Assembly: GCF_000317535.1 (NCBI RefSeq)
Contig: NC_019757.1
Location: 5,049,501 to 5,113,500 of the forward strand
Source of the DNA: Cylindrospermum stagnale PCC 7417
GTDB taxonomy: Bacteria > Cyanobacteriota > Cyanobacteriia > Cyanobacteriales > Nostocaceae
Length of the DNA stretch: 64,000 nt
Reading direction: 5' to 3'
Positions 1 to 64,000 of this stretch are shown here, one piece after another. The notes below the pieces were generated by a model. The model ran no database searches. It worked only from the letters and a program-made list of their open reading frames with translations, and had not been told where the DNA came from. The first letter of the stretch is position 1. Every line of letters starts with the position of its first letter. A program made the translations under genes and the position numbers.

Positions 1-10
1 ACAGACGATC

Positions 11-1015
11 ATGTATAGTTCCGAGGCATTTTTGTCTAATTCAAGAGTGCGGGTGGGTTTGGTTGGTACTGGGTATGCAGCAAAGTTAAGGGCTGGGGCA
101 TTGTTGCATGATCAGAGAACGCTAATAGTAGCGATTGTCGGCCATACTCCGGAAACGACAGAAGCTTTTGCCAAAGAATTCCAGACTGAGGCGCTGAGTT
201 CTTGGCAACAGCTAGTAGAGCGTGAAGATGTGGATCTAGTTGTGATCTCCACTATTAATGGAGATCATGGTAAAATCGCCCGTGCAGCACTTGCTAGCGG
301 CAAACACGTGATTGTTGAGTATCCCCTTTCTGTGGATCTAACCGAAGCTGAAGAACTGATCGCCTTAGCCAAAACACAAAAAAAATTACTGCACGTCGAA
401 CACATTGAACTTTTGGGCGGCTTGCATCAAGCTTTAAAGCAGCACTTAGCCAAAATTGGCGAGTTATTTTATGTTCGCTACAGTACGATCAATCCCCAAC
501 ATCCCGCACCGCGCAAGTGGACTTATCACCATGAACTTTTCGGCTTTCCCTTGATAGGAGCGCTTTCCCGATTACATCGGCTCACCAATTTGTTTGGCAA
601 AGTTTTGACGGTTAACTGTCATCAGCGATATTGGGAAACAGAAGCAGAATATTACCAAACCTGTTTTTGTGTGACTCAACTGTGTTTTGAAAGTGGGTTG
701 TTAGCACAAGTGATCTATGGTAAAGGCGAAACCCTTTGGCAGTCAGAGCGCAAATTTGAAGTTCATGGGGAACAGGGCGGTTTAGTTTTTGATGGTGACA
801 CAGGTGTTTTAGTGCAGCCAGGGGAAACAACACCGATTGAGGTTGGTACTCGTCGGGGTTTATTTGCCAAGGACACTAATATGGTGTTAGATCATCTTTT
901 TCATGGCACTCCCTTGTACGTTACTCCTGCTGAGAGTTTGTACGCCCTCAAGGTAGCTGATGCTGCACAACGAGCAGCAGAGACAGGATTGACTATATTT
1001 TTAACAGACCAGTAA
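11..1015 (+). CDS. bvdR: Biliverdin reductase (Gfo/Idh/MocA family)
   Basis: NAD(P)H-dependent reductase expected to convert biliverdin IXalpha to bilirubin in the cytoplasm. The N-terminal Rossmann motif VGLVGTGYAAKLRA (about residues 15-28) is followed by the stretches HVEHIELLGG and KWTYHHELFGFPL, which match what I recall of Synechocystis BvdR (Slr1784, about 328 residues) almost block for block; the length of 334 also fits. The C-terminal half is the alpha/beta substrate domain of the GFO/IDH/MocA fold. The reading frame is open to the left edge of the window, so a start further upstream cannot be excluded, but the ATG used gives a normal length. It lies 10 bp upstream of map in the same direction, so the two may be cotranscribed. 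A generic oxidoreductase is the alternative, but the family-specific blocks make BvdR much more likely. Confidence 0.88.
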   Translation: MYSSEAFLSNSRVRVGLVGTGYAAKLRAGALLHDQRTLIVAIVGHTPETTEAFAKEFQTEALSSWQQLVEREDVDLVVISTINGDHGKIARAALASGKHVIVEYPLSVDLTEAEELIALAKTQKKLLHVEHIELLGGLHQALKQHLAKIGELFYVRYSTINPQHPAPRKWTYHHELFGFPLIGALSRLHRLTNLFGKVLTVNCHQRYWETEAEYYQTCFCVTQLCFESGLLAQVIYGKGETLWQSERKFEVHGEQGGLVFDGDTGVLVQPGETTPIEVGTRRGLFAKDTNMVLDHLFHGTPLYVTPAESLYALKVADAAQRAAETGLTIFLTDQ

Positions 1016-1025
1016 ATCAAATTCC

Positions 1026-1787
1026 ATGAAAACCGAACTAATTGTGATTTTATCCCAACGAGAACTGGACAAAATGCGTCAGGCTGGACGCTTGGCGGCG
1101 AAGTTGCTACAACATCTAGAACCGTTGGTGAAGCCGGGGGTGACTACTCTCCAACTCAATGATGAAGCTGAACGTTGGACGCAAGCTCACGGAGCCAAAA
1201 GTGCGCCTCTCGGTTACAAAGGCTATCCCAAGTCAATTTGCACTAGTGTGAATGAGGTAATCTGTCACGGGATTCCTAATGCCAAACAGATTCTTAAAGA
1301 AGGTGACATTATTAATATCGATGTCACACCGATTGTGGATGGCTACCACGGTGATACATCTAAAACATTCATGGTGGGGACTCCTGCCCCAAAGACGAGA
1401 AAGCTGGTAGAGGTAACTGAGGAATGTCTCCGCTTGGGTATTGCTGAGGTTAAACCAGGGGGACGGATTGGCGATATTGGTGCAGCTATTCAAGAGTATG
1501 CTGAGGCTCAAGGCTTTTCTGTGGTGCGCGATTTCGTCGGACATGGCATCAGCAATATTTTTCACACGGCGCCGGATGTTCCTCACTATGGGACGCGGGA
1601 TAAGGGTAAGCGTCTGAGAGCAGGGATGGTGTTTACTATTGAGCCGATGATTAATGAGGGTACTTACGAAGTTGAGATGCTGAATGATGGCTGGACTGCT
1701 GTGACTCGCGATCGCTTACTTTCAGCCCAATTCGAGCATACCTTAGCGGTGACAGAAGATGGCGTGGAAATTCTGACTTTACCTTAA
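1026..1787 (+). CDS. map: Type I methionine aminopeptidase
   Basis: Removes the initiator methionine from nascent proteins, using a dinuclear metal centre. The five metal ligands of the pita-bread fold are all visible: D99 (in NIDVTP), D110 (in HGDTSKTF), H173 (in FVGHGI), E206 (in FTIEPMI) and E237 (in QFEHT). Their spacing equals the E. coli enzyme shifted by two residues. At 253 residues it is a short class Ia enzyme with no zinc-finger N-terminal extension. Cyanobacteria usually carry several map paralogues, so this need not be the only copy. It follows bvdR by 10 bp and converges on the pentapeptide gene downstream with only 56 bp between them. Confidence 0.95.
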   Translation: MKTELIVILSQRELDKMRQAGRLAAKLLQHLEPLVKPGVTTLQLNDEAERWTQAHGAKSAPLGYKGYPKSICTSVNEVICHGIPNAKQILKEGDIINIDVTPIVDGYHGDTSKTFMVGTPAPKTRKLVEVTEECLRLGIAEVKPGGRIGDIGAAIQEYAEAQGFSVVRDFVGHGISNIFHTAPDVPHYGTRDKGKRLRAGMVFTIEPMINEGTYEVEMLNDGWTAVTRDRLLSAQFEHTLAVTEDGVEILTLP

Positions 1788-1843
1788 CCACCGAATATCC
1801 CTGCCTCAAACCCTTGCACCTTTGTTGGATGCCGATAATTTTA

Positions 1844-3196
1844 TTATCTCCCCAAATTATTGGGTATGCCTTCACAACCGCCGGGAATGGTGAGTCTAGT
1901 TTTTTCTCCACACCAGGCGCAGCAGTAAAATCGGGCAGCATCAGACATTCGCTGCACATTGCTGAAATCGGCATTTTCTACTACAGCGCCTGTGTGTTCG
2001 CCAGTTTCATAGTTTGGTGGTAGAGTGCGACTACGGGGTGATGCTTTTTCTAATAACCCATAAAATAGACGAATGCCGTTGAGGTCAGCACCGCTGAGGT
2101 TGGCATCATATAAGATCGTGCGGGAAAGGTTGGCTTTGACTAAGTCACAACCGCTTAAGTTTGCATGGACAAGATTAGCTTCGCTCAGATCAGTCCAACG
2201 CAAATCGGTGCCAGAAAGGTCTGCCGCAGCTAGCATGACGCCTAAATCAATCACGCGCACACCTTCGAGGCGGTCTTCGGCGTAACCCCCCATGCCGTCG
2301 AGGATCGGTCTGCCTAAACGGCGATCGCGTTTTAGCGGTGATAGTAATTTGGAACGGGAGAGAAAACGGAGTATTTTCGCTTTACCGCTACCGTCAACAC
2401 TACTAAAAATAGCAGCAGTGCGTCCTTCAGCGATCGCTCTTTCTTGGGGCCAATCTTCTAATAATCCTTCTTCGTCTAAGACTAAGTCGGAAACGCCTTG
2501 GAAATAAGAATCAATTGTCTGCTGCTGGGTGATGATATTTTGCTGTACCGTCAGCAGGTTTTGCTGAATTGTCAAGTCTTTAGAAATGACGTATTGTCGC
2601 CAAGCAACGTAAACGGCGATGATGGCGATGAGAATTTGCCCTAGGGCACCAAACCAATCGGCTAGGGTACCAGCAACGTCCCAGTTAATTCTGCTTCCCC
2701 AAATTAATAGGCGATCGCTCGTACCAGTAAACTTGACTAAGCCGATGATGGCGACTATCAGTCCGAAAATGGCTACAAGTATGGTTCTCTCTTGGGGTGA
2801 AAACCACTCTTTCACTGACTGTTGCAACCAGGGTAACAGCATTGCCAGGGATAAGAGCAAAGTTACCAGGGTTCCCAACACGCCTACAATCCAGTTATTG
2901 ATAGCTAAACCGATGAACGTGATCGCGATCGCTACTAAGGTAATTAGCAATGCCCTTGGTTGCGCTGCGAATTGATTGCTAGGGCGTTCTTGAAGGCTAG
3001 AACGGGCTTGTTTTAGGGCAACTGTATTTTGCGGAGATTGCAAAGACGCAATTGCCGCTAAGGCTTGTTGTCTTGCCAGTCCTGCTGAGGTCAAGTTATT
3101 TTGACTTGCATCACCATCAAAATCATTTGGTTGCAAGTCATCTTCGGGGCTGGGTTCTGGGGTTGGTGGTTTGTTTGAGTTAGATTCAATCGACAT
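1844..3196 (-). CDS. Membrane-anchored pentapeptide-repeat protein
   Basis: 450-residue protein of unknown function. Residues 1-75 are polar and low in complexity (proline- and glutamine-rich), then come about four hydrophobic segments between residues 80 and 200 (ALLITLVAIAITFIGLAI, VGVLGTLVTLLLSLAMLL, ILVAIFGLIVAIIGLV, ILIAIIAVYVAW). A glutamine-rich, probably coiled-coil linker follows at about 205-225. Residues about 310-370 hold the A(D/N)LSxx(D/N)L pentapeptide ladder (AADLSGTDLRWTDLSEANL). The tail contains a CCAWCGEK cysteine cluster. The predicted picture is an inner-membrane protein displaying a right-handed beta-helix in the cytoplasm. No catalytic motif is apparent. It is transcribed toward map and has its own promoter region in the following AT-rich gap. 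Confidence 0.75.
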   Translation of the reverse strand: MSIESNSNKPPTPEPSPEDDLQPNDFDGDASQNNLTSAGLARQQALAAIASLQSPQNTVALKQARSSLQERPSNQFAAQPRALLITLVAIAITFIGLAINNWIVGVLGTLVTLLLSLAMLLPWLQQSVKEWFSPQERTILVAIFGLIVAIIGLVKFTGTSDRLLIWGSRINWDVAGTLADWFGALGQILIAIIAVYVAWRQYVISKDLTIQQNLLTVQQNIITQQQTIDSYFQGVSDLVLDEEGLLEDWPQERAIAEGRTAAIFSSVDGSGKAKILRFLSRSKLLSPLKRDRRLGRPILDGMGGYAEDRLEGVRVIDLGVMLAAADLSGTDLRWTDLSEANLVHANLSGCDLVKANLSRTILYDANLSGADLNGIRLFYGLLEKASPRSRTLPPNYETGEHTGAVVENADFSNVQRMSDAARFYCCAWCGEKTRLTIPGGCEGIPNNLGR

Positions 3197-3672
3197 GCTT
3201 TCTCTTGTGACCCAGCAGACTTAGTTCAAATCTGTTTGAGTTTAATTGCCAATAACTAGGGTGTTGTCAAAAATATCTTTAGTTTATATTAAACATGTTG
3301 CATCTGGGCATAAGTAGATTTTAAAGTAATTTTGGCTAAATTCATCAGCCAGAATAGATAAATTTGCTGCCCTAAATTGAGAATTTTAAATTTTGATTTT
3401 TAGATTTTGTCTGGCTGCTTCATCCAAAACTAATCATCCTACTTAATCTAAAATCGGTACAGTTACTTCCACACTTCGGTAAGGAAGCTCAAACCACAAT
3501 CATTGCTTTTTTGATGACAATTATGGTATAATATTTGTGCTTTATGGTTGCACAATAAATAGATTTTTTCTGACAATTTTCGGAAAATAATTGATAAAAA
3601 TTTAGAGATTTTGCTAATATTTGAAAAGCCGTAGAGGTTTTGGCATTGTAGTATGAGTTCTGTAGGTATAGC
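3197..3672. other. AT-rich intergenic region
   Basis: About 476 bp between two divergent genes (pentapeptide protein leftward, TPR lipoprotein rightward). It must hold both promoters, but I see no convincing operator, RNA gene or repeat. Short reading frames here have no credible protein character. Confidence 0.6.
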
Positions 3673-4416
3673 ATGGTCGTTTGGCGCGGCTTCGTTGCCT
3701 CTAGCTTTATCAGTTTTTTTATATTTGGCTGTGGTGATTTGGCAATCTCATCGACAGAAAATACCAAGCAAGTTGTCCAGGAAACTAATGTTGCCCAACT
3801 TCTCACAGAAGCACAGTCTACCCAAAAAGCCAGGGATTTATTTCATCAAGGCAATACTTTTTTAGACGCGCGACTCTTCAAAGAAGCGATCGCATCTTAT
3901 GACAAAGCGATCGCGATTAAACCCGAAAGCGCCGGAGCTTGGAATAACCGAGGGAATGCTTTAACAGGTTTGCAGCGCTATCAAGATGCTCTAGAATCTT
4001 ACGACAAAGCGATCGCCATCCAACCGAACAAAGACGAAGCTTGGTTCAATCGTGGCAATAGTTTGACGTCTTTGCAGCGCTACAAAGATGCAGTTACAGC
4101 CTACAACAAAGCGATCGCGCTCAAACCCAAAAAATATGAAGCCTGGATTAACCGAGGCATTGCTCTGACTAAGTTACAGCGTTACCAAGATGGTTTAGCA
4201 TCCTACGATCAAGCGATCGCCATCAAGCCAGATTTGCACGCCGCATATTATAACAAAGCCTGCTCCTATGCTTTACAAAGCAATCTAGATGCAGCCATTG
4301 AGAACCTAGACAAAGCCATCCAATTGGTTCCTAATAAATACCAGAAACTAGCTAAAACCGACCCAGACTTTGATAAAGTACGTGATGATAAGCGGTTTCA
4401 ACAATTAATAAAATAG
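3673..4416 (+). CDS. TPR-repeat lipoprotein
   Basis: 247-residue protein. The N-terminus MVVWRGF, then hydrophobic SSFISFFIFGC, looks like a lipoprotein signal with the modified cysteine at about residue 20, placing the protein on the periplasmic face of a membrane. Residues about 55-210 contain four to five tetratricopeptide units of 34 residues with the consensus AWNNRGNALxxLxRYxDA and SYDKAIAIKP. It ends with the signature NKYQKLAKTDPDFDKVRDDKRFQQL, shared with the next gene downstream. TPRs form protein-protein interaction superhelices; the partner is unknown. It is a more diverged paralogue of the two lipoproteins that follow, and the WRxF start is common to all three. Confidence 0.8.
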   Translation: MVVWRGFVASSFISFFIFGCGDLAISSTENTKQVVQETNVAQLLTEAQSTQKARDLFHQGNTFLDARLFKEAIASYDKAIAIKPESAGAWNNRGNALTGLQRYQDALESYDKAIAIQPNKDEAWFNRGNSLTSLQRYKDAVTAYNKAIALKPKKYEAWINRGIALTKLQRYQDGLASYDQAIAIKPDLHAAYYNKACSYALQSNLDAAIENLDKAIQLVPNKYQKLAKTDPDFDKVRDDKRFQQLIK

Positions 4417-4481
4417 CAAAAGTGCCAGACGATTGGAAATCGCGGCTATACAAACAAAGTCTGCCTCCGCAGACTCAAAAT

Positions 4482-4975
4482 TTCCTGATTCTATTAGTCC
4501 TTGTCTTGTGGACTTTGCGGAAAGTGCCGCGACTTCTAGTCGTTAGGGCTAAAAGTTTATTCTTTATAAAGAGTAAAATCTAACACTCTAGAATAGATAT
4601 TAAATCAAAATTATCAGGTACAGTATGATATCTTGGCGCAGATTTACTGGCAATGCTTGCTTGAGTTTTGTCGCCCTATCACTCAGCAGTTGTCACCACC
4701 CCAAAACAGCGCGAGAGATGATTAAACAAGCCAGAGAAAGCGCAGTTTTAATCAACTATACCGACAAACTAGGACAAGGTACAGAACTGATTGCCAAACT
4801 CCAAGGTAAAACACCCCGAAGACAACAGCAGTCTACAACAGGTGTAAATTCCCCAGCCGGTGATGCAGTTGGGAGATTCAAATGGGGTATGCCGATAAAT
4901 GTTGATTTGGCAAATGCTCTCCCTACTCCCACAGAGTCAGAAGCTGCCCAAAAGGCGGAGAAATTTTTGAACGAG
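4482..4975 (+). repeat. Tandem duplication, copy 1 (promoter region plus N-terminal coding)
   Basis: About 490 bp whose counterpart lies 1,293 bp downstream. It covers roughly 140 bp of upstream sequence and the first 110 or so codons of the TPR lipoprotein. The last 85 bp before the ATG are nearly identical between copies, so regulatory signals were duplicated with the gene. Confidence 0.85.
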
Positions 4976-5746
4976 GGTAATGATTACTCTGATAAGCAAG
5001 ACTATCAGCAAGCGATCGCATCCTATGAAAAAGCCCTCGCCATCAAACCTGACTATGCTGATGCTTGGTACGGTAGAGGCTATGCTCTAGATGAGTTAAA
5101 ACGCTACTCCGAAGCGATCGCATCCTATGAAAAAGCCCTCGCCATCAAACCTGACTATGCTGATGCTTGGATTAACCGAGGTAATGCCCTTGGTAAGTTA
5201 AAACGCTACTCCGAAGCGATCGCATCCTATGAAAAAGCCCTCGCCATTGAACCTGACTACTATCAAGCTTGGTATAACCGAGGTTTTGCCCTTGATGAGT
5301 TAAAACGCTACTCCGAAGCGATCGCATCCTATGACAAAGCCCTCGCCATTGAACCTGACTACCATCAAGCTTGGAATAACCGAGGTATTGCCCTTGTTGC
5401 GTTAAAACGCTACTCCGAAGCGATCGCATCCTATGACAAAGCCCTCGCCATTGAACCTGACTTGCATCCAGCTTGGAATAACCGAGGTAATGCCCTTGGT
5501 GAGTTAAAACGCTACTCCGAAGCGATCGCATCCTATGACAAAGCCCTCGCCATTGAACCTGACTTAGACGAAGCATATTATAACAAAGCTTGTTCCTATG
5601 CTTTGCAAGGCAATGCAGATCAAGCGATTGAGAACCTAAACAAAGCCATTCAATTAGTTCCTAATAAATACCAGAAATTAGCGAAAACTGACCCAGATTT
5701 TGCTAAAATTCGTAGTGATAAAAGGTTTCAGCAATTACTGCAATAG
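4625..5746 (+). CDS. TPR-repeat lipoprotein (tandem paralogue A)
   Basis: 373 residues. The lipoprotein signal MISWRRFTGNACLSFVALSLSSC ends in an LSSC lipobox with Cys at 23. A linker of about 90 residues contains MPINVDLANALPT. From about residue 115, seven TPR units follow, several almost identical at protein and DNA level (YADAWxxRGxALxxLKRYSE, then AIASYEKALAIKPD). Every unit re-uses the codons GCG ATC GCA for Ala-Ile-Ala, so each carries a HIP1-type octamer or near-octamer in register. It ends with the same KLAKTDPDF...KRFQQLL tail as its left neighbour. It is likely an exported scaffold protein. The very uniform repeats suggest recent expansion by unequal recombination and make the repeat number likely to vary between strains. 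Confidence 0.82.
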   Translation: MISWRRFTGNACLSFVALSLSSCHHPKTAREMIKQARESAVLINYTDKLGQGTELIAKLQGKTPRRQQQSTTGVNSPAGDAVGRFKWGMPINVDLANALPTPTESEAAQKAEKFLNEGNDYSDKQDYQQAIASYEKALAIKPDYADAWYGRGYALDELKRYSEAIASYEKALAIKPDYADAWINRGNALGKLKRYSEAIASYEKALAIEPDYYQAWYNRGFALDELKRYSEAIASYDKALAIEPDYHQAWNNRGIALVALKRYSEAIASYDKALAIEPDLHPAWNNRGNALGELKRYSEAIASYDKALAIEPDLDEAYYNKACSYALQGNADQAIENLNKAIQLVPNKYQKLAKTDPDFAKIRSDKRFQQLLQ

Positions 5747-5774
5747 TTGATCAACGTCAATTTAAAGAGAATTT

Positions 5775-6268
5775 TTCCTGATTTTATTAGTCCTTGTCTT
5801 GCGGATTTTGCGGAAAATGCCGTGATTTCTAATCGTTAGGGCTAAAAGTTTATTCTCTATAAAGAGTAAAATCTAACACTCTAGAATAGATATTAAATCA
5901 AAATTATCAGGTACAGTATGATATCTTGGCGCAGATTTACTGGCAATGCTTGCTTGAGTTTTGTCGCCCTATCACTCAGCAGTTGTCACCACCCCAAAAC
6001 AGCGCGAGAGATTATTAAACAAGCCAGAGAAAGCGCAGTTTTAATCAACTATGCCGACAAACTAGGACAAGGTACAGAACTGATTGCCAAACTCCAAGGT
6101 AAAACACCCCGAATACAACAGCAGTCTACAACAGGTGCAAATTCCCCAGCCGATGATGCAGTAGGGATATTCAACTGGGGTATGCCGATAAACGTTGATT
6201 TGGCAAATGCTCTCCCTACTCTCACAGAGTCAGAAGCTGCCCAAAAGGCGGAGGAATTTTTCAATCAG
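5775..6268 (+). repeat. Tandem duplication, copy 2
   Basis: Second copy of the upstream region and N-terminal coding module of the TPR lipoprotein at offset 1,293 bp, with scattered substitutions in the distal upstream part. The copies stop matching closely at the first TPR unit. Confidence 0.85.
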
Positions 6269-7408
6269 GGTAATGATTACATTGTTCAGCAAAACTATCA
6301 GCAAGCGATCGCATCCTATGAAAAAGCGATCGCCATCAAATCTGATTATGCTGATGCTTGGAATAACCGAGGTTCTGCCCTTGGTAACTTACAACGCTAC
6401 AAAGATGCGCTAGCATCCTTTGATAAAGCGCTCGCCATCAAACCTGACGATGCTGATGCTTGGAATAACCGAGGTTCTGCCCTTGGTAACTTACAACGCT
6501 ACAAAGATGCGCTAGCATCCTTTGATAAAGCGCTCGCCATCAAACCTGACTATGCTGAAGCTTGGAATAACCGAGGTTCTGCCCTTGCTAACTTACAACG
6601 CTACTCAGATGCGATCGCATCCTTTGATAAAGCAATTAGTATTAACCCTGATGATCAAATAGCAATCAATAATCGCGAAACTTTATTGAAACTACTAGGG
6701 CGTATGCCAATAAATGTTTATGCAGGGTCAGAAACAGTCCAAAAAGCGGAGGACTTTTTCAATCAGGGTAATGATTACGCTGTTCAGGGAAACTATCAGC
6801 AAGCGATCGCATCATATGAAAAAGTGATCGCCATCAAACCTGACTACTATCAAGCTTGGTATAACCGAGGTAATGCCCTACGTCAGTTACAACGTTACTC
6901 CGAAGCGATCGCATCCTATGAAAAAGCGATCGCCATCAAACCTGACTTGCATCAAGCTTGGAATAACCGAGGTTTTGCCCTTAGTGAGTTAAAACGCTAC
7001 TCAGATGCGATCGCATCCTATGAAAAAGCCCTCGCCATCAAACCTGACTACCATGAAGCTTGGAATAACCGAGGTAATGCCCTTGTTGAGTTAAAACGCT
7101 ACTCAGATGCGATCGCATCCTGGGAAAAAGGGCTCGCCATCAAACCTGACGACCATGAAGCTTGGTATAACCGAGGTCTTGCCCTTAGTGAGTTAAAACG
7201 CTATTCAGAAGCGATCGCATCATATGAAAAAGCGCTCGCCATCAAACCTGACTTGTATCAAGCTTGGAATAACCGAGGTATTGCCCTATTTAACTTAAAA
7301 CGCTATGAAGAAGCACTCAAATCTTTTGATAAAGCAATTAGTATTAACCCTGATGATCAATTAGCAATCAATAATCGCCAAGCTGTATTGAAACAACTAG
7401 GGCGTTAA
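5918..7408 (+). CDS. TPR-repeat lipoprotein (tandem paralogue B, internally duplicated)
   Basis: 496 residues. The signal and linker are almost the same as in the previous gene (lipobox LSSC, Cys23). The body has two TPR blocks. Block 1 (about 100-262) ends with SINPDDQIAINNRETLLKLL, and block 2 (about 266-496) begins again with MPINVYAGSETVQKAEDFFN and closes with SINPDDQLAINNRQAVLKQL. The repeated opening (MPINV...QKAE.FFNQGNDY) and closing motifs show that the gene is an internal duplication or a fusion of two ancestral TPR modules. It has about ten TPR units in total. The C-terminal tail differs from paralogue A, which has KRFQQL. No enzyme domain is present; it is an exported protein-interaction scaffold by inference. 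Confidence 0.82.
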   Translation: MISWRRFTGNACLSFVALSLSSCHHPKTAREIIKQARESAVLINYADKLGQGTELIAKLQGKTPRIQQQSTTGANSPADDAVGIFNWGMPINVDLANALPTLTESEAAQKAEEFFNQGNDYIVQQNYQQAIASYEKAIAIKSDYADAWNNRGSALGNLQRYKDALASFDKALAIKPDDADAWNNRGSALGNLQRYKDALASFDKALAIKPDYAEAWNNRGSALANLQRYSDAIASFDKAISINPDDQIAINNRETLLKLLGRMPINVYAGSETVQKAEDFFNQGNDYAVQGNYQQAIASYEKVIAIKPDYYQAWYNRGNALRQLQRYSEAIASYEKAIAIKPDLHQAWNNRGFALSELKRYSDAIASYEKALAIKPDYHEAWNNRGNALVELKRYSDAIASWEKGLAIKPDDHEAWYNRGLALSELKRYSEAIASYEKALAIKPDLYQAWNNRGIALFNLKRYEEALKSFDKAISINPDDQLAINNRQAVLKQLGR

Positions 7409-7455
7409 ATTAGGGGTGAATTTAACTTCATCCAAAATCTATTTACCACCGCTTG

Positions 7456-7555
7456 CTCCCCTTAAAAAGGGGGACTTTAAAAAGTTTCTGCCCCCCTTTT
7501 TAAGGGGGGTTGGGGGATCTCGATCAATTTTGATACCTTACAAACATCCTCTTAA
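7456..7555. repeat. Dispersed hairpin repeat (inverted copy of one near 10.8 kb)
   Basis: Contains runs CCCCTTAAAAAGGGGG and CCCCCCTTTTTAAGGGGGG that fold back on one another, then a stretch (7505-7555) that is the near-perfect reverse complement of 10822-10873 (GATCGAGATCCCCC with the flanking AAAATT). This is a non-coding dispersed repeat. It may also act as a bidirectional terminator after the TPR gene. Confidence 0.7.
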
Positions 7556-7575
7556 TTAAATAAATTTTAAGTGTT

Positions 7576-8448
7576 ATGAAAAAACTCTTAATCACCGGAG
7601 CTAGTGGTTTTTTAGGATGGCATCTTTGCCAATTAGCTAAGGAAGAATGGGAAGTTTATGGAACATATTTTTCCCATTATCTAGAAATTCCTGGCGTCAA
7701 AATGCTGAAAGTTAACTTAACAGACTTTCAGGAATTGAAAAGCATATTTAGTCAAATTCAACCAGCAGCAGTTATTCATACAGCCGCCCAATCACAACCG
7801 AATTACTGTCAACTTCATCCCCAAGAATCGTATATAATTAACGTCACCGCATCTTGCAACATTGCCGGACTTTGTGCCGATTATGGGATTCCTTGCGCTT
7901 TCACCTCAACCGACTTAGTTTTTGATGGTTTAAATGCACCTTATCGCGAAACAGATATCGTTTGTCCTGTCAACATTTACGGTGAGCAAAAAGTCCAAGC
8001 TGAACAAGGTATGTTAGCAAAATATCCCCTAACCGCAGTTTGCCGAATGCCGTTAATGTTTGGCAGAGAAACACCAACAGCCAAAAGCTTTATCCAGTCA
8101 TTTATCCAAATATTAAAAGAGGGAAAAGAGCTAAGTTTATTTATAGATGAATTTCGCACACCAGTAAGTGCTACAACTGCGGTGAAAGGACTTTTATTAG
8201 CATTAGAAAAAGTCAACGGTTGCATTCATTTAGGTGGAAAAGAAAGAATTTCCCGTTATGATTTTGGGCAGTTATTAGCCGAAGCATTTCAACTCCCCAT
8301 AGAGAAACTTAAATCTTGCAGACAAGAAGATGTAAAAATGGCAGCACCCAGACCAACTGATGTTTCTTTAGATAGTTCTCAAGCTTTTGCATTAGGTTAT
8401 CAACCCCTATCTATAAAGGCAGAATTACAGGCGTTGCTGAATATATAG
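7576..8448 (+). CDS. SDR-family NAD-dependent reductase (RmlD-like dTDP-sugar reductase family)
   Basis: 290 residues. The N-terminal Rossmann motif KKLLITGASGFLGWHL (TGxxGxxG) and the catalytic triad elements of extended/atypical SDRs are visible: Thr in AFTSTDLVFDG, then Tyr and Lys in NIYGEQKVQAE (YxxxK). The pattern VIHTAAQSQPNYCQ and the mid-region FGRETPTAKSF are typical of the RmlD/substrate-binding family (dTDP-4-dehydrorhamnose reductase and relatives). The substrate is probably a nucleotide-linked 4-keto sugar, or a related short-chain substrate. No rml neighbours are present, so a role in rhamnose synthesis is not established. It follows a hairpin repeat and is probably a single-gene unit. 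Confidence 0.8.
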   Translation: MKKLLITGASGFLGWHLCQLAKEEWEVYGTYFSHYLEIPGVKMLKVNLTDFQELKSIFSQIQPAAVIHTAAQSQPNYCQLHPQESYIINVTASCNIAGLCADYGIPCAFTSTDLVFDGLNAPYRETDIVCPVNIYGEQKVQAEQGMLAKYPLTAVCRMPLMFGRETPTAKSFIQSFIQILKEGKELSLFIDEFRTPVSATTAVKGLLLALEKVNGCIHLGGKERISRYDFGQLLAEAFQLPIEKLKSCRQEDVKMAAPRPTDVSLDSSQAFALGYQPLSIKAELQALLNI

Positions 8449-8453
8449 ATTTG

Positions 8454-8629
8454 ATGCATCAGGGGAGGCATTGTAGGGTGCGTTCCCTAACGCACGCATT
8501 TAAGATTTTCAATGCATCATGGGAGCATTGTAGGGTGCGTTCCCTAACGCACGCATTTAAGATTTTCAATGCATCATGGGAGCATTGTAGGGTGCGTTCC
8601 CTAACGCACAAATTAAGATTTTTAATGAA
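8454..8629. repeat. Three tandem 57-58 bp repeats with palindromic core
   Basis: Three units beginning ATGCATCA at 8454, 8512 and 8569. Each contains the palindromic core GGTGCGTTCCCTAACGCAC (GTGCGTT/AACGCAC arms). The same core occurs twice near 19.87 and 20.02 kb and as a variant at about 20.2 kb, so it is a dispersed family in this genome. The third unit decays at its end. Downstream, 8640-8720 holds another short repeat (TCCCAGTCGGAGACTAGGAA). No protein-coding character. Confidence 0.8.
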
Positions 8630-8728
8630 TAAAATCAGCGTACATATTTAGGGCTATCACCTTCCGTATAAGCGGCAGAGCCGCAATGATTGCATTCCCA
8701 GTCGGAGACTAGGAACGAGATATAACTA

Positions 8729-9493
8729 TCAAAATTCAATATCCAAAAATTGAGAAATAAAATTGCTGTATTCATCCTTCATTGGTAATTCCAAATCTCG
8801 TCGAATGCGTCGCCGTAATGCAGACACATTTTCACCTGTCACAGGGTTAAATCCTAACTTTTCATACTCCTCCCAATAAAGTCCTACACCTCGTTTTTGC
8901 CAATTGGGAAGATCATTAAAATTAATTCCATGCTGAAATAACAACTCATTTTTATCAGCAACAGATAACCCTTTCATCATACTGGTTGCTTCACCTATAG
9001 TTTTACCATCTCGACGTAAACACCAGTAGCTGTGAGCATTCAAAGAATTTCTGTGTGCATCTTCATTTCGCCAGCGGAAATAATTTACCACTTCTGTTTT
9101 ATTAGGTAGTTGAGAAATGCGACAGTCAAAGCAACCAATATCACCTAACAGCAAAGAAAATTTGGCACTGGCTTCACCTGCTAAAACAGAATTAAGCTTT
9201 CTTAATTTTCGACCAAAAGAGTTTTCGTCTTGAGCAAAAAGTAGAGAAATTTCATCACTTTGAGTATAACCATAAATGATATTTAACCCACAATTCATCA
9301 AATGTTCAACCGTTGCCAGCATCATATCTCGAAAACGAATATCATAGGGAGAATCAAATTTATGTACTTCTTTTGTTAAGCGGGTAAAGCTACGTCCATC
9401 CAATCTAGCAACTATATAAATTCCAGGTAGCACACAATAATCGTGGGCTGTTTCAAATACCCGCATTCTGCTATCAAGTTCATCAAATTTCAC
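8729..9493 (-). CDS. Thg1-like 3'-5' nucleotidyltransferase (tRNA-His guanylyltransferase family)
   Basis: 254 residues from a GTG start at 9493. The start was chosen because a GAGGAA ribosome site (9506-9501) lies 7 nt upstream and the protein then opens VKFDELDSRMRVFE as in the family; the frame could be extended to a TTG at 9514, but without support. Family signatures are clear: YIVARLDGRSFTRLTKE (metal Asp at 32), YGYTQSDEISLLF (Asp80/Glu81) and RNEDAHRNSLNAHSYW. Thg1 enzymes add nucleotides to RNA 5' ends in the 3'-5' direction; bacterial Thg1-like proteins repair 5'-truncated tRNAs using the tRNA 3' strand as template. Bacterial tRNA-His normally encodes G-1, so repair is more likely than G-1 addition. 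The gene overlaps the upstream polynucleotide kinase by 11 bp, implying translational coupling and a shared substrate. Confidence 0.9.
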   Translation of the reverse strand: MKFDELDSRMRVFETAHDYCVLPGIYIVARLDGRSFTRLTKEVHKFDSPYDIRFRDMMLATVEHLMNCGLNIIYGYTQSDEISLLFAQDENSFGRKLRKLNSVLAGEASAKFSLLLGDIGCFDCRISQLPNKTEVVNYFRWRNEDAHRNSLNAHSYWCLRRDGKTIGEATSMMKGLSVADKNELLFQHGINFNDLPNWQKRGVGLYWEEYEKLGFNPVTGENVSALRRRIRRDLELPMKDEYSNFISQFLDIEF

Positions 9494-9932
9494 GCAGCCA
9501 TTCCTCAACAACAAAGGGTTTATTTAAATAATTTTTAACAGAGTAAATTGCATCAAAGCCTTCTTCCCAAGTTGGCGGAGTCATTTTTTTATAAGTTGCT
9601 AAAATTCCCGGTAGAGGAATAACTTGTTTAGGAGGTCTTTTTTGGTTTCGTTTTTTGCAATCTTCTAATTTTACATCAAAATAATAACCGATAACTCGAA
9701 AGTTATTAGCTTTAGCTAGAGGGATATAACGTTGTCTATCTTCTACAGTTGGGTTAGTATTATCAATAACAAAACGCTGTTTAGCTTCTAAACAAGCGTG
9801 AAAAATAATTTTTTCTCGATTACGGGTTTTAAGCATATCCAGATTAATGCGGATATGGGTATTAAAAAAGCAACTTTTAAAAAAAGTAGATTTACCCGCT
9901 CCTTGTATGCCGATAAAAATGATTGCTTCCAT
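9483..9932 (-). CDS. PNKP-like P-loop polynucleotide kinase
   Basis: 149 residues. The Walker A motif is GIQGAGKSTF near the N-terminus. Then come INLDMLKTRNREK, the strand-loop FVIDNTNPTVEDRQRYI, the arginine-rich lid DCKKRNQKRPPKQVIPLPG and the C-terminal PPTWEEGFDAIYSV. The order DNTNP...R..Y..A, IP, EGF..I is the one I know from the kinase domain of PNKP/T4 Pnk-type enzymes, which phosphorylate 5'-OH ends of nucleic acids. No phosphatase or ligase domain is present. The start is taken at the ATG giving MEAIIFIG; an ATG at 9941 is also possible and neither has a strong ribosome site. It lies 24 bp after the DUF928 gene and overlaps the Thg1-like gene, suggesting a kinase-polymerase RNA 5'-end repair pair. 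Substrate specificity is inferred. Confidence 0.8.
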   Translation of the reverse strand: MEAIIFIGIQGAGKSTFFKSCFFNTHIRINLDMLKTRNREKIIFHACLEAKQRFVIDNTNPTVEDRQRYIPLAKANNFRVIGYYFDVKLEDCKKRNQKRPPKQVIPLPGILATYKKMTPPTWEEGFDAIYSVKNYLNKPFVVEEWLREI

Positions 9933-9956
9933 GATAAACATCAATTTTCTTTCATA

Positions 9957-10733
9957 TCACTTTTCTAGAGTGCAACAAGAAATTATAGGTACTTGAGCTA
10001 TATCTTCTAAACCCTCTGCCTGCCAAAATTCTAACCATTCTTTGGCAAATTTTTTGTCATAATGAAGACGATGCCGTTCTCCGAGAAGTGATAGTACTGC
10101 TTCGTCCCAAAGACCAAAATTACGATAAGCAGGGTACATTCCAATTGGAGGTGCATTGATGAAAGAACCATAGAACAATCTTTTGAGTTCGATTCGTTTG
10201 ATAAATCCACCTACACTTGGGTTTGAACTCCAATCAAAATCATCACAAATAACTGTAAATCTCCACCGATACAGTTTATTAAGTTCAAGTAGAGATTCGG
10301 GTTCGTTGGGTGTAAGATTTTTAGTTCGTGGTAATTCTAATTTAACAATTCCTGGGTTGCCTGTGAGCTTAAATCTAGTTTGATAAACTTCTTTTTCCTG
10401 GTCATCTGTGAGGGATAATTCTGCTAAATGTTCTATATCAGACTGGGGGTAATTTGCTGGGATGTACACAAAAAAAGTCGCCCTAAGCTCATCTGTAAGT
10501 GCTATTTCTTGCTTTGGTACTAATGCTGTCATTTTCCCTTCTCGAATACATCTCATACCTGCTGTAACTGCGGGGCGTCTGAGTCGAATAATTTGCTGTT
10601 GTAAGGCTTTATCGGCGATAGCAGCAGGGCGTGTAAAGCTAGGAGAATTGAGTGTAGATTCTGCCAATGCTGGCAATGCTAATGATAATATATTGCTAAA
10701 ATAAAAGACTGTGAAAGCGAAGGAACGCCACAT
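9957..10733 (-). CDS. DUF928-family exported protein
   Basis: 258 residues starting MWRSFAFTVFYFSNILSLAL with a signal peptide cleaved near ALPALAES. The ATG at 10733 has a CAGGAG site 9 nt upstream; a TTG at 10757 is in frame but unsupported. The body has the DUF928 pattern: a GMRCIREGK turn, a predicted beta-rich middle (FFVYIPANYPQ, KLTGNPGIVKLELP), then YRWRFTVICDD and GFIKRIEL. DUF928 proteins are common in cyanobacteria, usually exported, with no known biochemical role. It precedes the kinase and Thg1-like genes by only 24 bp on the same strand, so it may share their transcript; a functional link is not evident. Confidence 0.8.
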   Translation of the reverse strand: MWRSFAFTVFYFSNILSLALPALAESTLNSPSFTRPAAIADKALQQQIIRLRRPAVTAGMRCIREGKMTALVPKQEIALTDELRATFFVYIPANYPQSDIEHLAELSLTDDQEKEVYQTRFKLTGNPGIVKLELPRTKNLTPNEPESLLELNKLYRWRFTVICDDFDWSSNPSVGGFIKRIELKRLFYGSFINAPPIGMYPAYRNFGLWDEAVLSLLGERHRLHYDKKFAKEWLEFWQAEGLEDIAQVPIISCCTLEK

Positions 10734-10794
10734 AAATTTAAACTCCTGTAGGGACAATTGATGAATTGTCCTTAATTATGTTTTAATCAATTGA

Positions 10795-11110
10795 AAACAT
10801 CTGCTAAGAGTTAAGAGATTTAAGAGGATGTTTGAAAAGTATCAAAATTGATCGAGATCCCCCCAACCCCCCTTTCCAAGGGGGGCAATAAACTCTTAAA
10901 GTCCCCCGGAAGGGGAGCCAGCGCGGGGAAAGGGGGTCTCCACGCCACATGCTTCTCCCAAGGGGAGACGCTGCGCGAACAAGTCGGCGGAGCCGCCCAA
11001 CGCAGTGGCTCCCCATGAGCGACTGGCGTGGATTTAGGGGGATCTACGAGTGTTATATTTATCACAAACTACTTTTCAAACATCTGCTAAGAGTTAAGAG
11101 AGTTAAGAGG
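10795..11110. repeat. MITE-like dispersed element with flanking direct repeats
   Basis: A 258-bp core (10827-11084) is bounded by inverted 15-mers GATGTTTGAAAAGTA and TACTTTTCAAACATC. It is flanked by 26-bp direct repeats starting TGCTAAGAGTTAAGAG (10802-10827 and 11085-11110, one mismatch). Inside are a C-run/G-run hairpin and a GC-rich segment (about 10910-11010). The left part recurs inverted at about 7505-7555. The rest of the 10758-11208 gap has no gene; reading frames inside the repeat have no protein character. Confidence 0.6.
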
Positions 11111-11208
11111 GCGGGGAGACCCCCTACAGAAAACTGTACCTTACTGATCTGAAAAACGTTTGTAGAGAGGTTCCGTGGAACGTCTCTACATTTTTTTCAC
11201 TCCTATGT

Positions 11209-14109
11209 CTACTGTGAATAAGCTGCCATTGGCAGACAAGAACAAACAAAATTTCTGTCACCAAAAGCGGCATCAATTCTGCCTACATTCGGCCAGAATT
11301 TAGATTCTCTTGTCCAAGATGCGGGATAGGCAGCTTGTTCACGAGAATAGGGATGAAGCCATTCTCCAGCGATGAGACTTTCGGCGGTGTGGGGTGCATT
11401 CTTCAAGAGATTATCTTGAATATCTGCTTTACCTGATTCAATTGCGGCGATTTCTTGGCGAATGGCAATTAAGGCATCGCAGAAACGATCTAATTCTTGT
11501 TTTGATTCGCTTTCTGTGGGTTCCACCATGATTGTACCGCCGACAGGCCAAGAGACAGTGGGGGCATGGAAACCGTAGTCTATGAGACGCTTGGCGACAT
11601 CATCAATTTCGATGCTGGCAGATTTTTTGAGGTCGCGCAAATCTAAAATACATTCATGGGCGACTAGACCATTTTTCCCTTGATATAAAACGGGATAATA
11701 AGACTCTAGTCTCTTGGCGATGTAGTTGGCGTTGAGAATTGCCACCTTAGTTGCATCCGTCAAACCATCTGCACCCATCATGGCGATGTACATCCAAGAA
11801 ATTACCAAGATGCTAGCACTACCCCAAGGCGCAGCAGCAACCGCCCCTATGCCTTGTGTACCAGTTATCTTGACAACAGGGTGTCCAGGAAGGAAGGGTA
11901 CAAGATGGGAAGCAACACCAATGGGCCCCATACCAGGGCCACCACCACCGTGGGGAATACAGAAGGTTTTGTGCAAGTTCAAATGACAGACATCTGCACC
12001 GATATCGCCAGGGCGACAAATTCCTACTTGGGCATTCATATTTGCCCCATCCATGTAAACTTGTCCGCCGTGGCTATGAACTACAGCACAGATTTCTTGA
12101 ATTGCTTCTTCAAAGACGCCGTGAGTTGAAGGATATGTCACCATCAAAGCAGCAAGTTCATGGCTGTGTTTTTCTGCTTTTGCCTTCAAGTCATTTAAAT
12201 CAACGTTACCTTGGGAGTCACAGGTAACTGCAACTACTTTCATGCCGCACATGACTGCACTGGCTGGGTTTGTTCCATGTGCCGACTGGGGAATTAAACA
12301 AACGTTGCGGTGTGCTTCTCCACGGCTGGCGTGATATTGATGAATTACCAAAAGTCCTGTGTATTCACCTTGAGAACCTGCATTTGGTTGCAGAGATATG
12401 CCGGAAAATCCGGTAATTTCTGCTAACCATGCCTCAAGTTGCTGGAAGAGGATTTGATAACCCCGTGTTTGGGATAAAGGTGCAAAGGGGTGAATTTTGC
12501 CAAATTCTGCCCAAGTTACGGGAATCATCTCAGATGTGGCGTTTAACTTCATGGTGCAAGATCCCAAGGGAATCATTGATGTAGTTAACGACAAATCTTT
12601 AGTTTCTAACTTGTGCAGATAACGCAATAACTCTGTTTCTGAGTGATAGCGGTTGAAGACGGGGTGAGTTAGGTAATTGCTTTGGCGGGAGGTTATTTGG
12701 TTGGGGGAAGCTAACTCTTCTATGGTGAAAGGTAGTTTATCAACACCGGCGAAAATTTGCCAAAGGTCAATTAAGTCTTCTGGGGTTGTGGTTTCATCCA
12801 GGGAAATGCCGATTGCGGTTGTATCAAAAATCCGCAGATTAATGTTTCGCGCGGTGGCAGATTGGAGAATTTCTTCTAGGTTGTGTGTTCCCAACTCTAC
12901 CCGCAGGGTATCAAAGTAAGATTCAGAACTGATGCTGTAACCTAGTTGTTTGAGTCCTGCTGCTAAAGTTGCAGTTAATTTGTGGATATTTTGCGCGATC
13001 GCATTTAATCCATCTGGCCCATGATAAACAGCATACATACTCGCCATCACTGCCAGCAACACTTGCGCCGTACAAATATTACTGGTGGCTTTATCTCGGC
13101 GGATGTGCTGTTCGCGGGTTTGCAAGGCGAGACGTAATGCAGGCTTACCGTTGACATCTTTAGAGACACCAACAATCCGCCCTGGAACTAGCCGTTTATA
13201 CTCTTCCTTGGTGGCAAAGTAGGCGGCGTGAGGTCCCCCAAAGCCCAAGGGAATCCCAAAGCGCTGTGTGCTGCCTACGGCAATATCAGCCCCAAATTCG
13301 CCGGGGGGTGTGAGTAGAGTTAAGCTTAAAGGATCTGCGGCTACAGTCACCAATGCACCCTGAGCATGAGACTTGTCGATAAAAGCGCGGTAGTCGTGAA
13401 TTGTGCCATCAGTGGCGGGATATTGGAGAATTGCCCCAAAAATCGGTTGTTCAAATTCAAATGTCTGATGATCACCGATAATGATCTTGATTCCTAAAGG
13501 TTTAGCCCGTGTTTGCAATACATCGATGGTTTGGGGATGGCATTCACGGGAGACAAAAAAGGCGATCGCTTTATTTTTGCACACACCATAGCTGAGACTC
13601 ATGGCTTCTGCCGCTGCTGTGGCTTCATCGAGTAAGGAAGCATTGGCAATTTCCAAACCCGTCAAATCAATAATCATCGTTTGGAAATTCAGCAGCGCTT
13701 CTAGTCGCCCTTGGGCAATTTCTGGCTGATAAGGAGTGTAAGCCGTATACCAGCCGGGGTTTTCGAGAATATTCCGCTGTATTACAGCCGGGGTGATACA
13801 GTCGTAATATCCCGTACCAATAAATGAGCGGCAAACCTGATTTTTGGCAGCTATTTGCTTTAACTTAGCCAGTGCAGCATACTCGCTTTGTGCCGATGGT
13901 AATTGTAACGATTGAGTTAGCCTGATTGCCTGGGGCACTGTTTGGTCAATCAGGGCATCAAGGCTAGAAAAACCCAATACATCAAGCATTTGCTGAATGT
14001 CATCGGAGTTTGGGCCGATGTGTCTTTGGGCAAAATTAGTTAAATTTTGACTTTTTTCGCCCGTCAATTGGCGATCGCTAGACTGAGTACGAGGGGCGTA
14101 ACCTACCAC
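11209..14109 (-). CDS. gcvP: Glycine dehydrogenase (decarboxylating), P-protein
   Basis: 966 residues, the usual size of the homodimeric P-protein. It decarboxylates glycine with PLP and passes the aminomethyl group to the lipoyl arm of GcvH; in cyanobacteria it also serves photorespiratory glycine turnover. It opens [18 protein letters not shown], holds the mid-region [16 protein letters not shown], and has the PLP-lysine segment [19 protein letters not shown] (Lys at about 714), all diagnostic. The start is a GTG at 14109 with GGAGAG 7 nt upstream. It is the last gene of the leftward gcvT-gcvH-gcvP set, 124 bp after gcvH. No intact glycine riboswitch was recognised in the upstream gaps. Confidence 0.97.
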
Positions 14110-14233
14110 AAATTGCTCTCCAGACGCTACTACTTAATATTTTGCAACAAATACTGAGAAACTACCTTAACCTCGGCCTTCAGGCAGGTTAAAGTAGTTT
14201 ATTAATTAATTCCCCTGGTATCCCTTGTCTCCC

Positions 14234-14620
14234 CTAATCGCCTTCTACCAGGGCGCTATACTCATCTGCTGTCATGGTATCTTCAATTTCTAAATCATCG
14301 AGGCGCACCTTCAGAAACCAGCCATCACGGTAGGGATCATCTCCTATATCTTCAGGAGAATCAATCAAGGGTTGATTGCGTTCTATAATTGTACCGCTCA
14401 CTGGTGAATTGAGTGTTTCCACTGCTTTCACTGATTCAATTGTGCCCAAACTATCCCCCTTGGCAACAGCGACACCAACTTCTAGCAGATCCAAAAATAC
14501 GATATCACCCATTTGATTAAGGGCATACTGCGTAACACCAATGGTAGCAATATCGTCATCTATCCGCACATATTCATGAGAATCTAAGTATCTCAAATCT
14601 TGAGGATATTCCAAAGACAT
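14234..14620 (-). CDS. gcvH: Glycine cleavage system H-protein
   Basis: 128 residues. Lipoyl carrier that shuttles the aminomethyl group between P-, T- and L-proteins. The lipoyl-lysine motif IESVKAVETLNSPVSG is intact (Lys65), the start MSLEYPQDLRYLDSHEYVR is typical, and the length is standard. The C-terminal YRDGWFLKVRL block is also canonical. It sits between gcvT and gcvP on the same strand with gaps of about 110-125 bp on either side, wide enough for internal promoters. The L-protein (lpd) is not in this window. Confidence 0.97.
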   Translation of the reverse strand: MSLEYPQDLRYLDSHEYVRIDDDIATIGVTQYALNQMGDIVFLDLLEVGVAVAKGDSLGTIESVKAVETLNSPVSGTIIERNQPLIDSPEDIGDDPYRDGWFLKVRLDDLEIEDTMTADEYSALVEGD

Positions 14621-14733
14621 AAACTATTCCCCTTACGAGTTAAAAAATGAGTTTACCAACCTGCCACATCTGGGAATGAACGTTGAGATTAAGTAACCCA
14701 CAACACATTATTCCTTAAAAACCTTGATAGTAA

Positions 14734-15870
14734 TCAATTGATGGCACGATTTTTTGAGCGATAAAAGGGGCGTTTAACCACAACTGTGGGGTAAGCTTTA
14801 CCGCGAATTTCCACGAATAGCTGCTGTCCCACGGTTGCTAGTTGAGTGGGAACGTAAGCTAAAGCTATGGGATAACCGAGTGTGGGCGATATAGTCCCGC
14901 TAGTAATTTCGCCGACAATTTCCCCTGCGGCTAACACTGGGTAGCCGTGACGGGCAATATTGCGCCCTTGGGTTTGTAACCCGACTAAACGGCGTTTTAC
15001 TCCATCGGCTTTTTGCTGTGCCAAAACTTCCCGGCCAATAAAATCACCTTTAGTATCCAGATGCACCAACCACCCCAAACCCGATTCTAAGGGGGTGGTG
15101 CTGTCGTCGATATCTTGTCCATAAAGTGCCATTGCGGCTTCAAGGCGGAGGGTATCTCTGGCACCAAGTCCACAAGGAGTAACACCGGCATCATCAAGAC
15201 ATTGCCATAATTCTATCGCCACTTCTGGATCTACCATCACTTCAAATCCATCTTCCCCGGTGTAACCTGTGCGGGCTAGGAAGGCTGGTTTACCCAAAAT
15301 TGTTGTTTCTAAATGACCGAAGGCTTTAACTGGTGTTAAGTCTGCTGATACTAAGGACTGGAGATGGCTTGTTGCTTTTGGCCCTTGGACGGCAATTAAG
15401 GCTTTTTCTGGCGAAAGGTCTTGAAATTGCACTGCATCGGGGTCAAGGTGTTGCCATAACCATGCTTTGTCTTTGGCGGTAGTTGAGGCATTGACAATGA
15501 TTACCGCTTTTTGGGTAGCGCTGCTGTCTGTACCTTGGTAATAGATAATGATGTCGTCAATAATTCCGGCTTGGGGATTTAAGAGTACGGTGTATTGAGC
15601 TTGACCGGGTTGTAAGCGGCTCAAGTCTGAGGGTACTAAACTTTGGAGTTGAGAAATCAGGTTTTTACCTTGGAGGGTAAATTTGCCCATGTGGGAAATA
15701 TCGAACATCCCGGCTGTATTTCTCACAGCTTCGTGTTCGCGGGAAATGCCGCTAAATTGCACGGGCATTTCCCAACCGCCAAAGCCGATAAAGCGTGCTT
15801 TGAGTTCTACACCCTTTTGATATAAAGGGGTTCGCGCCAGGGGTTGGGAGATATTTTCTTGATTAGCCAC
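14734..15870 (-). CDS. gcvT: Aminomethyltransferase, glycine cleavage T-protein
   Basis: 378 residues. Transfers the methylene unit from aminomethyl-GcvH to tetrahydrofolate, releasing ammonia. Diagnostic blocks are FGGWEMPVQFSGISREHEAV, GMFDISHMGKF, ARTGYTGEDGFEVMV (folate pocket Glu) and GLGARDTLRLEAAMALYGQD. The start is a GTG (reads as ANQENISQPLART after the initiator), consistent with homologues I recall. It is the first gene of the leftward gcv set and diverges from a GNAT gene; its start lies in the short region shared by both promoters, next to a HIP1-like GCGATCGC. Confidence 0.97.
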   Translation of the reverse strand: MANQENISQPLARTPLYQKGVELKARFIGFGGWEMPVQFSGISREHEAVRNTAGMFDISHMGKFTLQGKNLISQLQSLVPSDLSRLQPGQAQYTVLLNPQAGIIDDIIIYYQGTDSSATQKAVIIVNASTTAKDKAWLWQHLDPDAVQFQDLSPEKALIAVQGPKATSHLQSLVSADLTPVKAFGHLETTILGKPAFLARTGYTGEDGFEVMVDPEVAIELWQCLDDAGVTPCGLGARDTLRLEAAMALYGQDIDDSTTPLESGLGWLVHLDTKGDFIGREVLAQQKADGVKRRLVGLQTQGRNIARHGYPVLAAGEIVGEITSGTISPTLGYPIALAYVPTQLATVGQQLFVEIRGKAYPTVVVKRPFYRSKNRAIN

Positions 15871-15945
15871 AGGTATTTATGCGATCGCACCTCAACATCT
15901 ATCTATACTAGGAGATCGCTTCTAGTTTGGCAGGCAGGATGGATT

Positions 15946-16416
15946 GTGACGATTAACTACCGAGTGGCGGCGATCGCTGATCTGACGATTTTGCTAGAGT
16001 TGGTACAAGAGTTTCATCAACACGAACACCTATCATTCGATCAAAAAAGTGATGGTGATGCCCTAACAAATTTTTTAGCTGATCAATCTCTGGGGCAAGT
16101 CTGGCTAATTCAGCAAGACAGTGCGGTGATTGGTTATCTGATTTTAACTTTTGGTTATAGCCTGGAATTCCGGGGACGAGACGCCTTTATTGATGAATTT
16201 TACCTCCGCCCCCAGTATCGTCAACAAGGGGTGGGAATTAAATCCTTAGCATTTGCAGAAAATGCCTGCCGAGTTCTGGGAGTGCAAGCACTTCATCTAG
16301 AAGTTGATTTTAACAATCCCGATGCACAGCGGCTTTATAGCAGAGTTGGCTATCAACGTCATCAGCGCTTTCTCATGACTAAGCAGTTGGATAACCATTT
16401 TTCTGAACCAGAGTAG
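15946..16416 (+). CDS. GNAT-family N-acetyltransferase
   Basis: 156 residues from a GTG at 15946, opening TINYRVAAIADL after the initiator. An upstream ATG at 15844 would overlap gcvT and add residues without GNAT character, so the internal start is preferred. The acetyl-CoA binding motif A reads FYLRPQYRQQGVGIKSL (Q/RxxGxG/A type), followed by ALHLEVDFNNPDAQRLYSRVGY, the usual motif B with the catalytic-region Tyr. The substrate is unknown (small molecule or protein N-terminus/lysine). It diverges from gcvT, but a metabolic link is not suggested. Confidence 0.85.
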   Translation: MTINYRVAAIADLTILLELVQEFHQHEHLSFDQKSDGDALTNFLADQSLGQVWLIQQDSAVIGYLILTFGYSLEFRGRDAFIDEFYLRPQYRQQGVGIKSLAFAENACRVLGVQALHLEVDFNNPDAQRLYSRVGYQRHQRFLMTKQLDNHFSEPE

Positions 16417-16475
16417 CTCTCTCTTAAGGTTTAATGGTAGATGGTGCAATTGTTGAGATTTATTAAGAAGACGTT

Positions 16476-16973
16476 ATGAAGTATTGGCAAATACTAGCTA
16501 GCTTTGTCTTAGCTATGGTGCTTTTTTTGTTTCCCCTATCGGCACAAGCTGCCAGTTCTTCCAGTGTTATCCGTTCTGGTGGTAATGAGGAACTCAGTGG
16601 CAAGGATTACGCCGGTCAAAGTTTAATTAGGACTGAGTTTAGCAATGTCAATTTAGAGAATGCTAATTTTAGCGATGCTGACTTACGGGGCGTAGTGTTT
16701 AACGGTACCCTGTTGAAGGGGGTAAATCTGCATGGTGTCGATTTTAGTCAAGGCATTGCCTATCTGGTAAACTTCAAGGGCGCAGATTTCACTGATGCGG
16801 TATTCACAGATGCGATGATGTTGCGATCGCTTTTTGATGATGTCAATGTCACTGGCGCGGATTTCACCAATGCAGTTTTAGATATGCAGCAGGTGAAAAA
16901 ACTTTGTCTTAAAGCTAGTGGTGTGAATTCTCAGACTGGTGTGAATACTCGCGAGTCTTTAGGCTGTAAGTAG
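16476..16973 (+). CDS. Exported (probably lumenal) pentapeptide-repeat protein
   Basis: 165 residues. A clear signal peptide MKYWQILASFVLAMVLFLF ends near SAQA|AS. Residues about 48-130 are pentapeptide ladders (FSNVNLENANFSDADLRGV, GADFTDAVFTDAMML), then a C-terminal capping segment with two cysteines (KKLCLKASG and SLGCK) that could form a disulfide. This layout matches the thylakoid-lumen pentapeptide proteins of cyanobacteria and plants (TL15/TL17-like). The role is unknown. It is followed by a strong hairpin. Confidence 0.8.
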   Translation: MKYWQILASFVLAMVLFLFPLSAQAASSSSVIRSGGNEELSGKDYAGQSLIRTEFSNVNLENANFSDADLRGVVFNGTLLKGVNLHGVDFSQGIAYLVNFKGADFTDAVFTDAMMLRSLFDDVNVTGADFTNAVLDMQQVKKLCLKASGVNSQTGVNTRESLGCK

Positions 16974-17009
16974 AACCCCGCCCCTCAATCCCCGAACCAC
17001 CTCTCCCTA

Positions 17010-17031
17010 GCCCTCTCCTAAGAGGAGAGGG
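17010..17031. terminator. Hairpin between convergent genes
   Basis: CCCTCTCCT-AAG-AGGAGAGGG, a nine-pair stem with a three-base loop and no clear U-run. It lies between a rightward gene and a leftward pseudogene. The sequence type is a common cyanobacterial intergenic repeat, so a terminator role is only plausible. It also supplies the final codons of the toxin pseudogene. Confidence 0.4.
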
Positions 17032-17368
17032 GAAAGGAAAAACTTTTGTTGGAGGTTCGGGATAGATTACTAATAAACTTAATTACTATCTGATTCTCTA
17101 AATCTCGATATCCACTAACCACACGCACAATTACAATACTGTTTTCAAACAACTGATAAAAAATAATGTAACCATCCAAAGGAATTCCTCTGAGTGAAGG
17201 CTCAACATTGGCATAACTTCGCCCGATGTTTGGAAATTTAGCGAGATTTTGACACTTCTTATTAAACTCTCTAGTAAATCTTTCCCTCGCATCAATATTG
17301 CGATTTAGAAATTAATCTAAAATATCTTCTAAATCTTTACTTGCTTCTAAAGATAAAATGTAGCGCAT
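17018..17368 (-). pseudogene. ParE/RelE-type toxin, interrupted by a stop codon
   Basis: The translation begins MRYILSLEASKDLEDILD, then an in-frame TAA (17314-17312), then continues FLNRNIDARERFTREFNKKC, FPNIGRSYANVEPSLRGIPL, DGYIIFYQLFENSIVIVRVV and SGYRDLENQ. This is a typical ParE-like toxin (R-S-x...G-Y-x-I-x-Y...RV..G.RD). The ATG overlaps the antitoxin stop by one base (TAATG), the classic toxin-antitoxin layout. The codon 19 stop should abolish the toxin unless translation restarts. The natural 3' end seems to run into the hairpin repeat. A sequencing error at one base would also explain it. Confidence 0.75.
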
Positions 17369-17634
17369 TATTTCTGGCTTTCGCGTGCTTTAATAATTTT
17401 TTCCTGTAATCTTTCCATCACCGCTTCTCCATCAACTACCTCTCCTCGTTCAATTTGAGCAAGTCCAACAGTGACTTTTTGCCGTGATTCCTCCACCCAT
17501 TGCTGATAACCTATCTCCCACTCAGACAACAGCTTTAATGCTTTACGTATTACTTCATCAGCATCAGTATAGTTACCTGTAGCAATATGAGATTGGATCA
17601 ATTGCTGTGTTTCTGGTTTGAGTTGAATACTCAT
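17368..17634 (-). CDS. ParD-like antitoxin
   Basis: 88 residues from the ATG giving MSIQLKPETQQLIQSHIATG (a TTG at 17652 would add six residues). The ribbon-helix-helix N-terminus, then YTDADEVIRKALKLLSEWE and a C-terminal helical toxin-binding tail (VDGEAVMERLQEKIIKARES), are typical of the ParD/CC2985 family. It would repress its own promoter and neutralise the ParE-like toxin downstream. Since that toxin carries a nonsense codon, the antitoxin may now be an orphan that could protect against related plasmid- or chromosome-borne toxins. Confidence 0.82.
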   Translation of the reverse strand: MSIQLKPETQQLIQSHIATGNYTDADEVIRKALKLLSEWEIGYQQWVEESRQKVTVGLAQIERGEVVDGEAVMERLQEKIIKARESQK

Positions 17635-17758
17635 GATTTGTTCACCAACCAATTTACATTTCTAACTCTGTTCTAACAACAAAACCACATTTTCCGCAAT
17701 TCTCTCTTCTAATTAAGGGAATACCAAAAAATAAATTATCCAGTCATCATAGACTTGT

Positions 17759-18017
17759 AGGGACACAGCAATGCTCATGAGTATCAACTTAAGCAGAAAC
17801 CCTTGTAATCAGGTTATATCGAATCTGCTCAATTACAAATCACTTTCTCGGAACCCCACCCCGGTTTTGCTGACGCAAAACCTCCCCGAACCTCATGAGG
17901 GGAACTCGGGGCCCCCAAGGAGTGGGGATTAGGGGCAGGGATTGAGGGGTGGGGTAAAACGGCTGTGGGACAACGCTTTGAGCTTAAGTTGACACCAATG
18001 AGCAATGCTGTGTCCCT
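17759..18017. mobile_element. MITE-like element with 36-bp terminal inverted repeats
   Basis: The left end 17759-17794 (AGGGACACAGCAATGCTCAT...CAACTTAAGC) is the reverse complement of 17982-18017 with about four mismatches. The interior is non-coding and contains GC-rich repeats (CCCCACCCC and GGGGTGGGG type). No transposase is present. Left and right ends are 259 bp apart, the size of a non-autonomous element. The whole gap 17653-18070 has no other gene. Confidence 0.65.
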
Positions 18018-18070
18018 AGCGATTGGATATTTTTTTAATTGGAAGTCACTTACTGGTGATTTGAGCAAAC

Positions 18071-19726
18071 TTATATTCCATAAGATCGGGGATAAGGTTT
18101 GAGGAGTGTCTTAGCTTGATAAACATAAATGTTGTTAATCACCACTCCACCTCGTCGAATCGGGATTGTTTCAATTTCACTGAGGCTATTAAAGTAAGTT
18201 CGATAGTTAGCCATCAAGTCTTTTCTCAGATTAAAGGGGGCTGTAGTGATGTACAGCCCATCTTCTCCCAGCCATTGATCAGCTTTTGACCAAAAAGCAA
18301 AACCACGCTGATCTTTTACACCCTGATTATTGCCAATATCAAAGCAAGTAATCGGTATCTGCGTGATAGGTTGTAGGGACATGGCAATTGGCCCACCTAT
18401 GTAATAACGATTGGTGAAGATAAAGCTAGATTTTTTTAAAGCCGCACTGATAACAGGAGATTCAGCAAAACCGCGCCGCAGTTGTTGAATATCAATTAAT
18501 TCTGTTGAAGGGTCGTCTTTGGGAGCTAAGAACCCTCCCATGAAAGCGTATTGTCCAGGCTTTTGGATGATTCCTGTGGTCACTTGCAGCAAGAGAATGA
18601 GTAATATGCTGCTAACCATAATTCCTGAACCGAAAAGCCAGCGCCGCACCCAACGCCGGGACTGCTGCGACCATTTTATAGCTTGTTGCCCTAATAGCAA
18701 AGTTATCCCCCAAAATCCTGGCATTGTCCAACCTGGCAAAATTTGCCGATATCCTCCCATGAGTGTAAACCCTAAAATTAAAGGCAGAGATACCCATAAA
18801 ATCAATAGCTTGGTGGCGTCTAAATCTCCGTCTTTGGTGGGTGATCTCTGCGAAAAAATTTGCTTAACTTGAGTTATTAGCGAGTCCATACTCACCCACC
18901 AAAGCGGAAAGCCGATGGTAGGGAACATATAAGCTACTCCCAGTAAACCGGTGAGCGTTACATTCAGCAAATTGTAGCCGTTCTTGGGTACTGCCCGCTC
19001 GGACTGAAACCGAAATGATACCCAATCATGATGTATATTCCAAAACAACATCGGGGAAATAGTGAGGAAAAATAAGCCGATTCCCAGCCATCCCCAAGGG
19101 GATAAAATAGCAGGACGATGACGTGGACTGGTTAAACAAAAACCAATTAACCCGAAACCAAGAACAAAACCGTGATATTTGCTTAAACAGGCTAACCCTA
19201 CCAAAATACCTAGGATGGCTAATCGGTAACTGGGTTGGTATAAAAGACTGTGTTTTTGATCTTCCTGTCGGGGTAAAAATTCAGCGACTGCACAATATAA
19301 ACTAGCCGACCAAAAAAGCATCAATGGACTGTCTGGTAAGCTGAGGATGCCAAAGCCAATTTGAAAAATCGGACAAATTGTGGCGATCGCTAATGTCAAA
19401 AGCGCAGCTTTAGGAGAAAATAGTCTTAAGCTCGTTAGATACAGCAGTATCAAACTGCCTGTGTGACATATCAGCGCTCCCAAGCGAATCGTAAATTGGG
19501 ATGCTTCCCCAGTCAACCACGGGCCAAACCCAGTTGTCAGCGCCACTAGCACCGGATGATCAAAATAACTCCAGTCTAAATGCAGGCTGTAAATATAGTA
19601 ATAAGCCTCATCAAAGGTAGGGTAAAAGCAGAAAGCAATCAAGGCTCGAAACAGCAGCCCCCCAACCAGCAATAACACCACTGACTGATTAGTTTTCTCA
19701 GCCAACCATTTCTGAGCTATTTGCAT
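18071..19726 (-). CDS. Membrane glycosyltransferase, GT39/ArnT-like (PMT_2 family)
   Basis: 551 residues with about eleven hydrophobic segments. The first loop carries the acidic motif FYPTFDEAYYYIYSLHLDWS (Asp-Glu, as in GT39/GT83 enzymes), then FDHPVLVALTTGF. These enzymes move a sugar from a polyprenyl-phosphate donor to lipids or proteins on the outer face of the membrane. The C-terminal 150 residues are soluble (RRGFAESPVISAALKKSSFI..., SLQPITQIPITCFD) and probably periplasmic. The acceptor is unknown. The gene stands alone between repeats. Confidence 0.82.
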   Translation of the reverse strand: MQIAQKWLAEKTNQSVVLLLVGGLLFRALIAFCFYPTFDEAYYYIYSLHLDWSYFDHPVLVALTTGFGPWLTGEASQFTIRLGALICHTGSLILLYLTSLRLFSPKAALLTLAIATICPIFQIGFGILSLPDSPLMLFWSASLYCAVAEFLPRQEDQKHSLLYQPSYRLAILGILVGLACLSKYHGFVLGFGLIGFCLTSPRHRPAILSPWGWLGIGLFFLTISPMLFWNIHHDWVSFRFQSERAVPKNGYNLLNVTLTGLLGVAYMFPTIGFPLWWVSMDSLITQVKQIFSQRSPTKDGDLDATKLLILWVSLPLILGFTLMGGYRQILPGWTMPGFWGITLLLGQQAIKWSQQSRRWVRRWLFGSGIMVSSILLILLLQVTTGIIQKPGQYAFMGGFLAPKDDPSTELIDIQQLRRGFAESPVISAALKKSSFIFTNRYYIGGPIAMSLQPITQIPITCFDIGNNQGVKDQRGFAFWSKADQWLGEDGLYITTAPFNLRKDLMANYRTYFNSLSEIETIPIRRGGVVINNIYVYQAKTLLKPYPRSYGI

Positions 19727-19860
19727 TTACTCAATTTCCTACCCAAGATTTAACAGAAGTAAAAATTCTACCTCATAATATCTTGTCTTCGTTGGGGAGG
19801 GGTGATTGTTTCACGCAAAGGCGCAAAGGAAGAAAGTATAAATCGCTTTTTGCAATAACC

Positions 19861-20148
19861 CTACCCGTAGGGTGCGTTCCCCAACGCACCAATTAGCATT
19901 TTCCAATAAATAATTTTCTAATATATCAAACAACTAACGAATTTTAGATTTCGCCAAATTACCACCAGTTCAAAAAAAGCAAAACAGGCATTTTACCCCT
20001 CATTTTTTTTCTACCCGTAGGGTGCGTTCCCTAACGCACCAATTAGCATTTCCCCATAATTTTTTAATATATCAAAAGACTAACAAATTTTAGATCTCGC
20101 CAAATTACCATCAGTTCAGAAAACGTAGGACAGGCATCTTGCCTGTCA
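19861..20148. repeat. Two tandem copies of a ~150-bp dispersed repeat
   Basis: Copies begin at 19861 and 20011 with CTACCCGTAGGGTGCGTTCC and share the palindromic GTGCGTT/AACGCAC core found near 8.5 kb. They then share AACTAACGAATTTTAGAT-like and CGCCAAATTACCA stretches and end in GACAGGCAT-type sequence. A further variant (ATGCGTCAGGGGACGCAT) lies at about 20.2 kb. The 619-bp gap 19727-20345 holds only these repeats and AT-rich sequence. Confidence 0.75.
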
Positions 20149-20345
20149 TAACTTTTTCTTTGACTTTCCTTTACAAATTCACCTTAATTTCAAGCTTTTT
20201 TGATGCGTCAGGGGACGCATCCTACCCAGCAAAATTTAAGTGCGTTTAGCCCATAACTTCAAGATTGCAATTCAATACTACTCGATTAATAATTGTAGGT
20301 TTAACCGAAGAGTATTTGATTACAAGTCGTAAAAAGTGCAAATAA

Positions 20346-22853
20346 TTAGCGATATACTTCTTCTAAAAAGATTGCATAACTTTCCCGCACATTCATTGTA
20401 CGAGAATGACCTACACCTAAAGTGCGTTCATAAATTACCAAGGGTTCTTGATAATGCGATTTAGCTTTAGTGTAGCATCCTGTATCAGTATATAATCTTG
20501 CTAGATTGTACAAGCTTGTAGCTATATCAGGATGGTTTTCACTCAGCAGAGATTTTCTAATTTCTAAAGCTTTCTTGAATAAAGGTTCAGCTTCATCGTA
20601 ACGGCTGCTACCACTGTAAAAAAGTGCCATGTGGTTAAGACTGTTAGCAATGTCAGGATGGGTTTCTCCATGTAGACATTTTCTCATTTCTAAAGCTTGC
20701 TTTAATAGGGCTTCAGCTTCATTGAAGCTTTTTTGATAAAAGTATAAAACACCTATATTAGTTAGAATTAGAGCAACGTCAGGATGGTTTTCTCCTTGTA
20801 AGATGTTTTTCATTTTTAAAGCTTGCCAACACAGTGTTTGGGCTTCAATATAGTCTCCTTGACTTGCGTAAAACGCTGCCAAATTATTTAAGCTTTGAGC
20901 AAAATCTGGGTGGTTCTCTCCCTGTAAGTTTTTTCTCATTTCTAAAACTTGCTTAAGCAGTGTTCCAGCTTTACTATAATTGTCTTGAGTTTGGTAAACC
21001 TGTGCTAGGTGGTTTAGAGTATTAGCTACACGGGTATTTTCATCCCCTAAAATAGTAGTAAAAATTTCCAAAGCTTGTTGAAACTTTGCTTCAGCCTCCT
21101 TGTACTGTCCTTGCAAGTAGAATATTACTGCCAAATTATCCAAGATGATAGCAAACAATACTTCATCCTTTACTGACCAGTATTTTGATAATTCTAAAGC
21201 TTGTTGAAACTTTTGTTTAGCCTCCTTGTAGCGTCCTTGAGATTGATAGAGTAATGCCAGATTGCTGCTGCTAATGGCAAAATAACAATGTTCTGAACCA
21301 AGACGATTTTTAATGACTTCTATACATTTTTCTAACCAAGGTTCTGCCTGTTCATAAAAACATTGACCTTGATAAAACCAGCCTAATTTAGTAAAAGGTA
21401 TCATCAAGTTTTCATCGCTGATGTATTCACTCAAATCATTAGCAACTTCTGCTAGATGAGGAATAAAGGGAGTGAGTTTTTGAATGACATCAAGGGTGGG
21501 CTGTTGCGGAATTTCTTCTCCTATCTCTAACATCTCTGCTACAAAAGCAGTTTTCACCTCATCTGCATTGCTTGACTCATCCAACTTCATTTGAAAAAAT
21601 TGCCGAATTAGTGGATGTAAACGATAAATTCCTTTATTGATGCGTTCTATTAAATGCAGTTCTCGTAAATCGCGGATGGCTTTTTCTAAAAGTTCTTGTT
21701 CTTCATCATCTTCCATCCCCTCCACAGAATAGGGAATATCAGCCAAAGCATACAAACTCAACCAACAGCCTAAACCTTGCGCTTTCTCATCCAACTTTTC
21801 CCAACTTAATTCAAAAGCTTCAGCCACACCATATTGATAAAGCATCAACGGGTTAGCCTTAGCTATTGCTTCATGTTCCAACCGCTTTTTATCCAAGCGT
21901 TTCCACAAAGTCTCTAAAGACAAATCCGGCATTTTCATCAAATATCGCCCCACCAACTCTAACGCTAAAGGCAAATATCCCAAGAATTTACAAATTTTTC
22001 TCGCAAACCAAGCTTCATTTTGCAGTCGTTCTCTACCCACCAGCAATTTTAATAACTTCATCGCTGCTAATGGTTTGAGAACACCAAGCGGTAATTGCTG
22101 CAAAGTACTATCAAACTCAAAGCGCGTAGTTAGCAGTAATTTAAAACGGGGTGATTCTGGTTGATAACACTGCACTTGTTTGTAGTCTGTGACATTATCA
22201 AACACCAGCAACACTTCTCCAGGTTCCCACTTTTCACAGCAAAATTTCACCCTATCGATTAATTCCCAGTCATCGGGTGCAATGATGTTAAATTTTAATT
22301 CTGCAAATCTGAGAATCTGAATACCCACATCAATACCTTGTGCAGATAACCAGCAAACCCCACCGGGATAATTTTGTAAATGCTGTTTAGCGTATTGGGT
22401 AGCGAGTTCAGTTTTACCCACTCCACCCATACCCTCAACTGCGACAATTGCAACTTGCTGAGATGTTTGTAACTGCTGATGCAGCTTTTGCAATTCCTCC
22501 TCTCGTCCAACAAATCTTTCTGAGGGAACTGCGGGGGGAAGATTATGATGAGTTTCTTTAATTGTCGGGGGTGTATTTTCTACGCCGTTATATTTCGCTG
22601 TCAACCAAGCCCGTAACTTTTCTAATTTACCCCGATGAGAATTCGCTAACTCAGGACAACTCTGGGCGAATTTATCATAAACCTGAGTCATTCGCTTTTT
22701 GAACGCAGTAACATCGATGTTTAATTCAACAGCAAGTTTCGCTTCACCCTTCCCTGAGTTTTTTTTATTCAACCGAATTAAAAATGCTTCCGTTTGTTCT
22801 GGGGATAAGCCGTGAGTCGCAGCTTCTGTTGCTAGAAAATCATCCCATTCCAT
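20346..22853 (-). CDS. STAND-family NB-ARC ATPase with TPR sensor domain
   Basis: 835 residues. Residues 1-90 form a helical N-terminal domain (MEWDDFLATEAATHGLSPEQ, then KKRMTQVYDKFAQ) found in front of cyanobacterial NB-ARC proteins. Residues about 115-400 are the NB-ARC module: Walker A VEGMGGVGKTELATQ, Walker B GEVLLVFDNVTD, sensor KLLLTTRFE and LGYLPLALELVGRYL (GLPL-type). A winged-helix-like stretch follows, then about eight TPR_12-type 42-residue units from about 510 to 820 (LEKALEMRKxLxGENHPDxA, SLNNLAxxYxxQGxYxEA). STAND proteins act as switches that oligomerise on ligand binding, and many defend against phage. The effector is not obvious; the short N-terminal domain may be an adaptor. 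It diverges from a small membrane-protein gene. Confidence 0.85.
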   Translation of the reverse strand: MEWDDFLATEAATHGLSPEQTEAFLIRLNKKNSGKGEAKLAVELNIDVTAFKKRMTQVYDKFAQSCPELANSHRGKLEKLRAWLTAKYNGVENTPPTIKETHHNLPPAVPSERFVGREEELQKLHQQLQTSQQVAIVAVEGMGGVGKTELATQYAKQHLQNYPGGVCWLSAQGIDVGIQILRFAELKFNIIAPDDWELIDRVKFCCEKWEPGEVLLVFDNVTDYKQVQCYQPESPRFKLLLTTRFEFDSTLQQLPLGVLKPLAAMKLLKLLVGRERLQNEAWFARKICKFLGYLPLALELVGRYLMKMPDLSLETLWKRLDKKRLEHEAIAKANPLMLYQYGVAEAFELSWEKLDEKAQGLGCWLSLYALADIPYSVEGMEDDEEQELLEKAIRDLRELHLIERINKGIYRLHPLIRQFFQMKLDESSNADEVKTAFVAEMLEIGEEIPQQPTLDVIQKLTPFIPHLAEVANDLSEYISDENLMIPFTKLGWFYQGQCFYEQAEPWLEKCIEVIKNRLGSEHCYFAISSSNLALLYQSQGRYKEAKQKFQQALELSKYWSVKDEVLFAIILDNLAVIFYLQGQYKEAEAKFQQALEIFTTILGDENTRVANTLNHLAQVYQTQDNYSKAGTLLKQVLEMRKNLQGENHPDFAQSLNNLAAFYASQGDYIEAQTLCWQALKMKNILQGENHPDVALILTNIGVLYFYQKSFNEAEALLKQALEMRKCLHGETHPDIANSLNHMALFYSGSSRYDEAEPLFKKALEIRKSLLSENHPDIATSLYNLARLYTDTGCYTKAKSHYQEPLVIYERTLGVGHSRTMNVRESYAIFLEEVYR

Positions 22854-22973
22854 AGACAGCTTTTAAAATTGCTTTTCGATTCTACTTAATTTCTACTTTA
22901 TCTCTACTTCCGGGGAATCTCCGCACTTTCTGGCAGAAATACTATTTGAAAAGTAAACAAAGAGGTTCCCACT

Positions 22974-23189
22974 ATGAAAACCACCCAAACTTCCCAATTA
23001 ATCACCACTTCACCAACATCAGTCGAAAATCCCTCCGCTTGGATGCGTGACGGCTACAGCCCTACAGAAATCATCCTCGCAGCAGCAATTCTCACTTCTT
23101 TTTCAATGGCGGGAATTGCTTCTGTGATTCTAGCAATTACGGGTTTAGTCAAAACTTTAGTGCATCCTGGAAGTCAAAAAACTAAGTGA
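22974..23189 (+). CDS. Small single-pass membrane protein
   Basis: 71 residues. The polar N-terminus (MKTTQTSQLITTSPTSVENP) is followed by one hydrophobic helix (IILAAAILTSFSMAGIASVI...) and a short basic tail (HPGSQKTK). An AGAGG ribosome site lies about 9 nt before the ATG and a strong hairpin terminator follows the stop, so this looks like a real gene. It starts 121 bp from the divergent STAND gene, sharing its control region. The function is unknown; a partner or effector of the STAND protein is speculation. Confidence 0.65.
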   Translation: MKTTQTSQLITTSPTSVENPSAWMRDGYSPTEIILAAAILTSFSMAGIASVILAITGLVKTLVHPGSQKTK

Positions 23190-23200
23190 ATTAAATAACA

Positions 23201-23233
23201 AGAACCCCGATTTCTTAGAGAAGTCGGGGTTCT
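23201..23233 (+). terminator. Intrinsic terminator-like hairpin
   Basis: AGAACCCCGA and TCGGGGTTCT pair, extended by TTCT/AGAA around a three-base loop, giving a stem of about 15 pairs. It is followed by a weak T-run (CTTTTGAT). It lies 12 bp after the small membrane-protein gene. The same sequence type is a known cyanobacterial intergenic hairpin repeat. Confidence 0.6.
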
Positions 23234-23246
23234 GAGGCTTTTGATA

Positions 23247-23330
23247 TCACAACCCGAATATTTCATTAATGGTAATATTCACATCAGGAAAAGCTTTGAT
23301 TGATAAAGTTTGATTTTGAGTAAATTGCTG
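23247..23330 (-). pseudogene. 3' remnant of a Uma2-family gene
   Basis: Reads QQFTQNQTLSIKAFPDVNIT then INEIFGL and stop, nearly the same as the C-terminal 28 residues of the intact Uma2 gene at 32.6-33.2 kb (LSIKAFPDVNITVNEIFGL). Everything upstream of the fragment is missing. It breaks off next to an IS200/IS605-like end. Confidence 0.75.
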
Positions 23331-23340
23331 TTTGACCCCA

Positions 23341-23375
23341 GAATCTCCGCCCTTCTAGGACGGGGAGTATGTCAA
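23341..23375 (+). mobile_element. Possible IS200/IS605-type right-end relic
   Basis: GAATCTCCGCCCTTCTAGGA followed by CGGGGAGTATGTCAA resembles the 3' hairpin and TCAA terminus that follow tnpB genes in cyanobacterial IS200/IS605-type elements, recalled from memory. No tnpA or tnpB is present. A GC-rich repeat (about 23383-23450) follows. If correct, this is a solo end left by an excised or decayed element. Confidence 0.35.
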
Positions 23376-23486
23376 CTTATCTTGCTTCGCAACGCTACCG
23401 CGTTGGCGCAGCCTCGCCTCTGGCGATACGAGACGCCATAGCTAACGCATGTTTATAAAAAACAGAACATAAGGAGATTGAAAAAA

Positions 23487-24017
23487 TTGAATCATTCAGG
23501 TGTGACACTGTGGTTTACAGGGTTAAGTGGAGCAGGCAAAACCACAATTGCCTCAGGCGTTATGTCTATACTCCAAAGCAGAAATTGTCGGGTAGAAATG
23601 CTAGATGGTGATCAAGTCCGCACCCATTTATCAAAAGGCTTAGGCTTTAGCAAAGAAGATAGAGACACTAATATTCGCAGACTGGGGTTTGTTGCTGGCT
23701 TGCTGAGTCGAAATGGTATCATTGCCATAGTCGCTGCTATCAGTCCCTATCGGCAAATTCGCCAAGAAATTCGCCAGAATACGACTAACTTTTTTGAAGT
23801 CTATGTTAAATCACCTTTGGCAATCTGCGAAGCTCGTGATGTTAAAGGTTTATATGCTCAAGCCAGAGCAGGTAAAATTCAAAATTTCACAGGAATTAAC
23901 GACCCTTATGAAGCACCACTAAATCCGGAAATTGTCTGCTTTACAGACTTAGAAACAGTTGCCGAAAGTGTAAGCAAAGTAATTCTCAAACTAGAACACA
24001 AAGGATATATTTGCTAA
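23487..24017 (+). CDS. cysC: Adenylyl-sulfate (APS) kinase
   Basis: 176 residues from a TTG at 23487, chosen because AAGGAG (23471-23476) is 10 nt upstream and the product then starts NHSGVTLWFTGLSGAGKTT as in the family; a TTG at 23478 lies too close to that site. It phosphorylates adenosine 5'-phosphosulfate to PAPS in sulfate assimilation. Visible motifs are P-loop GLSGAGKTT, MLDGDQVR, RDTNIRRLGFVAGLLSRNG, the AAISPYR loop with the reactive serine, and DPYEAPLNPEI near the C-terminus. It appears to be a single-gene unit. Confidence 0.92.
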   Translation: MNHSGVTLWFTGLSGAGKTTIASGVMSILQSRNCRVEMLDGDQVRTHLSKGLGFSKEDRDTNIRRLGFVAGLLSRNGIIAIVAAISPYRQIRQEIRQNTTNFFEVYVKSPLAICEARDVKGLYAQARAGKIQNFTGINDPYEAPLNPEIVCFTDLETVAESVSKVILKLEHKGYIC

Positions 24018-24193
24018 TTTATTTTGGCTGTCTATATTTTCTCTAAAAAGAATATTTTTAAAGTATTTGCTCAGGTAGATTTTGTCATTACTGTTAGAGA
24101 ATATAATATGGTAGCAAAAACTACGTTTTTATGTGTAAGCACCAAAAGCAACTGTATTAATTTTTTTAAGAAAAATCAAGAGGAAAAGCCGCT

Positions 24194-26314
24194 ATGAGCG
24201 TGAGTTTTGCAACCCAAACCAACTTCAGCGTCGGGAATACTCCCAATTACGTCACCGTAGGCGACTTCAACGGCGACGGCAAGCTGGACTTAGCGACGGC
24301 AAACCAAGGCAGCAACAACGTTTCAGTGCTACGCAATGCCGCGAATACAGGTTTTGATCCTGCCATCAACTTTACCGTGGGGTCTCAACCCACTTCCGTG
24401 ACCGTAGGGGACTTCAACGGCGACGGCAAATCTGACTTGGCTGTGGTGAACCGTGACAGCGACAACGTCTCAGTGCTGCTAAATAACACACCCAAAATCA
24501 CTATTACCGCCGACATAGCACCCGTGGAAGGGGGAACCACAGGCACATTTACTATTACCCTAGACACAGCCGCCCCAGATGGTGGGTTAGTCGTCAACTT
24601 CAACAACACAGGCTCTACCGCCACCCCTACCAGCGACTATAGCCTCACAGCAGGAGAAAATATTACTGCGGTGACTGCTAACACCTTCACCATTGCCGGA
24701 GGAGCCACCAGCGCCACCTTAAACGTCGTCGCTGAAGCTGATGCCGTCACAGACCCCAAAGAAACCGTCACTGTCAACCTCACCGCTGGTGCTGACTACA
24801 TCCTCGGTGTCAACAGCCGTATCGGCACTGAGGAGACATTTTTAATAAACACTACTGGCCTTTTTCGCCCCCCCACCGACTACATCGTGGGGTCTAATCC
24901 CCGTTCCGTCGCCGTAGGCGACTTCAACGGCGACGGCAAAATTGACTTGGTTGCAGTGAACTCTAAAGGCAGCTACGTCTCAGTGCTGTTACGTAATGCC
25001 GCGAATACAGATTTTGATGTCCAAAACTTTACCTACGCGTCTAGTTCCTTTTCCGTCGCCGTAGGCGACTTCAACGGCGACGGCAAATCTGACTTGGCTG
25101 TAGCGAACATTAACAGCAACAGCGTCTCAGTGCTGCTACGTGATGACACGAATAGATATTTTGATGCTGCCACCGATTTCAGCGTCGGGTCTAATCCTCG
25201 TTCCGTGACCGTAGGCGACTTCAACGGCGACGGCAAATCTGACTTGGCTGTAGCGAACTATAACAGCAACAGCGTCTCAGTGCTGCTACGTAATGCCGCT
25301 AATACAGGTTTTAATGATGCCACCGATTTCAGCGTCGGGTCTAATCCTCGTTCCGTGACCGTAGGCGACTTCAACGGCGACGGCAAATTTGACTTGGCTG
25401 TGGCGAGAAATACGGGCGTTAGCGTGCTGCTACGCAATGCCGCGAATACAGGTTTTGATCCTGCCACCAACCTTAACGCCGGGTCTAATTTTGTTGCCGT
25501 AGGAGACTTCAACGGCGACGGCAAATCTGACTTGGCTACGGCGAGCAACACGGTTGTCACCGTGCTGTTACGCAATACCGCGAATACAGGTTTTGATGAT
25601 GCCACCTACTTTGTTATCGATGGTTTGGCTAGTTCCATCGCCGTAGGAGACTTCAACAACGATGGCAAATCTGACTTAGCTGTGGCGAACATGGGCAGCA
25701 ACAATGTCTCAGTGCTGTTACGTAATGCCGCCAATACAAGTTTTGATCCTGCTACCAACTTTAACGCCGGCCCTAATACCGTTTCCGTCGCTGTAGGAGA
25801 CTTCAACGGCGACGGCAAATCTGACTTAGCGACGGCGAGCGTTACCCACAACAGAGTCTTTGTACTGCTGAATGCTGACCCCACCGCCACATTAACAATT
25901 ACCGATGTTCCTCCTACCCCCATCACAGGCAACGGTCGTGACCCCCTAACAGGTACTACTGGGAACGATAACATTGTTGGTGGACCCGGTGCTAAAACCC
26001 TTACAGGCAATGGTGGAAATGACATTTTTGTTTTCACCAATCTCAAAGATGTGGGTCAACGCATCACCGACTTTGGCATTGGTAACGACAAAATTGACAT
26101 CAAGCAACTACTTCTTAGCATTGGTTATTATGGCGGCACAAACGCCAACTTCATTGCTGATGGCTTTGTGAAGTTCGTACAAGGAAGTACAGCTAACAGT
26201 ACCGTTCTCCAGATAGACCGCGATGGCGTATTTGGTGCGGCAATTTTCAAGAACTTCCTTCAGTTGGACAACGTTACCCCAACCCAAATGAATAACCTCA
26301 ACAACTTCGTGTAA
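24194..26314 (+). CDS. Large FG-GAP/VCBS-repeat protein with Calx-beta and RTX-type C-terminus
   Basis: 706 residues without an N-terminal signal peptide. Two FG-GAP units (VTVGDFNGDGKLDLATAN and one more) are followed by a Calx-beta-like domain (about 100-205: ITADIAPVEGGTTGTFTITL, PKETVTVNLTAGADYILG). Seven more FG-GAP units of about 40 residues follow, each with a DxNxDGxxD calcium loop. The C-terminus has GNGRDPLTGTTGNDNIVGG, LTGNGGNDIFVFTNLKDVG and a final beta-rich domain, as in type I-secreted RTX proteins. It is therefore probably a calcium-binding extracellular or surface protein exported by a type I system. A close paralogue, including its upstream sequence, lies at 30.4 kb. Confidence 0.82.
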   Translation: MSVSFATQTNFSVGNTPNYVTVGDFNGDGKLDLATANQGSNNVSVLRNAANTGFDPAINFTVGSQPTSVTVGDFNGDGKSDLAVVNRDSDNVSVLLNNTPKITITADIAPVEGGTTGTFTITLDTAAPDGGLVVNFNNTGSTATPTSDYSLTAGENITAVTANTFTIAGGATSATLNVVAEADAVTDPKETVTVNLTAGADYILGVNSRIGTEETFLINTTGLFRPPTDYIVGSNPRSVAVGDFNGDGKIDLVAVNSKGSYVSVLLRNAANTDFDVQNFTYASSSFSVAVGDFNGDGKSDLAVANINSNSVSVLLRDDTNRYFDAATDFSVGSNPRSVTVGDFNGDGKSDLAVANYNSNSVSVLLRNAANTGFNDATDFSVGSNPRSVTVGDFNGDGKFDLAVARNTGVSVLLRNAANTGFDPATNLNAGSNFVAVGDFNGDGKSDLATASNTVVTVLLRNTANTGFDDATYFVIDGLASSIAVGDFNNDGKSDLAVANMGSNNVSVLLRNAANTSFDPATNFNAGPNTVSVAVGDFNGDGKSDLATASVTHNRVFVLLNADPTATLTITDVPPTPITGNGRDPLTGTTGNDNIVGGPGAKTLTGNGGNDIFVFTNLKDVGQRITDFGIGNDKIDIKQLLLSIGYYGGTNANFIADGFVKFVQGSTANSTVLQIDRDGVFGAAIFKNFLQLDNVTPTQMNNLNNFV

Positions 26315-26574
26315 AAGTTCGTGGTCAGGACTTCAGTCGTCAATAACACGAAGACTCAAGCCCTGATTAAGTAGACATCTAGTAAAAATTAAATAGGTGG
26401 CTGGACTTCTGCATTGACAAACAGTGCTAAATACTGCATTTTTCAGGTAAATGAAGTATACGGGTAGACAACATCGTTGTGCCCTGACGATAATCTGTAC
26501 CTCACCAAATTGCAATCTGCTATATGTGGGCTGGTTTTATTCGTTGAAAATCTTAATCCGTGCTGGGCAGCACC

Positions 26575-29500
26575 CTACGCCTGAATATCGCTTACTTGAA
26601 TTGATTGGGGAGATTTACCAGCAGCGTAAACCTCCCACATCTTGCTGTAAGCTTGCTCTAGATTGCGGGTAAAACGCGATGTATCAAAAAGTGGGTGGGT
26701 GGTACGATTTTGGGCTAATTTCTGTTTGAGTTGCAGCAATTCTCCAGGAGACTTCGCTAAATTTATTGCCAATTGCTCATACTCTTGCAAATTGGCAGTA
26801 ACTAACTCTGGTAAACCAACTGCTGTTAGCAAACTAGCAGCCACACGAGAGGCAAAAGTTGTCCCCGGACAGGTAATAACTGGTAAACCCGCCCATAAAG
26901 CATCGGTAGCACTTGTGTGAGCGTTGTAGTATAGGGTATCCAAAAATAAGTCTGCTAATCGGTGTCGGGCTAAGTGTTCTGGTTTTGGTTCGACGTCAGC
27001 AAAAATTAGACGTTCTTCGCTAATACCCCGCATCTCGGCTTCCCTTCGCAGGTTCTCTTTAGCAACGGGAAATCTGGGTAATAGCCAGAGGACACCTTCA
27101 GGAACATCTGCGAGAATTCTCATCCACGCATCAAAAATCAGCGGTTCGATTTTATAGTTGTTGTTGAAACAGCAAAAGACAAAACCCGACTCTGGTAAAC
27201 CATATTGAGAACGGGTGATGGGGGTGGAAGATATCGCTTGTTGGTTGTCGGTAAAATAGTAGCTATGAGGTAAAGTTACTATTTTTTCACTGAAAGCTTC
27301 GGCAAATTCCGGCGGTGTGACGATCGCATCTCCAATTATATAATCGATGAAGTCTGCACCCATTGTCCCCGGAAAGCCGACATGATTCACTTGAATCGGC
27401 GCTGGTTTTAAGGCAAAAATTTGGCTACGAGAGCCGGCTGTGTAAGCATTGAGATCGATTAAAATATGAATTCCATGAGCAAAAATCAGGCGGGCGCTTT
27501 CTTCTGTGGATAGAGTCGCAATGTCTTGAAAGTGTTCGCTCTGGGAAGCTATGTAGCGGCGATATTCACTATTGTCATCTGGTCCAGTAGAGTAAGCAAA
27601 TATCTCAAAATTATCCCGATTATGGCATCTAAATAAACCTCTGATCAAGTGACTCATGGCATGATTGCGAAAGTCACTGGATAAATAGCCAATTTTTAGC
27701 CTTCCAGTTAAGGAACGAGAATGAGTAAAATTGAGAGCCTGCCGCATCTGCGTCCATTGCGTCTCCATTGCTGTTCCATGAGTCTGCGCTACTTGCAACA
27801 GCAAAGTCCGCTCCCAAGGCTTGTATAGTGTATCAAAGGCAGCGATGGTGGTGGATTGTCCTGTCTGTAGTTCCCGCTGAGTTTGTTCACCGATGCGAGT
27901 TAAATCAGACTGACGATCGCGCCAATCACAGGACATTTCTTTGAGGTAAACTAGATGGGTGAAGGCTTCTGCTGAGTCTGGCTGGAGTTTTAAAACCTGC
28001 TCAAATATTCCTCTGGCTTCTTCTACATCACCTTTACTCACCATCGCTAGTTTGATGAGAGCTAGCCCTAATCTGTTATCAGCTTTGATATAATCTGTTT
28101 TGTGGCGAACTGCTGACCGATAACAAGCGATCGCATCCTGTAAATTGCCCTGCGCTTCCAAAACCATACCCAGATTAAGATAAGCTTCTGCATACTCTGG
28201 ATTTATCTGCAAAGCCTCCCGAAACTTAGCCGCTGCCTCTGCAAATTTAGTTTGCATTTGCCAGACTAAACCTAGATTATTATGAGCAAAAGCATAGTCA
28301 GGTTTACTTTTAATCGCTGCGGTAAAACAGCTAATCGCTGCTGCCAAGTTTTTCTCAGCCACCCGCACAATCCCTAAATTATTATGTGCTTCTGCATAAT
28401 TAGGGTTAATTGTCAAGGCTTTTTGGTAAGCTAGTGCTGCTTCGTCTCTTTGTCCCAGATTATCCACAATCACCCCTAGCTGATACCAAGCAGGAGCATA
28501 TTCGGGGTATTGGGTTATTAGTTGTTGATATTGAGCGATCGCATCATGATATTGTCCGGAGTTTTGCCATGCTAACCCTTGCTGATAAAGCCTTGCTTCT
28601 GGATTGAACAGGTTTTGATTCTCGGTGGCGTTCATCAAGGGAAGGTTATCGCCATTTCTGTTTTCAGCCGATTCTCTGGTGACAGATGGCAAATTTACCC
28701 CAACAAGGGAAGATTGGGGATCTAGGGTAATTATCTGCTGAATTTCCTCATTCTGGAATCCCAGAGCCATCGGCCGCTTGACTCCGGGTAATATCTGCAC
28801 GTCGTAGAGTTCCGTTACAATGCCTTCGATGCGAACCCAATGTGCGATCGCACCAGTCCTCAAGTCTATCACCATCAACCCACAACGGGGTTCGGCATCT
28901 CGTTTCCGCAATTCTTCATCTAAATCCAAGCCGGTAAAGGTTTTATCTCCTCTGGGTTTGGAGAGTCCGACAATCGCATAATTTCCCCAAAAAGCTAACC
29001 CGCGCATAAATCCTGGACAGAAAGCTACCGATTCAAATTTACCTTTCCGTAAATCTACGTAACCAAATTCCCCTTTACCAGAGTTGAGCAACCACAGTTT
29101 GTCCCGATACCAGCGCGGTGAGTGGGGCATGGATAATCCTGTACAAATTATCTCATTCGAGGGGATATCAACCACACAGCCGCCATCTTGACGGCGATCG
29201 CGCCAGCCATCCACCACGTCAGAACGGCTACACACAGTCACGTAGCGGGGTTGTCCTTCTACCATCCCCAGTCCGTTGAGATGACAGCGATCTTCGTTGA
29301 CGATTTTGGAGATAAATGGCGGTTTCCATAAAGGAATGCAACTATGGCGATCGCTAACCGTTGCCAAACAGTTTAACAAACTACTAATAAAAATTAATTT
29401 TCCTGTGCCATCAACGGCAACATCATGAACATCGATATCGCCTGTAGTGTAGCCGATGCGAGGGATGTAGAGTTTATCATAACCATCGTGGGTTTGCCCT

Positions 29501-29826
29501 AATTCTAGGACATTATCCATTTGCCATAGCTGGTATTTGGAACTGAGATATATGCGTTCAGCCGTGGTGTAAAGTCCCATTGCCCGCTCAAAAAGGCGCT
29601 CAAAACCGGAGATTCTCCCATTTTCGGGATTGACGCCGATTAACATTAACCGACTCGTTTGATAGGTAGTATAGGCGATGCTGATTTGTTCTTTTGCCAA
29701 CCAATCGGTAAAAGTGCGATCTGCTGAAAGCAGCAGCGTTTCGCGATCGCCGTTCGCGAAGGGTCTCGCAGAGAAGGCGGGGCTTTGCCCATCGCTATAA
29801 ATATCCATTTCCGCAGTGTTATTCAT
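26575..29826 (-). CDS. TIGR03032 domain - TPR - O-GlcNAc transferase-like (GT41) fusion
   Basis: 1083 residues with three parts. Residues about 20-360 match the TIGR03032 family (beta-propeller-like; RLMLIGVNPENGRISGFERL, HDVAVDGTGKLIFISSLLNC, CHLNGLGMVEGQPRYVTVCS). Residues about 405-620 hold six or so TPR units (YAPAWYQLGVIVDNLGQRDE, EAHNNLGIVRVAEKNLAAAI). Residues about 690-1075 are the SPINDLY/OGT catalytic region (LKIGYLSSDFRNHAMSHLI, VNHVGFPGTMGADFIDYIIG, FCCFNNNYKIEP, LFLDTLYYNAHTSATDALWA). GT41 enzymes transfer a sugar, typically GlcNAc or fucose, to Ser/Thr of proteins, with the TPR selecting substrates. The large N-terminal fusion is unusual. The target is unknown; the adjacent repeat-rich secreted proteins are conceivable acceptors. 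Confidence 0.85.
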   Translation of the reverse strand: MNNTAEMDIYSDGQSPAFSARPFANGDRETLLLSADRTFTDWLAKEQISIAYTTYQTSRLMLIGVNPENGRISGFERLFERAMGLYTTAERIYLSSKYQLWQMDNVLELGQTHDGYDKLYIPRIGYTTGDIDVHDVAVDGTGKLIFISSLLNCLATVSDRHSCIPLWKPPFISKIVNEDRCHLNGLGMVEGQPRYVTVCSRSDVVDGWRDRRQDGGCVVDIPSNEIICTGLSMPHSPRWYRDKLWLLNSGKGEFGYVDLRKGKFESVAFCPGFMRGLAFWGNYAIVGLSKPRGDKTFTGLDLDEELRKRDAEPRCGLMVIDLRTGAIAHWVRIEGIVTELYDVQILPGVKRPMALGFQNEEIQQIITLDPQSSLVGVNLPSVTRESAENRNGDNLPLMNATENQNLFNPEARLYQQGLAWQNSGQYHDAIAQYQQLITQYPEYAPAWYQLGVIVDNLGQRDEAALAYQKALTINPNYAEAHNNLGIVRVAEKNLAAAISCFTAAIKSKPDYAFAHNNLGLVWQMQTKFAEAAAKFREALQINPEYAEAYLNLGMVLEAQGNLQDAIACYRSAVRHKTDYIKADNRLGLALIKLAMVSKGDVEEARGIFEQVLKLQPDSAEAFTHLVYLKEMSCDWRDRQSDLTRIGEQTQRELQTGQSTTIAAFDTLYKPWERTLLLQVAQTHGTAMETQWTQMRQALNFTHSRSLTGRLKIGYLSSDFRNHAMSHLIRGLFRCHNRDNFEIFAYSTGPDDNSEYRRYIASQSEHFQDIATLSTEESARLIFAHGIHILIDLNAYTAGSRSQIFALKPAPIQVNHVGFPGTMGADFIDYIIGDAIVTPPEFAEAFSEKIVTLPHSYYFTDNQQAISSTPITRSQYGLPESGFVFCCFNNNYKIEPLIFDAWMRILADVPEGVLWLLPRFPVAKENLRREAEMRGISEERLIFADVEPKPEHLARHRLADLFLDTLYYNAHTSATDALWAGLPVITCPGTTFASRVAASLLTAVGLPELVTANLQEYEQLAINLAKSPGELLQLKQKLAQNRTTHPLFDTSRFTRNLEQAYSKMWEVYAAGKSPQSIQVSDIQA

Positions 29827-30398
29827 CAGTAACTCCTAAGCTTAGTATAAATTAAGTTTTCTGTTTACTTAGAAAAGTAGATTTATTAATCTGTAGATTC
29901 TAATATTCCTCTTTTGTCACTTTGGGATCATGTAACGCATGAAAGGTTCACGTGGCTTTAGTTTTCACGTTTTGGCTATATTTTTTCTGAGAGAAAAAAT
30001 CTTCCAGCATTTATCAAATCAGAGTTGCAAAAGCTGGCTTTGATTATTCTTTTCCGAGAGTGAAAAAAGGGATATAAAATTCCTGTTTGATTTAAAAGTA
30101 AATGACTCTATAAGTGAATTTAACCCGCTTGCAGCTTGCCTCTTGCCTGTCTTTACTCCTTCAGTTCATGAATCCAATAGGATACTTATATAAGTGTAAT
30201 TAGCATAATTTTAAAACATTATTTCATGGTAACTTTATCAGGGTAAATTTATTGAATACATTCATACATAAAATAAAAGGTTTGCTGTTTTTTAGGTGTA
30301 TCATCGTCACAGTAGCAAAAAACTTACTTGATTAGAGTGTAAGCACCAAGAGCTACTGTATTTATTATGTTTAATAAAAATCAACAGGAAAAGCCGCT
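29827..30398. other. Intergenic region with duplicated leader of the FG-GAP gene
   Basis: 572 bp. The last 90 bp (from about 30305) resemble the leader of the paralogue at 24.1 kb: GTGTAAGCACCAA, then CAACAGGAAAAGCCGCT before the ATG in both. The rest is AT-rich with no recognisable gene. It contains the promoters of the divergent OGT-like and FG-GAP genes. Confidence 0.6.
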
Positions 30399-31732
30399 AT
30401 GAGCGTGAGTTTTGCAACCCAAACCAACTTGAGCGTCGGGTCTAATCCTCATTCCGTCACCGTAGGCGACTTCAACGGCGACGGCAAATCTGACTTGGCT
30501 GTGGCGAACTTTAACGGCGACAACGTCTCAGTGCTGCTACGCAATGCCGCGAATACAGGTTTTGATCCTGCTACCAACTTTAGCGTCGGGGATAGACCCA
30601 TTTCCGTCACCGTAGGCGACTTCAACGACGACGGCAAATCTGACTTGGCTGCCAAGACGTCTCAGTGCTGTTACGCAATGCCGCGAATACAGGTTTTGAT
30701 GCTGCCACCAGCTTTAGCATCGGTGATAGTCCCCGTTCTGTCATCGCAGGCGACTTCAACCGCGACGGCAAGCTTGACTTGGCTGTGGCCAACCCTGGCA
30801 GCTACAACATCTCAGTGCGGCTACGCAATGCCACGAATACAGATTTTTATGCTGCCACCAGCTTTAGCATCGGGTATATTCCCTTTTCCATTACCGTAGG
30901 CGACTTCAACGGCGACCGCAAGCTTGACTTAGCGACGGCGAACTATAACGGCAGCGTCTCAGTGCTGCTACGCAATGCCGCGAATACAGGTTTTGATCCT
31001 GCCACCAACTTTAGCGTCGGGACTAATCCCTATTCAGTCACCGTAGGCGACTTCAACGGCGACGGCAAATCTGACTTGGTTGTGGCGAACTCTAGCAGCA
31101 ACAACGTTTCTGTGCTGTTACGCAATGCCGCGAATACAAGTTTTGATCCTGCCACCAACTTTAGCGTCGGGTCTGGTCCGGGTTCCGTCACCGTAGGCGA
31201 CTTCAACGGCGACGGCAAATCTGACTTGGCTGTGGCGAACTCTAGCAGCGACAATGTCTCAGTGCTGCTGAATGCTGACCCCGCCGCCACATTGACAATT
31301 ACCGATGTTCCTGCTAACCAAGCCCCCATCACAGGCAACGGTCGTAACCCGCTAACAGGTACTACTGGGGACGATATCATTATTGGTGGCCCCGGTGCTA
31401 AAACTCTCACAGGCAATAGAGGAAATGATGTATTTGTTTTCACCAATCTCAAAGATGTAGGTCAACGCATTGCTGACTTTGGCGTTGGTGATGACAAAAT
31501 TGACCTCAGTCAATTACTGACTAGCATTGGTTATGAAGGCACAGACCCCATTGCTGATGGCTATGTGCAGTTCGTACAAGGAAGTACAGCTAACAGTACC
31601 GTTCTCCAGATTGACCGCGATGGTGCATTTGGTACGGCAATTTTCAAGAACTTTCTTCAGTTGGATAACGTTACCCCAACTCAAATGAATGACCCCAACA
31701 ACTTTGTGTTCGGTAATAACATCCAGCCCTAG
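30399..31732 (+). pseudogene. FG-GAP/RTX-type protein, frameshifted paralogue
   Basis: Starts MSVSFATQTNLSVGSNPHSV exactly like the 24.2-kb gene. After two FG-GAP units the frame is lost near 30651-30659: the expected segment after DLA (V-A-N-x-x-x-x-N) is shortened to eight bases, a deletion of about 16 nt, and translation would continue out of frame. The downstream frame (30665 on) resumes LLRNAANTGFDAATSFSIG with four more units and the RTX-like C-terminus (LTGTTGDDIIIGGPGAKTLT), ending at 31732. There is no Calx-beta domain. Without readthrough or reinitiation the full product is not made, so the secretion signal would be lost. An assembly error in a repetitive gene is an alternative. Confidence 0.72.
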
Positions 31733-31846
31733 AACTTTGTAGTTGTAGGCTGCGTTATCGACATTACCTAACGTACCAAAAATCTAGGATGGTGCGTTGT
31801 CGGAAACATCACATATTCACCTTCATTCTTAAATAATCAGGATTTC

Positions 31847-32464
31847 ATGTTTACTAACATCAAACACTCATTTTTTACCATCGGTACTGCCAGTTTATTA
31901 AGTCTCGGTACTTTGACCCTTGCTAACCCAAGCTACGCCGTCACTCTTGACCTAACTACTTGGAACACAATTGGTGATGCCACTCTTAATTCTCCAACTC
32001 AAGCAACAATCAATTCAGGCACTGAAACCGTGGATACTGGTGGTGGTACAGGTTCTCTCGAAGAGTTTTTAAGTATTCCGAATAATGCCATAGTTAACGC
32101 CATTCCAAATGCAGTTTTTGGTTCTGCCATCCAGCAAACCTATGCTGTAAATAGTGGTGATGTTTTCAGCTTCAACTATAATTTCTCGACAACTGACTCT
32201 GATGTTGCCTTTGTGACGATTAACAACATTATCACTACTTTAACAGCAAGCTCTCCTTTCAGCTACAGCTTCACCAATGCGGGTAATTACAATATCGGCA
32301 TTGGCGTTGTTGATGTGGATGACTCTATTGGCCAATCAACCTTGGTAGTAACGAACGCCGATATCCAATCAGTTCCCGAACCCACAACTATGCTGGGTTT
32401 ATTTACGGGGCTGGGGTTTGGCGCAGCTATGAGACGTCGCTTCCGTAAACAATTTTCATTATAA
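31847..32464 (+). CDS. PEP-CTERM sorting-signal protein
   Basis: 205 residues. The signal peptide (KHSFFTIGTASLLSLGTLTL, cleavage near PSYA|VT) is followed by a beta-rich, Ser/Thr/Asn-rich ectodomain. The C-terminal sorting signal VPEPTTMLGLFTGLGFGAA is followed by the basic tail MRRRFRK. PEP-CTERM proteins are processed by an exosortase and usually end up in the extracellular matrix. The ectodomain pattern (VFSFNYNFSTTDSDVAFVTI) is seen in cyanobacterial PEP-CTERM proteins of unknown function. No exosortase is encoded in this window. It lies 114 bp after the frameshifted FG-GAP gene. Confidence 0.88.
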   Translation: MFTNIKHSFFTIGTASLLSLGTLTLANPSYAVTLDLTTWNTIGDATLNSPTQATINSGTETVDTGGGTGSLEEFLSIPNNAIVNAIPNAVFGSAIQQTYAVNSGDVFSFNYNFSTTDSDVAFVTINNIITTLTASSPFSYSFTNAGNYNIGIGVVDVDDSIGQSTLVVTNADIQSVPEPTTMLGLFTGLGFGAAMRRRFRKQFSL

Positions 32465-32628
32465 TGCTGCCTTGTAGGGGGCATTAACTTACAGCAGTTT
32501 TCATCTATATTGAACCACATTTCTCGTAAGGGTACAGTCAGGGCACAGCAATTCTGTGCTTTTACCACGTGCTCTATTTACATGAAATCCGGTTCTTTAA
32601 TTTGGATAAAGTCGAGCTAAAATTAAGT

Positions 32629-33192
32629 TCACAACCCAAATATTTCATTAACGGTAATATTCACGTCAGGAAAAGCTTTGATTGATAAAGTTTGATTTTG
32701 AATAAAATTTTGAATATCCTGATATCCCGCGCTTGTCGGTTCTCGATAAACTTCTACAATTTGCTGATTAACATCGACTAACCAAACTTCAATAATGTTG
32801 TTTTCAGCATACAGAGAAATTTTCACTTCTCGGTCATATTTAACTGTGCTATCTGCCACTTCTATTAACAAAAATATATCTTCTGCTTGGGGATGTGCTG
32901 TTTCATAAAAATCTTCACGAGGACGCAACAAGGCTACATCTGGCTGGGGTTCTGAGGTATCGTCTAATTCTACAGGATTTTGGGGAGCTAGTATTATGCG
33001 TTGTCCCAAGCGCTGAATCAAGGTGTTGACTAGTCGATTTACACAGCCTGCGTGTCTTCTACCAATAGCAGCCATATCAATAATTTCCCCCCTGATTAAT
33101 TCCACTCGGTCATTTTCTGAGAAAATACCAGAATCAACCATTTTGTGATATTGCTCAACTGTGAATTTCCGTCTTAGTAATTGCACAGACAT
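32629..33192 (-). CDS. Uma2-family (DUF820) putative endonuclease
   Basis: 187 residues. The restriction-endonuclease-like core is visible: ENDRVELIRGEIIDMAAIGR, QNPVELDDTSEPQPDVALLR (the Asp of the PD motif), IFLLIEVADSTVKYDREVKI (E-x-x-x-S-x-x-x...K) and YAENNIIEVWLVDVNQQIVE. This large family is highly multiplied in cyanobacteria; nuclease activity is inferred from the fold. A decayed 3' fragment of a second copy lies at 23.25 kb, which shows local turnover of the family. Confidence 0.85.
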   Translation of the reverse strand: MSVQLLRRKFTVEQYHKMVDSGIFSENDRVELIRGEIIDMAAIGRRHAGCVNRLVNTLIQRLGQRIILAPQNPVELDDTSEPQPDVALLRPREDFYETAHPQAEDIFLLIEVADSTVKYDREVKISLYAENNIIEVWLVDVNQQIVEVYREPTSAGYQDIQNFIQNQTLSIKAFPDVNITVNEIFGL

Positions 33193-33449
33193 AGCTAACT
33201 CCGCTGTTGCTTTATTTCTCTATTATTCACCAGGTTTCTGTGTCTCGGCATAAATTCACGACCGAAACCACCGACTGTCAACCGTTGCCAATGATCAACT
33301 TATGCTATGGGGGCGATGTCGCACAGCCCATATCCTTGCGAATTATCAAAATACTTTCTGTGTCAGACTTTCATCGCTTCTAGCAATGTGACTACAGCTT
33401 TCTGTAACGGTAGAGTTAAACTCCCGCTCACAATTCTTAATTTTTTAAA

Positions 33450-33522
33450 TGGAGCTAAGCGGATTCGAACCGCTGACCCCCTCAATGCCATTGAGGTGCG
33501 CTACCAACTGCGCTATAACCCC
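33450..33522 (-). tRNA. tRNA-Ala (anticodon GGC)
   Basis: The reverse strand folds as a standard 73-nt tRNA: acceptor GGGGTTA/TAGCTCC with discriminator A, D-arm GCGCAGTTGGTAGCGC, anticodon stem-loop CCTCA-ATGGCAT-TGAGG giving anticodon GGC, and T-arm with GGTTCGAATCC. CCA is not encoded, as is common in cyanobacteria. The flanks 33193-33449 show no other gene. Confidence 0.95.
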
Positions 33523-33631
33523 TTACAGTTCAATACTACTTTAATTTTTACTTAATTAGTGCTAGTTTGTCAAGTCATTATTAATTAAATCTGAACTATA
33601 TTTTTTTGCTCCTGTGCAGTTGCTCACTTCC

Positions 33632-33823
33632 TTAAGAAACTTGCAACAAATAAGTCATACAGTGCCCCATGAGGAAATATACTACCAACATCGCCGCAGC
33701 GGCTAGGGCTACCAGTGTACCAGCCAACATCAAAGAAAATTCTTTATACTGGTAGGCTTTTTCCATTAGGTGCAACGACCAGGCCACTAGTGCCACATCA
33801 AAAACTAAAATAGGAATCAACAT
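33632..33823 (-). CDS. Small two-helix membrane protein
   Basis: 63 residues. The first helix is about 1-18 (MLIPILVFDVALVAWSLHLM), then a short polar turn (EKAYQYKEFS) and a second helix (LMLAGTLVALAAAAMLVVYF) with the tail LMGHCMTYLLQVS. The reading frame and charge distribution look real, and I believe similar small proteins occur in other cyanobacteria, but I cannot name a function. It lies between tRNA-Ala and hisF on the same strand, about 100 bp from each. Confidence 0.6.
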   Translation of the reverse strand: MLIPILVFDVALVAWSLHLMEKAYQYKEFSLMLAGTLVALAAAAMLVVYFLMGHCMTYLLQVS

Positions 33824-33922
33824 ATTTCTTAATATTACTTCATACTTTTGAACTTATATTAACACCCTTTTGGAAAACTGTGTCTAACCTGAGATATATG
33901 TAGGAGGTTGACACATCTCCGC

Positions 33923-34696
33923 TCAACAGGGCAATCTTACTGGTACAGAGCGATCGCGCAAAAAGTTCTTGATCTGCGCTACGCTGAGTTGTCCATAATG
34001 TAACAAGGATGCGAGTAATGCGGCTTCGGCTTTGCCTTCTGTCAAAGCAGCGTGGATATGTTCACAATTGCCTGCGCCACCAGAAGCAATAACAGGAATT
34101 TCTACCAATTCAGCGATCGCCTTTGTCAACTCCAGGTCATAACCTGCTTGAGTACCATCAGCATCCATACTCGTAACTAACAGTTCTCCAGCTCCCCGCT
34201 TCTCCATTTCTTGCGCCCACAGTAAGGCATCAATGCCAGTATTCTCTCTGCCGCCACGCACATACACATCCCAACCAGGGTTACTAGGATCAACTCTTCG
34301 TCTAGCATCAATTGCAATCACTATGCACTGATTACCAAAGCGATCGCTTGCCCGATTAATCAAGTCTGGTTCGCGTACTGCCGCAGAGTTAATACTAACC
34401 TTGTCTGCACCCGCTCGTAACAAACCTTTAACATTTTCTAAGGATTGGATGCCGCCACCCACAGTTAACGGAATAAAGACCTGTTCTGCTGTGCGGTACA
34501 CCACATCAATAATCGTGTCCCGGTCTTCATGAGTCGCCGTAATATCTAGAAACACTAACTCATCAGCACCGGCTTCGTTATAGACCTTAGCTAGTTCTAC
34601 CGGATCGCCTGCATCTTTCAGGTTGACAAAATTAACTCCTTTGACAACCCTGCCCGCCTTGACATCCAAGCACGGTAAGATTCTTTTAGATAACAT
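33923..34696 (-). CDS. hisF: Imidazole glycerol phosphate synthase, cyclase subunit
   Basis: 257 residues. With HisH it converts PRFAR plus glutamine-derived ammonia to imidazole glycerol phosphate and AICAR, joining histidine and purine synthesis. The start is placed at the ATG at 34696, giving [20 protein letters not shown] with catalytic Asp11. The frame is open further upstream, but that extension is not family-like. The second catalytic Asp lies in VIAIDARRR, and phosphate-binding segments TVGGGIQS and IASGGAGN are present. The TIM-barrel is complete. It is divergent from ruvB. No other his gene is near, as is usual in cyanobacteria. Confidence 0.96.
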
Positions 34697-34846
34697 AATA
34701 AATTTTGCACTCCTGGTAATTGTCTGGAATTTAAATTCTAAATTGCCTGGCGTGTTTCCAGCCGAAAATTTTCTCATCCTTGCTTATTCTCGTGATTGCG
34801 GCGTAAATGGGGATTCTTTACTGGGGACTGGGGAAAAATTTTCCAA

Positions 34847-34906
34847 TACCCAAACCCCAATATCCAAACCCCAACACCCAAACCCCAAACCCCAAACCCC
34901 AATAGC
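34847..34906. repeat. Heptanucleotide tandem repeat (CCCCAAA type)
   Basis: Imperfect then perfect copies of the 7-mer CCAAACC end directly before ruvB. It is of the STRR type known from heterocystous cyanobacteria. It occupies the space where the ruvB ribosome site would be expected, and no clear Shine-Dalgarno is seen. Confidence 0.8.
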
Positions 34907-34912
34907 TGAGTT

Positions 34913-36016
34913 ATGGCGATCATCTCCTCGAAAAAACAGCCTCCAGAACCCGACGACAGACAACCAAAGCAGCGACGTGCTGCGGTGACAGCAGCACCCC
35001 AGGAAGATATGCTGCGGCCCGAAGCTAAAGAAGATGAACAAGGTAAGCAGGAAGAGAGTATTCGTCCCCAGCGATTTGCCGATTACATTGGCCAAAAAGA
35101 CTTAAAGGATGTGCTAGATATTGCCATCAAAGCGGCTAAGTCTAGGAGTGAAGTACTGGATCATTTGCTGTTGTATGGCCCGCCAGGGTTGGGTAAAACC
35201 ACAATGGCGATGATTTTAGCCTCGGAGATGGGGGTAAATTACAAAATAACTAGTGCGCCAGCCCTAGAACGTCCACGGGATATAGTCGGGCTATTGGTAA
35301 ACCTCAAAGCTGGAGATATTTTATTTGTTGATGAAATTCATCGCCTCTCGCGAATGACTGAAGAAATTCTCTATCCAGCGATGGAGGATTACCGCTTAGA
35401 CATTACTGTCGGCAAGGGTTCCAGTGCTCGGATCAGAAGTATACCCTTGGTCAAGTTTACCTTAGTGGGTGCCACAACTCGTGCAGGTGCCCTGAGTTCA
35501 CCATTGCGCGATCGCTTCGGCTTAATTCAAAAACTGCGATTTTATGAAGTTGATGAACTCAGCCAAATCGTACTGCGAAGCGCTCAATTGCTCCAAACCC
35601 CCGTTAGCAAAGATGGTGCCGCCGAAATTGCCCGACGTGCTAGAGGCACGCCACGTATTGCTAATCGCTTACTAAAGCGAGTCCGTGATTATGCAGAGGT
35701 AAAAAGCTTAGGAGAGATTACCGAAATCGTCGCCGCCGAAGCACTGCAACTATTTCAAGTAGATCCCTGCGGTTTAGATTGGACAGACCGCCGGATGTTG
35801 AGTGTGATGATTGAACAATTTAATGGTGGACCAGTAGGCTTAGAAACAATCGCCGCCGCCACAGGTGAAGATACCCAAACAATTGAAGAAGTATATGAAC
35901 CTTACCTGATGCAGATTGGTTATTTAAACCGGACTCACCGTGGTAGGTTGGCAACAACCGCTGCGTATAAGCATTTGGGATTCAAGCCACCGAATGAGCA
36001 ATTATCTTTGCTGTGA
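34913..36016 (+). CDS. ruvB: Holliday junction branch-migration helicase RuvB
   Basis: 367 residues. AAA+ motor that with RuvA drives Holliday junction migration. The core starts at about residue 50 ([20 protein letters not shown]). Walker A is [15 protein letters not shown], Walker B is [14 protein letters not shown], sensor 1/arginine finger region is [19 protein letters not shown], and the C-terminal winged helix has [16 protein letters not shown] and [13 protein letters not shown]. The charged 45-residue N-terminal extension is typical of cyanobacterial RuvB. It is flanked on both sides by heptamer repeats. Confidence 0.96.
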
Positions 36017-36022
36017 AAAACT

Positions 36023-36065
36023 GGGTTATGGGTTATGGGTTATGGGTTATGGGTTATGGGTTATG
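36023..36065. repeat. Heptanucleotide tandem repeat (GGGTTAT type)
   Basis: Six consecutive GGGTTAT units just after the ruvB stop. STRR-type repeat, a different 7-mer from the ones upstream of ruvB and in the atp region. Confidence 0.9.
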
Positions 36066-36147
36066 GCTCTTTTCTCATCATCAATGACCAATGACCCATT
36101 ACCAATGCCCTATGATTAATTGTGGACTGCACACCACAGAAATCTAA

Positions 36148-36954
36148 ATGATTAAGTTAATTGGTATTTTTCTCAGTCTGTTACTTGTGTTTGGCTGGGG
36201 TAGACCAGTTATGGCACAATCCCAACCTTCCAGTATTTCTCAAGAGCAGTTACAACAAGGGGATGAGTTGGCAAATCGAGCTTTTGCAGCCACTAATCAG
36301 GGGGACTTTGCCACAGCCGAACGCTATTGGACAGAAATTATTGAGCAATTTCCTGCTAATGCTGGGGCTTGGAGTAATCGGGGAAATTCCCGTGTTAGTC
36401 AGAACAAGTTGCAAGCAGCACTGACGGATTACAACAAAGCTATAGAATTAGCTCCCAATGTTACCGACCCTTATTTAAACCGTGGTACAGCGTTGGAGGG
36501 TTTAGGAAAATGGGTTGATGCGATCGCCGATTATAATCATGTTTTAGAACTCGATGCCAACGATGCAATGGCTTATAACAATCGCGGCAATGCCAAAGCA
36601 GGTTTAGGAGAATGGCTGGATGCGATCGCTGACTACAAAAAAGCAACGGAAATCGCCCCAAATTTTGCTTTTGCCCGTGCCAACTACGCCCTAGCCTTGT
36701 ATGAAACAGGTCAAATAGACCAAGCTCTCCGCGAGATGCGGAATATCGTCCGCAGATATCCCAAGTTTGCCGATATGCGTGCCGCCTTGACAGCTGCCTA
36801 CTGGGTAACTGGACAAAAAGGCGAAGCCGAAAGCAACTGGGTAGCCGCCTATGGACTTGATAGCCGCTATAAAGATATGGACTGGGTGAAAAATATCCGC
36901 CGTTGGCCTCCCAGCATGGTAGCAGCTTTGGATAAGTTCTTGAAACTCCAGTAG
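36148..36954 (+). CDS. Exported TPR-repeat protein
   Basis: 268 residues. The signal peptide MIKLIGIFLSLLLVFGWGRP is cleaved near VMAQ. Four TPR units (about 45-200: AWSNRGNSRVSQNKLQAALT, DPYLNRGTALEGLGKWVDAI, AYNNRGNAKAGLGEWLDAIA) are followed by a distinct C-terminal segment (MRNIVRRYPKFADMRAALTA, KDMDWVKNIRRWPPSMVAAL). This matches a conserved cyanobacterial TPR protein I recall as having plastid homologues, probably lumenal or periplasmic and possibly linked to photosystem or complex assembly, but I cannot assign a name with certainty. Confidence 0.75.
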   Translation: MIKLIGIFLSLLLVFGWGRPVMAQSQPSSISQEQLQQGDELANRAFAATNQGDFATAERYWTEIIEQFPANAGAWSNRGNSRVSQNKLQAALTDYNKAIELAPNVTDPYLNRGTALEGLGKWVDAIADYNHVLELDANDAMAYNNRGNAKAGLGEWLDAIADYKKATEIAPNFAFARANYALALYETGQIDQALREMRNIVRRYPKFADMRAALTAAYWVTGQKGEAESNWVAAYGLDSRYKDMDWVKNIRRWPPSMVAALDKFLKLQ

Positions 36955-37165
36955 TGACTTTTACAGCCAAAAGGCATAAATTCATAGGTCGAGAATTGCC
37001 GCTCTAGAAAGCGTTCTGGTCTAAACTGCTGTGGTTCTACATGGAAATAGCCAGTACTGTACCCGGCTCTGAATGAAAACCCATTAGCTCAACTGGCTCT
37101 TTCACTTGTGGTGAAAATGTCGTTATTGAAACAGGTTATTTCCCAGAAAATATTAATGGGGCGTT

Positions 37166-37954
37166 TCAGCTTTCTAGTGCCTGAATTTGCCGAGGAGTCA
37201 ATTCCTGGACGTTGCTAAAAACCACCGCTGCTCCAGCTGCGATTAGTGACGATTCATAGGCATCACGACGTGCGGCTGTTTCCTGGACGTGGGGTGGTAA
37301 CACCCCAACACCAATCCAAGTACGAGAATCATCCAAAACCCTGGCTTTTTCTACGGTGTACATATCTGCTACAGTATCTCCCACGTAGAATATAGTTTGG
37401 ATTTTGTCAAGTTCAGTTTCCAACTGGCGAATGGTGGCGAAGAGTCCAGTGGGGTCAGGTTTACCCGGTGCATCTTCCATTGCAATTAATACTGGAGACT
37501 GCAAGCCGAGGCGTTTTTCTAAAACATATCTAGCAGAAGCACGAGTAGCACCACTGAAAAATCCCCAAAAAATCCCAGCTTGGGTAAGTTGATCTAAATA
37601 GCTAGGCTGTAGCAGTAAGGGTTCATCACAGATATACCCTGTAAAATTGTTAGGGTCTGTGCCTCGGTAACGGGACTGGAAAAAGGCCACGATTGTTTTG
37701 TAGTCTAGTTGTAGTTGTTCGCGGGTTTGCCCTTGAGTTTGAAAGTAGCGGTAAATTAATTCTTGGGAGGCTTCCCAATCGTTATTCCAAATGCCTTCAG
37801 ATTTCAGTTGATCAATATCTAACTGTGACGGACGATGGGCTTGGGCGGTAAAATGCTCTACAGTATCGGCGATCGCACGGCGATAGGAGCCGCTGACATC
37901 ACGCACAACGCCATCAATATCGAAAACAACGATTGCTCTTGTTTGTCCAGTCAT
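37166..37954 (-). CDS. HAD-superfamily hydrolase (TIGR01548-like)
   Basis: 262 residues. HAD motif I is VVFDIDGVVRDVSGSYRRAI (nucleophile and acid/base Asp), motif II threonine/serine is in GFFSGATRASARYVLEKRLG, the lysine is in MEDAPGKPDPTG, and motif III is TIFYVGDTVADM. This arrangement fits the TIGR01548 subgroup of HAD-IA phosphatases found in cyanobacteria and archaea. The substrate is unknown. It is divergent from PSRP-3 with 235 bp between them. Confidence 0.82.
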   Translation of the reverse strand: MTGQTRAIVVFDIDGVVRDVSGSYRRAIADTVEHFTAQAHRPSQLDIDQLKSEGIWNNDWEASQELIYRYFQTQGQTREQLQLDYKTIVAFFQSRYRGTDPNNFTGYICDEPLLLQPSYLDQLTQAGIFWGFFSGATRASARYVLEKRLGLQSPVLIAMEDAPGKPDPTGLFATIRQLETELDKIQTIFYVGDTVADMYTVEKARVLDDSRTWIGVGVLPPHVQETAARRDAYESSLIAAGAAVVFSNVQELTPRQIQALES

Positions 37955-38189
37955 GGATTAGTTAAATTTAAGATTGCTTATTTTTCTTTTTTTGGCTGTA
38001 GACTGTCAACTATTGACCAATTCCCAATGACTATTTCGTCATCTGGTGAGTATTGGGTTAAAATAAGCGATGGCATAGCCCAACCTAGGCATCGCAAAGC
38101 GTGTACGGAAAAGGCACATTTGTCGCCATCCCCGCTTGTGCCGATCGCAAAATTACTAAGTAATGCCCGGATATTTCCCGGAGGTGTAA

Positions 38190-38489
38190 TTGACCAAGTT
38201 CATTTTAAAAATTCTTTGGTTAGACGAAAACGTCGCCCTAGCAGTTGATCAAGTTGTCGGCAAAGGCACCAGTCCTTTGACAAAGTACTTTTTCTGGCCC
38301 AGAAATGATGCCTGGGAAGAGCTAAAAAAAGAGCTAGAGTCAAAACACTGGATTACTGACCTCGATCGCGTCGAGTTGCTTAACAAAGCAACAGAAGTGA
38401 TTAACTACTGGCAAGAGGAAGGCAGAAACCGTCCGATGGCCGAAGCACAATCCAAATTTCCAGAAGTTGCCTTTACAGGTAGCGCTTGA
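38190..38489 (+). CDS. 30S ribosomal protein PSRP-3 (Ycf65)
   Basis: 99 residues. Small-subunit ribosomal protein specific to cyanobacteria and plastids. The sequence [40 protein letters not shown] and [14 protein letters not shown] are near-diagnostic. The start is a TTG at 38190 with GGAGG (38180-38184) 5 nt upstream; an in-frame stop lies directly before, so no earlier start is possible. It probably forms its own transcription unit. Confidence 0.92.
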
Positions 38490-38500
38490 TTCTTGTCTAA

Positions 38501-38960
38501 TTAACTCCCCTGCTGTTCCACAAGTTGCCATAGTTTGATGGTCTTGTCCCTGCTGCCACTTGCAATCAATTGTGCAACAGGGCTAACAGCAACGGCAGAA
38601 ACTGAGTCTAGATGACCGCCTTAGAGTAGTAATTTCTTCGGCTTTGCTGACCCTCCAAAGTTTAACTGTCTGATCCCAACTCGTACTGATCAGCGTTTCA
38701 CCATCAGCGGTAAAAGCCACCGCCACCACCGACCAGGAATGGACTAAGAGTGTGCTAATTAGCTGACGGGTGTTGACGTTCCAGAATTTAATTGTGTTAT
38801 CGTCGCTACCCGTTGCCAAAATTTTCCCGTCGGGACTAAAAGCGACCGTCAAAACCGCCCATGCGTGACCTGAAAGGGTGCTTAAAAGCTATAACATGGG
38901 CGGTTTTGTCGTGTTTCTTCAGTATTTTCCCAGTCGTTTAGCTGCCAGAGCCTAATTGGA
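38501..38960 (-). pseudogene. WD40-repeat protein remnant
   Basis: Pieces of at least three WD40 blades in different frames: IRLWQLNDWENTEE (about 38905-38960) ends in a stop. GHAWAVLTVAFSPDGKILAT, NTIKFWNVNTRQLISTL and SWDQTVKLWRVSKAEEITTL (38630-38890) follow in another frame. After a one-base shift near 38625, GHLDSVSAVAVSPVAQLIAS and DKTIKLWQLVEQQGS end at a TAA (38503-38501). This is the eroded 3' end of a WD40 gene, trapped between PSRP-3 and the SPFH gene. Confidence 0.78.
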
Positions 38961-38962
38961 TG

Positions 38963-41098
38963 TTACTTATCGTTAGGTAATTCCAGCACTATCGGCGGAT
39001 TACCATTTTGGGCGATGCCTTTGGCGGGCGAAGCCATCGCTTGTATTTTATTAACTACAGGTTCTGGGTGCAAAGGCGTGGGTGTGCCTTCACTCGGCTT
39101 ACCCGTTTGATTTTGATTCCACAAAATCATCGACAGCAGCCCATCCACCAAGCCGTTAGTGCTGCCGTTGCTGCCACCAACAAGGATATCGGGAATTAAG
39201 CGGACATGACCATCACCGATAATTTGCATCAACTGCATTGCTGTGTAACCTTGAGTTCCCAAAGCTTCCACACCAGTACGGTAGGTTTCGGCTTTGGCGT
39301 TACCTGTGGCGCGAATACCTTCAGCTTCGGCAATTGCCCGCATTTTTGTTGATTCTGCTTCCCCGTTTGCTTGCTTAATTTGCGCTTGGGCTTTCAAGTC
39401 AGCAATCTGCACACTCTGCTCAGATTTCACCATTTCTTGCTGAATATTAGCCAGGGCTGTCTCCCGGACAAGTTGCTGGCGTTGAGTCTGCGCCATCTGC
39501 TGGACTTCATAAGTTTTGCGTTCTTCTTCGGCAATTTTCCGGTCTGTCTGTGTTTGCATTAGCGTCGCTGGCGGCTGAATATCACCGATGAGGGTATCAA
39601 TCGCTTGCACGTCATAAGCCCGCAGTGCTGTTTTAATATAATCAGCCGCTTCAGCTTGTCGCTCACTCCGGGCAGTGAGAAAGTCTAATACAGTATAGTC
39701 TTGAGCGGAGTTGCGGAAATAGTTGCCGATGGTCGGTTCTAATACATGGTCTACCAAATTTTGCATCACACCAACGCGGGAAATTACCTTCGGGGCATCT
39801 AAAGCGCCAACGTGGATAATTTGCGCCACTTCCAAATCGAAAGCGAACCCATCGCGCGATCGCACAGTTAGGGATGCTAATTTAGCATCATAGCTGTGGC
39901 GTTCGGTGCGACCAGACCAGTTTAAAACGATGTTGGTCGTTGGCACCAATTCAATCTTCATAATCCGGGAATTAATCGGATGCTTACCAGGATACAGAGG
40001 TTCTACCCACACACCCTTATGTCCCTGATTCACCAAATTACCGTGGGTGAAAGCTGCACCGCTGACATCTTGATTAGCCTTACCAACGAAGGAAATCACC
40101 ACACCCACATACCCAATCGGAATTTCTGTCATCGGCACTTGTTCAACCTGGACAAACCAAGGATTCAAGTTCCAAGAACCAGAAAGTAAAGTCTGCTCTT
40201 GCAAACCCCGTCTTCCACCACCGTTAATAAATTTCTGACCATTCTGAAAGTTATCGTGTTTCTCAATTATTGGCCCTGCGAGTTCACCAGCGGTAATGGG
40301 TAAACCATCCAGGGTGGTGACGATGCCTACTTTGTCAGATGCCAAATTGTACACCCGCAACTGTTCTGGATTCATCCCCTGAGTGGAGGCATTTGACGCC
40401 AGGATGACTTTAAACAGGGCGGTGTTGATGCGGTATGTACCTGCTGTGAGAAAACCCATTTGCCGACCTTTTTCCCCGCCGTGGGTGAGGAATTTCCGGG
40501 CATCTTGGAAGTTGTCACAATCAACGACTTTACCTAAAATGCGCTCCGGTGGGTTGGATGCGCCATCTGCTGCCACAATCAAAGCAATTTCACCTTGGGG
40601 GACAACAACTACCTGCTCTTTTCGCACCGAATACTGCCAAGGCCAATAACCCCAATGCCAACCAGGTGCTAGAGTATCTGCCTGCAAGCCTGCCTCACCG
40701 TCGAGGGCAATTAACCTTCCGGCAGGGAGTCCGCGCCCGGAAAGGGTGAATTTTCTCACCACAATGCCGACTTCACGTTCACTGATAACCACCAGTCCAC
40801 CAAAGAACAGGGGGACAAAGATGACGAAACCACCTACTAACACAATAGGAATTAGCGTAAACGGCTCGATTCCCATTGCTTGATATTGAGTCCGGCTGCT
40901 GGCTAACTGGGTAGTGGTGGGTTTGATTTGAGCCGGTTGGACTGATGCCGCAGAAACTTCTTTTACAGTAGGTATTTTTACAGTAGCAACTGCCGAATTA
41001 ATACCGCCGGCTAGTGCTAATGTCGCTACCACAGAGGCCGCCAAACGAGCTACTTTATTTTGTTTACTCTTACCAAGGGAAGATGAAAAACTTTTCAT
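38963..41098 (-). CDS. Large SPFH/band 7 (flotillin-like) membrane protein
   Basis: 711 residues. The basic N-terminus with a first hydrophobic segment (ARLAASVVATLALAGG, about 18-35) precedes a second, longer one (FTLIPIVLVGGFVIFVPLFF, about 80-105). The SPFH/band 7 region runs to about 520 (VVISEREVGIVVRKFTLSGR, YVGVVISFVGKANQD, LTVRSRDGFAFDLEVAQIIH). A charged helical tail follows at about 530-620 (QTDRKIAEEERKTYEVQQMA, AQAQIKQANGEAESTKMRAI), typical of flotillin-like oligomerisation, then a low-complexity end rich in Asn/Gly/Pro. Such proteins form large membrane-attached cages or microdomains. The role is unknown; the size is above the usual 300-600 residues because of the duplicated N-terminal beta-rich part. 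Confidence 0.85.
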   Translation of the reverse strand: MKSFSSSLGKSKQNKVARLAASVVATLALAGGINSAVATVKIPTVKEVSAASVQPAQIKPTTTQLASSRTQYQAMGIEPFTLIPIVLVGGFVIFVPLFFGGLVVISEREVGIVVRKFTLSGRGLPAGRLIALDGEAGLQADTLAPGWHWGYWPWQYSVRKEQVVVVPQGEIALIVAADGASNPPERILGKVVDCDNFQDARKFLTHGGEKGRQMGFLTAGTYRINTALFKVILASNASTQGMNPEQLRVYNLASDKVGIVTTLDGLPITAGELAGPIIEKHDNFQNGQKFINGGGRRGLQEQTLLSGSWNLNPWFVQVEQVPMTEIPIGYVGVVISFVGKANQDVSGAAFTHGNLVNQGHKGVWVEPLYPGKHPINSRIMKIELVPTTNIVLNWSGRTERHSYDAKLASLTVRSRDGFAFDLEVAQIIHVGALDAPKVISRVGVMQNLVDHVLEPTIGNYFRNSAQDYTVLDFLTARSERQAEAADYIKTALRAYDVQAIDTLIGDIQPPATLMQTQTDRKIAEEERKTYEVQQMAQTQRQQLVRETALANIQQEMVKSEQSVQIADLKAQAQIKQANGEAESTKMRAIAEAEGIRATGNAKAETYRTGVEALGTQGYTAMQLMQIIGDGHVRLIPDILVGGSNGSTNGLVDGLLSMILWNQNQTGKPSEGTPTPLHPEPVVNKIQAMASPAKGIAQNGNPPIVLELPNDK

Positions 41099-41221
41099 AA
41101 TATGTGCCCTTCAGGGCAACTAATTACCCACGTTATCACTTCACAAGGGTCGAGCTTGTTTTCTTAAACTTGGCGTAATTCTTTTTAGCACTCAGCTATC
41201 AGCAGTCAGCCTAACAGCAGC

Positions 41222-41377
41222 GCAGAGTGCTTTGGTGCAGATCGCATTGCCAAGGAGCATTCAAAGTCTGTAAATCTTGAACCAAAACCAGTACCAGCGT
41301 CTGAGGATGAAATCTGGAAGCAACACGATATGCAGATGGATAATTATTTGAATCCACAAGCCGTTGTTTCAACATAA
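41222..41377 (+). pseudogene. C-terminal gene relic preceding the first toxin leader
   Basis: An open frame without a start reads AECFGADRIAKEHSKSVNLE then PKPVPASEDEIWKQHDMQMD and NYLNPQAVVST and stops. The last part (from ASEDE) recurs at 44183-44265, before the second toxin copy, as ASEDETWKQHDMQMDNYLNP. It looks like the 3' end of a gene that once preceded the toxin genes. The parent family is not recognised. The 41099-41710 gap otherwise contains only the repeated leader. Confidence 0.5.
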
Positions 41378-42151
41378 GAATGCATACAAGCTACCCCAGA
41401 GGGGCAGCTGTCTCTATAAAAATCACATTGATTATTGACTTACAAAATCAAGCTTTTTTTCTTTTACTCAGAGAAAAATATAAAAAAACAACATAGAGTA
41501 TATACTGAGCGACAAGACTAAAAAATATTTTCTATAAAGCTGTTGAAGCAACTGAGTGAGTCAGCAGCAGAGAACTATAAGTTTAAACACTTGCTGCCGT
41601 TGTAGTTAGCTTGTAGTTGTTGGTGCTAGTAAGTTGGGTGAAAGGCGGAAATCATCAAAACTGATATCTGGCAATAACTTGTAAAAACTTGGACTTCGAG
41701 GATTGGGTAAATGTATAGCGGGCAACACAGAACTTCCAAGAAATCTGCCAATTCCTCTGACAAAGCAGTACCTAGTCAGTTTGCACCGCGCGGCTTTGTC
41801 GTTCAGCCAAAAACTGAAGAAGTAGCGCCCCAACAAGACCAAACGCCAGAAGAACAGACTCAAAAGGAAGAGCCAAATCAGTATAAAAGTGGCTTTATAG
41901 ATAGCTCAAAATAGAGACCTGGCCCTCCAGCTAGGACACCAAGAATTCAGATGAAGCTTACCCGTCTTCAGCCTGGGGATATGTATCAGCAAGAGCCAGT
42001 CTCATCAAATCCTGTTGCTATTCAGCCTCAAGCCAACACAGATTTATCCCCAGCCCAAAATACAACATTGGAGCCATTCGAGAAAGCTGACGAAGTATCA
42101 AATGAAGCTGTTGAAATCCAGCGTCTGAGCGAGCCGGGAGATAATGGTGAT
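41293..42151 (+). repeat. Direct repeat copy A (toxin leader plus N-terminal module)
   Basis: About 859 bp repeated at offset 2,888 bp (44181-45039). Over 41293-42117 I see essentially one difference (ATCTGG versus CCTGG). From about 42118 to 42151 similarity falls to about 80 percent and then ends. The sharp fall marks the recombination point within the shared toxin N-terminus. Confidence 0.92.
41711..41914 (+). CDS. Toxin A N-terminal segment, separated by in-frame TAG
   Basis: 67 residues, MYSGQHRTSKKSANSSDKAV, then SQFAPRGFVVQPKTEEVAPQ and ending QYKSGFIDSSK before a TAG (41912-41914). The same frame continues past the stop as RPGPPARTPRIQ and then MKLTRLQPGD without any other stop, so this and the next gene were one reading frame. 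I recall DUF4157 proteins of cyanobacteria that begin MYS..Q.RTSK and continue unbroken through QMKLTIGQPGDKYEQEA, which supports a lost sense codon (TTG, TGG or AAG to TAG). Whether the segment is still translated is unknown. Confidence 0.7.
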   Translation: MYSGQHRTSKKSANSSDKAVPSQFAPRGFVVQPKTEEVAPQQDQTPEEQTQKEEPNQYKSGFIDSSK

Positions 42152-43243
42152 ACAGTTGAGCCGCAACAAGATATCGAGCCTCAAACGGAGACAACAAACC
42201 CTACCAATGCAGAGATAGGTATTCAGCGTGCTTGCTCAGAGTGTGAAGCCGAAAAAGAAGAGAAAAAAGATACAGGAATAATTCAGGCTAAAGCACAAAT
42301 AGCTGGTTTCAATAAAAACCTATTTAAGCCATCACTTTTAAATCAACCAACTCATACCCTTCAAGCTAAAACCCTTGAAGAGCAAAGTCCAAAATCTGCA
42401 TTAAACAATAACAATCAGAATGAATTTTCACTGACAAAGCAATCACCTACCCCGCTTCCAGCTAAAGAAATTTCCAGTCAAAATCCTCAAATAGTCCAAA
42501 TGATGCCCAAGCCCAAACCGGGCAGCATGACATTACAGGAGGCACAACAAGCTCTAAAAAGACTTAACGGCGAACTGGGTTTAGAATTAGCGCAAACAGC
42601 AGCCGATTTAGCTGGTTTAGCTGACCCAACACCGATTTCTGATGGCGTGGGTGCAGCAATCAGCATCGCCAGAGGTGATTATGTTGGTGCTGGATTATCT
42701 CTCATCTCGATGGTTCCTTATCTGGGTGATGCAGCTGGCAAACCGATAAAAGCTGCTCGTAATGGCAAAAGAATTCTGAAACTCAGGAAGGAAATTGCTG
42801 AATTAATACAGATAATTGAAAAACTTAGTCCTGAGGCGAGGAGAGCATCTGGCAAGACAGGAGATGCAGTTACTCAGCAAATGAAGAGAGTTTTGGAACC
42901 AACTCTTCAGAATCCTGTGAAAAAGCCTGTCAAAGTTTCGCAGTCTCATTTGAAGATAGAATCAGCGAAGCAAGGTAAGCACCAAGCAGGACACAATAAT
43001 TTTATACCAGGGCGTAGCGCCTTTACTCACCCAAACCCACAGCAATTAGTTAATAAATTTGCAGGTAAAGGGCAACCAGCTAATAATTATCAAAAATTAC
43101 AGCCTGGGTATAGAGAGCGTGTAGATTTTGGTGAAGTTATTGGCACATACTCTGATCCAACTACAGGTAAAATGTTACCCACCAGTAAAGGCATAATACA
43201 TTATAGTAAAAATGGTGTTCATATTGTTCCTTCAAAAACATAA
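41951..43243 (+). CDS. Polymorphic toxin with Ntox50-like C-terminal domain
   Basis: 430 residues. Residues 1-60 are the shared N-terminal module. IQRACSECEAEKEE (91-104) is the CxxC motif usual before DUF4157, but the DUF4157/HExxH domain itself is absent, evidently lost. Residues about 205-270 form a pre-toxin segment (ELAQTAADLAGLADPTPISD, GAGLSLISMVPYLGDAAGK). Residues about 330-430 are the toxin: KIESAKQGKHQAGHNNFIPG, then PTSKGIIHYSKNGVHIVPSK, which match my memory of the polymorphic toxin type 50 family (KQxKHxxGxNN...IHYSKxGxHIVP), a predicted RNase. The next gene, 2 bp downstream, is the putative immunity protein. The ATG has no strong ribosome site; translation may depend on reinitiation after the TAG. 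Confidence 0.78.
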   Translation: MKLTRLQPGDMYQQEPVSSNPVAIQPQANTDLSPAQNTTLEPFEKADEVSNEAVEIQRLSEPGDNGDTVEPQQDIEPQTETTNPTNAEIGIQRACSECEAEKEEKKDTGIIQAKAQIAGFNKNLFKPSLLNQPTHTLQAKTLEEQSPKSALNNNNQNEFSLTKQSPTPLPAKEISSQNPQIVQMMPKPKPGSMTLQEAQQALKRLNGELGLELAQTAADLAGLADPTPISDGVGAAISIARGDYVGAGLSLISMVPYLGDAAGKPIKAARNGKRILKLRKEIAELIQIIEKLSPEARRASGKTGDAVTQQMKRVLEPTLQNPVKKPVKVSQSHLKIESAKQGKHQAGHNNFIPGRSAFTHPNPQQLVNKFAGKGQPANNYQKLQPGYRERVDFGEVIGTYSDPTTGKMLPTSKGIIHYSKNGVHIVPSKT

Positions 43244-43245
43244 CT

Positions 43246-43545
43246 ATGACCAGTATTGAACTAAGAAATCAGGTTTTACTTTCTCTTCAACGCGCCTTAC
43301 TAGGGGAAATCACTTCTAATGTTAGAGGAATAACCTGTAGTTGGGACACATCTAAAATTACAATTGTTTGTTATTTACAAGGTGATATAAGCGAGTATAT
43401 TGAAGAATCAATGGAGTGTGTAGCTACTGAGGTAATGGCAGACTTTCCTGAGCATGAAGTTGGGATTGAGTGTAAAAAATTGGATGAACCTGAATCATTA
43501 AACCCATATACATTATCTGCATGGGTTTATCGAAGGAAAGAGTAA
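43246..43545 (+). CDS. Putative immunity protein for the Ntox50-like toxin
   Basis: 99 residues (TSIELRNQVLLSLQRALLGE, ITCSWDTSKITIVCYLQGDI, EHEVGIECKKLDEPESL). Acidic alpha/beta protein starting 2 bp after the toxin stop, the position and size expected of a cognate immunity protein that binds and inhibits the toxin domain in the cytoplasm. I do not recognise the family by name. The assignment is by context. Confidence 0.65.
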   Translation: MTSIELRNQVLLSLQRALLGEITSNVRGITCSWDTSKITIVCYLQGDISEYIEESMECVATEVMADFPEHEVGIECKKLDEPESLNPYTLSAWVYRRKE

Positions 43546-43691
43546 TTTAACAAAGCAATCATCTTTAACTCAATAGAAAATAATAAGGTAAACTAATAAG
43601 TTTTTGCAGACTAATTATGATAATAGTTTTAAATAAAAATGTAAATTATAAACCAAAAACTCTGCTTATTTTCTAGAAACAACTTAATTGA

Positions 43692-43841
43692 TTTTTAAGC
43701 ATTGTTTTCATTACAGATAACGGCAATTACCGTCTTTATATAGGTTGGCTTGAGGTACAAAACCTAACATATCTTATTGGTCTTAGTAACGCACCTGAAA
43801 AGGTACAAATGTTTCATTACATTCCTAATATACCCTACTGA
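43692..43841 (+). other. Possible coding fragment between immunity genes
   Basis: An open stretch reads VFITDNGNYRLYIGWLEVQN then LTYLIGLSNAPEKVQMFHYI and ends at a TGA; no start codon with a ribosome site is seen. It has plausible protein composition and may be a displaced piece of a toxin or immunity gene. The surrounding gap 43546-43866 shows nothing else. Confidence 0.25.
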
Positions 43842-43866
43842 GTTTAAACTTGGAAAAGAGGTAAAA

Positions 43867-44133
43867 ATGAAAGTTAATATAGGGTATCTATACGATATTT
43901 TAGCAGGTATGATCGAGGTCCAGTATTGGGATAATCTACAGATAGAAGATTACTTAGGTTTTATTGAAGATTATCAACAGGTCACTGAAAGTCAACGCAT
44001 TGCCCTCAATGCCTTAGAGCGAGAATCATCTTTCCACCGCAGTATTCGCCAAAAGTCTCGGCGAGCCGCGATGAATGATCTGTATATGGTTTCTGTTTTG
44101 GCGGCGGCTCTTCCACACTCAACACTCTGCTAG
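43867..44133 (+). CDS. Small hypothetical protein in the toxin island
   Basis: 88 residues from the ATG at 43867, which has AGAGG 6 nt upstream (an upstream frame extension to 43777 is not supported). It reads MKVNIGYLYDILAGMIEVQY, then EDYQQVTESQRIALNALERE and RQKSRRAAMNDLYMVSVLAA. It is a mostly helical small protein of unknown family, located just before the second copy of the toxin leader. It could be an orphan immunity protein or a regulator; the evidence does not decide. Confidence 0.5.
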   Translation: MKVNIGYLYDILAGMIEVQYWDNLQIEDYLGFIEDYQQVTESQRIALNALERESSFHRSIRQKSRRAAMNDLYMVSVLAAALPHSTLC

Positions 44134-44180
44134 AATCCACCTGTCAATTGGTTTTGAGATGCGCTAACCCTGACGCCAGA

Positions 44181-45039
44181 ACCAGCGTCTGAGGATGAAA
44201 CCTGGAAGCAACACGATATGCAGATGGATAATTATTTGAATCCACAAGCCGTTGTTTCAACATAAGAATGCATACAAGCTACCCCAGAGGGGCAGCTGTC
44301 TCTATAAAAATCACATTGATTATTGACTTACAAAATCAAGCTTTTTTTCTTTTACTCAGAGAAAAATATAAAAAAACAACATAGAGTATATACTGAGCGA
44401 CAAGACTAAAAAATATTTTCTATAAAGCTGTTGAAGCAACTGAGTGAGTCAGCAGCAGAGAACTATAAGTTTAAACACTTGCTGCCGTTGTAGTTAGCTT
44501 GTAGTTGTTGGTGCTAGTAAGTTGGGTGAAAGGCGGAAATCATCAAAACTGATATCTGGCAATAACTTGTAAAAACTTGGACTTCGAGGATTGGGTAAAT
44601 GTATAGCGGGCAACACAGAACTTCCAAGAAATCTGCCAATTCCTCTGACAAAGCAGTACCTAGTCAGTTTGCACCGCGCGGCTTTGTCGTTCAGCCAAAA
44701 ACTGAAGAAGTAGCGCCCCAACAAGACCAAACGCCAGAAGAACAGACTCAAAAGGAAGAGCCAAATCAGTATAAAAGTGGCTTTATAGATAGCTCAAAAT
44801 AGAGACCTGGCCCTCCAGCTAGGACACCAAGAATTCAGATGAAGCTTACCCGTCTTCAGCCTGGGGATATGTATCAGCAAGAGCCAGTCTCATCAAATCC
44901 TGTTGCTATTCAGCCTCAAGCCAACACAGATTTATCCCCAGCCCAAAATACAACATTGGAGCCATTCGAGAAAGCTGACGAAGTATCAAATGAAGCTGTT
45001 GAAATTCAGCGGTTGAGTGAGTCAGGAGATAATGGTGAT
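44181..45039 (+). repeat. Direct repeat copy B (toxin leader plus N-terminal module)
   Basis: Partner of 41293-42151, offset 2,888 bp. It includes the relic reading ASEDETWKQHDMQMDNYLNP (44183-44265), about 330 bp of AT-rich leader, the 67-codon segment with the TAG, and the first 60 or so codons of the long toxin. The 465-bp gap 44134-44598 contains only this repeat. Confidence 0.92.
44599..44802 (+). CDS. Toxin B N-terminal segment, separated by in-frame TAG
   Basis: 67 residues identical to the segment at 41711, ending with the same TAG (44800-44802) and followed in the same frame by RPGPPARTPRIQ leading into the long toxin gene. Because the copies are nearly identical, the stop existed before the duplication or was spread by gene conversion. 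A continuous gene would encode about 1,604 residues. Confidence 0.7.
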   Translation: MYSGQHRTSKKSANSSDKAVPSQFAPRGFVVQPKTEEVAPQQDQTPEEQTQKEEPNQYKSGFIDSSK

Positions 45040-48000
45040 GATGATGCCAACTCGCCGAATGGGGGAACTATTCAACGTGCCTGCTCTCTATGCGATTCGG
45101 AAAAATCACTCCTCCAAACGAAACTCACCATAGGCGCACCAGGGGATAAATACGAGCAAGAAGCCGACTCAATGGCAGAACAGGTGATGTCAATGGACAC
45201 ACCGACTGTTCAACAGCAACCAATTGGGCACCAAGGTGAGGAACAGGAAGAGTCCATCCAGAGACAACCAATAGCAACATCTATTACTCCACTTGTTCAG
45301 CGCTTTACTGAAGTTATTCAACGCCTCACAGAAGAAAAACTTCAAGCCAAAGCAGCAGTGCAAACAAAAGGTGAAGGTGGTGCATCAAGAGCAACACCAG
45401 ACTTAGAAAGTCGGCTGACAAGTCAAAAAGGTGGGGGAACCCCCTTAGATAAAGAAACACGCTCCTTCATGGAACCACGTTTTGGCTCCGATTTGAGCCA
45501 AGTACGTGTGCATACAAACTCTACAGCCGTACAGATGAACAAGGAGTTGGGCGCACAGGCATTCACTCATGGTAATGATATATTTTATGGTGCTGGTAAA
45601 ACACCAGGTCAGAATGCCCTAACAGCCCACGAATTAACCCACACTATCCAGCAGACAGGTGGGGTGCAGCTACGTCGTCAACCAGAAAAAGACAATAAAC
45701 AACCCAGGCTGTCGCAGAAAAATCCTCACACAATTCAAAATAAATTAACCACCGACATACAGCCACGAATTCAACGGAAAACTGACCCTGGTCAAATTTT
45801 AGAACAATTAAAAAATACCCCTCCCAGCAACGCTTCCACAGCTTACGACACAGCACAAGCCAATTCAGCAACCGCATGGTCAGAGCAAAAGCAAGAACTA
45901 GAAGCATCTATCCCGCAAATTCCCGCCCCCACAGGATTACCAGCTAAAAACTCTCTTGTAAAACAACCTCCCCAAACAGCAGTTAAAGCAGATAACAATA
46001 AAGAACCATTGCTACCAAAAGGGGAGAAAGTACCAGTTGCACCAAACCGAACATCACAGTCAGATGCTAATGTCCAAATTGCGCCACCTCGTCCCATCAC
46101 TCCTACACAAATAGCAGGGGGAAATACTGCTAAAACGGGCGAAACAGCAGATAGTAAACCAGATGCTCAAGTTGCAGCTAGCGCTCAAAATGCACTCAAT
46201 AGCGTTAACCTCGACTCCAGTCAAATTAGCACCCAAGCCGGAACTGCCCCCACAGTTAACTTGACTGATGCAGCTATCAATCCGGCACAATTAGATAGTG
46301 AGCAACAAACAGCTAATCAACAGGTACAACAACAGAAAGCCAAATCTGCTCAAGAGATTAATAAAGATTATGGGGAGAATGATATTTTCCCTAAATCAAG
46401 TGATGAAACAATCAAAGCTAATAAGCAGCTAACTTTGGCAGAATTTCCAGGGGCTAAGGGTGGCAAACAACCCACCATTCCCCCAGAAATTGCTGCTAAC
46501 TTGGATCAATCTTTAGCACCACAGTTTCAACAACGCATTGGTGGAGAACAGGAAAAATATATTGTTGGTAAAAATAAGTTTGACCAAGATACCGCTAAAT
46601 CTCGAACCGATGCAGACACAGAAATTGCCAAGCTAAATCAAGACACCAGTCAACAACAATTAGAGTCCCAAAAGCAAGCACAATCTCAAGTCACCGCCGC
46701 CAAATTAGAGTGGCAAACTGAGTTAGATAATGCAGATAAAGATTATCAAGACAAAGCAGGTAAAGCCACTACTGAGCAAAAAGGCAAGATTGATGCCGAA
46801 AAACTCAAAGGTGATGCAGAAGCTTCTAAACATCTAGCTGACGCTGAAAAAGAAGCCGAGCAAAAGAAGCAAACAGCAGAAAATGAGGCTCAACAGAAAA
46901 AAGATGAAGGTCAAAAGAAATCTGGTGGGTTCTTAGGCTGGCTAGCTGATCAGGCAGCAGCATTGATTGATGGAATTAAACAAGCAGTTAGCTTTATTTA
47001 CGATAAGTTACGGGAAGGCATTAAATTTATCTTTGAAGCAGCGAAGAAATTAGCAATAGCTGCAATTGAACTGGCACAAAAGGCAATTACTACCTTAATC
47101 CAAGCTTATGGAGAAATTCTCAAGGGGATAGTTAATCTTGTTTTTGCTGCCTTCCCAGAAATAGCCAAGAGAATTAACAACAAAATTGACCAAGCGGTGA
47201 ACACTGCGGTGCAAGCGGTAAATACTGCCGCAGACTTGTTAAAGAAAGGTGTGGCTGCGGCTTTAGATTTCTTGGCGAATACCTTGGATTCGTTGTTAAA
47301 ACTTGTTCAAGACATCTACAACGGCATTTTCACTGTGATTGGGATGATTATTCGCGGTGAATTTGGGGAATTAATCAAGAACTTGACCAACTTAGTAGAA
47401 GCCGCCGCCGCCGCCCCTCCCCAGTTTGAAACCGCAGGTTTGGAAGAATTGCTGGGTGGGAACCTGGATGAACCCCTATCTCCCGCAGAATTAGCTCAGG
47501 CTGGTATAGCAGCACCAGGAGCCAACGGTGGCGCTATGGGTGAGGGTGGAACAAACGCAGAATTGCCCCAAGCGCCTTGGACTCAAGACAATGTAGGAGT
47601 TGATGCGGTAGAGAATAATATGCAACTTTCGCCAGAGCTAATGGCGGAATTAATGCAGCAGACAAAGGGTGAAGGTGAGGTGGAACTTGGTGCTTCCAAT
47701 GATACCAGCCGCACGATGGAAGCGATAATGTCGGAAGCTACAGGGGGTAAGGAAGGAGAAGTTCAGGAAGGAGAAGTTCAGGAACAGAAAAATCCTGATG
47801 ATGGACTCTCACCCAAACAACGGGCAGAAGTTCGCTGGAACTTAATGAAAACAGGGATTTCTCAGTGGTGGTCAAATAACTGGCCCACTGTGTTACTGGG
47901 AACAACAGCAGCTATAGGTGGTTTTATCGCCCTGAATGTCGCTACTGGTGGGGCAATTACCGCAGCTTTACCGGCAATTATGAGTGTAGTCGGGCCTCTG

Positions 48001-49413
48001 TTTGCTGGGGTGACCATTGCCCAAATTGGTGGTCATATCCGCGATTATCTCGCCAAAGGTTGGGCAGGTGATATTCAAGGTGGTGGTAAGAGTTTAGCGA
48101 AGGGACTGGCTGCGGGAGCAATTGAGCTTGTTTCTTACTTGACCTTTAAGGCTGGAGGCGCTGCACTCAAGGGTGCGAAAGCTGCGGCGAAGGGTGGTGT
48201 GAAACTTGCTAAGGGTGCAATGAATTTAGTTACCAAGGGTGCAAAATTTATTATTGAAAAAGGGAAGGTTTTATTTAAGGGAATTGCGGGAACGGCTCTT
48301 GGGAAGGGGTTCAAGCGGTTGAAGGAACTTGGCGCGGCGCTATTGGAGCGGATGCGTTTTAAAAAGTTGAGAATTCGGGTTGAAAATCGGCGGTTTAAAC
48401 TGGAAGGGGAGATTAATCCTTGGGTACTTTTAGCGACTGGGGAACTCCAGTACTATGACGCAAAAGACTTGACACGCAGTGGAACTGGGAAAGGAAAATA
48501 TCAATTAGGTGAGAAATTTACTACAAGGGGAGGGGACACAGGAATTGTTGTTGGTAGTAGCAAGAAATTAAGTAGTTCTGTTGAGGAACTAAATAGATAC
48601 CTTCCAACACTGCAAACAATAGTAGACGGTAATGGAATACCAAGAAGTCAGATTCCAGATTTGTATGATTTTCTGGGTTCAAAGGGCCTAAAATACTTAG
48701 CAAATAAAACCGATGATGAGGTATTAGCGGCCTTCAAAGCCGTACAACTTGAAAAACTAGATAGTGGTCATAGTCTTTTTAGTCATGGGCCACAGGTATC
48801 TCATCCAAAGATGAAGGAGCGTCTTAAAACAGGTTGGGCACCAGAAGGATGGGAACAGCCTAGAAGATGGTCGCCTACTGGAGGTTCTTCTAAGTTTACG
48901 AGCTTTAAAGATTGGCTTCAAACACGAGAGAATGTATTTGATGCAGTTAAGGCGAAATACGGATTTGACCCAAGAGGAAATACACCCCCTCCTCCAGGGG
49001 TTCCCAATCCAATTAGACTCACGGTAAAACATAAAGATGCAGTTGGAGTAGGACACTTAGGACATCCAAATTCTAAATACAGGTCTCACATTCTTAGAAG
49101 TCCCAGTTCTGGTACTGTTCGTCAAGTCAGTCCGGGAACTCCAGGTGCAGTTAATAAACATTATAAATTATTTGAACCTTCGTATAAAGGCTCAAATTTA
49201 AGAGAAGCTACTGGTGGAAAGGATAAGTTTAATTTATTTAATCAGACACAATTCAGTGGAAAGACTGACATTACCAGTACAGTTATTGAGTGGGATGGTC
49301 ATCGCTGGAAATATATTAGTCACTTTCCAGACTCTAAAGTAGAATTCCAACAAGTATCTGGTTCATGGACACTTATACCTAAAACTGTAACTATTGACTA
49401 TGTAGTACCATAG
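44839..49413 (+). CDS. Giant DUF4157 polymorphic toxin
   Basis: 1524 residues. CxxC motif IQRACSLCDSEKS (78-90); KLTIGAPGDKYEQEADSMAE (95-114); DUF4157 at about 188-275 with the zinc-protease-like helix AHELTHTIQQ (His264, Glu265, His268). A low-complexity Gln/Ala/Lys region (about 280-520), a long charged coiled coil (about 530-700), hydrophobic helices (about 720-870 and 1010-1070: TTAAIGGFIALNVATGGAIT) and a Gly/Ala/Lys helical part follow. The C-terminal 230 residues include DSGHSLFSHGPQVSHPKMKE, KFTSFKDWLQTRENVFDAVK, VGVGHLGHPNSKYRSH and a final IEWDGHRWKYISHFPDSKV. I do not recognise this toxin domain. DUF4157 proteins are associated with extracellular contractile injection systems and other toxin delivery. 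A small putative immunity gene follows after 27 bp. Confidence 0.85.
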   Translation: MKLTRLQPGDMYQQEPVSSNPVAIQPQANTDLSPAQNTTLEPFEKADEVSNEAVEIQRLSESGDNGDDDANSPNGGTIQRACSLCDSEKSLLQTKLTIGAPGDKYEQEADSMAEQVMSMDTPTVQQQPIGHQGEEQEESIQRQPIATSITPLVQRFTEVIQRLTEEKLQAKAAVQTKGEGGASRATPDLESRLTSQKGGGTPLDKETRSFMEPRFGSDLSQVRVHTNSTAVQMNKELGAQAFTHGNDIFYGAGKTPGQNALTAHELTHTIQQTGGVQLRRQPEKDNKQPRLSQKNPHTIQNKLTTDIQPRIQRKTDPGQILEQLKNTPPSNASTAYDTAQANSATAWSEQKQELEASIPQIPAPTGLPAKNSLVKQPPQTAVKADNNKEPLLPKGEKVPVAPNRTSQSDANVQIAPPRPITPTQIAGGNTAKTGETADSKPDAQVAASAQNALNSVNLDSSQISTQAGTAPTVNLTDAAINPAQLDSEQQTANQQVQQQKAKSAQEINKDYGENDIFPKSSDETIKANKQLTLAEFPGAKGGKQPTIPPEIAANLDQSLAPQFQQRIGGEQEKYIVGKNKFDQDTAKSRTDADTEIAKLNQDTSQQQLESQKQAQSQVTAAKLEWQTELDNADKDYQDKAGKATTEQKGKIDAEKLKGDAEASKHLADAEKEAEQKKQTAENEAQQKKDEGQKKSGGFLGWLADQAAALIDGIKQAVSFIYDKLREGIKFIFEAAKKLAIAAIELAQKAITTLIQAYGEILKGIVNLVFAAFPEIAKRINNKIDQAVNTAVQAVNTAADLLKKGVAAALDFLANTLDSLLKLVQDIYNGIFTVIGMIIRGEFGELIKNLTNLVEAAAAAPPQFETAGLEELLGGNLDEPLSPAELAQAGIAAPGANGGAMGEGGTNAELPQAPWTQDNVGVDAVENNMQLSPELMAELMQQTKGEGEVELGASNDTSRTMEAIMSEATGGKEGEVQEGEVQEQKNPDDGLSPKQRAEVRWNLMKTGISQWWSNNWPTVLLGTTAAIGGFIALNVATGGAITAALPAIMSVVGPLFAGVTIAQIGGHIRDYLAKGWAGDIQGGGKSLAKGLAAGAIELVSYLTFKAGGAALKGAKAAAKGGVKLAKGAMNLVTKGAKFIIEKGKVLFKGIAGTALGKGFKRLKELGAALLERMRFKKLRIRVENRRFKLEGEINPWVLLATGELQYYDAKDLTRSGTGKGKYQLGEKFTTRGGDTGIVVGSSKKLSSSVEELNRYLPTLQTIVDGNGIPRSQIPDLYDFLGSKGLKYLANKTDDEVLAAFKAVQLEKLDSGHSLFSHGPQVSHPKMKERLKTGWAPEGWEQPRRWSPTGGSSKFTSFKDWLQTRENVFDAVKAKYGFDPRGNTPPPPGVPNPIRLTVKHKDAVGVGHLGHPNSKYRSHILRSPSSGTVRQVSPGTPGAVNKHYKLFEPSYKGSNLREATGGKDKFNLFNQTQFSGKTDITSTVIEWDGHRWKYISHFPDSKVEFQQVSGSWTLIPKTVTIDYVVP

Positions 49414-49440
49414 GTTCTTTTGAGTTTAAGGGATTGAAAT

Positions 49441-49830
49441 ATGGATATTAGCAAGCAAATGATTCGTGAACACTTACGTTATGTTTTTGGGATTTACGAT
49501 GATAGATATGAAGAAGCACCTGGCAGTTTAGAAGAGTATAAAAAAGACATTGAAAATATGAAAACAAATGCAACTTTTTTTGGAGATATAGAAGCTCTGC
49601 TACTTGCATTTGAATACATATTAATTCATCCAGAAATTAATATTTTGGATTTTGTAGAGTCAAGCATTGAGTATGAGGAGGAAGATGCGAGGTCAATAAT
49701 TGACTTTGCTTTGAAAACAATTCGTTCAGATACAGAAGCAATACCCAGTAGTGATTCTTCAAATGTTAGGCTTGTTGATATGCGATTGGATGAATGGCGA
49801 ATAAGACAAAAGGGTAACTTCCGTCCATAG
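49441..49830 (+). CDS. Putative immunity protein for the giant toxin
   Basis: 129 residues, strongly acidic and mostly helical: MDISKQMIREHLRYVFGIYD, EDIEALL-like stretch FFGDIEALLLAFEYILIHPE, and VESSIEYEEEDARSIIDFAL. Acidity, size and placement 27 bp after the toxin stop fit an immunity protein that neutralises a basic nuclease-type toxin domain. No named family is recognised, so the call rests on context. Confidence 0.6.
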   Translation: MDISKQMIREHLRYVFGIYDDRYEEAPGSLEEYKKDIENMKTNATFFGDIEALLLAFEYILIHPEINILDFVESSIEYEEEDARSIIDFALKTIRSDTEAIPSSDSSNVRLVDMRLDEWRIRQKGNFRP

Positions 49831-49959
49831 TGTAAACAAGGTTATTGTGAGAGATATGTGAGTCAATTGTAGTACTTTGGTAAAAATTACTACAAAGAAC
49901 ATTGATTGCTTAAAAGCATGACTTCTCAGGATAGAATTATGTTTAAATTAAAGGAGATT

Positions 49960-50051
49960 AGGACTTACGCAAGATGTAGCTGAAAAGCTTATTCTTGCGT
50001 AGTGGTAATTCATGAATTAGCGCTACTTTCGTTCTGTTTTGTGTAAGTCCT
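49960..50051. mobile_element. 92-bp MITE with target-site duplication
   Basis: Terminal inverted repeats AGGACTTACGCA (49960-49971) and TGTGTAAGTCCT (50040-50051), 11 of 12 pairing. The flanks are GGAGAT on both sides (49953-49958 and 50052-50057), a likely target duplication. The GGACTTACGCA end type is common to cyanobacterial IS/MITE families as I recall. It sits in the leader of the next gene. Confidence 0.75.
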
Positions 50052-50086
50052 GGAGATCGCCATAGCTAAAATTGAGGCTTCTATCA

Positions 50087-51067
50087 ATGCTTACTGATAC
50101 AATTGCGGATATTCTTGACAATTCATCCCTCACAGTTGAAGAGAAAGAAGAAAAAGTTACAGAACAATTGGTTTCATACCCAGATAGGGGAGTTGGAGAA
50201 TGTCTTCAACTTATTAGGGAAACCAATGAGATCAACACTGCTACTTATTTAAGTAACTATTTGGCTTTATTTCCTAAAATTCAACACGAAAAAGCACAAT
50301 TAGTTGAATATATATTTAATCATAAACCAGACATAAGAGAAGCTACCACTAGCCTGATTAAACATCTGCCGGATGATGTTGTAGAAAAGTTAATTAATCA
50401 TTATCTTCAGGATACGTCAGATCCAGATTTGTATAATGTTATTTATGAATTAGCACAGTTTTTTCCTGAGAAATTTCACAAAATTTCCTCTCAAATTGAA
50501 GATGACCTGATTCAAGAATCAATTTTACCAGGGAGTCCTGATATTATGGTAAATGACTTAGTAGCCAAATATTTAGAAGAACAGGACTCGGAATGTTTGC
50601 AGAAATTGGCATATATTCGTACAGATAAAGCACTAGATGCACTAATAGAGTTGATTCCCCTAGTTCCAGAAGAAGAGTTAGTAAAAATATATGCATATAT
50701 AGAAAATTCTGGTGTTTTTCCAGATACGCGACTAGCTGCCGTTGAATTTGAAAATTATCGCGGTTTTGTAGTATCACGCAATGAAAGTCCACATCATATG
50801 GGAGGAAGTTTTCCTTATCCAGTTCCCAAATGTCCAGTTACAGATAAACCAGCCACTCGGATTCTGACATTAGATGTATCTCAATTAAACTTAGGTCTAA
50901 AAAGTGGCTATAACCCCAGCTTTTTCTGGTATGACAGTGGCTATTCACCATCCTACATTTATGTGCAATTTACAGAACATGGACTCAAAGGATTAATGAC
51001 TCCAATGACTGATGGACAAGTAGGAACTGACCTCATTCCTGGAGAATTAGCCTTGAGGCTAGAATAA
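50087..51067 (+). CDS. Immunity-like protein with helical repeats and DUF1963-like C-terminus
   Basis: 326 residues from the ATG at 50087 (a TTG at 50072 would add five). That start is supported by a broken paralogue at 52.9 kb opening the same way (ML..KI...LDNSS..VDEK). The first 200 residues are helical, HEAT-like (LIRETNEINTATYLSNYLAL, TTSLIKHLPDDVVEKLINHY). The C-terminal part (SPHHMGGSFPYPVPKCPVTD, PATRILTLDVSQLNLGLKSG) resembles the YwqG/DUF1963 pattern (GG.P.P...CP.C.......LdLsq), a family found in toxin immunity loci. Placed in the toxin island, it is a probable immunity protein for an absent toxin. Confidence 0.6.
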   Translation: MLTDTIADILDNSSLTVEEKEEKVTEQLVSYPDRGVGECLQLIRETNEINTATYLSNYLALFPKIQHEKAQLVEYIFNHKPDIREATTSLIKHLPDDVVEKLINHYLQDTSDPDLYNVIYELAQFFPEKFHKISSQIEDDLIQESILPGSPDIMVNDLVAKYLEEQDSECLQKLAYIRTDKALDALIELIPLVPEEELVKIYAYIENSGVFPDTRLAAVEFENYRGFVVSRNESPHHMGGSFPYPVPKCPVTDKPATRILTLDVSQLNLGLKSGYNPSFFWYDSGYSPSYIYVQFTEHGLKGLMTPMTDGQVGTDLIPGELALRLE

Positions 51068-51394
51068 TATCCGATCAAATATGGGCGGGGGGGTTTAGCT
51101 GTTCCTGTATATGGAGAGAAGATATCTTCTGATTATAATGTTTTGAAAACTTGTAGATTAGAGCTTGTGGAACTTAACAGCTTATTGAACATAGAAAATG
51201 AATTCTACGTACCTAATTCTAATTTTGGAAAAATGATGAAAGAGGTAAATGGCGGGGCATCCCTAGCTTATGGTAGAAAATGTTCAGATGTCAAATGGTT
51301 ATTAAATGTTATTGGTTACTCTCGTTTAATATCTTGTTTAATAAGTAATTTAGAGAATGTATCTTGGGGGGTTAAGGCTACGAATGATATGTAA
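51068..51394 (+). other. Gene fragment without start
   Basis: An open frame directly after the preceding stop reads PIKYGRGGLAVPVYGEKISS, then LELVELNSLLNIENEFYVPN and GKMMKEVNGGASLAYGRKCS, ending in a TAA. There is no ATG near its beginning and no ribosome site. The composition is protein-like. It may be a displaced C-terminal toxin or immunity piece. Confidence 0.35.
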
Positions 51395-51913
51395 TGTCGG
51401 TATACTTTTGTATTTACTATAGCTAATATCAAGTATTTTGAGTCTCAAGTCTTCAACGAAGAAGAAAAAATATCATACTCAGAAGCGTTAGAAAGAAGTT
51501 GGTATGTGGCTTGTCATTTTGTCGATAAAACCCCTGACTTTGCTGAGTTGATAGGACATGGTAAAGTTGACAGAGTAATTTATTATAACCGTGAATAGCC
51601 AGATGAAGATTTGTTAAAAGCACACTTATCTCATTACAAAGAATGTCCCATTGAAATCGTCTCATCATACAAAGAAATTGATGGGAATAAAATCCGCGAT
51701 ATCTTTTTCTGTAACAGTAGTGGTCAACTTCAAGGAATTTCCGAACAACATTTCAATTTTCAATGTGGCATCACAATGGAAGTTCGGATGAATGCGGAAC
51801 GAAACCCTTATGGAACAATAGAATATGAGTATGACGCTTCTGGAGAAATCAGCATAATTCGGGAACGTACCCCTGATGGAAAAACAATTTCTGAAGAACA
51901 CCTTGATAATTGA
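51395..51913 (+). pseudogene. Immunity-like gene interrupted by TAG
   Basis: The frame reads NIKYFESQVFNEEEKISYSE, ALERSWYVACHFVDKTPDFA, GKVDRVIYYNRE, then a TAG (51596-51598), then PDEDLLKAHLSHYKECPIEI, GNKIRDIFFCNSSGQLQGIS and ERTPDGKTISEEHLDN to a TGA. The text across the stop is continuous (RE-x-PDEDLL), so CAG to TAG is a likely cause. No good start codon is visible, so the 5' end also seems lost. Its position between two immunity-like genes suggests a decayed immunity gene. Confidence 0.6.
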
Positions 51914-51922
51914 GGTATACTT

Positions 51923-52906
51923 ATGTATATAAGTGAATTTCTTCGTAATCAAATTTGCTTGGAATCTGACTCCGATGATTTACAGGCAATAGATCAATTA
52001 GGTGGTGAAGAGTTTGGAAATGCTATCTTCTACAGTGATTTTGAAGATTGTGTAGCGCATATTCAGCCCTGGATGCCCATATATTTCTTTCCTATTGGAA
52101 GTGAGTCTGGTTTTGAAATTGGCATTCACCTACGCCCATCAGATATAGCTTCTAGGCGTTTTGCTATCATTCGAGCCTTGGATGAAGGTGCGATGATAGA
52201 AGTTGGATTATCGCTACGTCATTACATCTTTAGATGTTTAGCAACTTATGAAGGGTATATCAATGAAGGAGACCCATTACCATCTTTTGAAGCATCTGTT
52301 TCGTTAGCAAACCGTATATTTGGTAAAGACTTCTATCAACCAGGAAGCTACGGTAATTTTATTGGAGAAGAAGCTGACGAAGTTGCCAGTAAAATTTTTG
52401 GTAAATCTCCTTTCTTGTATCATGAAACAGCTTTATTTGAAGATGATATTCAGAAGAAATTTGAGATTCTGCAAGAAGGAATAACAGCAGAACCAGGGTG
52501 CATGGTACTATACACTGACGCTGCCAAATTATACTACAAACTTGAAGATTATGCGCGAGCAGCACAGATGTTAGTCAACTCTCTTAAGTGCTTTCATCAT
52601 ACAGCCTACAGCACAGATTTAGAGGATTACTATGCAATGAGTCGCTCTCTACTTCAGCTTCTACCCGAAGCTTTTCCAGAGGAAGCCAGAAGCTTTCTGA
52701 ATATAATTGACGATAAGGAACGGGTTTTGTTTACTGGACAACCATATAAGGATGGACAATTAGTAGAAGGAGCCAAAAGACTTTGTGACTTGTGCCATTA
52801 CCTTGGTAACTATAATAATATTTCCTTCACCGCCCTGAAAAAGATATACAGCGAACTTGGTTGGAATTGGGCACTAGCTTTGTGTGATTTGAGAAGTTCT
52901 AGTTAG
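51923..52906 (+). CDS. Hypothetical protein of the toxin island (immunity-like N-terminus, TPR-like C-terminus)
   Basis: 327 residues beginning MYISEFLRNQICLESDSDDL. The first 130 residues are acidic alpha/beta (WMPIYFFPIGSESGFEIGIH, FAIIRALDEGAMIEVGLSLR), reminiscent of SMI1/KNR4-type immunity proteins, although I cannot confirm the family. Residues 170-290 are helical with TPR-like spacing (QKKFEILQEGITAEPGCMVL, AKLYYKLEDYARAAQMLVNS). It starts 9 bp after the preceding decayed frame. A weak ribosome site (GAGG) lies 8 nt before the ATG. Probable immunity or accessory protein. Confidence 0.55.
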   Translation: MYISEFLRNQICLESDSDDLQAIDQLGGEEFGNAIFYSDFEDCVAHIQPWMPIYFFPIGSESGFEIGIHLRPSDIASRRFAIIRALDEGAMIEVGLSLRHYIFRCLATYEGYINEGDPLPSFEASVSLANRIFGKDFYQPGSYGNFIGEEADEVASKIFGKSPFLYHETALFEDDIQKKFEILQEGITAEPGCMVLYTDAAKLYYKLEDYARAAQMLVNSLKCFHHTAYSTDLEDYYAMSRSLLQLLPEAFPEEARSFLNIIDDKERVLFTGQPYKDGQLVEGAKRLCDLCHYLGNYNNISFTALKKIYSELGWNWALALCDLRSSS

Positions 52907-52941
52907 AAATTACTCTAACAAATTCGGTTGTTATTAAAAAA

Positions 52942-53173
52942 ATGCTCTCTACTAAAATCACAGAAAATCTGGATAATTCCTCGGTGGCTGTTGACGAAAA
53001 AGTTGTAAAGACAACCGAAAAGCTGAGTTCACTACCAGATAGAGCCGTTTCCAATTGATAGTGGAATAACTCCTTTTGGTAAGTTGGGATTTAATAGCAT
53101 CCTTTTAGGATTTTGGTGTGATGATTGTGCTGGCTCCTGTACCTATCATCAAAGTGAAGATGATGTTGACTAA
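52942..53173 (+). pseudogene. Truncated paralogue of the 50.1-kb immunity-like gene
   Basis: It opens MLSTKITENLDNSSVAVDEK, then KTTEKLSSLPDRAVSN and stop, parallel to MLTDTIADILDNSSLTVEEK and ...VSYPDRGVGE of the 326-residue protein. In a shifted frame it continues FPIDSGITPFGKLGFNSILL, GFWCDDCAGSCTYHQSEDDV and stops, probably the C-terminal end of an immunity gene with the middle deleted. Confidence 0.7.
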
Positions 53174-53202
53174 AAACTTTTACTGTGATTTCTCTTACCA
53201 AG

Positions 53203-55044
53203 ATGAGTAATCAAACTGAACACTCTAATTTGAATGGTGATCTGACATTAAGCGAAAGTTCAGACTTGCTCCTAACAGTTCACACAGTTTCTCTATCTTT
53301 AACTACTCAAAACAACACGCTTACCGAATGCCGTCTCACTTTCTGCATCACTCCAGAAATATACCAACGCATCGATACCCAAGCCTTATTCAACCTCAAA
53401 CCGGAAATCCGTAGTCCCTTTTCTGCTGGAGCATTTGATCCCTCAATCGACATCCAAATCGAAGCCAGTTTAGACCCTAATTTACTATCCAAATTAGCAG
53501 AATACGCCACAGATGCAAATCAAGCAGCAGCTTACCTGCAAAAACTGAGTCAAGAACAACCTGAAAATCCCCTACTTTCTACCTATAGTTGGTATGGCTT
53601 GGAAGTTAAACAGAAACAAGTAATAGGTGAAACAGGCTATCGTACTTTGTGGCTGTATTTGCAACCTTCTGTAATCAATCAAGAAGGTATTTCTAGCGAA
53701 AAAATTGCTCAGGCAATGAACGATTTTACTAACGAATGGACTAATAGCAATTCCTCAGAAACTTTTGCTAAAGATATGGCTCAAACTTTAGAAGAAATGA
53801 ACCATTCTTTTGAAGAATTGGCTGAGAATATTTCAGAAATGGCTCAAACCATGATTTCTGAAGTCGTGGAGGAAGTAAATAATGTCCTGGAAAATTTAAC
53901 TGAAGATATATTTGAAACAACAGATGAAGTTACCACCAGCGAAACTATCTTTGGAGTTATAGTCAACTTTTTTAAAAAATCTGGTTGGCTTTTCAGTCAG
54001 TTTGCAGAAGAGCCAGTTTTATACATAACTTATCAAGGTAAAAATGGTAGATGGAATTGCTGTGCTAAAGCCAGAGAACAACAGCAGCAATTCGTTTTTT
54101 ACTCAGTTTGTCCTGTGACAGCGCCAAAATCTCAACGCCAAGCTATAGCAGAATTTATTGCTATGGCAAATTATGACATGATTATTGGTAACTTTGAACT
54201 AGACTTTCGTGATGGAGAAATTCGCTATAAAACAAGTATTGATGTTGAAGGTGATAGACTCAGCTTTGCTTGCATCAACAATTTGGTTTATGCCAACGTT
54301 AACATGATGGATAAATACCTACCAGGAATTATGTCTGTAATTGCTGGTGATGTTTTATCTACATCTGCGATTAAACAAATCGAACTAATTCCAGATATTC
54401 CCCAATCATCAGATGAAAAGGAACAATTGTCAGTTGTTCTACCCGCAAAGAAGCACGAAGAATTAAAACTTAATCCATCCTGGCAAACAGATATACAGAA
54501 ACAAGAAATAAAACGAGAAAAAGAATCCCATATATTATCAACATTAACACCAGAAGAAATCGCTCAATTTCATCAAGTGTCTCAGATGGCAGCACCCTAT
54601 CAACGTAAAAAAGTCCTAGACATAACAGAGAAACTTAAAAGCGCAATTATTAGTAGAATCGGGGAATTAGGAGAAGAAACATTTACCAGAGCCACTACCT
54701 TTTTCCTGGAATTCAAATTAGAGGCTAAAAATTTCAAGTTAATTCAACGTTATTCAGGACTAGCAGGACGGGCAAGATTACTGTCACAACGTCTCAATAA
54801 TTGGAGTGAGCAGCATGGGGAATTACCAGTTAATTCACCAGAAGAAATAGCTCTAGTAGAGTTAGACAAACTATTTTGGCTTATTGAGCAGCGTTTACAG
54901 GAATTACCAGCAGGTAAATTCGAGGGGAGAAAAGAGGTTGAATTGTTAATTGAAATTGAGGATTTTAGAGAAAAATTAGCCTTTTATGAGAGAGATGTCA
55001 GCAAAATAGCTAAAAATTTAGAGACGGGGTTGGCTTCTACCTAA
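53203..55044 (+). CDS. YbjN-domain protein at the end of the toxin island
   Basis: 613 residues from the ATG at 53203 (a GTG at 53185 would add six). The N-terminal 150 residues are beta-rich (LTVHTVSLSLTTQNNTLTEC, EIYQRIDTQALFNLKPEIRS). A helical stretch at about 185-250 is probably coiled coil (MAQTLEEMNHSFEELAENIS). A YbjN-type domain (secretion-chaperone-like fold) spans about 270-400 (GRWNCCAKAREQQQQFVFYS, QRQAIAEFIAMANYDMIIGN, FELDFRDGEIRYKTSIDVEG). The C-terminal 190 residues are helical and charged. It has no signal peptide. It could be a chaperone for the exported toxins, but that rests on context; similar proteins also occur outside toxin loci. Confidence 0.65.
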   Translation: MSNQTEHSNLNGDLTLSESSDLLLTVHTVSLSLTTQNNTLTECRLTFCITPEIYQRIDTQALFNLKPEIRSPFSAGAFDPSIDIQIEASLDPNLLSKLAEYATDANQAAAYLQKLSQEQPENPLLSTYSWYGLEVKQKQVIGETGYRTLWLYLQPSVINQEGISSEKIAQAMNDFTNEWTNSNSSETFAKDMAQTLEEMNHSFEELAENISEMAQTMISEVVEEVNNVLENLTEDIFETTDEVTTSETIFGVIVNFFKKSGWLFSQFAEEPVLYITYQGKNGRWNCCAKAREQQQQFVFYSVCPVTAPKSQRQAIAEFIAMANYDMIIGNFELDFRDGEIRYKTSIDVEGDRLSFACINNLVYANVNMMDKYLPGIMSVIAGDVLSTSAIKQIELIPDIPQSSDEKEQLSVVLPAKKHEELKLNPSWQTDIQKQEIKREKESHILSTLTPEEIAQFHQVSQMAAPYQRKKVLDITEKLKSAIISRIGELGEETFTRATTFFLEFKLEAKNFKLIQRYSGLAGRARLLSQRLNNWSEQHGELPVNSPEEIALVELDKLFWLIEQRLQELPAGKFEGRKEVELLIEIEDFREKLAFYERDVSKIAKNLETGLAST

Positions 55045-55171
55045 TAAACATTTTTCATGATCAAAAAAAAGTAGGGCAAGCTATTAACTGACCCTACAAA
55101 TACGATTTTTAATACTTCGGCTTTGCTCAGTGTTAAAGCCGAGGGAAGCCGAGGCTTTAATAAGTAATAAT

Positions 55172-55585
55172 TTACACCAAACCGCCAGCGGCTTGAAAGC
55201 GAGCGCGGGCACGTTTGTAGGCTTGGGTTGCCTGGATTTGTGCTTGACGATCGCCTGCTGCAACTTGATTTAGGCGAGTTTGTGCTGTGTTAAAAGCGGT
55301 ACGGGCTTCTTCGAGGTTAATTTTGTCGCCGCGTTCAGCGCTGTTAACGAGAATTGTGACTTCATCTTGGTCTACTTCAGCAAAGCCACCCAAAAGTGCG
55401 ATCGCTTGCCAATCTTGATTTTTGCTGGCACGGACTCGCATTACACCCGTATCTAGGGCGGTCAACAGAGGCGCGTGTCCACTGAGGATTCCTACTTGAC
55501 CAGTAGTGCTAGGCAAAACTACTTCTTCAGCTACGGCATCCCAAACTGTCTTATCTGGGGAAATTACACGAACGGTTAATGTCAT
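55172..55585 (-). CDS. atpC: ATP synthase epsilon subunit
   Basis: 137 residues from the ATG at 55585, giving [20 protein letters not shown]; upstream in-frame codons are not family-like. Central-stalk subunit of the thylakoid F1Fo ATP synthase that couples rotation and can inhibit hydrolysis. The N-terminal beta-sandwich ([20 protein letters not shown]) and the C-terminal helix-turn-helix ([11 protein letters not shown]) are complete. It lies 89 bp after atpD on the same strand, the separate beta/epsilon operon typical of cyanobacteria (gene also called atpE). A heptamer repeat lies between the two genes. Confidence 0.95.
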
Positions 55586-55626
55586 TTGTCTTTTGTCCTT
55601 TGTCCTGTGTCCTTTGTGATTTGCCA

Positions 55627-57150
<1,524 letters not shown>

Positions 57151-57288
57151 TCAGAAAGGGTCTTAGAAGACATAAAGTCAAGCGATGTCAACTTTAACTC
57201 TACCACTGGAGGAGGACTAACGCCCTTAGCAATTCCTTAAAAGTTAAGATACGAGATTGGGTAAAAACCTTCCACCACGCGATCGCTT

Positions 57289-58113
57289 ATGAATGCCTCC
57301 TCAGCACGACAGTATTTTTACCAAGAGATTCAGCAGCCCGACGAATATATCGATTTAGCCAAGGCAGCTTTGTACATTGCACAGGAAGAATATCCTGACC
57401 TTGACCCAGAAGAATATTTAAACGCTCTTGATACAATGGCAGTGGAGTTACAAGAACGCTTGCCTGACTCGCAGTACCCACTGCGGATCATTCAAAGTAT
57501 TAATCAGTATCTCTACGAGGACTTGGGATTTTCTGGTAATAGAACAGACTATTATGATCCACGTAATAGCTTTTTAAATGATGTCATTGAGCGCCGTCAG
57601 GGGATACCTATCACCTTAGGGCTGGTATATCTAGAAGTTGCCCGCAGGATTGGTTTCCCGATGGTGGGGGTGGGGATGCCAGGACATTTCCTGATCCGCC
57701 CCGATATTCCAGGTATAGAAATTTTTGTTGATGCCTTCAATAGCGGTGAAGTAATATTTGCACAAGATTGCCAGGAAAGGCTTGAGCAAATTTATCACCA
57801 ACCAGTGACGCTACGACCAGAATTTTTTGCCGTAGTCAGCCATCGGCAATTTTTGGCGCGGATGCTGACAAATTTAAAATATATTTACCTCAAACAGGAG
57901 AATTTAGCAAAAAGTCTCGCAGTGGTTGAACGAATTATGCTGCTGTTTCCTGATTTACCCCTAGAATTGCGCGATCGCGGTCTTCTCTACTATCAACTAC
58001 ATCGCTACCCCCAAGCGATTGAAGACTTCCAACGTTATCTAGCCAAGGTTCCTAATGCTGAGGATGCGGTTATGATTCGCCAATTGCTTGCCAAATTGGG
58101 TAAAAATGGTTGA
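57289..58113 (+). CDS. SirB1-family protein (transglutaminase-like plus TPR)
   Basis: 274 residues. The N-terminal half has the transglutaminase-like core of the SirB1/UPF0162 family (IIQSINQYLYEDLGFSGNRT, DVIERRQGIPITLGLVYLEV, GVGMPGHFLIRP with the conserved His, FVDAFNSGEVI with the Asp). The usual catalytic Cys is not at the expected place (SFLNDVIERRQG), so it may be non-enzymatic. The C-terminal third is TPR-like (ERIMLLFPDLPLELRDRGLL, LHRYPQAIEDFQRYLAKVPN). Function unknown, conserved across bacteria. Confidence 0.85.
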   Translation: MNASSARQYFYQEIQQPDEYIDLAKAALYIAQEEYPDLDPEEYLNALDTMAVELQERLPDSQYPLRIIQSINQYLYEDLGFSGNRTDYYDPRNSFLNDVIERRQGIPITLGLVYLEVARRIGFPMVGVGMPGHFLIRPDIPGIEIFVDAFNSGEVIFAQDCQERLEQIYHQPVTLRPEFFAVVSHRQFLARMLTNLKYIYLKQENLAKSLAVVERIMLLFPDLPLELRDRGLLYYQLHRYPQAIEDFQRYLAKVPNAEDAVMIRQLLAKLGKNG

Positions 58114-58151
58114 GGAGCGAAAGCAAAAAGAGCAGAGGGACAGAGGAGATA

Positions 58152-58216
58152 AATGACTAATGACTAACGACTAATGACTAATGACTAATGACTAATGACT
58201 AATGACTAATGACTAA
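58152..58216. repeat. Heptanucleotide tandem repeat (ACTAATG type)
   Basis: Nine consecutive ATGACTA-type units with one variant (ACTAACG). The repeat runs into the 3' end of the neighbouring SRPBCC gene and supplies its last codons (VISH then stop). Confidence 0.92.
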
Positions 58217-58651
58217 TGACTCTGCAACTCGTTTGAGACGGCGGAGTTGAGCTTCCATATCTGCTTTTGTCCAAGATGCCGCAAAGGTTTGAAAACCCCA
58301 ACTCACTAAGGGGTTGGGAACCTTGAACTCAAAGCGGTTCAGTAGGAGTGTGCCGTTTTCTATGGGTTGACATTCCCAGCGATCGCATCCTTGAAAAAAT
58401 CCCTGGAATTCCCAGACGACTAAACCCGGCTGTCGTTCTATAACAACGCTGTTCAAGGTGGGTTGTAGTAAAGGAATTTGAATCACAAAGCGACTTTGAC
58501 TGCCGATATCAGTACTCCAAACTCCCCCCACAGGTTCACAACGGAGAACGGGGTTCAGCCAACGGTGCATGAGAGCTAGATCGGTAAAACAGCGCTCTAC
58601 TACCGTAGCTGTGGCATTAATTTGAATCGATTGCTCCAAAACTTGAGACAT
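58199..58651 (-). CDS. SRPBCC-family protein (polyketide cyclase/START-like)
   Basis: 150 residues. The helix-grip opening SIQINATATVVERCFTDLAL, followed by HRWLNPVLRCEPVGGVW, a central strand set (VVIERQPGLVVWEFQGFFQG) and the long C-terminal helix (FAASWTKADMEAQLRRLKRV) are characteristic of ligand-binding START-like folds. Ligand unknown. The last four residues and the stop are encoded within a heptamer repeat, so the native C-terminus may have been altered. Confidence 0.8.
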   Translation of the reverse strand: MSQVLEQSIQINATATVVERCFTDLALMHRWLNPVLRCEPVGGVWSTDIGSQSRFVIQIPLLQPTLNSVVIERQPGLVVWEFQGFFQGCDRWECQPIENGTLLLNRFEFKVPNPLVSWGFQTFAASWTKADMEAQLRRLKRVAESLVISH

Positions 58652-58973
58652 TCTACATCTTTGATGCTGTTGCTGAACTTAGATTAGCGCAAAATCAAGC
58701 ACTGCCAGCAGATGATTAGGAATTGGAAGGGAGACAAGGGGCAATTATTAAATTCGGCTCTTTCGTTTCTTCTCCCATTACCTTTTTCCCCAATCCCCAA
58801 CACCGCCATATTTTGTAAAAAAATACTCTTTTTATGAATACCAGATACATTTTTCCTGGTAAATTGACCAAAACGCAAGTAGTCTGCCTAGGCGTAGGAT
58901 TGTTTAGCCCAATCCATTTTTTAAACATGGACAGTCTTTTCGGTGAATAATCAAGCTTAAATTCCGAAAAACT

Positions 58974-60626
58974 ATGCACATAACTTGGACAGGAATAACC
59001 CAGTTGACAGAAGTTAGTTGGTCAAACAGGGTGCAGCAATTTTTAGCACAATCGCCCAGCTTGTCAACAGAGACATTAGGAATGAAGCAGGGGATAAATG
59101 ATTTGCAAGGAATTGTCGAACAGCTAATTCAGTTTGCGCCCCGGTTGCTGGGGGCGGCAGCCATTTTGTTAGTTGGTTGGGTGCTTGCTGCGGTGATTGC
59201 ATCTGTGACGCAGAAAATCCTCAAGCGCACGAATATAGATAACCGCATAGCCTCAGGGGTGACGGGACGTCAGGATCTGCCCCAGGTGGAGAAATTAATC
59301 TCTAGCTTGGTTTTTTGGAGCATTATTCTGTTAACGGTAGTAGCTGTTTTACAGATATTGCAGTTGGAAGTAGCTTCTCGTCCGCTGAATAGTTTTCTCG
59401 AACAACTGATTGGTTTTTTACCAGAGATAGTTGGGGCGGGAATCCTTTTGGCTGTGTCCTGGCTATTAGCAACTATCGTGAAGATTGTGACGGTACGAGG
59501 ATTACAGGCGTTAAGACTGGATGAGCGTTTGCATCAAGAAACGCAAAATGATCCACCTAGCCTCGATCAGTTGTCTTGGAGTGAGACAATTGGTAGTGGC
59601 TTGTATTGGTTCATCTTTTTACTATTTCTGGTGTCGGTGCTGGATACTCTCGGACTAAAGGAGGCACTGCAACCAGTAAAAGCTTTAATTACAGAGATTC
59701 TTTCAATTCTGCCCAATATCCTAGCAGCAACATTAATCGCCACTGTTGGGTGGTTTTTTGCTAATGTGGTGCGGCGGATTGTCACCAACTTACTGGCTAC
59801 GACTGGAATCGATTATTTGGGAAGTCGGTTGGGAATTTCTCCAGCAGCGCGGGTGCAATCTCTCTCGACGATTATCGGCACAATTGTCTATGTTTTGATT
59901 TTGATTCCTGTAGCGATCGCCGCATTGAATGCTCTCAAAATTGAGGCGATCTCAAATCCAGCTATTGCGATGCTGCAACAGGTTCTCAATACCCTACCGG
60001 CTATCTTCACAGCAGTGGGGATTTTGATAGTTTCCTATTTCCTCGGTCGATTTGTCTCGGATCTAGTCACCAGTATCTTTACCAGTTTAGGCTTTAATAA
60101 CATTTTCGCTGTACTGGGTCTACCATCACCGACGACAAAAGCTGTTTCTTCAGAAGACGGCGCCTCATCTGTGGTACCAATCCGCACTCCGTCGGAAATT
60201 GCTGGCATTATCGCCTTAGTCGGCATCATGCTGTTTGCAACTGTGGCGGCGGTGAATATTCTGAATATTTCGGCGCTGACAGCACTGGTAACTGGCATTT
60301 TGATAGTATCGGGGCGGATTTTATCGGGATTGGTAATATTTGCGATTGGTTTGTTCTTGGCAAACCTGGCTTTTAGCATTATTAGTAGTTCTGGCAATTC
60401 CCAAGGGAAGATTTTGGGTCAGGTAGCGCGGATTTCCATAATTGCTTTGATTTGTGCGATGGCACTGGAACACATTGGCATTGCCCCGGATATTGTACAT
60501 TTAGCCTTTGGACTCTTACTCGGTGCGATCGCTGTTGCTATAGCTTTAGCCTTTGGTCTAGGTGGTCGCGATCTTGCCCAAGAACAAGTCCGAGAGTGGC
60601 TAGATTCTTTCAAAAGTAAACGATAG
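58974..60626 (+). CDS. MscS-like mechanosensitive channel with repeated TM helices
   Basis: 550 residues with about ten hydrophobic helices in at least four repeats of the conserved-TM-helix family (PF05552 type): LLGAAAILLVGWVLAAVIAS, IVGAGILLAVSWLLATIVKI, ILAATLIATVGWFFANVVRR, IFTAVGILIVSYFLGRFVSD and ILSGLVIFAIGLFLANLAF. Each unit has the form LP.I..A..I...GW..A..V...V. The C-terminal AIALAFGLGGRDLAQEQVRE has the MscS-like GLGxx motif. No MscS beta-domain follows, so gating properties are uncertain. It probably resides in the plasma membrane. Confidence 0.82.
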   Translation: MHITWTGITQLTEVSWSNRVQQFLAQSPSLSTETLGMKQGINDLQGIVEQLIQFAPRLLGAAAILLVGWVLAAVIASVTQKILKRTNIDNRIASGVTGRQDLPQVEKLISSLVFWSIILLTVVAVLQILQLEVASRPLNSFLEQLIGFLPEIVGAGILLAVSWLLATIVKIVTVRGLQALRLDERLHQETQNDPPSLDQLSWSETIGSGLYWFIFLLFLVSVLDTLGLKEALQPVKALITEILSILPNILAATLIATVGWFFANVVRRIVTNLLATTGIDYLGSRLGISPAARVQSLSTIIGTIVYVLILIPVAIAALNALKIEAISNPAIAMLQQVLNTLPAIFTAVGILIVSYFLGRFVSDLVTSIFTSLGFNNIFAVLGLPSPTTKAVSSEDGASSVVPIRTPSEIAGIIALVGIMLFATVAAVNILNISALTALVTGILIVSGRILSGLVIFAIGLFLANLAFSIISSSGNSQGKILGQVARISIIALICAMALEHIGIAPDIVHLAFGLLLGAIAVAIALAFGLGGRDLAQEQVREWLDSFKSKR

Positions 60627-60800
60627 TTGCAAAGCAATGGCGAAACTTCCTCTTCTAAGCATGGAGAGGCAGTGCCCTTTATCAGGCAATCGCTTCCTGA
60701 AAAATCTGGGGAGCAATGGGTAAAAATTTTTTCATTACTTCTTGTATAAATATGGAGTTTGTTTTAAATTTATGTTATAAATTTACCAAGCTTCATCACC

Positions 60801-61235
60801 GTGAAAAACCCTATAGCATTATCCTTACTGGCTGTGTCCTTAGTCATCAGCAGTGCAAGTATAGGTCGTACTCAATCGCCAATAATTAAAACCAGCGGAA
60901 TACTTATGAGTCTGATAGTTGAGCAGAATGGCACTATCAGAAACGATAACGACTCGATCATTGGCAATCTACAACAAGACGGGACTGTACGTAATGCTAA
61001 CGGCTCCATAGTTGGTAATATCCAGCAAGATGGGACTGTACGCGATGCCGACGGCTCCATAGTTGGTAATATTCATTCAAATGGAACAATCCGTGATTAC
61101 AATGACTACATACTTGGTAATGTCCAAGAAAATGGGACTGTACGTGATGCTGATGGCTATATAGTTGATAGAGTCAACGGCAAAAAAGAGGCAATAATTT
61201 ATTTCTTCTTCAGTGAACTTTTGGAAAACGATTAA
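60801..61235 (+). CDS. Secreted five-repeat protein, beta-flower-like
   Basis: 144 residues from a GTG start. The signal peptide (NPIALSLLAVSLVISSASIG) is cleaved near GRTQ. Five consecutive 17-residue units follow (NGTIRNDNDSIIGNLQQ, DGTVRNANGSIVGNIQQ, DGTVRDADGSIVGNIHS, NGTIRDYNDYILGNVQE, NGTVRDADGYIVDRVNG), then a hydrophobic end KKEAIIYFFFSELL. The unit G-T-[VI]-R-x-x-[DN]-x-x-[IV]-[GD] matches the short repeats I associate with the recently named beta-flower folds. Function unknown. Probably periplasmic or extracellular. Confidence 0.65.
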   Translation: MKNPIALSLLAVSLVISSASIGRTQSPIIKTSGILMSLIVEQNGTIRNDNDSIIGNLQQDGTVRNANGSIVGNIQQDGTVRDADGSIVGNIHSNGTIRDYNDYILGNVQENGTVRDADGYIVDRVNGKKEAIIYFFFSELLEND

Positions 61236-61256
61236 ATAGGGCGACTGTTGATCAGC

Positions 61257-62732
61257 TTACCTTCTAACTTTTAGCTTCAGTTGTAATTCATCTTTGATTC
61301 GGTTGAGAATAGAAGTCTCATCAAGGGTTGCTAAAATCCGACTAACCACGGCTTTTGGCCCATCAGGGCCCCAAGTCGCCCCATTAGCTAAGTAAGCTTT
61401 GGTTACTTGTCCAATACCATAAGAAGAAACACCAGCTACACCTGCTTGAGTTAGGGCCACAGAGATATAGGGGCCTAGAGAAATACCAGCTGTTGCTGAT
61501 GCAGAGATGCCAAGTAAAGTTTTTAGTCCGCTCAAGCCTAAGTTTGCTAACAGTTCACTAGCACCGATACCGCCCATGCTCAGGGCGATTTTTTGTAGCA
61601 ATTTTACAGCACCGGCTTCTGTCATGGGGATGCCGTAGAGTTGGGATAAACCCAAAATTAGAGCAATATCAATGACAATACTGCTGAGTATATCCACTAT
61701 AGTTACAGGATTGAGTGCGATCGCCACTGCTTTAGTCATGACAGCTTTCCAAATCAACTGATTGGCATTCTGTTCCCGAATCATCAGTTTTCGCTGCACC
61801 AATTGCTCATTTACATTATCGGCAAACAGCATCGTATTCAGGGCAACCAAAGCTTTACCCTCACGGTGCAAAATCTCCAAGATTTTCAGCTTCAGTTCGT
61901 CAACTTGGGCATTACCTGAACGCAACTGTACACCCCTGGTACCATCAGGACGACGAACCGCAGTCTTCAGCAGCGGGGAAGCAGCTGCCATCACAATTTC
62001 TTCCGGTGAGACTAACTCCCGCACTCTGTCATCCCGGATTTTGTGATAAATTGCCATCCGGTCAGCTTCTGGATATTGGTCTACTTTGTTAAACACAAGG
62101 ATGATCGGTTTACCCGCTTCCCGCAACTGTCCAAGGGCCTCGTGTTCTATCTTTGTCATGTCACCAGTAATCACAAACAAAATTAAATCTGCCTGTTTTG
62201 CCACCTGTTGGGCTAATGCTGAACGGGTTTCACCATCTACCTCGTCTAATCCAGGAGTGTCAATCAATTCCACCTGCGATTTACCAATGGCTGGTAGGGT
62301 GACTCGTAAAGCACGTTCAGTTTTGCCAATCACCTCTTCACTAATACTCCAATTAACTCGTTGTTCAGCGCGGGTGACGCCATGCAAGGGCCCTGTTTCA
62401 AACACCGATTGTCCAACTAAGGCATTGAGTAGGGAAGACTTACCACGTCCCACCATGCCAAACGCTGCAATCTGCACCACCATGCATTCTAATTTTCCCA
62501 GCATAGATTCTAAATCAGCGATTTCCGCTTCCAAACCGGATTTTTCCTGGGGGGTGAGGTCGAGATTGCTAACCAAATTTCGCAGCGCCGTTTTTGCCTG
62601 TTTGTAGTTGAGTTCTGTCTGAATGTCTTCAAAGGTGAAAATGGCGCTATCCAGTTCTTCTTCCCAGCTAAGAGAATCGGCTTCAGTGTTGGGTGAATCG
62701 CTCTTATGGGGTTCGGGCAATGTTGAAGGCAT
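61257..62732 (-). CDS. Dynamin-like/Era-type GTPase with DUF697 domain
   Basis: 491 residues. The G-domain at about 80-260 has G1 FGMVGRGKSSLLNALVGQ, G3 VELIDTPGLDEVDGE and G4 ILVFNKVDQYPEADR. The C-terminal half (about 330-470) is a hydrophobic DUF697 region (TKAVAIALNPVTIVDILSSI, GIPMTEAGAVKLLQKIALSM, GISASATAGISLGPYISVAL), probably membrane-associated. This combination is widespread in cyanobacteria, has no firm function, and may act at membranes. It converges on the beta-flower-like gene with 21 bp between stops. Confidence 0.85.
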   Translation of the reverse strand: MPSTLPEPHKSDSPNTEADSLSWEEELDSAIFTFEDIQTELNYKQAKTALRNLVSNLDLTPQEKSGLEAEIADLESMLGKLECMVVQIAAFGMVGRGKSSLLNALVGQSVFETGPLHGVTRAEQRVNWSISEEVIGKTERALRVTLPAIGKSQVELIDTPGLDEVDGETRSALAQQVAKQADLILFVITGDMTKIEHEALGQLREAGKPIILVFNKVDQYPEADRMAIYHKIRDDRVRELVSPEEIVMAAASPLLKTAVRRPDGTRGVQLRSGNAQVDELKLKILEILHREGKALVALNTMLFADNVNEQLVQRKLMIREQNANQLIWKAVMTKAVAIALNPVTIVDILSSIVIDIALILGLSQLYGIPMTEAGAVKLLQKIALSMGGIGASELLANLGLSGLKTLLGISASATAGISLGPYISVALTQAGVAGVSSYGIGQVTKAYLANGATWGPDGPKAVVSRILATLDETSILNRIKDELQLKLKVRR

Positions 62733-63047
62733 ATCAATTTTGACGAGTAGATTGACCTCGTTTATAATCCTAGTTATTTTTACCAGGGGATTGAGGCGAT
62801 GGGGAAAAAACCCACTGACTCATGACTAACATAACAACTTCATGAATGAGGTGATTCGCTAACCGCACGTTACAAGAATGCTCTCTTAACACTCCAAACA
62901 TGAAGTTGGATTAATTTTTAGCACTCAGTACTGAAATGAGGTAAAATTTTAAGTGAATATACTTTATCGGGTTTATAGTTAGGTGATTGCACTGCCCAGT
63001 ATTCCGCCTAATCTCTAAGCCACGATTTAGCAAACAGGGTGAACAGC
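62733..63047. other. Intergenic region without recognised features
   Basis: 315 bp of mostly AT-rich sequence between divergent genes. I see no repeat, RNA gene or clear operator. Confidence 0.5.
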
Positions 63048-63311
63048 ATGACCGACATAGATGAGAGCTACGACATATATAGACCAACTACATCGCCTGA
63101 AGCTAAGATCATAGCAAAGCGGTTCAGTACTGCGATCAATGACTTCCGCTGGAGGTCTGATTATCTTAAGTTCTGTAAAGTTTTAGGCTATGAACCAACT
63201 GAATACACTAAGAAGGAATACAACAAATTTTTGCAGTTAGCTGAATCTTTGCATTACTTCGATCCTAAGTCCCTAGCTAAATTAATTGATGCCGGGGAAG
63301 GGAGGAAATAA
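63048..63311 (+). CDS. Small hypothetical protein
   Basis: 87 residues from the ATG at 63048 (AGGGTGA lies just upstream; a GTG at 63039 would add three residues). It is charged and largely helical: MTDIDESYDIYRPTTSPEAK, KRFSTAINDFRWRSDYLKFC, KKEYNKFLQLAESLHYFDPK. No signal peptide or membrane segment. The composition is that of a real small protein, family unknown. Confidence 0.55.
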   Translation: MTDIDESYDIYRPTTSPEAKIIAKRFSTAINDFRWRSDYLKFCKVLGYEPTEYTKKEYNKFLQLAESLHYFDPKSLAKLIDAGEGRK

Positions 63312-63415
63312 GCAATGGCGCAAAAATTTGACTGGGTAACTGTATTGTGCAGTATTTGCATCTGAAAGCTACCCATCAGAAGAGCCACGACTTTCACTCA
63401 AAATTAACTCAGGTA

Positions 63416-63514
63416 AAAAGCGATCGCCTCCGGCGGGTGCTCCGCGCCATCGCATTTTCAACACTTCAGAAAAGCGATCGCCTCCGGCGGGCGCTCCGCG
63501 CCATCGCTTTTTTC
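63416..63514. repeat. Two tandem palindromic HIP1-containing repeats
   Basis: Two copies (63416-63458 and 63471-63514) of AAAAGCGATCGCCTCCGGCG continuing into GCTCCGCGCCATCGC. Each can fold (GCGATCGC...GCCATCGC; GCGG/CCGC). Non-coding dispersed repeat, possibly also limiting transcription into the methyltransferase gene. Confidence 0.75.
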
Positions 63515-63561
63515 CAAACTGAGATGATTTCAAAAGATTTTTAGATCGCTGAAAATCACTT

Positions 63562-64000
63562 ATGAAAGAATTAGATAAACTAAAAAACTTACTTCCTCAA
63601 GACTTAGAACAGAGAAAAAACTGGTATTCAAACGTAGCAGAAGCCTATAATAAAGTCAGACCACGATATCCAAAAGAACTCATTAATCGTGCTGTAGAAG
63701 TAGCCCAAATTCCTGCTGAAGCCGCCATTCTTGAGTTAGGCTGTGGACCCGGTATCGCAACTGTACCATTCGCTCAATTAGGCTTTTCTATCCTCTGTCT
63801 AGAACCCAGCAAAGAAGCTTGTAATTTAGCTAAACAAAATTGTGCAGCATATCCAAAAGTAGAGATTCAGCAAACCACCTTTGAAGAATGGAAATTAGAA
63901 ACAGGAAGATTTAACGCAGTTTTAGCAGCAACCTCCTTTCATTGGATAAATCCTGATATTGGTTGTGCAAAAGCTGCTGATGCTTTACAGGCAAATGGTT
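63562..64000 (+). CDS. Class I SAM-dependent methyltransferase (cut by window end)
   Basis: The first 146 codons are visible, with the 3' end outside the window. It starts MKELDKLKNLLPQDLEQRKN, then YNKVRPRYPKELINRAVEVA. Motif I is ILELGCGPGIATVPFAQLGF (SAM-binding GxGxG type), followed by the acidic end of strand 2 (LCLEPSKEAC) and the post-motif FNAVLAATSFHWINPDIGCA. The F/A-x-x-S-F-H-W motif is typical of the Methyltransf_11/25-like group that methylates small molecules. Substrate unknown. Confidence 0.85.
   Translation, partial: MKELDKLKNLLPQDLEQRKNWYSNVAEAYNKVRPRYPKELINRAVEVAQIPAEAAILELGCGPGIATVPFAQLGFSILCLEPSKEACNLAKQNCAAYPKVEIQQTTFEEWKLETGRFNAVLAATSFHWINPDIGCAKAADALQANG

Follow-up and report, generated by a model that had tools for sequence, protein, structure and literature searches.

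The minus-strand locus studied here raises the question of why a predicted polynucleotide kinase and a predicted Thg1-like 3'-5' RNA polymerase should be encoded by two overlapping genes, and on which RNA both enzymes would act. It lies in a window of 64,000 nucleotides (the whole stretch of DNA that was analysed) from Cylindrospermum stagnale PCC 7417, and its features are collected in Table 1. L and G numbers designate loci and genomes of our comparison.

Table 1. Features of the kinase-Thg1 locus (positions in the window).
Feature	Position	Strand	Basis or remark
PNKP-type polynucleotide 5'-kinase (predicted), stand-alone, 149 aa	9483..9932	-	ATG 9932, stop ends 9483
Thg1-like 3'-5' RNA polymerase (predicted), 254 aa	8729..9493	-	GTG start 9493, stop ends 8729
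Overlap of the kinase and Thg1 reading frames, 11 bp	9483..9493	-	ORF coordinates
GAGGAA, Shine-Dalgarno-like, within the kinase gene, 7 nt before the Thg1 GTG	9501..9506	-	Sequence
DUF928 gene	9957..10757	-	PF06051, E 1.2e-35; 24 bp upstream of the pair

The overlap and the GAGGAA inside the kinase gene had already been pointed out in a preliminary description of this DNA and were found as reported there, as were the kinase blocks (P-loop, DNTNP, lid arginines and EGF) and the two Thg1 signatures, among them YTQSDEISLLF. The kinase carries a P-loop of the form GxxGxGKS/T (GIQGAGKST, residues 8-16), and D32, the DNTNP block (D57-N58-T59-N60-P61), R95 and R99 are all present; we take these to be the catalytic Asp after the second strand, the DNTNP block and the lid arginines of PNKP-type kinases. 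In Pfam, it matched AAA_33 with 51 bits (cut-off 27 bits). Its two top NCBIfam profiles are of PNK type (TIGR01663 and TIGR04075), both reached far below their full-length cut-offs, as expected of a lone kinase domain, and the third profile is seryl-tRNA(Sec) kinase. Mammalian PNKP is the top sequence match in the PDB (E 1.9e-12), and the predicted fold is nearest to the kinases of mammalian PNKP and clostridial Pnkp.

The partner protein has the domains of Thg1-like proteins, with Pfam scores of 112.3 bits for Thg1 and 55.5 bits for Thg1C, each above the cut-off, while no NCBIfam profile matched at E 0.01. In the PDB, it matches the Thg1-like protein 5axk best (E 7.9e-34). The three metal-binding acidic residues, D32, D80 and E81, are present and are kept in 105/106, 106/106 and 106/106 kinase-linked sequences, respectively. 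Between the window and genome G338, dN/dS amounts to 0.21 for the kinase and 0.12 for Thg1. A scan of window positions 8400-11210 for sigma-70 promoters and terminators revealed five promoter-like sites against 7.6 expected and three terminator-like sites against 2.2 expected. The DUF928 gene may be co-transcribed with the pair; a relative of it was present in just one of 14 other cyanobacterial loci (L025, about 7 kb from its pair), so that it is not a conserved neighbour. Just downstream of the pair, a 57-bp tandem repeat of 3.1 copies occupies window positions 8454-8627, and similar pieces occur at about 19867, 20017 and 26522. Elsewhere in the window, two tandem TPR genes (4625-5746 and 5918-7408) contain 102-bp internal repeats and begin with almost the same N-terminus, as if they had arisen by a recent duplication.

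Conserved adjacency of the two families across cyanobacteria, proposed as a check in the preliminary description, is indeed seen. Among 386 cyanobacterial genomes, 14 carry Thg1 (PF04446; 15 genes), and 12 of the 15 loci have the kinase gene immediately upstream in the same orientation, as in the published Thg1-PNK operon. Together with the fixed overlap, this rules out chance adjacency. A wider search of contigs, one genome per species, yielded 551 confirmed relatives; among the best 80 of these loci the kinase is present in 69, four of which encode it as a short ORF, and was absent by tblastn from the other 11. Corallococcus relatives carrying the pair are among these 80. L036 and G024 probably represent one genome. 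In Bacteroidota, the kinase lies upstream of 29/31 complete Thg1 ORFs scoring at least 200 bits and of 0/7 lower-scoring ones (L270, without a complete Thg1 ORF, lies outside those 38), and on viral contigs upstream in 2/38 and downstream in one more. Of 50,697 phage records, 125 also contain Thg1 relatives, some of them in large phages of Bacillus and of Gram-negative bacteria; identity to the window's protein stays below 60% in every case.

The length of the overlap is conserved as well: among 80 scorable pairs, 67 overlap by precisely 11 bp. The full set comprised 102 pairs, of which 21 were left unscored for want of a canonical Thg1 start by pattern and the window's own pair was excluded. 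A recount on a slightly different set, with seven named phyla, showed that it spans at least seven phyla. Kinase and Thg1 distances are correlated (Mantel r 0.75, with 0/999 permutations as high), a value of which shared descent alone gives part. The Thg1 of G174 (L028, 7831-8616) has no adjoining kinase, and its ARLDGRSF block reads ARLKVKNL, with lysine in place of the first metal-binding Asp. Possible decay of the pair was noticed in L303, where Thg1 is spread over two frames and contains a TAG, in L310, where the kinase of a his-operon pair is divided between two ORFs, and in L320, where Thg1 is short and low-scoring.

We consider it probable (roughly 0.7) that kinase and Thg1-like protein form a two-enzyme RNA 5'-end repair module. 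A metal-independent RNase or hydrolysis would leave a 5'-OH, to which the kinase would add a phosphate; the Thg1-like enzyme, product of the overlapping gene, would activate that 5'-phosphate and then add the missing nucleotides in the 3'-to-5' direction, templated by the other strand of the acceptor stem, the substrate likely being a tRNA. The observed basis comprises the genes, the active-site residues, the predicted kinase fold, the conserved overlap and the operon contexts of relatives; from these we infer translational coupling, the two activities and which of them acts first, the RNA substrate, and the loss of outer genes described below. Phosphorylation of 5'-OH ends and templated 3'-5' addition are thus activities predicted from sequence. 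The proposal that the kinase makes the 5'-phosphate and Thg1 extends the end, already put forward in the preliminary description, holds as a prediction in view of intact active-site residues, cross-phylum adjacency and correlated divergence, but not as a novelty. The preliminary description suspected that the pair might already be listed in surveys; the association and the kinase-then-Thg1 mechanism were printed in 2010 (Anantharaman, Iyer, Aravind; PMC2904730, consulted in part).

According to the consulted part of that paper, the association that Thg1 shows most persistently in bacteria is with a polynucleotide kinase, which may provide the 5'-phosphate; an RNA ligase or a MACRO protein is encoded in some of the neighbourhoods. 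Our locus thus shares the two families and the proposed reaction order with the neighbourhood described there. In contrast, its main text nowhere uses the terms 'Hen1', 'histidine' or 'his operon', and neither the fixed overlap nor the gene fossils were found in the part consulted. Relative to the literature searched, what appears new is the recurrent 11-bp overlap, the hen1-PNK-thg1-pnkp context with its fossils, and a location in his operons behind His-rich leaders. That search, most subscription journals being outside its reach, found no report tying Thg1 to histidine biosynthesis or the his operon, and none on Thg1-like proteins in combination with bacteria, operon and kinase.

Pnkp is a kinase-phosphatase-ligase, and the preliminary description held that repair by the pair, no ligase being present, would differ from Pnkp/Hen1- or RtcB-type repair. 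There is indeed no ligase at the locus, but the genome has two RtcB ligase genes, both away from it, and in the nearest relatives the pair sits inside a hen1-pnkp operon. The gene order hen1-PNK-thg1-pnkp was found in the cyanobacterial relatives G024 (Hen1 741.6 bits, Pnkp 1455.9 bits), G091 and G340, the last with hen1 in two frames. A hen1 gene in two frames was noted in two otherwise intact-looking operons (L021, 6243-7636; G284:C1:296332-297709). In G338, the pair is whole, with two short hen1 pieces upstream and two pnkp pieces downstream. A rapid phylogeny of 120 Thg1 sequences, built without viral loci, Thg1 below 300 bits and the duplicates L018 and L096, placed the window in a cyanobacterial group of 25 rows with a support of 98, the supports inside the group being weak. 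Hen1 or Pnkp is present in the loci of 12 of those 25 rows, and the row nearest to the window by path, L034, has both in its locus.

The window's pair is therefore probably the remainder of a hen1-PNK-thg1-pnkp operon from which the two outer genes were lost; the fossils of G338, the operons of relatives and a tree group with Hen1/Pnkp loci make loss the simpler reading. The window contains no hen1 or pnkp fossils, and neither Hen1 nor full Pnkp reaches its curated cut-off in the genome, though both are present in near relatives; the window's genome thus does not count as a carrier of Pnkp-Hen1 repair. More broadly, in cyanobacteria, planctomycetes and Bacteroidota, Pnkp-Hen1 systems occur at loci that also encode the pair or Thg1. 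Full Pnkp occurs in 15/386 cyanobacteria, namely in 7/14 Thg1 genomes versus 8/372 others (Fisher p 8e-8, uncorrected for kinship), and in four of these seven it lies elsewhere in the genome. Among the best 80 of the 551 Thg1 loci, 13 have Hen1 and 12 have Pnkp. Three planctomycete loci (L049, L051, L052) hold Hen1 and Pnkp with the pair, as does L247, while in L245 and L254 Thg1 stands ahead of Hen1-Pnkp and has no separate kinase, as if Pnkp's own kinase were serving it. Downstream of PNK-thg1 in Pseudobacteroides (L048, 7127-10164), two RNA_ligase genes and an HD-AAA_33 protein form a further repair cluster. The Hen1-Pnkp or RlaP links may well have been described before, in the RNA-repair survey of Burroughs and Aravind from 2016. 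RlaP-type nucleotidyltransferases, verified in four loci (two in L049, one each in L051, L074 and L245), are nucleotide restorers in some of the same clusters, and none was seen at the window's locus. They belong to the Pol-beta family, with a fold unrelated to Thg1, and their predicted role is to replace missing nucleotides ahead of ligation (PMC7824862, consulted in part).

A different context emerged in Bacteroidota, where Thg1 was found in 5/395 genomes of the phylum, in 33/213 of the order and 27/180 of the family of G387, and in 3/249 of the family and 3/78 of the genus of G386, these samples overlapping. G387 holds L096 (Hymenobacter crusticola), and its family should be Hymenobacteraceae, Cytophagales; G386 holds L083 (Tenacibaculum, Flavobacteriaceae). 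In 16 of the 27 Thg1 genomes of the G387 family, the pair is embedded on one strand in hisG-hisD-hisC-[PNK-thg1]-hisB-hisH-hisA-hisF-hisIE. All three loci of the Tenacibaculum sample, one of them a 4-kb contig ending in hisC, have the pair between hisD and hisC, and so does L088 (Tenacibaculum sp. M341), counted apart from these three. L101 displays Thg1, a 100-aa ORF, hisF and hisIE. NCBIfam profiles confirmed seven his genes in L083 and hisIE in L096; in the other loci, his genes were identified by similarity. Since the order of the genes differs (hisD|hisC versus hisC|hisB), we considered independent origins of the linkage, which were not upheld: trees with a single his clade were not rejected by the AU test, neither for seven rows on the 120-row tree (p 0.139) nor for six rows on a tree of 68 hand-picked rows with seven long ones removed and L101 outside the test (p 0.884), where the constrained tree even outscored the unconstrained one.

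Histidine-rich leader peptides are a classic sign of attenuation by charged tRNA-His. Upstream of hisG, a short His-rich ORF, e.g. MTFIQLHHHHHHICTQAN, was present in 20/20 loci, compared to 1/427 control ORFs, the criterion being at least four His in eight codons, fixed after six of the twenty leaders were known, and the controls being mechanical ORFs of at least 150 aa from the same loci, spurious ones included. The two leaders tested are followed by a terminator-like hairpin and T run, with energies of -17.7 and -18.6 kcal/mol and z values of -7.5 and -5.9. The same leaders are to be expected in his operons that lack the pair. Rfam gave no match at the gathering threshold on seven his-operon loci. 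The remaining loci of the G387 family also adjoin histidine metabolism: hutI (imidazolonepropionase, histidine degradation) lies within about 8 kb of the pair in 11/11 loci that are not his-linked and near 0/49 other Bacteroidota loci of the same search, with an NCBIfam check of hutI for two loci. These 11 (L298, L301-L305, L307, L311, L313, L315 and L320) may share one ancestral location.

With respect to the tRNA itself, G-1 and C73 are encoded in all nine tRNA-His genes read, from eight genomes, including both such genes found in the window's genome (one read by eye). The pair was called by script for seven of the nine; for L182 and L184 the script took an equal-pairing register, and G-1 was assigned by eye from T8/A9. 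A tenth gene (L179), its 5' side cut off, was left out. For the genomes examined, this rules out that Thg1 is needed for an unencoded G-1, the maturation role known from eukaryotes. The acceptor stems of tRNA-His in four Bacteroidota genomes (L178, L180, L181, L182) have five or six of seven positions paired, with U-U mismatches noted by eye. The window's genome also harbours a dense tRNA gene array, of which the 3 kb of L191 (G000:C2:3383116-3385559) already hold 17 tRNAs, among them a second tRNA-His, with an unusual body.

These contexts bear on how specific the repair module would be. It could be a device dedicated to G-1 of tRNA-His, wired in some Bacteroidota into the his operon and switched on by uncharged tRNA-His through leader-peptide attenuation. 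A metal-independent RNase would cut between -1 and +1 and leave a 5'-OH at +1, the kinase would restore the phosphate, and Thg1 would put back the single G-1 opposite C73; as both nucleotides are gene-encoded, it would restore and not first make G-1. Loss of this identity element would block histidylation, uncharged tRNA-His would rise, attenuation would be relieved and the repair enzymes would be made. The his-operon location (16/27 genomes of the G387 family, the three Tenacibaculum loci and L088), the leaders with their hairpins, the nearby hutI in the other 11 loci and the encoded G-1 and C73 suggest tRNA-His as substrate and uncharged tRNA-His as inducer. By analogy, the single G reported to be added by the Thg1-like protein of Myxococcus xanthus (PMC6471195, consulted in part) may also fit, Corallococcus relatives carrying the pair. 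On the other hand, few lineages are his-linked, namely 4/33 in the order of G387 (all among the 16), 1/5 in the phylum and 1/3 in the G386 family; the cyanobacterial and viral loci include no such case. The sole his gene found in the window is hisF, about 24 kb from the pair, and hisS was found near 0/196 loci, in a search with an E. coli query at E 1e-15 that had no positive control. Moreover, the linkage may have a single origin, which the AU tests do not reject, and it was noticed after the fact. As a general account this specialization is tentative, at somewhat less than even odds; for the his-linked Bacteroidota we favour it, and for the window it may or may not apply.

The pair could also be a mobile cassette, a counter-toxin or anti-phage module moving horizontally among largely accidental neighbours. 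Its patchy presence in cyanobacteria (14/386) and Bacteroidota (5/395), DNA similarity between window and relatives that covers little beyond the two genes, and Thg1 in the 125 phage records are in line with this idea, but the repeated occurrence in repair and his contexts looks non-random, Thg1 of viral contigs mostly lies without this kinase, and PADLOC gave no match for Thg1 and, for the kinase, just a weak one to AriA (E 0.0038), which leaves the cassette unlikely. Considerably less probable is a ligase-type role, offered as an alternative in the consulted part of PMC2904730, in which Thg1 would just activate the kinase-made 5'-phosphate (App-RNA) for attack by the 3'-OH of another RNA, joining the two with no nucleotide addition. 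While co-location with Hen1-Pnkp and RNA ligases would suit such a role, all three polymerase metal ligands are kept, neither the window's locus nor the his-operon surroundings of the pair showed a ligase, and the his-operon context better fits nucleotide addition. We give even less credence to a kinase acting on a small molecule or on DNA, with adjacency to Thg1 reflecting regulation and no common substrate: its predicted fold is common to non-RNA kinases, and the nearest of them, mammalian PNKP, is a DNA-repair enzyme, yet its top matches by sequence and predicted structure are polynucleotide kinases, and it has diverged in correlation with Thg1.

The RNA 5'-end repair module that we prefer fits with what has been reported on Thg1-like proteins (TLPs). 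All bacterial and archaeal representatives investigated by 2019 prefer repairing 5'-truncated tRNAs, and their biological substrates were, according to a review of that year, not entirely addressed (PMC6471195, consulted in part). The window's protein has the Thg1 domains and metal ligands in common with BtTLP, MaTLP and MxTLP, and templated 3'-5' addition has been reported for tested TLPs (PMC6471195, PMC3701042; both in part). A kinase partner is where these accounts differ from ours: the parts consulted do not connect TLPs with one, and the word 'kinase' is absent from PMC6471195 and appears once, for a labelling reagent, in PMC3701042. The overlap, the hen1 and pnkp fossils and, above all, the his-operon location provide concrete hosts and one predicted substrate for bacterial Thg1-like enzymes. 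Through this location and the predicted substrate tRNA-His, their role in vivo becomes a testable question.
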